From: Bacteroidales bacterium
Lineage (GTDB): Bacteria; Bacteroidota; Bacteroidia; Bacteroidales; Marinilabiliaceae
Assembly (NCBI GenBank): GCA_024401395.1
Contig: JAKSLD010000030.1
Span: 1 to 34,258, forward strand
Reading direction: 5' to 3'
DNA length: 34,258 bases
The position numbers and the translations under genes are program-made. Below are positions 1-34,258 of this stretch, piece after piece (the stretch's first letter is position 1; the number at the start of each line of letters is the position of its first letter). The notes under the pieces are model-generated. The model made no database searches. It had not been told where the DNA came from and saw only the letters and a program-made list of their open reading frames with translations.

Positions 1-806
1 ATATTATCACGTATCAGTGAGAAGATGAATCCGGCATTGAAATTGTCTCCAGCCCCGATAGTGCTGATAGTCTTTATCGGTTTGATTGGCATCACAACCT
101 CCTCCTCTGTATTCGGTTTCAGTATAGTTGGTTCAGGGCCGCAAGTATATATCATCACCTTTGCTGCTCTAAGAGAAGTCCCTTGTTCATCGTAAATTTT
201 TTTATATATGGAGTTGTAGTTGCTCTCCTGATATACTATCTGGAAGTCCTCATTAGACCCTCGTACTATATCTGCGTAGGCAAAATTCTCTTCTATGTTT
301 GGCATTACGACATCACGCTCGTGTGCATGTGAAGCACGGAAATTGACATCATAATAGATAATGGCACCCTGCTTGTGAGCATAGTCTATAATTGACCTTA
401 CCTTCTGACGTATTACAGGGTTGATGGCATAATAGGACCCGAACAGAACTATATCATCCTTGTTTATCTCAGGCATAGCCATGGAAGCCTTGTCTTTGGG
501 ATGGTCTTTGTAGAATGTGTACTCTGCATCGTTCTTTTCATTAAGGAATGCCAGAGAAATATGGCTCTTGCCGTTGCGCTCTACGCAATTTGAGGATATG
601 CCGTTCTCCTCAAGGTACGAGCATACGATATTGCCCACTCTGTCATCTCCTGTTTCTGAGAGGAATAGCCCTTTCGTACCGCATCGACCCAAAGATATCA
701 TGCTGTTGAACGTACTACCCCCTGGAACTGCACTTACAGGCTTGTTGTTGCGGAATATTATATCGAAGACGGTCTCGCCTATGCCTATTACTTTTCTTGT
801 AGTCAT
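1..806 (-). CDS. PfkB-family carbohydrate kinase (fructokinase-like), 3' end cut by window
   Basis: Read on the minus strand from ATG at 806, the frame stays open for 268 codons to the window edge. The N-terminus has the sugar-binding signature of ribokinase/PfkB kinases (VPGGSTFNSMISLGRCG, about residues 26-42). Near the edge lies the second family signature, TIGAGDNFNAGF, whose GAGD aspartate is the catalytic base. The family phosphorylates sugars with ATP in the cytoplasm; Bacteroidota members with this N-terminus are usually called fructokinases, but the substrate cannot be read from sequence. Only the last few dozen residues are missing. The gene lies downstream of the DAP dehydrogenase gene but a strong terminator separates them, so it probably has its own promoter (TATCTTTG at 836-843). 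Confidence 0.88.
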   Translation of the reverse strand, partial: MTTRKVIGIGETVFDIIFRNNKPVSAVPGGSTFNSMISLGRCGTKGLFLSETGDDRVGNIVCSYLEENGISSNCVERNGKSHISLAFLNEKNDAEYTFYKDHPKDKASMAMPEINKDDIVLFGSYYAINPVIRQKVRSIIDYAHKQGAIIYYDVNFRASHAHERDVVMPNIEENFAYADIVRGSNEDFQIVYQESNYNSIYKKIYDEQGTSLRAAKVMIYTCGPEPTILKPNTEEEVVMPIKPIKTISTIGAGDNFNAGFIFSLIRDN

Positions 807-835
807 CTGAATGGATATTGTTTGATTATTCTCCC

Positions 836-843
836 CAAAGATA
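836..843 (-). promoter_or_regulatory. Candidate -7 box of the PfkB kinase gene
   Basis: Minus-strand TATCTTTG fits the Bacteroidota -7 consensus TAnnTTTG and lies 30 bp upstream of the kinase start, just after the upstream terminator. No clear -33 TTG was seen at 19-21 bp, so it is weak. Confidence 0.35.
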
Positions 844-848
844 TAAAA

Positions 849-890
849 AACAAAACGGTTCGGAACACATAATGTACTCCGAACCGCTTT
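849..890 (-). terminator. Intrinsic terminator after the DAP dehydrogenase gene
   Basis: A perfect 9-bp stem (CGGTTCGGA at 856-864, TCCGAACCG at 878-886) with a 13-nt loop. In the minus direction it is followed by TTTTGTTTTTT. It lies 25 bp past the stop of the DAP dehydrogenase gene and isolates it from the kinase gene. Confidence 0.85.
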
Positions 891-914
891 TATTTGCATT
901 TACCTGTTTCTGTC

Positions 915-1814
915 TTATACGAGGTGTGCGATGAGCTCCTCACGATCGCCTGGAAGCATATCGATAACAGGAATCTCAATCATTGTATAGCAACCTGGCT
1001 GCTGCTTCATAGATGCACGAGCTACATTTACGAGTACCTGTGCTGTAAGAGCAGGGTTGTTGATCTTCATGTTGAACTCGAAGAGCTGGTTGTGTGTCTT
1101 GCCTGATACACCCTTGCGAACGAGGTTTACGCCGTGACCTACATCGTTGAGCTCGTCAACGCTGTCAACCTTAAATACGTGTGTCTCGTCATTAGCGAAA
1201 TATGGGTCAGCCTTAATAGCCTTTGTAACCTCAGCCAAATCAGCACCCTCCTCAAGTTCTACGTATACCATACGACGGTGAATACCCTCGCCTACAGGAA
1301 TTGTCATTGAGAGAGCATCCTTAACACCAGCCTTAGAACGAACACATACAGAGTGACCCATAGAGCGACCAGGGCCGAAGTTTGTATATGACAAGCCCTT
1401 AGGCGCAAGGCTCTGCATCAATGTACGTACGATAGAGTCAGAACCTGGATCCCATCCTGCAGAGATAATCGAAACAGACTTGTGCTCCTTTGCTACAGGT
1501 GTGAGGCTGCGACGGAGGTCGAGAATAGAAGTGTGGATATCAAAGCTGTCTACTGTATTGATACCCATAGCGAGAATCTTCTTTGCATACTCCTCAACGC
1601 TACGTGTTGGTGTAGCGAGGATAGCAACATCTACCTTGCCGAGTTCCTCGATATTCTTTACTACCTTGTAGTTTGCCAATTCTGCTGGTTTGTCTGCATC
1701 TCCATTACGACGAACAACACCTGCAATCTCAAAATCTGGGGCAGCTTCGAGAGCCTCAATTGTGTAGCGGCCAATATTACCATAGCCAACTACTGCAGCG
1801 ATTATCTTGCTCAT
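915..1814 (-). CDS. ddh: meso-diaminopimelate D-dehydrogenase
   Basis: 299 residues, full length for the family. The N-terminus carries the Rossmann dinucleotide motif GYGNIGR (about residues 10-16). The rest matches Ddh throughout, including the substrate-domain stretch around FGPGRSMGHS and the C-terminal NPALTAQVLVNVARA region. The enzyme catalyses NADPH-dependent reversible amination of L-2-amino-6-oxopimelate to meso-DAP, a one-step route to the lysine and peptidoglycan precursor used by many Bacteroidales. It is cytoplasmic. The ATG at 1814 is the natural start because the Rossmann strand begins directly after it. It is a single-gene unit: a terminator follows, and the neighbour at 2004 is divergent. 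Confidence 0.95.
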   Translation of the reverse strand: MSKIIAAVVGYGNIGRYTIEALEAAPDFEIAGVVRRNGDADKPAELANYKVVKNIEELGKVDVAILATPTRSVEEYAKKILAMGINTVDSFDIHTSILDLRRSLTPVAKEHKSVSIISAGWDPGSDSIVRTLMQSLAPKGLSYTNFGPGRSMGHSVCVRSKAGVKDALSMTIPVGEGIHRRMVYVELEEGADLAEVTKAIKADPYFANDETHVFKVDSVDELNDVGHGVNLVRKGVSGKTHNQLFEFNMKINNPALTAQVLVNVARASMKQQPGCYTMIEIPVIDMLPGDREELIAHLV

Positions 1815-1844
1815 AAGTTTGTATGTTTTTCTTATTTATGAGTG

Positions 1845-1887
1845 CAAAAGTAACAATTATTCCATTTCAATGCTCATTTTTTGAGCA
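1845..1887 (-). promoter_or_regulatory. ddh promoter region: -7 box and short inverted repeat
   Basis: Minus-strand TACTTTTG (1845-1852) fits TAnnTTTG and lies 31 bp upstream of the ddh start. Immediately upstream is the inverted repeat TGCTCA-N5-TGAGCA (1871-1887), which lies about where the -33 region would be. That could make it an operator, but no regulator is identifiable. Confidence 0.4.
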
Positions 1888-2003
1888 AATTAATCAAAAA
1901 CGAGGTTCTAAATTACGATTTGTCATGAAAATTACGCAAAATACGTAATCGGTAACAATAATGTCTATAATTCGTATTACCAGTCAAACGGTATCGTCGC
2001 TGT

Positions 2004-5000
2004 ATGAAACTATTATTATTTATCATCTTATTTGTCTCTTTCGCCGCATATTGCAGTGCACAGTACAATAAATATGGTTCCCGTTTCATAAGGAACTATG
2101 AAGTGGACAATGATTCTGTGATTGTCAATCAGATGATTAACGTACACAAGGATAGTCGTGGCGTCTTGTTCCTCTCTCAAGCCGAATGTCTCATCGAATA
2201 TGACGGTACTTCTTTTCAATATGACAGGAATATCTGGCAGCCGACATTGGTTAAGAGTGACCCGCAAGATGGTACGTTATACATTGCTAATGGTAATGAC
2301 TTCGGGTATATCGAGTATAATTCCTACGGAAAGGGTAGCTTTCATTCTTTGAAATCGTTGATTGATGACGATTCTTATTTCTTGGACGACGGTATACACT
2401 TTAAGGGCGACTCTGTTTTCTTTTTTGGCAGGAATGCAATAATAGTCTACGATAAATCGTCTAATACTGTCTCACGGTGGTGTAATGGCACCCCTTTCAA
2501 TCGCGGGGTACTATTTGAGAATAATGTCTATGTGAGTGACAACAAGATGGTATATACGGCAGATCCAGACTCGTTGCACCCATACATCGATGTGGCTAAT
2601 AGCTTCCCTCTCCTTGATATGAGGAGAATTAAGGATAATGAGACTTTGCTGAGTATAAGCAACCGACTGGTAGTGACAAACGATGAGGATGGCTCTTATA
2701 GAGATATCAGACTTGGTGACTTCTCGGATAAATTGGGTAATTCTGGTCAGTATGATAAAATAGTGAAAGTCAATGATGATCTGTTCGCCCTGGCATCTAG
2801 AGGTTCGTCTGAGGTTGCAGCTGTCGCATTGTTTGATTCTGACTATAACCCGACAGAATATATCAATGTCTATAGCGGATATGCCGACAAGAGCGATTCG
2901 CACCTTGAATATGATTCCGTGCAGCATAAGATATGGGGAACGCATAGTACATTTTCCAGCATTAATATGAGTTCTCCTATCAGGGTGTTGTATGATGCCA
3001 CCAGCATCAATGGTACCATGACGTGCATGGGTACTGCTGTCAATGGGTTGTTCTTCGGTACTACTCAAGGAATCAACTATCGTTCTCAGGATGACAATAA
3101 ATTCTATTCCGTTAAGGCTCTGCCATCTGGAGAACTCGGTAGTGTATATAGTTCTGCTACATTTGTCTCTCCATACGACCACAAAAGGAGAAGTGTGATA
3201 GTGGCAGATGCGGGACTGTATACATTGGAGGATAGCAAAGAGATCTGCATGAATGAGGAGCCTGTCAACTACGTCATCCAGGATCCTTATGACCTCAAGA
3301 CTATATATGCTGCTACTTTCAATGTGGTTTTTGTATATACATTGCAACCCGACTTGACTTTGAAGGAGGTGAAGAAGGCACAGCTTGATAATGATATGTA
3401 CTTCGAGAGAATCTGGGTGACCAAGGATAAGATACTATGGCTCGAATGTCGTGATGATACGCAGCTTACCCGTTATAATGTAGCTTCTAATAAGTGGTCG
3501 ACATTCGAACTGCCAGAGAGAAGCGCTCGCTTTATGCTCGACGGTGAGATTGTATATGTAACGGAGGAAAACCAGCTGTATAGATTCAACACGGAGAAGG
3601 GCGATTTCGATTTGTGCGAGACGACTCGCTTCGAAAATGGAGGAGAATTGATATTCGTCAAGCCATACGGAGAGGGCTATTTCGTCGTAACGAATGATAC
3701 GTTTGGTTTCTACGCGAAGAGTGAGGAGGATTCTTCGTTGTATGAATTCATTCAAATGCCGACTTGCCAGTTGTGCGATAAAACTATCGTTGACATCTAT
3801 GCGGATGAAGCTGATTCTACTATCTATTTCTTCTCGAATAAGAATATCTACTCTTATCGTACCGACCCTCAGTTCCATAAATTGCGTGAGGATGTAAAAG
3901 CTCTTACGACCTACGACTACAACGCGCTGGTACGTCATGTGAGCTCTTCCGACAGCACTATATTCTACGGAACTTTCATCGATGAGAATGGTCACGTCTC
4001 ACTTCATCAATGTAAGAAGTATATTCTCTCTATTCCTTATAACTCGGCTAGTCTCACATTCAACTACACGGCAACGTGCTATGACATGGAGGAGAAGACG
4101 CAATTCTCATACTTCCTGGATGGATATAGCGACCAATGGAGCGAGTGGAGCACTAGCAGAACGACTAACTTTACAAACTTATGGGAAGGAACATATACTT
4201 TCCGTGTAAAGGCTAAGAATATCTTTGGCACTGAGAGCTCGGTCGGGGAATACACTTTCAGGGTTCTGCCTCCTTTCTATAGGAGTATCTGGGCTTATTT
4301 GATATACGCTGTCCTGGCATGTATTCTTATCAAGGTAATCGTCGATCTCTATTCAAAGAAGCTCAAGAGGGAGAATGAGCGACTGGAGGAACTGGTGGAC
4401 GAAAGAACGGAGATTATTCGTCAGCGCGATAATGAGATACTTAGCAACATCAATTATGCCAGCTACATCCAGCACGCAGCACTGACACCGAAGGATAAGT
4501 TGTCCATAATATTCCCTGAGCATTTTATTATGTATAGACCGCACTCTATCGTGAGCGGTGATTTCTATATCGTGACGTCTTTCGGCACTAAGAAGATATG
4601 TATAGTGGGTGATTGTACTGGTCATGGCGTATCCGGAGGATTCCTGAGTATGCTTGGTATGTCGTTCTTCCGTCAGATAGTTGCTTCAACCCAGACGCCG
4701 TCTGAGATACTGCTGGAAATGAGGTCGCACATTATAGAGAACTTGCATCAGGGTAGTGAGACTGTCCATAACCAGGATGGTATGGATGCGTCTGTATATG
4801 TCATCGACACCATGACAAATACGCTCGAGTTCGCAGGCGCAAATAGCCGACTTCTCATAGTGCACGAAGGTGTGTTAGAGGAACTTAAGGGTGATAAGAT
4901 GCCGGTAAGTACCCATTTCGTACATGGCGACAATGAGTATACCAACAATACATTCCAACTCTCGACTGGGGATATGATATATACCTTCAGCGATGGTTAT

Positions 5001-5183
5001 ATTGACCAATTCGGAGGCCCGGATAATAAGAAATTCAAGATGTCTCGCTTCCGTGAGCTGATTCTCTCTATTGCCGATAAGGAGTTGGACGAACAGAGTG
5101 AGATTGTCAATAAGACATTCGACGAGTTCAAGGGAGACAGACCTCAGACCGATGACGTGGTTGTCATGGGTGTAAGGGTGTAA
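2004..5183 (+). CDS. Beta-propeller sensor with Y_Y_Y domain and cytoplasmic SpoIIE-type PP2C phosphatase (copy 1)
   Basis: 1059 residues. A signal peptide (about 1-19) precedes a long region of propeller-like repeats (about 20-690) resembling the sensor part of Bacteroidota hybrid two-component systems. A Y_Y_Y immunoglobulin-like domain (about 695-755) follows, then one transmembrane helix (about 761-783), a charged coiled coil (about 784-825) and a SpoIIE/PP2C phosphatase domain (about 835-1059). Metal-binding aspartates of the PP2C fold are visible in SGDFY, GDCTGHG, SDGY and TDDVVV. The likely role is to sense an extracytoplasmic ligand and control a serine/threonine phosphatase inside. 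There is no histidine kinase or receiver domain. No anti-sigma antagonist gene is adjacent, so the target is unknown. The paralog at 5291 follows on the same strand. Confidence 0.9.
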   Translation: MKLLLFIILFVSFAAYCSAQYNKYGSRFIRNYEVDNDSVIVNQMINVHKDSRGVLFLSQAECLIEYDGTSFQYDRNIWQPTLVKSDPQDGTLYIANGNDFGYIEYNSYGKGSFHSLKSLIDDDSYFLDDGIHFKGDSVFFFGRNAIIVYDKSSNTVSRWCNGTPFNRGVLFENNVYVSDNKMVYTADPDSLHPYIDVANSFPLLDMRRIKDNETLLSISNRLVVTNDEDGSYRDIRLGDFSDKLGNSGQYDKIVKVNDDLFALASRGSSEVAAVALFDSDYNPTEYINVYSGYADKSDSHLEYDSVQHKIWGTHSTFSSINMSSPIRVLYDATSINGTMTCMGTAVNGLFFGTTQGINYRSQDDNKFYSVKALPSGELGSVYSSATFVSPYDHKRRSVIVADAGLYTLEDSKEICMNEEPVNYVIQDPYDLKTIYAATFNVVFVYTLQPDLTLKEVKKAQLDNDMYFERIWVTKDKILWLECRDDTQLTRYNVASNKWSTFELPERSARFMLDGEIVYVTEENQLYRFNTEKGDFDLCETTRFENGGELIFVKPYGEGYFVVTNDTFGFYAKSEEDSSLYEFIQMPTCQLCDKTIVDIYADEADSTIYFFSNKNIYSYRTDPQFHKLREDVKALTTYDYNALVRHVSSSDSTIFYGTFIDENGHVSLHQCKKYILSIPYNSASLTFNYTATCYDMEEKTQFSYFLDGYSDQWSEWSTSRTTNFTNLWEGTYTFRVKAKNIFGTESSVGEYTFRVLPPFYRSIWAYLIYAVLACILIKVIVDLYSKKLKRENERLEELVDERTEIIRQRDNEILSNINYASYIQHAALTPKDKLSIIFPEHFIMYRPHSIVSGDFYIVTSFGTKKICIVGDCTGHGVSGGFLSMLGMSFFRQIVASTQTPSEILLEMRSHIIENLHQGSETVHNQDGMDASVYVIDTMTNTLEFAGANSRLLIVHEGVLEELKGDKMPVSTHFVHGDNEYTNNTFQLSTGDMIYTFSDGYIDQFGGPDNKKFKMSRFRELILSIADKELDEQSEIVNKTFDEFKGDRPQTDDVVVMGVRV

Positions 5184-5210
5184 TTCCTAGAAAATACGTG
5201 TTTTTACTGA

Positions 5211-5240
5211 TTGTAACGATAGCGTTATTGAGTAATTTTG
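5211..5240 (+). promoter_or_regulatory. Promoter of the second sensor-phosphatase gene
   Basis: TTG (5211-5213), 19 bp, TAATTTTG (5233-5240): an exact match to the Bacteroidota housekeeping promoter. It lies in the 107-bp gap between the paralogs and 50 bp before the second start, so copy 2 can be expressed independently of copy 1. Confidence 0.7.
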
Positions 5241-5290
5241 AACATCGCAACAAGATGTTCGTAAAAGCTATTATATAACGCATTATCTCA

Positions 5291-8200
5291 ATGAGGTTCC
5301 TAATCCTACTATTCATCATATTGCCTCTATTGCCTTTGCTCGCGAATGCTCAATACAATAAGCGAGGCAGTAGGCTCACTCGTTCATATACATTTACCAG
5401 AGATAAATTTGAGCATAGGCAATTTGTAATGTCTGCCCAGGATAATCGTGGTATAATGTATTTCGCAAATATTTCCAAACTCGCTGAGTATGACGGTAAT
5501 GACTGGAGAATAATTGAAGGGTTGGATTTGCCTCAGACTATTGCTTGTGACCCTTTCGATGGTCGTGTATATGCGTCGTCAACTGAGGATTTTGGATATA
5601 TCACTGCCGATAAGTCGGGCAAAAGTGTATATGTTTCTCTCAGGGATCTTCTTCCTGATAGTACGAATGTCGGTGTAGGCTTTAAATTGGAATTCTCAGA
5701 GGAGAGCGTATTCTTCATCGGCCTGTCGGATGTCATTGAGTATCACAAAGCAACAAATACTGCAGAGAAAGTCAATATCTTCGGTATAGCTCACGATTAC
5801 TTTGAAGGTAATCTGTATGGCTCCTTTAGAGGGAAAAGTGTCGGACTGGAGAAGAGGGATACTTTTGAATTCACGCCATATAAACTGACGGGCGTAGGTG
5901 AGATTCTCCTGGAGTTGTTCCGTCTGGATGAGGATAATATTCTCATGACTCTGGGCTCTAATATGAAGAAATACAATGAAAAGACTGGCTCTTTTACTAC
6001 TGTACCTATTGGTGATTTCTCCGCTAAGCTTGGAATGTCGGGTCAGTTGGATAAGATTATTCGTCTTAAAGATAACAAGTTCGCAATTTCCACAAGGGGT
6101 GCCATGCCGTTGGGCGCATACGCAATTACTGATTCGACTTTCGCAGTGCAGGAGTATCTCGGCTCGCATAGTGGTCTGAGCGAGAACTTCGCCACTTCTT
6201 CTTTCCTCAGTGAGCAGGATGGTTTGCTGTGGACAACGGATTTGGGTATATCGACAATCAATACTAATTCGCCTATACGTATTATTAGCTATCCTTCCGA
6301 GATTCAGGGTTCTATTACTTGGCTCGAAGAGGGCGCCTGCCTTTATGCCGGGACAACAGATGGTATGTTCCGACGCACAGTAGGAGATGAGGGGTTCTAC
6401 CAATTCAAGAAAATGCAGCAGGATAACAATACAGGTGTTGTATACTCGATGAATAGCTTTACCAATCCGTTCACTGGCGAAAAAGGAGCAATAGCGTTTG
6501 CAGATGGTGGTATATACATTCCTGTTAAGGGTAAATCGGTGTGTATCAATAATAGGTACAAATCTGTCGGTTCCCAGAGTTCTGTCGACCCTACAATCAT
6601 ATATTGCAGCTCGGAATATATCATAGAGGAGCACAGACTTTCTCCCGACTATAAGACTAAATTGATCAATAAGTACACTCTGCCTGTTTCAGCCATTCCT
6701 GCTGCCTATGGTGATGACGGACAATATCTTTGGTGTACAACGTACGACGGTAATGTATACAGGGTCGATACTAAGGCTAACAAAACATATACCTACGATG
6801 TCAGTGAAGGAGACAAGGTTTTTATGGCTGATAAGAGGCCTATTATCTTCACCGTGGATGGCGATATCGTAAAGCCTGATGCTAATTTTGAGTTTACTGA
6901 CACTATTCACACTTCGCTGCAGGATAACTCGGCTGAGATATTCAATAGCTATGGTAAGGGCTATTTGCTCTTCAACCATTCTAATGGTCTTGGTTTCCTT
7001 ATACCAAAGGATGGTCACAACGATGAACTTGAATATCTTGATATCCCGGATGTCGAACTGTTCGATCTCTCTTCTCCTTGTTTGAGCTTGAATGAGGCCG
7101 ACTCGACTATCTACTTTAGCGACGACAAGGGTGTTTACGCATATCGTACAGATCCTGATTTTCACATGTTGCGTGAGGACTCGAAACGTCAGCGCTATTC
7201 TTTCAATGCTGTAATCAGAGATGTCCATATCAAGGACTCGCTGCTTTTTGCAGGTAACCATACAGACAGGGATGGAAACTTCACGCTGACTCAGCCTTCT
7301 GAGAATATCCCGACAATTGAGTATTCTATGGGCGACCTTACCTTCGGCTTCTCAGCGACTTGCTACGAACAGGAGGCTAAGACTCAGTTCTCTTTCTATC
7401 TTGATGGCGTGTCCGATTCTTGGAGCGAGTGGAGTACAAATCATACTACCAACTTTACAAATCTGTTCGAAGGCAGGTACACTTTCCGTGTGAAGGCTAG
7501 AAATATCCATGGCAAGGAGAGTTCTGTCGCCGAATATTCTTTTGTGATTCTCCCTCCGTTCTATCGTTCGGTATGGGCCTATCTGCTCTATACCGCTTTG
7601 CTGGGTCTCATTATATATGAGGCAATGATTATCTATGGTAAGAGACTGAAGAGGGAGAATGAGCGACTGGAGCAGCTGGTTGATGAGCGAACTGATATTA
7701 TCCGTAAACGAGATAATGAGATTCTCTCTAATATTAAATACGCTAGCTACATACAGAATGCTGCATTGACGCCTAAGGATAAGATTGCTATCATCTTCCC
7801 TGAGCACTTCATAATGTACAGGCCTCACAGTATAGTAAGTGGCGACTTCTATCTTGTGACGTCTTTCGGTACAAAGAAGATCTGCATCGTGGGCGACTGT
7901 ACTGGTCATGGCGTTTCTGGTGGATTCTTGAGTATGCTGGGAATGTCGTTCTTCCGTCAGATCGTGACGTCTACTCAGGTGCCTTCTGAGATTCTCCATG
8001 AGATGCGTTGCCATATCATCGAGAATCTTCATCAGGGAGAGGAGACAACAAATAATCAGGATGGTATGGACGCTTCTGTATATGTTATAGATAGTGTGGC
8101 TAACCATCTTGAGTTCGCCGGTGCTAATAGCCGACTGGTGATTGTTCACGAAGGTAAACTCGTCGAACTGAAGGGCGACAAGATGCCGGTAAGTGCCCAT

Positions 8201-8470
8201 TTCGCTCACGGACAGGATGATATTTATACCAATAATTCGTTCGACCTCTCTCCAGGTGATATGGTATATACGTTCAGCGATGGCTATATCGACCAGTTCG
8301 GTGGTCCCGACTATAAGAAGTTCAAGATGTCTCGCTTCCGCGATTTGCTGGTTTCTATTGCCGATAAGCCACTCAGTGAGCAGAGCGAAATAGTCAATCG
8401 TACTTTCGACGAATTCAAAGGCAATAATCCTCAGACAGACGACGTCGTCGTTATGGGCGTCCGTATCTGA
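5291..8470 (+). CDS. Beta-propeller sensor with Y_Y_Y domain and cytoplasmic SpoIIE-type PP2C phosphatase (copy 2)
   Basis: 1059 residues, the same length and domain order as the preceding gene: signal peptide (about 1-20), propeller region, Y_Y_Y domain ending at about 754, transmembrane helix (about 760-782), coiled coil, SpoIIE phosphatase with all metal-binding aspartates (SGDFY, GDCTGHG, SDGY, TDDVVV). From about residue 755 to the end the two proteins are nearly identical, with mostly conservative substitutions. The propeller parts are clearly related but much more divergent. This pattern fits tandem duplication followed by change in what is sensed while the output is kept. It has its own promoter at 5211-5240. 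No terminator was recognised downstream. Confidence 0.9.
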   Translation: MRFLILLFIILPLLPLLANAQYNKRGSRLTRSYTFTRDKFEHRQFVMSAQDNRGIMYFANISKLAEYDGNDWRIIEGLDLPQTIACDPFDGRVYASSTEDFGYITADKSGKSVYVSLRDLLPDSTNVGVGFKLEFSEESVFFIGLSDVIEYHKATNTAEKVNIFGIAHDYFEGNLYGSFRGKSVGLEKRDTFEFTPYKLTGVGEILLELFRLDEDNILMTLGSNMKKYNEKTGSFTTVPIGDFSAKLGMSGQLDKIIRLKDNKFAISTRGAMPLGAYAITDSTFAVQEYLGSHSGLSENFATSSFLSEQDGLLWTTDLGISTINTNSPIRIISYPSEIQGSITWLEEGACLYAGTTDGMFRRTVGDEGFYQFKKMQQDNNTGVVYSMNSFTNPFTGEKGAIAFADGGIYIPVKGKSVCINNRYKSVGSQSSVDPTIIYCSSEYIIEEHRLSPDYKTKLINKYTLPVSAIPAAYGDDGQYLWCTTYDGNVYRVDTKANKTYTYDVSEGDKVFMADKRPIIFTVDGDIVKPDANFEFTDTIHTSLQDNSAEIFNSYGKGYLLFNHSNGLGFLIPKDGHNDELEYLDIPDVELFDLSSPCLSLNEADSTIYFSDDKGVYAYRTDPDFHMLREDSKRQRYSFNAVIRDVHIKDSLLFAGNHTDRDGNFTLTQPSENIPTIEYSMGDLTFGFSATCYEQEAKTQFSFYLDGVSDSWSEWSTNHTTNFTNLFEGRYTFRVKARNIHGKESSVAEYSFVILPPFYRSVWAYLLYTALLGLIIYEAMIIYGKRLKRENERLEQLVDERTDIIRKRDNEILSNIKYASYIQNAALTPKDKIAIIFPEHFIMYRPHSIVSGDFYLVTSFGTKKICIVGDCTGHGVSGGFLSMLGMSFFRQIVTSTQVPSEILHEMRCHIIENLHQGEETTNNQDGMDASVYVIDSVANHLEFAGANSRLVIVHEGKLVELKGDKMPVSAHFAHGQDDIYTNNSFDLSPGDMVYTFSDGYIDQFGGPDYKKFKMSRFRDLLVSIADKPLSEQSEIVNRTFDEFKGNNPQTDDVVVMGVRI

Positions 8471-8856
8471 TTTGATTATTGTTCTTGTATACTTTCGTTG
8501 TTGTTCATCGTGTCTCGATACCAGACTAGACAAAATACCTTCTACGATTCTTGTATGGACACGTAGCACCAGTCAGTTTGCAATTTGTACAAATTGTATC
8601 CTCCCAATGTGAGCAGAGGATTGGGTCGAGCGTATTCATGTGAGGCTCTTTCTCTTGTTTTCATTTCTCGCTATTCATAGCGCAAATAATTAATGATTAG
8701 CAAACAATACATCGAAGATGACAATGGACCCTATAATATCTATTCTCATATATCTAGACCTATAGGTCAAAAACAAAAAACCACACAAATCTGTACGAGC
8801 AATAAAAATAATCCCTATATTCGCTCCATCAAAAGTATAAATTAATTAACCAGAGC
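8471..8856. other. Gene-free 386-bp stretch with two perfect palindromes
   Basis: No credible reading frame was seen. It contains a perfect 16-bp palindrome (CAATTTGT|ACAAATTG, 8581-8596) and a perfect 12-bp palindrome (GACCTATAGGTC, 8757-8768). The 3' half is AT-rich and leads into the Rpn-like gene. No consensus promoter for that gene was found. Confidence 0.6.
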
Positions 8857-9894
8857 ATGGAAGAAAAACGCTTTATTAGTCCGCTCACAGATTTCGGCTT
8901 CAAGCGAATCTTTGGCAACAAGGACATTCTGCTCGCATTCCTCAACGATTTGTTCGAGGGCGAGGTGCAGTTCACCGATTTAGTCTATTCCGATAAGGAA
9001 ATAAAGGGCGACTCCGAGGAGGACAAGACAGTAATCTACGACATCCATTGCACAACATCCAGCGGCGAGAAGATTATCGTAGAGATGCAGAACGAGTTTA
9101 CGCTGGGCTTCCGCGACCGTATGGTGTATTACATTGCCCGCGATGTGGCAAAGCAAGGCGAAGCAGGAAAGGGTTGGAATTATGGCTGTTTGAAGGCTGT
9201 ATATTCAATAATCTTTACTAATTTTGAACTGTTCGATAATAATGGTCCGCAGGAATCATTTCAAAGACACGACGTCAAGCTTGTAGACACAACCACAAGC
9301 AAGCCGTTTACGGACAAGATACGGATGGTCTGCCTGCAGATACCGTTGACCATAGAAGAGCCGTTGCAAAGCGGAACAAAAATAGATACGTGGATGTATA
9401 ATCTCAAAAACATGCACAGCATGCAGCAACTGACAAACGCCGAAGATATGCCGATCTTCAAGAGATTGGAGCAGGTGGCAGAGTACCATCAGCTGTCGCC
9501 CGAAGACCGTGAAGCTTATGACATCAGTTATAAGCACTATTTGGATGCGTACAACCTGGAGCTATCCCGCAAGCTACGCATGGAGATGGCCCTTGAACAA
9601 GGGCTGCAGCAAGGTATAGAGCAAGGACTGCAGCAAGGTAGAGAACAGGGGCTGCAGCAAGGACTTGAACAAGGACTACAGCAAGGTAGAGAGCAAGGGC
9701 TGCAGCAAGGACTTGAACAAGGACTTGAACAAGGACTTGAACAAGGACTGGAACAAGGTAGAGCTGAGGGAGAAGCCAAAGGCGAAAGAAAGAAGCAACT
9801 TGAGATTGCTGCGAATATGAAGTCGTACGGTATCCCTAATGACCAGATAGTTTCAATGACTGGTCTTTCGCTGGAAGAGATAGAATCACTATAA
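8857..9894 (+). CDS. Rpn-family / PD-(D/E)XK nuclease-type 'transposase' with C-terminal EQG tetrapeptide repeats
   Basis: 345 residues. The N-terminus (ISPLTDFGFKRIFGN) is the hallmark of the Rpn/PDDEXK_2 family, proteins labelled transposase but better seen as recombination-promoting nucleases. Putative active-site residues are D62, E76 and Q78 (IVEMQ), the usual D...ExQ form. Residues 246-301 are fourteen tetrapeptides of type (L/R/I)(E/Q)QG encoded at 9592-9759, ending in RAEGEAKGE, and the tail (about 313-345) is a short helical domain seen in the family. Family members increase RecA-independent recombination in E. coli; biological use in Bacteroidota is unclear. There are no terminal inverted repeats, so it is not an insertion sequence. 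A strong terminator follows. Confidence 0.9.
   Translation: MEEKRFISPLTDFGFKRIFGNKDILLAFLNDLFEGEVQFTDLVYSDKEIKGDSEEDKTVIYDIHCTTSSGEKIIVEMQNEFTLGFRDRMVYYIARDVAKQGEAGKGWNYGCLKAVYSIIFTNFELFDNNGPQESFQRHDVKLVDTTTSKPFTDKIRMVCLQIPLTIEEPLQSGTKIDTWMYNLKNMHSMQQLTNAEDMPIFKRLEQVAEYHQLSPEDREAYDISYKHYLDAYNLELSRKLRMEMALEQGLQQGIEQGLQQGREQGLQQGLEQGLQQGREQGLQQGLEQGLEQGLEQGLEQGRAEGEAKGERKKQLEIAANMKSYGIPNDQIVSMTGLSLEEIESL
9592..9759 (+). repeat. In-frame 12-bp tandem repeat encoding (x)(E/Q)QG tetrapeptides
   Basis: Fourteen consecutive 12-bp units encode LEQG, LQQG, IEQG, REQG variants. Units are similar at DNA level (for example CTTGAACAAGGA recurs four times near the 3' end), so copy number can change by slippage or recombination without frameshift. 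Confidence 0.9.
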
Positions 9895-9912
9895 TTTCAG
9901 CAACAATAACAT

Positions 9913-10086
9913 TCACAAAGCCGAATGCTTGATAGCGTTCGGCTTTTTATTTTCTATGGCCTCTACTCCTCCGCCGCCTTCAAATGAGTTGAGTAACAGA
10001 AGAAGTTGTTTTTCTTTATCACCGAACTCTTTGCCGAATGTTATACCGAACTGCTTGTCAAGTTGTGACGTATTCAGATACTCCCA
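9913..10086 (-). pseudogene. Coding relic, unknown family
   Basis: On the minus strand a stop-to-stop frame of 57 codons with no start ATG reads like real protein: it begins WEYLNTSQLDKQFGITFGK and continues with EFGDKEKQLLLLLNSFEGG. Its last ten residues are read through the terminator hairpin of the Rpn-like gene, so the true 3' end is probably lost. It looks like the C-terminal remnant of a larger gene. No family is claimed. Alternatively it is a chance open frame, though the composition argues against that. Confidence 0.4.
9917..9950 (+). terminator. Intrinsic terminator after the Rpn-like gene
   Basis: A 12-bp stem (AAAGCCGAATGC at 9917-9928 with GCGTTCGGCTTT at 9935-9946, one G-T pair) and a 6-nt loop, followed by TTTTATTTT, 23 bp after the stop codon. 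Confidence 0.9.
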
Positions 10087-10590
10087 CTAGTTGCGTGTCT
10101 AAGCAAAAACCTTTTTGGTTTCGCATTCGGCTTTCCCCCCTTTTTGTGATAGATTTTTCTACCTTATGTTTTGTCACAACTTTATCATATTATCGTGACA
10201 AATAAAGGATGCAATCCCAATTACAGCCTTTGCCCGTAAATAAATCAATCTTTATCAGCGATATTCAACCTGACCGAACAGTCCAAATGAACCTCTTCGA
10301 CATAGCCCGCAAATCCTTCCCCCAAAGAAGACAATCCGAGTCATTCCTTTCTTCATTGTCAGAAAAATGAGAGGACAGAATAAATGCTTGGAATAAATCA
10401 GTGTATTTGCTACGTTATAGGTGGCTCTTTTTCAATTAGTATCTACAGTTTTATTATGTCAAAAGGGTACAAAGAAGAATTAAGTTACTTATTATACAAC
10501 CAAAGATGGCTTTAGGAAGTATATAGTACATAACTATATCATCTAAAAAGAACAACATTAGGTACGTATCAATATTGAAAACTACTTATT
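10087..10590. other. Decayed intergenic DNA before the PD-(D/E)XK pair
   Basis: This stretch holds a short UmuC-tail-like frame (10209-10370, listed separately), an inverted repeat TTTGTCAC-N17-GTGACAAA (10170-10202) and otherwise AT-rich DNA. No consensus promoter was recognised for the gene at 10591. Confidence 0.5.
10209..10370 (+). pseudogene. Short frame resembling the C-terminal tail of Y-family polymerase UmuC (relic)
   Basis: A 53-codon frame from ATG 10209. Its middle reads IFISDIQPDRTVQMNLFD, which resembles the segment near the UmuC C-terminus that carries the sliding-clamp-binding motif (QLNLF in E. coli; here QMNLF). After that point the sequence no longer looks like UmuC and stops early, and nothing upstream resembles the polymerase body. 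The simplest reading is a fragment left after deletion of an error-prone polymerase gene. A chance resemblance over about 18 residues cannot be excluded. Confidence 0.35.
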
Positions 10591-11442
10591 ATGAGCAAAA
10601 GAAATATTATAGACGAGGTCATCAGTACAGAAAAGACTCGTGAGAATGCACGCAAGGCTATTCCTTTTTTGATTCACCTTGCTCTTACTCGCAAACAGGG
10701 TACATACAATGATTTAACAAAGTATTTAGGATATACTAAATATAGAGGTATTGGTAGTTTGTTGGGAAACATAGAAAATGTTATTTTACGTCTAAACGAT
10801 GTTTTGAATATAACAATACCTACAATTAATGCTCTTATAGTAAATGCATCAGGACTTCCTTCTAATGGATTTGATTTTGTATATCCATTATACAGCGAAA
10901 TGAATGAGGAGGCAAAACTTATTTTTGTTAAGGGTCATAATGAAGAGGCATACGATTTCCCTTATTGGGATTTGGTACTTAAAGAGCTAGGTCTTGAACC
11001 TCTCACTATAGTAGATCCTGAATATATTAAATCCCTTCGATCGTCTTCTAGTAGTTATGGCGGAGGCGAAGGAGAGGAACATAAAGCAATTAAAGAATAT
11101 ATACTCAAGAATCCAAAATCTGTCGGCATCAAAAATGTAGCCTCTTCCGAAGTTGAATATAAACTTGCCTCTGCAGATCGTATAGATGTTTGTTTTGAAT
11201 TGAAAGACAAAGACCATATCGCAGTCGAGGTAAAGCCATCTACTGCTCCTCAGAATGATATTGCTCGAGGTATTTTTCAATGCATTAAGTATAAGGCATT
11301 GTTGGATGCAGAGCGAACACTAGTCTCTGGTTTTTACCAGAACAGTACTTTGTTGGTTTTAGCTGGCAGCATGTCAAAAGAAAACAAGCTCCTGGCAAGT
11401 GAGTTGGGGATTAATTTTATAGAGAATTTCAAAATCGGTTAA
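10591..11442 (+). CDS. Predicted PD-(D/E)XK endonuclease-like protein
   Basis: 283 residues, not assigned to a named family. The N-terminal 75 residues are helical and look like a winged-helix or HTH-type domain (GTYNDLTKYLGYTKYRGIGS). The C-terminal half has the layout of a restriction-endonuclease-like fold: an acidic helix (GEGEEHKAIKEY, 159-170), DRIDV with D196 and D199, a beta strand ending in AVEVK (E213, K215), then an amphipathic helix with Q230. This is the D...ExK catalytic pattern plus helix seen in PD-(D/E)XK nucleases. It is cytoplasmic. The next gene starts 4 bp later, so the two are almost certainly co-transcribed. Context (relics, palindromes, other nucleases) suggests a defence or mobile-element role, which is inference. 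Confidence 0.65.
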   Translation: MSKRNIIDEVISTEKTRENARKAIPFLIHLALTRKQGTYNDLTKYLGYTKYRGIGSLLGNIENVILRLNDVLNITIPTINALIVNASGLPSNGFDFVYPLYSEMNEEAKLIFVKGHNEEAYDFPYWDLVLKELGLEPLTIVDPEYIKSLRSSSSSYGGGEGEEHKAIKEYILKNPKSVGIKNVASSEVEYKLASADRIDVCFELKDKDHIAVEVKPSTAPQNDIARGIFQCIKYKALLDAERTLVSGFYQNSTLLVLAGSMSKENKLLASELGINFIENFKIG

Positions 11443-11446
11443 GAGA

Positions 11447-11935
11447 ATGAACTTAGGTGCCCTGAAAGAACTTGACATACGTACTGTCTGGAAACATGAG
11501 CAATACGATTTCTCTACTTGGCTTGCAGAAGAGGATAATATTAAACTTCTAAGTGACGAACTGCATCTTTCTCTAACAGATATTGAGACAGAAAAGTTTG
11601 TAGGTAACTATCGTTGTGACATCATCTGCAAGGATGAACTCACTGGCAAGAATGTTCTAATAGAGAACCAGCTTGAGCCATCGAACCACGACCATCTAGG
11701 GAAGATTATTACTTATGCATCTGGCCTTGATGCGTCAATAGTTATATGGGTAGTTCAAAATGCAAGAGAAGAACACTCTAGTGCTATTGAATGGCTTAAC
11801 AAGCATACTACAGACGACCTTTCTTTCTTGTTCACTAAGCACTGGGATGAGAATAAAGACCGAGATGATTATCGCAATTTGATTCATGCTGCAATAAAAG
11901 CAGGGACACCAGTTAATCCTGCGGCTATTTTGTAA
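11447..11935 (+). CDS. DUF4268-type nuclease-like protein, C-terminally truncated
   Basis: 162 residues. Residues 1-120 match the N-terminal region of DUF4268-family proteins, predicted PD-(D/E)XK nucleases: the start MNLGALKELDIRTVWKHE, then CDIICKD (D58) and VLIENQLE (E73, Q75), then HDHLGKIITYASG. Family members are usually around twice this length and continue into the DUF4268 domain. Here, after the NKHTTDDLSFLFTKHW segment, an unrelated Asp-rich tail ends the protein. It is probably a 3'-truncated or rearranged gene whose nuclease core is intact. It is translationally close to the preceding PD-(D/E)XK gene (4-bp gap), an arrangement that suggests joint function. Confidence 0.65.
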   Translation: MNLGALKELDIRTVWKHEQYDFSTWLAEEDNIKLLSDELHLSLTDIETEKFVGNYRCDIICKDELTGKNVLIENQLEPSNHDHLGKIITYASGLDASIVIWVVQNAREEHSSAIEWLNKHTTDDLSFLFTKHWDENKDRDDYRNLIHAAIKAGTPVNPAAIL

Positions 11936-11977
11936 GAGCACAATCGCTCCATCCCTACCTATTCCCCCTCCGTTTGG

Positions 11978-12024
11978 CGTAGGCTCCTGCCTACGTCATA
12001 TCTTAGAACATGGCTCCTGCCATG
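11978..12024. repeat. Twin REP-like hairpins sharing the loop TCCT
   Basis: Two perfect hairpins lie 13 bp apart: CGTAGGC-TCCT-GCCTACG (11978-11995) and CATGGC-TCCT-GCCATG (12009-12024). The stems differ at their bases but both end in GGC-TCCT-GCC. Paired short palindromes in an intergenic gap resemble REP/BIME elements. No transposase gene of the REP-associated type is in the window. Confidence 0.7.
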
Positions 12025-12093
12025 CATAAATTATCATCGCCGCCCAAATCGCACATATCCCTCCCATTTGAAAGGCAAGGGGTGAGGTCCATG

Positions 12094-12101
12094 TAACTTT
12101 G
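12094..12101 (+). promoter_or_regulatory. Candidate -7 box for the GIY-YIG gene
   Basis: TAACTTTG fits TAnnTTTG exactly and is 27 bp before the start. A TTTG at 12067-12070 is 23 bp upstream, slightly farther than usual. Confidence 0.45.
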
Positions 12102-12128
12102 TAAAGTCATTTACGTAGCACTAAGAAA

Positions 12129-12497
12129 ATGCTTCCTATGATTCCAACTGTCCGTGACAATATCTATACAGGCCATCTGACTGTAGAGTTAGTAGGTCGT
12201 ATCAAAAAAGCTATTAGCAATCATATCACAAACAGAAGTGGTTTTTATGTCGGCATCACAAATGATCCCGAAAGACGAAACTACTATCATTACAAAAATG
12301 GCAAGGCCCATTCTGAAATGGTGGTAATGTTTCAGTCAACTTCTAATGCCGTTTGCAAAGATCTTGAAGCTGAATTGGTAGATTATTATTCATCTGATTC
12401 TCGTTATCAGGATTTGGTGATAAATCTAACAGGCGGCGGTGGTGGTATGGATGGACAGTCTGGTCCATATTATCTTTATATACTTCTCTGGGATTAG
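12129..12497 (+). CDS. Small GIY-YIG nuclease-domain protein
   Basis: 122 residues. GFYVGITNDPERR (about 38-50) has the family layout: a variant of the first motif merged with the YIG strand (FYVGIT), followed by the catalytic arginine region. A downstream glutamate (LEAELVDYY, about 80-88) and an asparagine (NLTGGGGG, about 98-105) complete the expected set. The family cleaves DNA with a divalent metal ion. The protein is a stand-alone domain with no visible DNA-binding extension. The glycine run followed by a divergent tail suggests the C-terminus may be degraded. Nearby palindromes and two other nuclease-like genes place it in the accessory cluster. Whether it is active is unknown. Confidence 0.65.
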   Translation: MLPMIPTVRDNIYTGHLTVELVGRIKKAISNHITNRSGFYVGITNDPERRNYYHYKNGKAHSEMVVMFQSTSNAVCKDLEAELVDYYSSDSRYQDLVINLTGGGGGMDGQSGPYYLYILLWD

Positions 12498-12547
12498 TAA
12501 TTCTATGCTCGCTATTGTTATGTTACCGCTTAATCCCCAAAAACTAA

Positions 12548-12796
12548 ATCCTCTGTATCTGTGAGTCTATCCTATCTAGCCCATCTACCGCCTCTAGCCC
12601 TTCTGCAACTCATCTCCCTCTTCAATCCCTCTTAGCCTCCACCGATATCTCCGTAAAATCCATAAATCAAAATCTCCCTAAATACCAATACGCCGATCTG
12701 CAGTACAGATTCCAACAAGTGGCCCGAACCACTCGCAACAGAGTGGGCCTAGGCTCTATTGTCCATATGGCTCGAAAGGCTGGCTTCCCTTATTGA
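12548..12796 (+). pseudogene. Coding relic, possibly from a primase-like gene
   Basis: A stop-to-stop frame of 82 codons in the 417-bp gap between genes. Its only in-frame ATG (12767) is ten codons from the end. The C-terminal part (KYQYADLQYRFQQVA, then RVGLGSIVHMARKAGFPY) reads as protein, and the GSIVHMARKAGF stretch is reminiscent of PriCT/primase-associated segments. The N-terminal half is Ser/Pro-rich and may be non-coding. With the HTH gene that follows it may be what is left of a DUF3987/VirE-type primase locus. The assignment is tentative. Confidence 0.3.
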
Positions 12797-12826
12797 ACTC
12801 TTTCGCATTTCTGAACGACTCGTTGT

Positions 12827-12898
12827 GAAGAAAGTGAAGAATGTGAAGTGAAGCACCTTCTTCCTTTTCTTCATGCGCGATAAATAATAAATATTTTC
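12827..12898 (+). repeat. Left arm of long imperfect inverted repeat
   Basis: A 72-bp segment rich in GAAGTGAAG, aligned without gaps to the reverse complement of 13328-13399. The outer 27 bp match at 25 positions and the block ATGCGCG is identical. It ends 16 bp before the small HTH gene at 12915. Confidence 0.75.
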
Positions 12899-12914
12899 TT
12901 ACAATCCAAATTTT

Positions 12915-13247
12915 ATGGCAAAAACTTTTCTTAACAGAAATCTTCCGCCTCTTCCTACTAACTACGACAGGTCACAAAACTATACTGTGTCCGTCTATCA
13001 TCAGAAGGAGGGCGACACCGTTTCTAGACAGACGTCCGACCGCGATATTTTCTTCGACCAGATGCCTGATACATTTACTACCGAATTTGCAAAGGAATAT
13101 GGAAAGGCTATAGGAACAACAGTTCGCTCCATTCATACATGGATTGCCGATTTTGTAAAACATGGCAAGCTTAGACGTATCAACAAGTGTGTCTATATGA
13201 AAACATTCCTGGTTAAGGAGATTATTAATTTTAATGGCTCTCTTTGA
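12915..13247 (+). CDS. Small HTH protein resembling the C-terminal domain of DUF3987/VirE primase-like proteins
   Basis: 110 residues. The second half (FFDQMPDTFTTEFAKEYGK, then AIGTTVRSIHTWIADFVKHGK) is a winged-helix or HTH module like the one that ends many Bacteroidales DUF3987/VirE-type proteins: a short F..(L/M)P..FTT lead, two helices, and a C-terminal strand with lysines and arginines. The body of such a protein is absent, so this is either a remnant that still has a start codon or a free-standing DNA-binding protein. It lies exactly between the two arms of the long inverted repeat, and a hairpin follows its stop. Function is unknown. Confidence 0.5.
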   Translation: MAKTFLNRNLPPLPTNYDRSQNYTVSVYHQKEGDTVSRQTSDRDIFFDQMPDTFTTEFAKEYGKAIGTTVRSIHTWIADFVKHGKLRRINKCVYMKTFLVKEIINFNGSL

Positions 13248-13248
13248 C

Positions 13249-13298
13249 CGCTAGTATATAGCGGGTCTGCTTATTGTTGGCTCGCTATTTTTTTTGCT
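13249..13298 (+). terminator. Hairpin and T-run after the small HTH gene
   Basis: A perfect 6-bp stem, CCGCTA-GTATA-TAGCGG (13249-13265), starts just after the stop. Its right arm can also pair with CGCTA immediately before a run of eight or more T. This is plausible termination, with two competing folds. Confidence 0.5.
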
Positions 13299-13327
13299 AA
13301 AAAGCGCAATTCGCTATTGTATATATC

Positions 13328-13399
13328 AAAAATACTTATTACCTTACGCGCATAAAGAATATAAAGGAGTCACTTCACTTCACTTTCTTCACTTTCTTT
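13328..13399 (-). repeat. Right arm of long imperfect inverted repeat
   Basis: Reverse-complement partner of 12827-12898, about 56 of 72 positions identical and no gaps. It lies 46 bp upstream of the HTH gene at 13445. The 429 bp between the arms contain the gene at 12915. Confidence 0.75.
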
Positions 13400-13444
13400 A
13401 TAATCCTCTCATTTACAACGGAATACTAGGGTAAAATAAACTAC

Positions 13445-13663
13445 ATGAAAATGAACCTACTTCACAATCCTTCCCAAAATACAGATATTTTTGCTAAAAC
13501 TATGACCAAAGCCGAGCTCGCCGACTACCTGGGGATATCTCGTCGCACTCTTTTGCGATGGCTCGACCGTCTGGAACTTTCAGGTATCGAGGGCTACAGT
13601 AAGACCGACAAGATATTGCCCCCTCCCGTACTTAAGATAATCTCAGAGAAGCTCTGTCTGTGA
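13445..13663 (+). CDS. Small helix-turn-helix DNA-binding protein
   Basis: 72 residues. Residues 20-43 (MTKAELADYLGISRRTLLRW) are a clear helix-turn-helix of the MerR/excisionase type. The remainder is a short basic-acidic tail ending in a helix (VLKIISEKLCL). Internal ATGs at 13451 and 13502 are possible starts; 13502 would leave just the HTH. Together with the gene at 12915 it resembles the small regulator found beside VirE/DUF3987-type loci in Bacteroidales, but the target is unknown. Confidence 0.6.
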   Translation: MKMNLLHNPSQNTDIFAKTMTKAELADYLGISRRTLLRWLDRLELSGIEGYSKTDKILPPPVLKIISEKLCL

Positions 13664-13695
13664 CAACATAGCAATAAAACTTTAGATAACTCACC

Positions 13696-13760
13696 CTTAA
13701 CGCACTCTTAACACTCTCTTAACGCTCTCTTAATACAGCCTTAATACAGACATAACTTTG
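13696..13760 (+). promoter_or_regulatory. 11-bp periodic CTTAA array running in register into a TAACTTTG box (copy 1)
   Basis: Five consecutive 11-mers: CTTAACGCACT, CTTAACACTCT, CTTAACGCTCT, CTTAATACAGC, CTTAATACAGA (13696-13750). The sixth register position is CATAACTTTGC, which contains a perfect -7 box TAACTTTG (13753-13760). No TTG lies at the -33 position; the repeats occupy it instead. No gene follows on this strand: downstream are the hexamer array and the 3' end of a gene on the other strand. Confidence 0.75.
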
Positions 13761-13813
13761 CACCCCCCTTGTCTAACTAAGTTTCTCTTTCCTTTATCTA
13801 AATATAAGCCAAC

Positions 13814-13909
13814 GTCAACGTCCTCGTCAAAGTCAACGTCAAAGTCAAAGTCAACGTCAAAGTCAATGTCAACGTCAAAGTCAATGTCAATGTCAATGTC
13901 AAAGTCAAA
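13814..13909 (+). repeat. Hexanucleotide array, 16 units of GTCAA(A/C/T)
   Basis: Sixteen adjacent 6-bp units; one is deviant (GTCCTC) and the other fifteen are GTCAAA, GTCAAC or GTCAAT. The last unit contains the stop codon of the minus-strand gene at 13905. On the minus strand the units read NTTGAC. The length suggests slippage-driven growth. Confidence 0.95.
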
Positions 13910-14924
13910 ACTTCGCCTTCGCCTCGTCAAGAACTGATATTATCTTGTCGCACCATTCGTCGAATTCTTTGTCTTCTCTTTGTAGCTCTGGATGCGCTAG
14001 TATGTGCTTCACGGTTCGTCTGCAGCCTTCGGCAAACGAGATATGTGTGGTGAAGTCTGGTACGGCTCGTTTCAACTTGCTGCAGTCGAATACCACACTG
14101 ACTGCCTTGTCGCCTAGCAGATTTCCCTCCATGTCGTATCCGTTTGGCTCAATGTCGGCAAGGAAGGCTGATGATACATAATAGGGCTTTAACTCTACCC
14201 CAAGAGCGTCGGCTACTGTTTTGTATATCTGATTCCATGTCAATGTCTCGTCCGACATGATCTGGTAGGCCTCGCCTATAGCATGTGGATTGCCAATAAG
14301 TCCAATAAACCCACGGGCAAAATCTTCATTGTGTGTCATCGTCCAAAGTGATTCGCCATCTCCGTGGATAATCACTTTCTTGCCCTCTAACATACGTTTC
14401 AATACTTGCCATGAGCCATTGGCTCCGTGAATGCCAACAGGTACGCTTCTCTCGCAGTAGGTGTGACTGGGACGTATTATTGTGACTGGGAAGCCTTCTT
14501 CTCGATACCATTTCATTAGAAGATTCTCGCAGGCTATCTTGTTGCGTGAGTATTCCCAATGGGGATTGACAAGTGATGTGCCTTCTGTTATGATATAGTT
14601 GTTGGCTGGCTTCGCGTATGCACTGGCACTGCTGATGTACATATATTGTCTTGTCCGTCCTTTGAAGAGCCTGTGGTCGCGTTCTATTTGTTCTGGGACA
14701 AAACCGATGAAGTCGCATACACAGTCGAACATCATGCCCTCAAGTTTCTTCGCAACGTCTGCCTCGTCGTTGATGTCGGCTACTATAGTCTTCACATTTG
14801 CCGGTACCTCATTGGCACGGGTGCCACGATTGATAAGGTATAGCTGACAGTCTTTTCTCTCTGCCAGTTGTCGCGTGATAGCACTGCTGATAGTGCCTGT
14901 TCCGCCAATAAATAGAATCTTCAT
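13905..14924 (-). CDS. NAD(P)-dependent epimerase/dehydratase-like SDR protein
   Basis: 339 residues. It starts with the Rossmann motif GGTGTIS (about residues 7-13). SSASAY (about 98-103) and YSRNK (about 124-128) supply the serine and the YxxxK pair expected in extended short-chain dehydrogenases. The C-terminal half is the substrate-binding part (HGDGESLWTMTHNEDFARGF). The subgroup is nucleotide-sugar-epimerase-like and also resembles plastid CSP41-type proteins. Substrate is unknown and the protein is cytoplasmic. It is a monocistronic minus-strand unit. The stop codon lies inside the first unit of a hexamer repeat array, so repeat changes could alter the C-terminus. Confidence 0.8.
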   Translation of the reverse strand: MKILFIGGTGTISSAITRQLAERKDCQLYLINRGTRANEVPANVKTIVADINDEADVAKKLEGMMFDCVCDFIGFVPEQIERDHRLFKGRTRQYMYISSASAYAKPANNYIITEGTSLVNPHWEYSRNKIACENLLMKWYREEGFPVTIIRPSHTYCERSVPVGIHGANGSWQVLKRMLEGKKVIIHGDGESLWTMTHNEDFARGFIGLIGNPHAIGEAYQIMSDETLTWNQIYKTVADALGVELKPYYVSSAFLADIEPNGYDMEGNLLGDKAVSVVFDCSKLKRAVPDFTTHISFAEGCRRTVKHILAHPELQREDKEFDEWCDKIISVLDEAKAKF

Positions 14925-14970
14925 AGTAAAATTAAGTTGATGTGCTGAACAGTATAACTTTTATTGGCTA

Positions 14971-14978
14971 TAAAGATA
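14971..14978 (-). promoter_or_regulatory. Candidate -7 box of the epimerase-like gene
   Basis: Minus-strand TATCTTTA matches TAnnTTTG at all but the last base and lies 46 bp upstream of the start. Confidence 0.3.
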
Positions 14979-14990
14979 TAAAGAAAATTG

Positions 14991-15045
14991 CGATGAACAA
15001 GGGCCTTCTCTGGGTCTAGCCCGAGTCTAGCCCGAGGGTAGAAAG
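14991..15045 (+). repeat. 11-bp periodic GTCTAG array (copy 1)
   Basis: A conserved lead CGATGAACAAGGG precedes 11-bp-spaced units GGTCTAGCCCG and AGTCTAGCCCG (15013-15034), then AGGGTAGAAAG. The lead and the CTAG positions align without gaps to a second copy at 28333. Confidence 0.75.
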
Positions 15046-15054
15046 TGTATATAA

Positions 15055-15089
15055 AAAGAAGACCGCCTCATCGCGAGTCGGTCTTCTTT
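15055..15089 (-). terminator. Terminator of the esterase-GH43 gene
   Basis: A perfect 11-bp stem (AAAGAAGACCG at 15055-15065, CGGTCTTCTTT at 15079-15089). In the minus direction the T-rich arm runs into further Ts. It is 58 bp past the stop. Confidence 0.85.
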
Positions 15090-15146
15090 CGTTTTGTGTA
15101 AATATGTGATTTGTGAAAAGCCTGTTTCACATACCCGGATAGGGTA

Positions 15147-17375
<2,229 letters not shown>

Positions 17376-17404
17376 TTAATGGTTAGACATACTATTGAAC
17401 AATA

Positions 17405-17412
17405 CAAAAATA
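17405..17412 (-). promoter_or_regulatory. Candidate -7 box of the esterase-GH43 gene
   Basis: Minus-strand TATTTTTG fits TAnnTTTG, 44 bp upstream of the start. No TTTG at the usual -33 distance; activation by a regulator would be one explanation. Confidence 0.4.
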
Positions 17413-17473
17413 GTCATATCTGCTCGTCTGCGCTTTCGCGTACGTTACTATTTCTTTGCTCTACGATACTTTT

Positions 17474-17510
17474 AAATAAAAAAACACCTTCCCGTATGAA
17501 GAGAAGGTGT
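17474..17510 (-). terminator. Terminator of the RNase Y transcript
   Basis: Minus strand: GACACCTTC stem with GAAGGTGTT (core arms 17484-17491 and 17503-17510), loop 11 nt, then TTTTTT ATTT. It is 28 bp past the RNase Y stop. Confidence 0.85.
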
Positions 17511-17538
17511 CTCGTTGTTTATTTGAATGAAATATTGC

Positions 17539-19077
17539 CTACTTAGCGTAGCTTACTGCACGTGTCTCACGGATTACAGTAATCTTAACCTGACCAGGGT
17601 ATGTCATCTCGGTCTGGATCTTACGAGCCAAATCGTATGATATCGTCTCTGCCTCCTTGTCGGTAATCTTCTCGCTACCTACGATAACGCGAAGCTCACG
17701 ACCTGCCTGGATAGCGTATGTCTTGATAACACCTGGGTATGAGAGTGCCATGTTCTCAAGGTCGTTGAGACGCTTGATGTAAGCCTCGATAATCTCACGA
17801 CGGGCACCTGGACGGGCACCGCTGATGGCATCACAGACTTGAACGATAGGTGCAATGAGTGTCTGCATCTCAACTTCGTCGTGGTGCGCACCGATAGCAT
17901 TGCAAATCTCTGGCTTCTCCTTGTATTTCTCGGCAAGCTTCATACCGAGTATTGCGTGTGGAAGCTCTGGCTCCTCGTCGGATACCTTACCAATATCGTG
18001 CAAGAGACCGGCTCTCTTTGCTTTCTTGACGTTCAATCCAAGTTCAGATGCCATTACAGCACAGAGGTTGGCTGTTTCGCGTGCGTGCTGCAAGAGGTTC
18101 TGACCGTATGATGAACGATATTTCATCTTACCAATGAGCTTGATAAGCTCTGGGTGCAAGCCGTGGATGCTGAGGTCGATACTTGTACGCTTACCTGTCT
18201 CAAGAACCTCTTCTTCTACTTGCTTGCGAACTTTGTTGACTACCTCCTCAATACGTGCTGGGTGGATACGACCGTCTGTTACCAACTGGTGCAATGCCAA
18301 ACGGGCAATCTCACGACGCATTGGGTCAAATGCGGAGAGTACAATAGCCTCTGGGGTGTCATCAACGATGATTTCAACTCCTGTCGCTGCCTCAAGTGCA
18401 CGGATGTTACGACCCTCACGACCGATGATGCGGCCCTTGATCTCGTCCGAATCAATATGGAAAATAGTTACGGAATTCTCTATCGCTGTCTCTGTAGCAA
18501 CACGCTGTATAGTCTGGAGAACAATTTTCTTGGCCTCTTTGTTGGCGTTGATCTTGGCCTCGTCCATAATGTCGTTGACATACGACATTGCCTCAGTCTT
18601 TGCCTCTGCCTTCATGCTTTCAATGAGCTGCTCCTTTGCCTGCGCACTGCTCATGCCTGTGATGGCCTCGAGCTTCTCAACGCTCTGCTTGTGGAGCTTC
18701 TCTATTTCGTCTTTGCGCTTGTCGATTGTCTCTGCCTGCTTGTCGAGCTTCTCGCGTACAACATCAAGTTCCTTTGTCCTGCGCTGGAGTTCATTGGCTT
18801 TCTGGTCAATGCTCTGCTCCTTCTGACGGACACGGTTCTCGGCAGCAGCCATCTTCTGGTTGCGTTGGTTGATCTCTTTCTCGTTCTCTGCCTTCATGGC
18901 AAGGAATTTCTCCTTCGCTTGGAGGATCTTGTCCTTCTTGATGACTTCAGCCTCTGCCTCAGCCTCTCGGATTATCTTCTTACTGCGGTTTTTCAGTGCT
19001 GTGTTCAGAAGGAACCACATTACTCCTCCTCCCACAACAAAACCGATAAGGGTAGCTATTATTGTTGCAATTTCCAT
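17539..19077 (-). CDS. rny: Ribonuclease Y
   Basis: 512 residues, typical length. An N-terminal membrane helix (about 4-25) precedes a long charged coiled coil (about 30-190), a KH RNA-binding domain with [13 protein letters not shown] (about 213-225) and an HD phosphohydrolase domain (about 328-420) with ARETANL and LLHDIGK carrying the metal-binding His-Asp. RNase Y is a membrane-anchored endoribonuclease that starts mRNA decay in many bacteria lacking RNase E-type initiation. Here it is downstream of the ZapB-like and zapA genes on the same strand, with a 179-bp gap that holds a strongly structured sequence. A terminator follows. Confidence 0.97.
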
Positions 19078-19106
19078 TATGCTTAGTATTGTATATTGTA
19101 TTTTTA

Positions 19107-19235
19107 GTTATTGCCCGTTTATAAAAATAATTATGCGCTATACAACCATATCCCGTATCGCATGTGTCGCATGTAATACTCTATTAGTTGATATAGCGCG
19201 GAAAGCTATAAGTATATGTATATCAGGGAATAAAC
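19107..19235 (-). ncRNA. Structured RNA between zapA and rny, possible 6S-like RNA
   Basis: The zapA-rny gap has no reading frame but can fold as nested stems. The outer pair is GTTTATTCCC with GGGCAATAAC (19226-19235 with 19107-19116, one bulge). The inner pair is GCGCTATATCAAC with GTTGTATAGCGC (19187-19199 with 19135-19146, single bulge). Small hairpins lie inside. A closing stem, an open middle and an apical stem are the general plan of 6S RNA, and in proteobacteria the 6S gene adjoins zapA. The RNA ends are unknown and no dedicated promoter was found. It could instead be a 5' leader of rny. Confidence 0.45.
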
Positions 19236-19256
19236 TGTACCAATGTCTAAAAGGTA

Positions 19257-19574
19257 CTATTCTTCTCCCTTTAATATGTCGTCCAATCTCTGTTCGAGAC
19301 TAATCAAAGCGCTCTGTGTCTGAGCGTCTTGGTTATTATCTTTTTCCTCGTAGCAGGTGGTGATTATCTCTACCGCTGCATAGACCAAAAGGTCTTCTGA
19401 GGCGAGTTTGGTTCCTTTATACTTTTGAGCGAACTGACTTACTCGTTCCGAAAGTCTCTTTGCTGCACGACGTATGGCACTCTCACTTTCGTCTCTTACA
19501 AAGAGAACGTAGTTCTTGCCAAGTATCTCAAATGTGACTTTGCGACCTTTATTTGTATCGTTCGTATCGCTCAT
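19257..19574 (-). CDS. zapA: Cell division protein ZapA
   Basis: 105 residues from ATG 19574. It matches ZapA over its length: a short N-terminal beta region (KVTFEILGKNYVLFV), the basic helix with IRRAAKRLSERV, then a long C-terminal coiled coil. ZapA binds and bundles FtsZ at the division site. A start further upstream (GTG at 19595) is possible but unlikely, because ATG 19574 overlaps the stop of the preceding coiled-coil gene by 4 bp (ATGA), the usual sign of translational coupling. Confidence 0.9.
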   Translation of the reverse strand: MSDTNDTNKGRKVTFEILGKNYVLFVRDESESAIRRAAKRLSERVSQFAQKYKGTKLASEDLLVYAAVEIITTCYEEKDNNQDAQTQSALISLEQRLDDILKGEE

Positions 19575-19870
19575 TGATTTAGTAGTGCTATGCACTTGTC
19601 TATTTCCCGCACTAATTTTTCCATTCGCTTGCGAGCATTGTCTTTCTCAGTCTGAGATACACCTCCAGCTAAACCTGTCGCCGTCTTGTAGATGTTGAAC
19701 TTGTCAGTTACGTCTGTCAACTGACTCTCTCGTTCTTCCAACTTCGAACGTAAGTCCCTGTTTTCTTGCGCTAGGGTAATGTTCCTCTGACGTTGCTCCT
19801 CGTAACGCGTAAGTAGTTGATTAACTTTCTCTTCAAGTCTGTGAACTATTTCTACGCTGGATACACTCAT
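19571..19870 (-). CDS. Small coiled-coil protein upstream of zapA (ZapB-like)
   Basis: 99 residues from ATG 19870; a TTG one codon upstream is the alternative start. It is almost entirely heptad-like coiled coil (VHRLEEKVNQLLTRYEEQ, then LAQENRDLRSKLEERESQL), followed by a short helical tail ending in CIALLNQ. The same small gene commonly precedes zapA in Bacteroidota and has the shape of ZapB, the coiled-coil partner of ZapA. It is translationally coupled to zapA by an ATGA overlap. A division role is inferred from context, not from sequence identity. Confidence 0.75.
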   Translation of the reverse strand: MSVSSVEIVHRLEEKVNQLLTRYEEQRQRNITLAQENRDLRSKLEERESQLTDVTDKFNIYKTATGLAGGVSQTEKDNARKRMEKLVREIDKCIALLNQ

Positions 19871-19895
19871 CAAACGAATTTATTTTATGCGATTG

Positions 19896-19925
19896 CAAAG
19901 TTAATAAGTTTTTAGATATTTCCAA
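19896..19925 (-). promoter_or_regulatory. Promoter of the ZapB-like/zapA/rny run
   Basis: Minus strand TTG (19923-19925), 19 bp, TAACTTTG (19896-19903): a full consensus match 26 bp upstream of the first gene. It lies directly behind the end of the beta-barrel gene. Confidence 0.75.
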
Positions 19926-19930
19926 GCTTT

Positions 19931-22153
19931 TTAGAACAAATTCACTTTAAGACTTAACTCAACCGTAAATGGCCTTATGAAGGTGCCTGCCATAAGGTAG
20001 TTTTTGTATTTCGAAATGTCTTCTACAAGGTCGGCTGACGTGATGTTGCCACTGGCTCCTTTCTGGTTGAGTATGTTTATGACGTTCAGACTGCAGGCTA
20101 GTATTGAATTGGGTGTCCAGTCTATACCGCCGAAGGTCTCGCATCTCGATTTGAAGTAGAGTGAATTGGTCCTGTTGATGTACTGTTTGCTGATGTATCT
20201 CGCACTTAGCCAGAACTTCCAGTTCTTTAGCTTGTACGATGGGTCTACGCTTATCTCTGTCTTGTGGAGATTGGTCACGTTGTTGTCGCTGAAGTCGTAA
20301 TGCTCGGTCACTCCGTCACTGAAGGTGGGCGAGAATGTGAAATTCTTGTAGAGTGGGTTCCTGATGGCAAATTCTAGATGTAGCGAGAACCCGTTCCCGG
20401 CTTCTATCATGGCATCGGTGGTCCAGCCTACCGACTGTATGTCGTATTGTATCGGCATCGTCAGGGACTCGGAGAAGCCGACAGGGTTGCCGTTGGCTTC
20501 TTTCTGCAGTTCGTGCTGGAACATGGTCCTGGTCGTGTAGTTGGTCTGGGAAATGTATACTACTTGTGATACTATGTTGACCCAGTTGTTTGCATAGGAT
20601 AACCCTCCTTGGGCAAATTTGGTCATCGTTGGCTTGTCGTTGGGGCGTGTGTAGCCGCCGTAGTCGAATAGGGATTTGCCGACTCTGGTGATTACTCCTT
20701 GCCCCATGGCTGATATGCCGTGGGCTATCTTGTAGTTGGCGTTGATGCCTATGGCTCCGTTTATGTATGATGCGTTGATTTTTGTTTTCTGCCCGTTGCT
20801 GACGCTGTAGTCTATCTTCCTGACGTTGGTCTCTTTGTCGCCGACTTCCCCGTTGGCGGAATGGCCGTGGAGTATGTTGCTTTCTGCCCTTATGAAACCG
20901 TCAAGAGATAGGTTGTCTGTCGCCTTGAGGCTGTTCTTTATGTATAGCGCGGTCTTGTTTTCACGACCTTCGTAATATTCTCCTGATGTGTTGAAGTTGT
21001 AGAACGCTTGCCCATGTCGGTAGAGCAACTTTGGGTCTGCCTTTACTTCGTGCGCGAAATTCGCAGAGGATACTACTACTTTGTTGTTGTCGTAGTGATA
21101 GTCTATGCCGATTCTCCATAGGTTGTTCTCTTTCCCTATCTGTAGCTCGGCGTTGTTCATCAGGGTGTACTCTTCTGTCGCGTAGTGCGAAAGGGTTCTT
21201 CTCTGTAGCTTGCCTGTAAATAGACTCCCGTCTTCATAGCTATACCCGCTGTCGTCCTGTACGGTCTCTATGCCGCCTATGCTGTGTAGCCCGCGATTGC
21301 ATGTGCCGCCTTTGTATCTGCTCCTGATGTCTAGGTGGATGTAGTCTTGTGGACTCTCGTTTTTCAGATAGCGCCCAAGGGTAAAGGTGAGATGGTCGGT
21401 CTTGTCGCGACTGCCGTCTCTGAAATTCATGGTGGTCAGTTCGCCTGTCAGACAGTCCTTGAAATAGAATTCTCTTATTTCTGGCAGGTATGAGTCTTTG
21501 CCAAGGGAGAACCCGTCTGCCTCTTTTACATCGCCGTTGCCCACGAAAATGAATGGACCGTAGTTCTCGCTTATGCTGACGTAGTCTACGTGCTGGTATG
21601 TCAGCGCTATCTCTCCGTCGGCTGTGTTTCTCGATAGGGTGGCTTTGTAGAACTGGTGCCTGTCTTTGTATTTGGGGTAGATGATATGGTTCGACCCGGG
21701 GTCTATGTTCTGGTAGGTGCTCAGTGAGAAGCCAATGCCTTTCCTCCCGATAGGACCGGTGATGTTGAAATCTATTTTGTGCTGACCGAAGGTGCCTAAT
21801 GTGTAGACCATGGAACTGCGGACTACTTGGCTCCATGTCTTGTTGTAGCTGTCGACGAAGGTGTTTATCTCTCCGTATCTCAATGCCGTCTCCATCGGGT
21901 TCATCTTGCCGGTAGAGTTCGCACTGACGCCTCCGTGCCACGATTTGTATGGGAATAGTTGGTATTTGAAGTAGGATACAGGCATACCGTCCTCGAATAT
22001 CTGCACGGCAGACAGGGTATTGGTGGGCAGCCCGAGAGATACTTCTCTCGGTTTGCTGTCAGATGAGGCGTTGAGCATGATATTGTTGTTCTGTGCCCAA
22101 GTTATCATCTGCAACAAAAGCAATATAGCTAATGTCGAATATAGTCTGATCAT
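19931..22153 (-). CDS. TonB-dependent-receptor-like outer membrane beta-barrel protein
   Basis: 740 residues. A signal peptide (about 1-20) precedes a short region that resembles part of a plug domain (EVSLGLPTNTLSAVQIFEDG), and the rest is rich in alternating aromatic and polar strands, ending in ELSLKVNLF with the terminal Phe typical of outer membrane barrels. The N-terminal carboxypeptidase-regulatory domain and a recognisable TonB box, found in most Bacteroidota TonB receptors, were not seen. It is therefore either a diverged receptor or a barrel with a reduced plug. No SusD-like partner is adjacent. Substrate is unknown. Its bases look somewhat more GC-rich than its neighbours, judged by eye only. 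Confidence 0.75.
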   Translation of the reverse strand: MIRLYSTLAILLLLQMITWAQNNNIMLNASSDSKPREVSLGLPTNTLSAVQIFEDGMPVSYFKYQLFPYKSWHGGVSANSTGKMNPMETALRYGEINTFVDSYNKTWSQVVRSSMVYTLGTFGQHKIDFNITGPIGRKGIGFSLSTYQNIDPGSNHIIYPKYKDRHQFYKATLSRNTADGEIALTYQHVDYVSISENYGPFIFVGNGDVKEADGFSLGKDSYLPEIREFYFKDCLTGELTTMNFRDGSRDKTDHLTFTLGRYLKNESPQDYIHLDIRSRYKGGTCNRGLHSIGGIETVQDDSGYSYEDGSLFTGKLQRRTLSHYATEEYTLMNNAELQIGKENNLWRIGIDYHYDNNKVVVSSANFAHEVKADPKLLYRHGQAFYNFNTSGEYYEGRENKTALYIKNSLKATDNLSLDGFIRAESNILHGHSANGEVGDKETNVRKIDYSVSNGQKTKINASYINGAIGINANYKIAHGISAMGQGVITRVGKSLFDYGGYTRPNDKPTMTKFAQGGLSYANNWVNIVSQVVYISQTNYTTRTMFQHELQKEANGNPVGFSESLTMPIQYDIQSVGWTTDAMIEAGNGFSLHLEFAIRNPLYKNFTFSPTFSDGVTEHYDFSDNNVTNLHKTEISVDPSYKLKNWKFWLSARYISKQYINRTNSLYFKSRCETFGGIDWTPNSILACSLNVINILNQKGASGNITSADLVEDISKYKNYLMAGTFIRPFTVELSLKVNLF

Positions 22154-22202
22154 TTATGATTAGGTGTGTTAACTGCTGCGCAAAATGTTTGCCATAGCTT
22201 CA

Positions 22203-22210
22203 CAAATGTA
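22203..22210 (-). promoter_or_regulatory. Candidate -7 box of the beta-barrel gene
   Basis: Minus-strand TACATTTG fits TAnnTTTG and is 49 bp upstream of the start codon. No clear -33 element. Confidence 0.4.
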
Positions 22211-22253
22211 GTAATATTTTTATGCCGTATTACTTTTGTGATGTAATTATTTC

Positions 22254-22261
22254 TATCTTTG
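22254..22261 (+). promoter_or_regulatory. Candidate -7 box of the DUF1294 gene
   Basis: TATCTTTG fits TAnnTTTG, 25 bp before the start. A second possible box, TACTTTTG, lies at 22231-22238. Confidence 0.4.
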
Positions 22262-22286
22262 TTACAGATAAGCCTAATAGTAGTAT

Positions 22287-22550
22287 ATGACCGATACCTT
22301 ATTTATTTACCTGGTAGTAATAAATTTCATAGCTTTCCTTGTCTACGGAATAGATAAGTATAAGGCTATTAAGAAGAAGTGGCGTATCCCTGAATCCACA
22401 TTGATAGCATTGGCTGTCGTGGGTGGTGGATTGGGAGCTTTTTTGGCTATGAAGGCTTTCCGCCACAAGACTCAGCATGTTAAGTTTACTGTTCTTGTGC
22501 CTTTGTCGCTCGTCCTTTGGGTGGTTGGGTTGATGTTCTGTCTGCTGTAG
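22287..22550 (+). CDS. DUF1294 small membrane protein
   Basis: 87 residues. Two or three membrane helices (about 5-22, 38-56 and 67-86) flank the family signature DKYKAIKKKWRIPE (about 24-37) and the segment FRHKTQHVKF. DUF1294 proteins are widespread inner membrane proteins of unknown function. It is monocistronic, divergent from the beta-barrel gene, and followed by an 11-bp repeat array. Confidence 0.9.
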   Translation: MTDTLFIYLVVINFIAFLVYGIDKYKAIKKKWRIPESTLIALAVVGGGLGAFLAMKAFRHKTQHVKFTVLVPLSLVLWVVGLMFCLL

Positions 22551-22595
22551 AGTGCTTTCTAAAACTTTTTCTCTATTTTCTTCTTACTACGCATC

Positions 22596-22639
22596 CTTAA
22601 CGCTCTCTTAACGCTCCCTTAATGCACGCTTAATACACA
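22596..22639 (+). repeat. 11-bp periodic CTTAA array (copy 2)
   Basis: Four adjacent 11-mers: CTTAACGCTCT, CTTAACGCTCC, CTTAATGCACG, CTTAATACACA. They show the same order as copy 1: CTTAAC units first, then CTTAAT. They are followed by GCTGTTTTTCGC rather than a -7 box. Confidence 0.85.
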
Positions 22640-22716
22640 CGCTGTTTTTCGCTTGCCCATAATCTAATTATTTAGTATTATTATATAAGTAGGTGATTCG
22701 TCCTTGTAGTAAAACG

Positions 22717-22751
22717 AAAAAAGGGCCTGCAGATGTTATTCTGCACGACCC
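22717..22751 (-). terminator. Terminator of the carbonic anhydrase gene
   Basis: Minus strand: GGG/CCC and TGCAGA/TCTGCA stems with an internal mismatch (22723-22751), loop ATAACA, followed by six T. Confidence 0.8.
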
Positions 22752-22780
22752 TCCTTCATTATGTCAAATGACAGATCTAT

Positions 22781-23482
22781 TTACTTATTGAATGTTACGC
22801 TGCCGTCATGAACGTTGTAGTATGCACCGATGACTGTTGTCTTGCCAGCCTCTACAAGCTCCTTGACATTGTTTCTTGCCAAGATGCGGTCAACTTGTGC
22901 CTTTGTGTTTGTCTTGATGGCATCGTCAAGCTGCTCTGGCTTGCCGACAAACTCTTTGACGTCTTCGCGGATTACTGCCAACAATTCGTCTACCTTGCTG
23001 TTGTCGTCTTCCTCGAGCTCTGTGATGGCTCCTGTAACACCACCGCATGACTCATGTCCCATAACTACAAGGATCTTAACGCCGAGGTGCTCGAGTGCGT
23101 AATCTACACTGCCCATTACTACGTCGTCATTAACTGAGTTGCCTGCTGTGCGGATAACGAAGATATCGCCGATACCCTGGTCGAAGATGAATTCTGCTGG
23201 TACTCGTGAGTCTGAACATGTTACAACTGCAGCAAATGGTGCCTGGTGTGGAGCCACTTCTGTAATTCTCTTCTTGTCGGCATGTGGGAAAACAAGTTCA
23301 TCAGCAACGTAACGTGCATTGCCTGCCTCAAGACGGGCAAGTGCCTCTGCTGGTGTGTTGACCTCCTTCATGGCTGTCTCAATAGCGACTTTCTTTGCGT
23401 TGTCTGCAGATGTCTCTGCATTGTTCTTGCAGCTTGCAAAAAGTGCTGCTGCAATGGCCGAAGCCATAATAAGCTTTTTCAT
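22781..23482 (-). CDS. Beta-class carbonic anhydrase, exported lipoprotein
   Basis: 233 residues from ATG 23482. Residues 1-18 form a lipoprotein signal with lipobox LFASC (C18), followed by an Asn/Ala/Ser linker. The enzyme domain (about 42-233) has the zinc ligands and dyad of beta carbonic anhydrases: C89, D91 and R93 in CSDSR, H143 and C146 in GHESCGG. It converts CO2 and bicarbonate, apparently in the periplasm. A longer frame starts at 23548, but it would put 22 hydrophilic residues before the signal and would cover the probable promoter (TAAATTTG at 23530-23537), so 23482 is preferred. The CA gene is a single transcription unit, divergent from the EamA gene. Confidence 0.93.
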   Translation of the reverse strand: MKKLIMASAIAAALFASCKNNAETSADNAKKVAIETAMKEVNTPAEALARLEAGNARYVADELVFPHADKKRITEVAPHQAPFAAVVTCSDSRVPAEFIFDQGIGDIFVIRTAGNSVNDDVVMGSVDYALEHLGVKILVVMGHESCGGVTGAITELEEDDNSKVDELLAVIREDVKEFVGKPEQLDDAIKTNTKAQVDRILARNNVKELVEAGKTTVIGAYYNVHDGSVTFNK

Positions 23483-23529
23483 TTTCAGGTTTTCTATTTT
23501 GTCCGACTCTATGTCGGTTTTTCGGGACG

Positions 23530-23537
23530 CAAATTTA
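23530..23537 (-). promoter_or_regulatory. Candidate -7 box of the carbonic anhydrase gene
   Basis: Minus-strand TAAATTTG fits TAnnTTTG, 47 bp upstream of the preferred start. It supports start 23482 over 23548. Confidence 0.5.
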
Positions 23538-23602
23538 GTGGCAATCATAATACGTTATTCTGCCTGAAAGTGCAAAAAATGTTATAATTTCATTCATATA
23601 TT

Positions 23603-23643
23603 AAGTGTTACACTTATAGTGTCATTATTTCTCTCTAATTTTG
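23603..23643 (+). promoter_or_regulatory. EamA gene promoter with overlapping palindromes
   Basis: TAATTTTG (23636-23643) is a perfect -7 box, 28 bp before the start. At the place of the -33 element are two overlapping palindromes, AAGTG-TTA-CACTT (23603-23615) and ACACT-TAT-AGTGT (23610-23622). These are plausible operator sites for a dimeric regulator; none is identifiable. Confidence 0.5.
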
Positions 23644-23671
23644 CAGACGTAATTATAATCAACCTCAAGTC

Positions 23672-24562
23672 ATGCGTTCAACTAAATTGTCATTCCATGT
23701 CTTGGCTATCGTAATAGTCATTTTCTGGGGTACTACTTTCGTGTCAACTAAAATGCTCATTCTGGCAGGGCTGACTCCTGCTGTTATTTTCACCGTCCGT
23801 TTCATAGTGGCCTATCTCCTTATTCTATTTATATCGCATAAGAAGATGTGGTGTGATTCAATAAAGGATGAACTGGCTATGGCTGGCCTCGGTATAACAG
23901 GTGGTAGCCTCTACTTCCTGGCTGAGAATATGGCTCTGGAATATACAACGGCAACTAATACGTCTCTTATCGTGTGCTCGTGTCCTTTGTTCGCGTCGCT
24001 TTTCTGTGCGTGGTTTGCTCATGAGCACCAGTCTAAGACTCAATGGATGGGTACCATACTGGCGTTTATTGGTATGGCGGTTGTCGTCCTCAATGGTCGT
24101 TTCGTGCTTAATCTCAATCCAGTAGGTGATGTGCTTGCTTTCATTGCCTGTATCTGTTGGGCTATATACTCGCTGCTTATCAAGAAGGTGGGGCATAAAT
24201 ATTCTAGTCAGCTTATTACCCGTAAGGTGTTTGCCTATGGCGTGCTGACGATTATTCCTTATTTCTTCTTCCGTTCTAACGAGATACCTGCAGATTTCAA
24301 TGTGTTCCTGGAACCAACTGTATGGGGTAATCTGGCGTTCCTTTCAATAGTGGCTAGCTTTATATGCTACCTGTTATGGACTGTCTGTATCCATCGCTTG
24401 GGTACTATCGAGGCTACAAATTATGTATACCTCAATCCAATGGCTACGATTGTTGCAGCCTCTATAGTATTGGGTGAAGTCATAACTGTTTGGTTTATTC
24501 TTGGTTCTTCTCTTATATTGCTTGGTCTTTGGTTCAGTAATAAGAAATCGATAAAAAAATAG
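23672..24562 (+). CDS. EamA/DMT-superfamily transporter
   Basis: 296 residues with ten predicted membrane helices in two EamA repeats (about 8-138 and 150-290). The N-terminal FWGTTFVSTKMLI and the GGSLYFLAENMALEYTTATNTSLI segment are typical of the drug/metabolite transporter superfamily, which exports metabolites or amino acids across the inner membrane. The substrate cannot be told. The last residues are a lysine-rich cytoplasmic tail. It is transcribed towards the M16 gene, which has its own promoter candidate overlapping the stop. Confidence 0.9.
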   Translation: MRSTKLSFHVLAIVIVIFWGTTFVSTKMLILAGLTPAVIFTVRFIVAYLLILFISHKKMWCDSIKDELAMAGLGITGGSLYFLAENMALEYTTATNTSLIVCSCPLFASLFCAWFAHEHQSKTQWMGTILAFIGMAVVVLNGRFVLNLNPVGDVLAFIACICWAIYSLLIKKVGHKYSSQLITRKVFAYGVLTIIPYFFFRSNEIPADFNVFLEPTVWGNLAFLSIVASFICYLLWTVCIHRLGTIEATNYVYLNPMATIVAASIVLGEVITVWFILGSSLILLGLWFSNKKSIKK

Positions 24563-24591
24563 TTGATGTGAAATATTTTGATATATATTTG
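24563..24591 (+). promoter_or_regulatory. Promoter candidate of the M16 peptidase gene
   Basis: TTG (24563-24565), 18 bp, TATATTTG (24584-24591), 24 bp before the start. Spacing is one base shorter than usual. Confidence 0.5.
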
Positions 24592-24615
24592 TATTTCGCA
24601 TAGCAATAATACGTC

Positions 24616-27516
24616 ATGAATAAGATATTTGTATTTCTCCTGTTTGCAATTTCTGCATTTTTAATTTCGGCTTGTAAGAATTATGAAAGCGTTTCAAATG
24701 ATCCGACACAGGCTCGTATATATACATTGAATAATGGCTTGAAGGTTTATATGTCTGTCAACCCGGAGGAGCCGCGAGTTCAGGCTCACATCGCTGTAAG
24801 GGCAGGTAGCAAGAACGACCCTCGCGAAACAACAGGCCTGGCACATTACCTAGAGCATATAATGTTTAAGGGTACATCTCAATTCGGTACGCTTGACTAC
24901 GCCACTGAGAAGCCTATGCTCGATGAGATTGAGCAATTGTATGAGAAATACCGTGTAACTAAGGATAAGGATGAGCGCAAGGCTATCTACCATCAGATTG
25001 ATTCTGTCAGTTACGTAGCGTCGACATACGCCGTGGCTAATGAGTATGACAAGATGATGGCTAATATCGGTTCTAGGGGTAGTAACGCTTACACAGGGTT
25101 CGACGTGACTTGCTATGTGGAGGATATTCCATCTAACGAAATTGAACGTTGGGCTATGGTGCAGAGCTCTCGTTTCAAGGATTTGGTGATTCGTGGTTTC
25201 CATACCGAACTTGAGGCTGTGTACGAAGAGTTCAATATGTCGCTTACTAATGACAATGAAAAAGTATGGGACAAGATGTTCTCTCTCTTGTATAGAAAAC
25301 ATCCTTACGGCTTGCAGACTACTTTGGGTACGCAGGATCATTTGAAAAATCCTTCTATCAAGAATATTAAGGAGTTCTACAATACTTGGTATGTGCCGAA
25401 TAATGTGGCAATCTGTCTGAGTGGTGACTTTGACCCGGAAGCAACTCTGGCTGTCATAGAGAAGTATTTTGGCGATTGGAAGCCAAGTGCTACAGTGCCT
25501 GTAATGTCTTTCGAGCCTGAGGAGCCTATGGTAAAACCTATTTCGGGTGAAGTAGTAGGCCAGGAGGATGAGAGTGTATGGCTTGGATGGCGTTTCCCTG
25601 GCGCAAAGGATGTGGATACCGATGCTATGCTTGAGATTGTCCAGTCAATAGTAGATAATGGTAAGTCGGGTCTCTTTGATACTAATCTTTTGTTCCAGCA
25701 GAAGGTTCTCAGTGCAGAGTTTTTTGCCTATACACAGTCTGATTATACTACGCTTGTCGCTACTGGTCAGCCAAATGAAGGGCAGAGCCTTGACGAAGTG
25801 AGGGATTTGCTGTTGGAGAATATCAATTTGGTGGCTAAGGGTGAATTTGATGAAAAGATTCTTACTGCGATTCTAAATAATAAGAAATTGCAGAGAATGC
25901 AGTATCTGGAGCATAACGCTGGTCGTGTCAATGCTTTCGTAGAGTCGTTTGTCAATGGTCAGGAGTGGTCTTCGGTAGTCGATAAGATCGACCGTCTGTC
26001 AAAGATAACAAAGCAACAGGTGGTGGAGTTCGCTAAGAAATTCATCAATGATGGATATGCCGTAGTATATAAGCGTCGTGGTCAGGATAATTCTGTAGCA
26101 CCTATTGAAAAGCCTGCTATATCTCCTATCGAGATGAACCGAGATAAGGAGTCGGATTTCGTTAAGGCTTTGTCGGCTATGACTACTCAGGATATACAGC
26201 CTAAGTTTGTCGATTTCGATAAGGAAATAACTAAGGGTGATATCAAGAATGGTAATGACTTCTTGTATGTCCAGAACAAGAATAATGGATTGTTCAACCT
26301 CTGTTTCAGATTCGACAGGGGTGTCAAGTCGGATAGGGTTCTTGATATGCTGAGCGATTTCTCTCGCTATATCCGTACGCCGGATATGACTGCTGAGGAG
26401 ATTCATGCCGAGTTCTATCAGTTGGCTTGCAGTATTTTCCTCTATTCTGAGGCTCAATATACAAATCTTAATCTGAGTGGCCTCGCAGAGAATCAGGAGA
26501 GGGCATTGGCACTGGCTGAAAAGGTACTGAATGAGGGTTATGTGGAGGATGAGACATTCAATGCTGTGCGTGGCCAGATAATGCAGGACAGGGAGAATGT
26601 CAAGACTAACCAGAATGTTTGTTTTAGGGCATTGTATAATTACGCTTTATCTCCGGTAAATGAGTATACAAATACTCTTAGTAATAAGGAGTTGGCTTCT
26701 CTGACTCCTGTCGCATTGAACGAGTCGCTGCGAGAGGTAATGAAGGCTAAACAGACTGTTGTATGCTATACACCTACACCGGCTGAGGAGATGAAGGCTA
26801 CGTTGGAACGTATACATAAGTTCGCCGAGAATGTTGAGGAGAACAAGGAGAATAATGATTATCAGCCTGAGATTATATCAAAGCCTGAGTTGTTCATAGC
26901 TCCATATCAGGCTGCTAATATCAAGATGTCTCAGATTTCTGTGGACGGCACTTGTTTCTCTCCTGGTAATATGGCTGCAACTGAATTGTTCAACAATTAT
27001 TTCGGCTCGGGTATGAATAGCGTGGTGTTCCAGGAATTGCGCGAGGCTCGTGGCTTGGCATATAGCGCCTATGCAGGATTGCTGTCGAGACCGAAAGCAG
27101 AGAATGCCCGTACATATTTCCTGACTATGATTACGACGCAGAATGATAAGCTGTACGACTGCCTGTCGACATTCAAAGGTATCATTGAGGAACTGCCATC
27201 TGCTGATAATGCGTTTGCTACAGCTAAGTCGTCTATAATAAAGCGTATTGAATCTATGCGTACTTTGGGCGTAGATATAATATATAGGTATCTTGACTGT
27301 AAAAAGATGGGTGTCGATCATGACTATTATTCTGATGTGTATACAAAGGTTCAGGATATGACTCTTGATGACCTGAAGGCATTCCATGAAAAGAATATCA
27401 AGGGTCGTGTATACCGTACAGTTATACTTGGTGATGAAAAACAGCTTGATTCTGAAATACTGAAGTCGCAAGGAGAGATACGCAGACTCTCTCTTGAAGA
27501 TATTTTCGGATTCTGA
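24616..27516 (+). CDS. M16-family zinc metallopeptidase, lipoprotein
   Basis: 966 residues. A lipoprotein signal with lipobox ISAC (C20) places it in the periplasm or outer membrane. The first M16 domain (about 32-250) has the inverted zinc motif HYLEH (H77, E80, H81) and the downstream glutamate region TELEAVYEEFN (about 198-207) for the third ligand. An insertion of about 50 residues after the zinc motif is typical of the Bacteroidota pitrilysin-like group. Further M16 domains follow, including the C-terminal RGLAYSAYAG segment that belongs to the non-catalytic half. Such enzymes degrade peptides in the cell envelope. A small exported protein gene follows after 50 bp, probably in the same transcript. 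Confidence 0.93.
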   Translation: MNKIFVFLLFAISAFLISACKNYESVSNDPTQARIYTLNNGLKVYMSVNPEEPRVQAHIAVRAGSKNDPRETTGLAHYLEHIMFKGTSQFGTLDYATEKPMLDEIEQLYEKYRVTKDKDERKAIYHQIDSVSYVASTYAVANEYDKMMANIGSRGSNAYTGFDVTCYVEDIPSNEIERWAMVQSSRFKDLVIRGFHTELEAVYEEFNMSLTNDNEKVWDKMFSLLYRKHPYGLQTTLGTQDHLKNPSIKNIKEFYNTWYVPNNVAICLSGDFDPEATLAVIEKYFGDWKPSATVPVMSFEPEEPMVKPISGEVVGQEDESVWLGWRFPGAKDVDTDAMLEIVQSIVDNGKSGLFDTNLLFQQKVLSAEFFAYTQSDYTTLVATGQPNEGQSLDEVRDLLLENINLVAKGEFDEKILTAILNNKKLQRMQYLEHNAGRVNAFVESFVNGQEWSSVVDKIDRLSKITKQQVVEFAKKFINDGYAVVYKRRGQDNSVAPIEKPAISPIEMNRDKESDFVKALSAMTTQDIQPKFVDFDKEITKGDIKNGNDFLYVQNKNNGLFNLCFRFDRGVKSDRVLDMLSDFSRYIRTPDMTAEEIHAEFYQLACSIFLYSEAQYTNLNLSGLAENQERALALAEKVLNEGYVEDETFNAVRGQIMQDRENVKTNQNVCFRALYNYALSPVNEYTNTLSNKELASLTPVALNESLREVMKAKQTVVCYTPTPAEEMKATLERIHKFAENVEENKENNDYQPEIISKPELFIAPYQAANIKMSQISVDGTCFSPGNMAATELFNNYFGSGMNSVVFQELREARGLAYSAYAGLLSRPKAENARTYFLTMITTQNDKLYDCLSTFKGIIEELPSADNAFATAKSSIIKRIESMRTLGVDIIYRYLDCKKMGVDHDYYSDVYTKVQDMTLDDLKAFHEKNIKGRVYRTVILGDEKQLDSEILKSQGEIRRLSLEDIFGF

Positions 27517-27566
27517 TAGTCAAATAGAACTTTACACATATTACATAGCATAAAAACAGTTAAAGT

Positions 27567-28223
27567 ATGAAGTATTTTGTAGTTTTCTTGGTAGCAGTGG
27601 CTGCGCTGACTGTTACCAACTCTGCGATGGCTCAGCAGAAATATCCTAAGGGATTGTACATGAGCATCGATGAACTTGTCAATCAAACTCCATCTATTCA
27701 CGACGAAATCGAAATTATTACTCGTACTAATTTCGACTTGGCAATGAATGGGGGAAATGATTACGAACTCAAATCCCCTACGCTTGATAAGAAGATAATT
27801 AAGCGTAAAGCTGTTGCTTTTTCTGATGGAGATACTCTTTATCTCAATGGCAAACAGTTCATTTCTCAACCTTGGTATGCTAAGGTATATCGTTACGGTG
27901 ACTATCTGGTATTTGATGGTTGTTTGTCAAATAATACTGGCGATGTTGTTGCTGGTGTCTTGTTCGGTGCCATAGGTGGTGCTGTAGCAGGTGCTAAATC
28001 AGCACACAAACGTTATACTTATGCGGTAAAACTTGGAGATAGCGAGGCATCGTCTATAAACCTCGATATCTTGAGTAAGATTCTCCCAGACTCTGTAAAG
28101 AAGAATGATGAGAATGATATCGAGAAGGAGAAGGCTTTGTTGGAAAGCATTCAGGACAAGAAGCAGAAAAGGAAAACTAACGCTATGCTGTTGGAAAAGT
28201 ATCTTCCTTATTTAAGAGAGTGA
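27567..28223 (+). CDS. Exported protein of unknown function with glycine-zipper segment
   Basis: 218 residues. A signal peptide (cleavage likely after AMA, about residue 22) precedes a mixed region (YMSIDELVNQTPS and the repeated KR of DKKIIKRKA). A short hydrophobic glycine-rich segment follows (AGVLFGAIGGAVAGA, about 131-145), then a charged helical tail (about 175-218). The glycine zipper could insert into or pack against a membrane. Similar small exported proteins occur in Bacteroidales without assigned function. It follows the M16 gene by 50 bp with no recognised promoter, so co-transcription is likely. A strong terminator closes the unit. Confidence 0.7.
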   Translation: MKYFVVFLVAVAALTVTNSAMAQQKYPKGLYMSIDELVNQTPSIHDEIEIITRTNFDLAMNGGNDYELKSPTLDKKIIKRKAVAFSDGDTLYLNGKQFISQPWYAKVYRYGDYLVFDGCLSNNTGDVVAGVLFGAIGGAVAGAKSAHKRYTYAVKLGDSEASSINLDILSKILPDSVKKNDENDIEKEKALLESIQDKKQKRKTNAMLLEKYLPYLRE

Positions 28224-28272
28224 TTTTCGCATCATGTCCTATGTAGTAATTCATAGGAGCTGCTAACCTTAT

Positions 28273-28312
28273 AAAGAGGCTGTGTCAGATTGCCGACACA
28301 GCCTCTTTTTCT
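28273..28312 (+). terminator. Terminator of the M16 / exported-protein unit
   Basis: A perfect 14-bp stem (AAAGAGGCTGTGTC at 28273-28286, GACACAGCCTCTTT at 28295-28308), 8-nt loop, then Ts. The core GAGGCTGTGTCAG recurs in the terminator at 30543. Confidence 0.95.
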
Positions 28313-28332
28313 TTCATTATTTGAAAAATTTA

Positions 28333-28399
28333 CGATGAACAAGGGTGTTCTCTAGGTCTAGTATAAGTCTAGTATAGGTGTTCTTTAGGTCTAGAATAT
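28333..28399 (+). repeat. 11-bp periodic GTCTAG array (copy 2)
   Basis: After the lead CGATGAACAAGGG come five 11-mers: GTGTTCTCTAG, GTCTAGTATAA, GTCTAGTATAG, GTGTTCTTTAG, GTCTAGAATAT (28345-28399). It aligns ungapped with copy 1 at 14991 over the lead and the first CTAG units. The array ends 14 bp before the -33 element of the sigma-factor promoter. Confidence 0.8.
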
Positions 28400-28412
28400 G
28401 ACTATCTCTGAT

Positions 28413-28443
28413 TTTGACACACTCTCTTTCTTTTTTACCTTTG
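28413..28443 (+). promoter_or_regulatory. Promoter of the ECF sigma operon
   Basis: TTTG (28413-28416), 19 bp, TACCTTTG (28436-28443): a full consensus match 43 bp upstream of the sigma gene. It is of housekeeping type, so the sigma factor need not autoregulate. Confidence 0.8.
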
Positions 28444-28486
28444 ACATACTTAAGCGTATATTGTATGTAATCAAATTACAAACAGA

Positions 28487-29035
28487 GTGATTGACGAACA
28501 AATAATACAACAATGCCAGAACGGCGACCAACAGGCGTTTCGCAAGATAGTGCAAGGCTATCAGCGACTGGTCTTCTCCATAGCACTCCGGATGCTGTGC
28601 GACGAGGATAACGCCAAGGATGCTACTCAGGCAACGTTTATTAAGGTCTGGCAAAATATCCGCTCGTACGATATCAGATACAAGTTTCAGACTTGGATAT
28701 ATACCATAGCGGTGCGTATCTGTCTGGATGAACTGAAAAAGTCGAACCGACTGGATCCTATGCCGGAAGATGAATCGTACTTTAAGGAATACGCCGATGA
28801 CGTATCGCCGGAAAGAAAACTGGAGAACTCGGAGATGGTATCTGTCATCAAGACACTGACCAACAATCTGAGCCCTAAGCAGAGAATGGTATTCACACTG
28901 ATTTATCTTGAGAACCTCGAGAGCTCAGAAGTTCAGCAGATAACAGGTATGACTGCCGATCAGGTAAAGAGCAATCTAAGTATTGCAAAGAAACAAATCA
29001 AAGAACAATTAAAACAACTCGGTTATGACAGATAA
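28487..29035 (+). CDS. ECF-type RNA polymerase sigma factor
   Basis: 182 residues starting at GTG 28487; no nearby ATG gives a full-length protein. Region 2 (about 12-80) has AFRKIVQGYQRLVFSIALR and DATQATFIKVW, then FQTWIYTIAVRICLDELKK. Region 4 (about 120-175) has LSPKQRMVFTLIYLENLE and the recognition helix MTADQVKSNLSIAKKQIK. A linker with acidic residues joins them. It is a cytoplasmic sigma factor of the extracytoplasmic-function group. The frame overlaps the next gene by 11 bp, so the two are coupled. The 11-bp repeat array and a consensus promoter lie upstream. Confidence 0.92.
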   Translation: MIDEQIIQQCQNGDQQAFRKIVQGYQRLVFSIALRMLCDEDNAKDATQATFIKVWQNIRSYDIRYKFQTWIYTIAVRICLDELKKSNRLDPMPEDESYFKEYADDVSPERKLENSEMVSVIKTLTNNLSPKQRMVFTLIYLENLESSEVQQITGMTADQVKSNLSIAKKQIKEQLKQLGYDR

Positions 29036-29423
29036 GTTCGACGATATAATCCTCAGACTGCAGGCGCAGCAGCCATCATTGGATAATGCCGATGAACTGA
29101 CGGATATGATAATGGCGTCATTGCCCGATCAGCAACTGACACCTGCTATAGCACCCAAAGGTCCACGGGTCCTGTATATCATCCGTAATATCTCGTCTGC
29201 CGCTGCTATGTTCCTCATAGCCCTGTTTATATGGCAGTATAATGAGGTGCCAGAGCTCACTCCTAGTGAGTTCTCTCAGACAGATAGTAACAGCGACCAG
29301 ACTTTCTTTTGTGACGGTGCTGACCGTAAGGAGTGCATCAATAAGTATATTGAAACACGGAGGTCTGCTAAACATTCATTAATAGAACAATTAAAACGTG
29401 TACATTATGAAAACAATCAATAA
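29025..29423 (+). CDS. Probable anti-sigma factor, single membrane helix
   Basis: 132 residues. A cytoplasmic helical N-terminus (MTDKFDDIILRLQAQQPSL, about 1-20, then ELTDMIMASL) precedes one membrane helix (about 50-70, ISSAAAMFLIALFIW) and a periplasmic part of about 60 residues with two cysteines (CDGADRKEC). Position and size fit an anti-sigma factor that holds the preceding sigma factor at the membrane, but no zinc-finger motif was seen. It overlaps the sigma gene by 11 bp at its start and the lipoprotein gene by 17 bp at its end. Confidence 0.65.
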   Translation: MTDKFDDIILRLQAQQPSLDNADELTDMIMASLPDQQLTPAIAPKGPRVLYIIRNISSAAAMFLIALFIWQYNEVPELTPSEFSQTDSNSDQTFFCDGADRKECINKYIETRRSAKHSLIEQLKRVHYENNQ

Positions 29424-30492
29424 CACCATCTTATTCTTTCTCCTGCTTATACTTGCATCGTGCGATAAGGAGACACTTAACATGACAACAGTATTGAACA
29501 GCGATGGTTCGTGCAGCAGGTCAGTAATGTTCAAGTGTGACAGCCTTACTATGGTTGGAGAGAAGACTGAACGCAAACATATTGTCGACGTTCTGGACAA
29601 TGAAGCATGGCAAAAGAGTTGGGAGAGCTATACTGACTCAACTAAGGCTGAGACATCATACCTTTGCACTGCAACGCGAGATTTTGACAATGTCTCTGAA
29701 ATGAACAATAATTATCCTATTGAAATATACAATACCAGGATAATCAAGCAGAGTAATTATGAGAAGCATTTCTGCGGATTCTACTCTGACGTGACATATA
29801 GTGAGACTTTTGTCGACTTCTCAAAGGAGTTTGCCGTACCGGGATCATTGTTTTTCTCGGAAGATGAGTTGTCTTACTGGCTGACAGGCGAACCGAACAT
29901 ACTTCAAGGGAAAAGTGGATACGAGAGCATGTCGGAGATTGACAGACTTGAATCAGTTATGAATTTATGGCAAACAGCCAATCATATCCATGATATGCTG
30001 ACAGTGATAGCAGATAACTATGACTCGTTTGAGAATTGTCCAGTAAGTCGAGATGACATTCTGTTGAAGCGAGATAGCCTGCTCAGCAATGTTTTTTATT
30101 GCAATAAGTCTTGGGATATCATCGGTAATGACAATAATATAGATATTACCGATGTTGAAAAGGCAATCATCGGCACAGATTATTTCCACAAAGGCAACGT
30201 AAACGAACGGCTCAACTCGCTCTGCAGTAGTCTGGAAGAGAGATATGGGGCAATAGGTCTGGATGATATCGCATATACACTGGTAGTTCCTGGAACGGTA
30301 ATTTCAGTTGGCAATGGAGTTTTGAAGGGAAACAATGTCATAGAGTATAAGGTATCGGGTGTCCGAATGCTAAAGCCTGATTATACTATCTGTGCTACAT
30401 ACCGTATTATCAACTGGTGGTTTGTAGTGATTGCATCGCTGATAGTTTTGACCCCGATATGTATAGTGGTATATACCCGTAAGAAAAAATAG
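29407..30492 (+). CDS. Lipoprotein with a C-terminal membrane helix, third gene of the sigma operon
   Basis: 361 residues from ATG 29407; a GTG three codons upstream is less likely. A lipoprotein signal with LASC (C19) starts the protein. The central part has no recognised domain: it is acidic, rich in Asp and Ser, and includes an NxD pattern in NDNNIDITDVEKAI. The C-terminus has a membrane helix (about 338-357, WWFVVIASLIVLTPICIVV) and a basic tail, YTRKKK. Lipidation at one end and a helix with positive-inside tail at the other predict inner membrane anchoring at both ends. It overlaps the anti-sigma gene by 17 bp and is probably part of the same signalling pathway. No family is claimed. 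Confidence 0.65.
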   Translation: MKTINNTILFFLLLILASCDKETLNMTTVLNSDGSCSRSVMFKCDSLTMVGEKTERKHIVDVLDNEAWQKSWESYTDSTKAETSYLCTATRDFDNVSEMNNNYPIEIYNTRIIKQSNYEKHFCGFYSDVTYSETFVDFSKEFAVPGSLFFSEDELSYWLTGEPNILQGKSGYESMSEIDRLESVMNLWQTANHIHDMLTVIADNYDSFENCPVSRDDILLKRDSLLSNVFYCNKSWDIIGNDNNIDITDVEKAIIGTDYFHKGNVNERLNSLCSSLEERYGAIGLDDIAYTLVVPGTVISVGNGVLKGNNVIEYKVSGVRMLKPDYTICATYRIINWWFVVIASLIVLTPICIVVYTRKKK

Positions 30493-30542
30493 GTATATAA
30501 GTGTAATTCGCATTCGATAAGATATTGGCGTGAGTAAAAAAG

Positions 30543-30578
30543 AGGAGGCTGTGTCAGTAAATCTGGCACAGCCTCCTT
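30543..30578. terminator. Bidirectional terminator between convergent genes
   Basis: A 15-bp stem (AGGAGGCTGTGTCAG at 30543-30557, CTGGCACAGCCTCCT at 30563-30577, one G-T pair), loop TAAAT. T-rich DNA lies on one side and an A-run on the other. It serves the sigma operon (plus) and the acyl-CoA ligase gene (minus). Confidence 0.9.
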
Positions 30579-30605
30579 TATTATCAATAATCAGATGATG
30601 TCCTA

Positions 30606-32252
30606 TTAATTGTTTCGGATATCAACACGCTTAATCTTGCCGCTGATAGTCTTTGGCAAAGCGTCAACAAATTCGATTACACGAGGATACTTATAAGGAG
30701 CGGTTGTCTTCTTTACGAATTCCTGAATCTCCTTAACCAACTCCTCACCTGCCTTAGCTTTATACTCCTCAGCGAGAACGATGGTAGCCTTTACGAGCTG
30801 ACCACGAACCTCGTCAGGTACACCTGTTACGGCACATTCTACTACAGCTGGGTGAGCCATTACGGCGTTCTCCACCTCGAAAGGACCGATACGGTAGCCC
30901 GAGCTCTTGATAACATCGTCTGTACGACCGATGAACCAGAAGTAGCCATCTGCATCAATAGAAGCAACGTCGCCAGTATGGTAGATGTCGTTCAATACGG
31001 TATTCTTCGTACGCTCCGGGTCGCGGTAATACTCCTTGAAGAGACCGAGAACCTTCTTGCCGTGAGTACGGATAACTATCTCACCCTGCTCGCCTGGACC
31101 AGCGAAAGTGCCATCAGGCTTAAGAAGAGCAACATCGTACTGAGGGTTAACCTTACCCATTGAACCTGGCTTTGGCTCTGTCCAAGGCAAAGTAGCGATA
31201 GTCAAAGTAGTCTCAGTCTGACCGAAGCCCTCCATCAACTTGATACCAGTGAGAGCCTTCCACTCCTCGAATACAGATGGGTTGAGAGCCTCACCTGCGA
31301 TAGTACAATAACGAAGCGATGAGAGATCGTACTTCTTCACATCCTCACGAATCATGAAGCGGAATACTGTAGGAGGTGCACAGAATGATGTGATACGGTA
31401 CTTCTGGAACATCTCAAGAAGATCCTTTGGCTGGAACTTCTCGTACATATATACGAAAACGTTAGCACCAGAGAACCACTGACCGTACAGCTTACCCCAC
31501 ACAGCCTTACCCCAACCAGTATCGGCAAGAGTAAAGTGAAGCGACTCCTCATTGAGGTTATGCCAGTATTTACCTGTAATGATATGCGCCAAAGGATATG
31601 TGAAATCGTGTGCTACCATCTTAGGCTCACCAGTTGTACCAGATGTAAAGTAGAGCAACATGATATCGTCATTCTCGTTAGCTACAGCTGGACGGACGAA
31701 AGGCTTAGCATTCTCGATGCCCTTCTGGAAATCCAACCAACCCTCTGGAACCTCAGGACCGATAGATATAACATTCTTTACTGTAGGAGACTGCTTGAGG
31801 GCATCATTTACATGGTCGATGATAACCTTATCGCCACAAGCAACAATAGCCTTGATAGAAGCGGCATTTGTACGGTAAACGATATCCTTATCAGTAAGAA
31901 GGTGAGTAGCAGGGATTACTACAGCACCCAATTTATGGATAGCGATGATAGAGAACCAGAATTCTACATGACGCTTAACCATAAGCATCACCATATCACC
32001 CTTACCAATTCCCAGACTTTGGAAGAAAGAAGCAGTCTTGTCAGAATAATCCTTTATCTCCTTGAAGGTATACTGACGCTCGGCACCATTTTCGTCTGTC
32101 CACAAGAGTGCCTTTTTATTTGGTTCCTTAGCAGCCCACTCATCAACTACATCGTAACCAAAGTTGAATCTTTCAGGAATCTGAACCTGAAAGTTCGCCA
32201 TGAAATCTTCATAGGACTCGAAGTGAGTCTGTTTTAGATACTTTTCTAGCAT
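30606..32252 (-). CDS. AMP-forming acyl-CoA synthetase
   Basis: 548 residues, full length for the ANL superfamily. The ATP-binding loop is LLYFTSGTTGEPKMV (about 199-213), followed by the motif GFGQTET, the hinge region YHTGD, GRTDDVIKSSGYR, and the C-terminal catalytic lysine in PKTISGKIKR. It activates a carboxylic acid to its adenylate and then the CoA thioester. The overall sequence is closest to medium-chain or acetate-type enzymes with the FNFGYDVVDEWA start; the exact acid is unknown. It is cytoplasmic. It is a single-gene unit with its own consensus promoter, ending at a shared terminator. Confidence 0.93.
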   Translation of the reverse strand: MLEKYLKQTHFESYEDFMANFQVQIPERFNFGYDVVDEWAAKEPNKKALLWTDENGAERQYTFKEIKDYSDKTASFFQSLGIGKGDMVMLMVKRHVEFWFSIIAIHKLGAVVIPATHLLTDKDIVYRTNAASIKAIVACGDKVIIDHVNDALKQSPTVKNVISIGPEVPEGWLDFQKGIENAKPFVRPAVANENDDIMLLYFTSGTTGEPKMVAHDFTYPLAHIITGKYWHNLNEESLHFTLADTGWGKAVWGKLYGQWFSGANVFVYMYEKFQPKDLLEMFQKYRITSFCAPPTVFRFMIREDVKKYDLSSLRYCTIAGEALNPSVFEEWKALTGIKLMEGFGQTETTLTIATLPWTEPKPGSMGKVNPQYDVALLKPDGTFAGPGEQGEIVIRTHGKKVLGLFKEYYRDPERTKNTVLNDIYHTGDVASIDADGYFWFIGRTDDVIKSSGYRIGPFEVENAVMAHPAVVECAVTGVPDEVRGQLVKATIVLAEEYKAKAGEELVKEIQEFVKKTTAPYKYPRVIEFVDALPKTISGKIKRVDIRNN

Positions 32253-32301
32253 CGGTCTGTGTTTATTTTAACACACAAACCCGTAAATTTTTACTCCGAT
32301 G

Positions 32302-32334
32302 CAAAGGTAGCATTTATTTTTTGTCTGTGTCAAA
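32302..32334 (-). promoter_or_regulatory. Promoter of the acyl-CoA synthetase gene
   Basis: Minus strand TTTG (32331-32334), 21 bp, TACCTTTG (32302-32309), 50 bp upstream of the start. Confidence 0.7.
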
Positions 32335-32440
32335 ATATCAGTTGATTTTTTTTGTTGATTTTTTTCAAAAAGACGTAACCTTTTAATGTTAATAAGTGTA
32401 ACACAAAATACATTACTAAACAATAAATACACTATTTGAT

Positions 32441-32737
32441 ATGTACAGTTACTATAACAATGCAGATGCACTAGATAAGAAGTGCAAGCAGATTACCAAC
32501 AACGAGGTTATTTCTGCTCTTCGTGAGGCTATGTCACATTCGTATTATGGTGTCAATATGCCTAACCCGACCATTGACGCTCTTTCTGCAGAGGATATTA
32601 AGGCCATCAAGATGGATTTGGCACGGAAGCAGATGGGTGTTATCACTCCACAAAGCGCACTCAAGTCTGATTCGCACAGATTCAGTATGATTATGTCGCG
32701 AATGGAGTCGTACAATTTCAACAAGGCACGAATCTAG
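32441..32737 (+). CDS. Small conserved-looking protein, function unknown
   Basis: 98 residues, soluble, not recognised. It starts MYSYYNNADALDKK and looks mainly helical (ITNNEVISALREAMSH, then LSAEDIKAIKMDLARKQMG), ending in a basic stretch. Codon use and clean boundaries (a start soon after the divergent promoter region, a terminator 25 bp past the stop) argue that it is a real gene. No signal peptide, membrane helix or nucleic-acid-binding motif is evident. Confidence 0.65.
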   Translation: MYSYYNNADALDKKCKQITNNEVISALREAMSHSYYGVNMPNPTIDALSAEDIKAIKMDLARKQMGVITPQSALKSDSHRFSMIMSRMESYNFNKARI

Positions 32738-32762
32738 TCATATAGATTCGTCAAGAGATAGA

Positions 32763-32795
32763 AAAAGCCGGTAGTTTGATGAACTGCCGGCTTTT
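32763..32795. terminator. Bidirectional terminator
   Basis: A 14-bp stem (AAAAGCCGGTAGTT at 32763-32776, AACTGCCGGCTTTT at 32782-32795, one T-G pair) with a 5-nt loop, A-rich on one side and T-rich on the other. It separates the small plus-strand gene and the minus-strand cyclophilin gene. Confidence 0.92.
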
Positions 32796-32817
32796 GATGT
32801 GTATAGGGTAGGGGGGA

Positions 32818-33555
32818 TCAGCAGACTGTTACCTTAGTCATTACGATATCCTCTACCGGGCGGTCGCCAGGGAGAGTCTTGGCATTCTGGATTTTCTCCA
32901 CGATATCCAATCCCTCAATTACCTCGCCGAATACGGTATATTCGTTATCAAGGAAAGGAGTACCACCCACGCTCTTGTATGCCTCCTTAGCCTCGGCAGA
33001 CATACCCACGTTCTGTTTCTTGGCCTCCTCCTTAGCCTGAGCTATGAGTTTATCCTGAAGGGCAGAGAGACCGGCGCGGTCGCGATTGCGGCGGAATTCC
33101 ATTATCTCCTCGCGATGCTCCTGAGCAAGGCGGTCGAGAATATTCTGTTCAGCCACCATAGCCATTTGCTTTACGAACTGATTGAGCTTGCTGTCGTTGT
33201 AGCCCTCGCCCCATACGATATAGAACTGAGAGCCGCTAGAGCGACGTTCAGGGTTGAATTCGTCACCGAGACGTGCGGCAGCGAGGGCACCACGCTTGTG
33301 GAAGAGACCAGGTTTGATTTCAGCCTCTATAGTATAATCAGGGCCGCCAGCGCCATAGTTGGCACCCTTCTTAGCATTCTTTGTGTCAGGATCGCCACCC
33401 TGAACCATGAACCCCTTTATTACGCGGTGGAAGATAGTCCCATCGTAGTAACCCTCCTTAGCAAGTTTGAGGAAGTTGTCACGGTGAAGTGGAGTCTCAT
33501 CGTAGAGGCGAACAGTGATGTCGCCAAGTGTTGTTTGTATTTTTACCTCTGCCAT
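32818..33555 (-). CDS. Peptidyl-prolyl cis-trans isomerase, cyclophilin type
   Basis: 245 residues from ATG 33555. The core motifs are FHRVIKGFMVQGGDP (active-site Arg and the F.QGGDP strand) and GSQFYI. The domain carries an insertion of about 60 charged residues (LAQEHREEIMEFRRNRDR) after the SQFYI strand, common in Bacteroidota cyclophilins. The protein ends LPGDRPVEDIVMTKVTVC. It catalyses proline isomerisation during folding. There is no signal peptide, so it is probably cytoplasmic. The frame extends to 33669, but those 38 residues are unrelated to the fold and cover a possible -7 box (33610-33617), so the shorter start is preferred. Confidence 0.92.
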   Translation of the reverse strand: MAEVKIQTTLGDITVRLYDETPLHRDNFLKLAKEGYYDGTIFHRVIKGFMVQGGDPDTKNAKKGANYGAGGPDYTIEAEIKPGLFHKRGALAAARLGDEFNPERRSSGSQFYIVWGEGYNDSKLNQFVKQMAMVAEQNILDRLAQEHREEIMEFRRNRDRAGLSALQDKLIAQAKEEAKKQNVGMSAEAKEAYKSVGGTPFLDNEYTVFGEVIEGLDIVEKIQNAKTLPGDRPVEDIVMTKVTVC

Positions 33556-33769
33556 AATGGTGTGATGTAGTAATATTGCGTTGTTGACAAAACGCATTGT
33601 TGTCGGGGACGAAATTACAAATAATTTTTTACACGTTATCAGCATATACGACAATATAAAAGAAGACACGGCGAAGGCCTATGACACCTGTCACAAATCA
33701 AATAATGGAGGAAGTCGGTTTTAGATAAAGATAAGATTTATTATTGCTGGAAGTGGGCTCTGGGTCCTC

Positions 33770-33813
33770 TCTGTATTAAGGCTGTATTAAGAGAGCGTTA
33801 AGAGAGTGTATAG
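33770..33813 (-). repeat. 11-bp periodic CTTAA array (copy 3, inverted)
   Basis: Read on the minus strand: CTATACACTCT, CTTAACGCTCT, CTTAATACAGC, CTTAATACAGA. The last three units are identical to units 3-5 of copy 1 at 13718-13750. It points towards the cyclophilin gene, over 200 bp away. Confidence 0.85.
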
Positions 33814-33861
33814 AGAGGTAGGGGGATATGATTTTTATATGTTTTGTTTTTTGGGAGGGAG

Positions 33862-33921
33862 GTGGTTCTAGGAGGAGGCTAGTGGTTCTAGGAGGGGGTA
33901 GTGGTTCTAGGAGGTGGTGGT
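33862..33921 (+). repeat. G-rich repeat, three copies of GTGGTTCTAGGAGG
   Basis: Copies start at 33862, 33882 and 33901 (spacing 20 and 19 bp), preceded by GGGAGGGAGG at 33853. The strand is strongly G-rich and could form a quadruplex, though most runs are only two G. Confidence 0.75.
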
Positions 33922-33926
33922 TAACA

Positions 33927-33946
33927 AGACGGTGTACACACCGTCT
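33927..33946. repeat. REP-like palindrome
   Basis: AGACGGTGT and ACACCGTCT arms around a 2-bp centre, followed by CTAC. It resembles the short AGACGG/CCGTCTCTAC palindromes scattered in several bacterial genomes. Confidence 0.6.
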
Positions 33947-34025
33947 CTACAAAGCGATAACAAACGATTAGGAAGACACTAAAAAACGCTTGACCCCCCC
34001 CAAAAAAAAACGGCCAAAATATGTC

Positions 34026-34067
34026 GTTCGTCAAAAATTATTGCAGTTCGTCAAAAAGTTTATTGCG
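34026..34067 (+). repeat. Tandem direct repeat upstream of the last gene
   Basis: GTTCGTCAAAAATTATTGCA (34026-34045) is followed at once by GTTCGTCAAAAAGTTTATTG and two further bases (34046-34067). The second copy overlaps the -33 element of the promoter candidate at 34063. Confidence 0.6.
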
Positions 34068-34092
34068 GAATTGAGGCAAATTTTTAGTTTCG
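34063..34092 (+). promoter_or_regulatory. Promoter candidate of the last gene
   Basis: TTG (34063-34065), 19 bp, TAGTTTCG (34085-34092; one mismatch to TAnnTTTG). The start is 86 bp downstream, implying a long leader. Confidence 0.4.
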
Positions 34093-34178
34093 CGACGGAT
34101 TCTTTGTGCACGTTCATCCCGATGAAAACACACTGGACATACCAAAAATTAACAGTTAAAAATTTTTCAAAACAATTC

Positions 34179-34258
34179 ATGAAGAGATTTCTATCTTTAT
34201 TCGTTTCTGCCTTGTTTGCTGTAGGTGCATGGGCAGAAGAGCCTCTGAGTGGCGAGTA
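34179..34258 (+). CDS. 5' end of an exported protein
   Basis: Only 26 codons are present. They form a clear Sec signal peptide: two basic residues, a hydrophobic core (FLSLFVSALFAVGA) and a likely cleavage after AWA, followed by EEPLSGE. There is no lipobox. The mature protein lies beyond the window, so nothing can be said about function. Confidence 0.7.
   Translation, partial: MKRFLSLFVSALFAVGAWAEEPLSGE

Follow-up and report, generated by a model that had tools for sequence, protein, structure and literature searches.

A dispersed intergenic repeat with a helically phased 11-bp core in a Marinilabiliaceae genome

The array at 13696-13750 and its surroundings

The window, by which we mean the whole stretch of 34,258 nucleotides analysed here, carries on its plus strand, at 13696-13750, five exact CTTAAYN5 units (CTTAACGCACT, CTTAACACTCT, CTTAACGCTCT, CTTAATACAGC and CTTAATACAGA) that follow one another without slips, as established by direct reading and a shuffle test. 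The tail 11-mer CATAACTTTGC at 13751-13761 (plus strand) holds TAACTTTG at 13753-13760, and TTTG is absent 19-21 bp upstream of this box. The gene to the right, at 13905-14924, lies on the minus strand and is convergent, and a hexamer array of the GTCAAA/GTCAACG type occupies 13806-13909, adjoining the element past the stop of the convergent epimerase gene. The description given in the initial annotation, namely five contiguous 11-bp units, a perfect -7 box in the next 11-mer, a missing -33 element, a hexamer array nearby and no same-strand gene downstream, was thus accurate. A degenerate unit in register, GATAACTCACC, precedes the exact units at 13685-13695 (plus strand); it contains TAAC at 13687-13690, and a match to four TAAYN7 units begins at 13687.

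Judged by the limits of homology between copies, the whole element to which the array belongs, a member of a group of copies termed subfamily A, covers 13668-13803 of the plus strand and consists of an A+T-rich shoulder, a core of phased 11-mers and a second A+T-rich shoulder. Its inverted-repeat ends, a feature of subfamily A only, are TTTAGATAAC at 13681-13690 (left) and TTTATCTAAA at 13793-13802 (right), both given on the plus strand, and this pair scores 9. A three-unit version of the pattern matched six times in the window, forming three arrays that begin at 13696 (plus), 22596 (plus) and 33775 (minus), and had no match in each of 100 dinucleotide shuffles. The second and third family copies, found by both the pattern and the search model described below, have their exact-array cores at 22596-22634 on the plus strand and at 33775-33802 on the minus strand.

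The third copy lies within a duplicated segment of about 500 bp (33775-34202 in the window) that is 80-89% identical among two other loci (L013 and L022) and the window, and that also has 19-bp repeats of the TAGAACCACC type. Other repeats were seen in the window. Those of the GTGAAGAAA type (12825-12848) and the CTTCACTTT type (13378-13398), in opposite orientation, flank a gene for 110 amino acids (12915-13247) that had no family match over the cut-off, and a PDDEXK_2 family gene at 8857-9894 has, towards its 3' end, a 12/24-bp repeat (GAACAAGG/CTGCAGCAAGG) in frame.

Copy number, anatomy and inheritance of the repeat

The exact pattern matched 43 times in the genome from which the window comes, forming 26 arrays, against none for a reversed-pattern control. 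A search for TAAY arrays in the same genome gave 30 matches at eleven-base spacing and three in a twelve-base control. We then used a sequence-only search model built from 35 array cores, which found at least 67 matches in the own genome (at least 64 distinct places), at least 31 (29 places) in G011 and at least seven in G012, and none in the 12 other genomes of the genus; the array family is therefore present in three of 15 genus genomes. The figure of 64 places is a lower bound, because scoring in the own genome covered 150 of 1170 first-look candidates and one more array, at G000:C15:12943, escaped the model; two copies at contig ends (L013 and L111) may be halves of one. Beyond the genus, the exact pattern occurred in four of 71 genomes of the bacterial family, two of which had just one match each, and when 295 genomes of the order were searched with the model under stricter filters, which recovered 20 matches of the own genome, only this genome matched. 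The copies analysed below come from 95 of 100 distinct places (64 of 64 in the own genome, 25 of 29 in G011 and six of seven in G012). Just three of the 64 own places overlap a called gene. The best reading of the array at 13696 is that it is one copy of a lineage-specific, short non-coding intergenic repeat of about 135-140 bp, of the REP/PINSR kind.

The recurrent core is about 66 bp long and consists of about six 11-mers in which positions 2-5 hold a TA step and positions 8-10 read C-W-S, set between A+T-rich shoulders. The TA steps face the same side of the helix, and C-W-S is offset by half a turn. Long stretches of the copies can be aligned without gaps. Where homology between copies was found beyond the core, it typically ran from about -78 to about +58 of the array end, with sharp edges and few gaps (-53 to +77 in the pair L018/L023); the window copy aligns with G011 over 309 bp at 81% identity, from inside the small HTH gene (13445-13663) to 13802. 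In the 95 registered copies, whose effective number is about 83, the A+T content was 0.70-0.76 at -66 to -45 and +33 to +54 and 0.55-0.61 outside. When only intergenic DNA of the own genome was considered, it was 0.67-0.72 at 20-60 bp from the match and mostly 0.54-0.66 beyond. In loci L019, L020, L083, L085, L116 and L140, inspected by eye, the array starts right after a terminator-like hairpin and T run.

Many units depart from TTAA (TATAAC, CTATAC, ATATAC, CTTATA, AACTAA and CACTAC are examples). Among units without TTAA, TA was found at positions 2-5 in 42/60, 14/17, 25/25, 21/23 and 63/89 (units -33, -22, -11, 0 and +11), and at positions 7-10 in 1, 0, 0, 1 and 9, respectively; the phase inside the core is, however, partly built in, because the detection model was made from exact arrays, and related copies are not independent. 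In the +11 unit, which the search model barely touches, 68 of 94 copies still have an in-phase TA and nine an out-of-phase one. No 11-bp phase was seen beyond -44 and +21 of the registered copies.

Terminal inverted repeats of about 9 bp characterize subfamily A alone. For the family as a whole, own-end pairing did not surpass that of permuted pairs (405 of 1000 without subfamily A, n=83; 95 of 1000 with it, n=91), so a MITE with inverted ends was rejected as the identity of the repeat. A structured RNA was also discarded. Eight subfamily A copies showed no consensus base pairs, the single-sequence fold had z values of -1.87 (plus strand, which folds weakly) and -0.20 (minus strand), and no Rfam family reached its gathering score in the window and four loci, the two matches below threshold at 13400-14000 scoring 21.6 of 50 and 20.1 of 55 bits.

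Part of the family is inherited by position. Of 25 copies in G011, five share both neighbouring genes with an own copy and a further three share one gene, at whose 3' end they lie. G011 was without the element in five of 20 gene-side comparisons, one of them next to the window copy at 22596, in a comparison that favours presence, since retrieval of the G011 loci was centred on elements. No counterpart of the copy next to the carbonic anhydrase gene was seen in G011, where synteny is not clean. Our expectation that orthologous pairs would show stronger conservation in the core than in the flanks was not borne out. In the five pairs the core letters were no better kept (208/319 identical vs 351/574, P = 0.25), and gap openings (three in cores, which we had at first taken to be gapless, vs 13 in flanks, P = 0.19) did not differ significantly. 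In pairs such as L092/L134, TTAA and TATA units swap in phase, a change that concerted exchange between copies could also have produced.

Several observations concern individual copies or other arrays. Two near-identical copies with near-identical flanks, L120 and L121, lie 34 kb apart on one contig of the own genome (G000:C47). The proteins that flank two G012 copies (pairs L143/L112 and L145/L102) match those of the own genome at 96-99.7% identity, much more closely than is usual, which may reflect recent transfer or mixed bins. The sister genome G003 has a dispersed 11-bp TAAC array family of its own, to all appearance unrelated, with unit CTAACCCAAGN, four to five units and a GTCAGG-like leader, at nine fetched places (L196-L204). 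Other Bacteroidales genomes (loci L048, L052, L053, L055, L056 and L063) carry arrays of 11-bp period whose units include CTTAACTCTGA, CTTAACCCTGA, CTTAACTCTGT and CTTAATTCTCT.

Gene context of the copies and the promoter-like box

Genes were called with a home-made hexamer scorer in the retrieved loci, and the intergenic regions of these loci that reach 120 bp (n=81) served as background. The context set comprised 56 own copies after dropping three that overlap a called gene and five without a called neighbour on one side (five and eight, respectively, across all genomes); the window copy at 33775, one of those dropped, lies between divergent genes by a cruder assignment. The own copies were found in 15 convergent, 38 tandem and three divergent regions, compared with seven, 54 and 20 in the background. 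Convergent regions were enriched (P = 0.008) and divergent ones depleted (P = 0.0025). The upstream gene is on the plus strand in 30 of 56 cases and the downstream gene on the minus strand in 38 of 56, and the median distance to the neighbour gene was 82.5 bp for stop-facing and 153.5 bp for start-facing flanks (P = 0.0008). Tandem own copies had no strand bias (15 with both genes on the plus strand vs 23 with both on the minus strand, P = 0.26). A like tendency was found in G011 (n=22; five convergent, 17 tandem, none divergent). The copies thus prefer the 3' ends of genes, without strand preference. The initial annotation had held that genome-wide copies lacking strand or position bias would speak against its reading, and the outcome is split: strand bias was absent and position bias was present, directed towards gene ends and not starts. 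The G003 arrays show the opposite tendency: of seven usable ones, six face a gene on their own strand and three are in divergent regions, which cuts against one common rule for such arrays.

Arrays that resemble activator-dependent promoters do exist in the bacterial family. A search of its 71 genomes for four TAAY-N7 units found single sites in many genomes and returned 30 loci. In nine of the 15 loci inspected (L155, L157, L160, L161, L174, L175, L152, L154 and L147), the distance from the start of the last TAAY to that of TAnnTTTG is exactly 14 bp, and a -33 box is not needed. Seven proteins encoded downstream were tested, of which three match PBP_like_2 (PstS-type) and two Porin_O_P (OprP-like) over the cut-off, and no match was obtained for the gene in L174 or for the first of those in L155; at L168 and L169, both PstS-type sites, the array occurs without TAnnTTTG. 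PhoB activates pst genes in Bacteroides fragilis (PMC3547664), and we take the loci with array and box as Pho-type promoters, probably bound by PhoB.

The repeat shares with these promoters TAAY every 11 bp on one strand. The promoters differ in that their box is at 14 bp, they precede PstS-like or OprP-like genes and they are not dispersed. Not one of the 95 copies has TAnnTTTG 14 bp after the last TAAY. The box was in register in six of 95, each time 11 bp after the last TAAT, and all six belong to the nine-copy subfamily A, from two species; three further TAnnTTTG among the 95 copies were out of register. The promoter-like box is restricted to one subfamily. The slot that holds it is the tail unit, which in other copies reads CATAACACAGC/A, CACTACCCAGA or CGCTACCCAGA. 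Since the slot elsewhere carries CATAACACAGC or CACTACCCAGA, the box is most easily explained as a variant 11-mer, although it could have turned functional in subfamily A. Hence, the earlier statement that the array flows in register into a promoter box was correct as to register, whereas the promoter box is the repeat's own next 11-mer. The idea of an activator array that replaces the -33 element suits the nine loci of the family, but the array in the window, with its box at 11 bp and not 14, fits it poorly.

The regulators encoded by the own genome were also considered. It has one Trans_reg_C (OmpR-type) protein, which is RprY over its cut-off, and PhoB remained below cut-off. No PstB reached the cut-off in five genus genomes (best, 329.9 of 343.2 in G003; 157.8 in the own genome), and a PstS query of the own genome found nothing. 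We rejected promoter or activator as the general function of the repeat, on the basis of its siting at gene ends without strand bias, the differing box offset and a PhoB score below cut-off. The other option raised in the initial annotation, a mobile or passive repeat, agrees better with the strand, position and box counts than an activator promoter does.

Relatives of the repeat and possible functions

Dispersed intergenic repeats at gene ends are familiar from the REP/BIME elements of enterobacteria, in which the REPs are palindromic. Unlike them, the repeat described here is neither palindromic nor endowed with a consensus fold, and no stem-loop was found. Literature searches found no description of it and led to BrickBuilt and PINSR. 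PINSR, the closest known kind, is a 188-bp, intergenic, TIR-less and lineage-restricted element with 177-184 copies (PMC4755523). Both are short, non-coding and intergenic, have many copies in few related species, are without family-wide terminal inverted repeats and have no assigned function. The likeness drawn here is one of description, and the portion of the PINSR account used here names no 11-bp phased core (PMC4755523). Next comes BrickBuilt, a MITE of Porphyromonas gingivalis with a 23-nt unit of expanding copy number, a leader and tail with inverted ends, and target duplications (PMC4596501). The two agree in being intergenic, in tens of copies, with a tandem repeat between leader and tail, and in the same phylum, but our element has an 11-bp unit, a near-fixed length and inverted ends in subfamily A only, which sets it apart from BrickBuilt as described. 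Helical phasing makes it a new variety among the lineage-specific intergenic repeats.

A comparison with gyrase sites is also instructive. Gyrase has been linked to BIME (PMC6379681), and the E. coli enzyme prefers a 130-bp motif with G+C phased at about 10.75 bp (PMC6379681). The repeat resembles this motif and strong gyrase sites in its alternation of A+T and G+C at the helical period and in its overall length of about 130-140 bp (PMC6379681, PMC12393610). The gyrase motif, as far as it is described in these sources, has two 47-bp arms around a 36-bp centre and a period of 10.75 bp, whereas the repeat has one arm of about 66 bp and a period of 11.0 bp; in place of the two phased arms of strong gyrase sites, a single tract of about six units was found.

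The element looks more like a DNA-bending or wrapping site than like a promoter. Our tentative preference, which we would put somewhat short of an even chance, is that the core acts as a phased bending or wrapping site for a protein at the ends of transcription units. Duplication of whole elements would have spread the copies, the core would have been kept as a phased bending signal, and a DNA-bending or wrapping protein, our best guess being gyrase or a nucleoid protein, would dock where supercoiling collects. The TA phase, the A+T shoulders, the placement at gene ends and the positions shared with G011 support this reading; core letters no better conserved than flanks, a geometry that differs from that of gyrase sites and a phase built partly by the model weaken it, and the opposite tendency of the G003 arrays counts against it. 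The strict C at position 8 points to a constraint beyond bendability or may just reflect descent. A repeat that is purely passive or selfish, spread by duplication or a trans-acting enzyme and tolerated at gene ends, with the 11-bp register as a minisatellite relic, is nearly as probable, and the choice between the two is nearly even. Presence in only three of 15 genus genomes, a very narrow distribution, speaks against a conserved host function; tolerance alone would give the avoidance of divergent regions, core letters turn over like flanks, subfamily A has its 9-bp inverted ends, and PINSR and BrickBuilt, as described, are close precedents. A passive repeat accounts less readily for the TA phase in units without TTAA, for shoulders that are A+T-rich even among copies with unrelated flanks and for the positions shared with G011, and the inverted repeats are not family-wide. 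The wrapping site can also be stated in full: selection in about 64 dispersed, lineage-specific elements would act on a rotational code of six turns (TA facing one side, G/C the opposite one, A+T shoulders) and not on a letter motif, the elements would dock gyrase or a wrapping protein at transcription-unit ends, and related species would have independently built 11-bp arrays of other letters. Taken whole, this would be unlikely.

Less probable still are readings in which the letters are recognized by a regulator or the transcription machinery. Head-to-tail operators at 11 bp for an OmpR/PhoB-class protein, here RprY, whether as regulatory sites or as a sponge, would accord with the TAAY direct repeats before PstS-like and OprP-like genes elsewhere in the family and with the single Trans_reg_C protein, RprY, retained by the own genome. 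We regard them as improbable, given that PhoB is absent and PstB not over the cut-off in this genome, that copies stand at gene ends without strand bias and that many units are TATA-type and not TTAAC; genus genomes without arrays also have one Trans_reg_C match each (five genomes, only the own one typed as RprY). A promoter in which TAACTTTG (13753-13760) directs transcription from about 13767 and the array serves as activator site is quite unlikely, even if the window has a perfect TAnnTTTG and six of nine subfamily A copies, in two species, retain it: the box is in register in just six of 95 copies, its offset is 11 and not 14, no same-strand gene lies downstream in the window, and arrays placed before a same-strand gene were not favoured among the 56 copies, which had no strand bias. 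An RNA-level element is the least probable of all. Rho prefers a C-rich, G-poor, unfolded strand, and the plus strand of the repeat is of this type, with pyrimidine-C steps every 11 nt, weak folding and no consensus fold in eight subfamily A copies. Nonetheless, a signal read on the strand should follow same-strand genes, and the tandem copies run opposite (15 plus and 23 minus), so a Rho loading site was rejected.

Were they no more than passive repeats, these elements would still serve as a species-specific marker, and the subfamily that mimics an activator-array promoter makes them a trap for motif scans. For the bacterial family, the TAAY-N7 array with TAnnTTTG at 14 bp before phosphate-type genes is a testable candidate for Pho-box geometry. 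The gyrase and nucleoid-protein sites of this phylum are little mapped, and if phase and not letters is what has been kept, the repeat would provide a natural test of how bendable DNA is used at the ends of transcription units in bacterial chromosomes.
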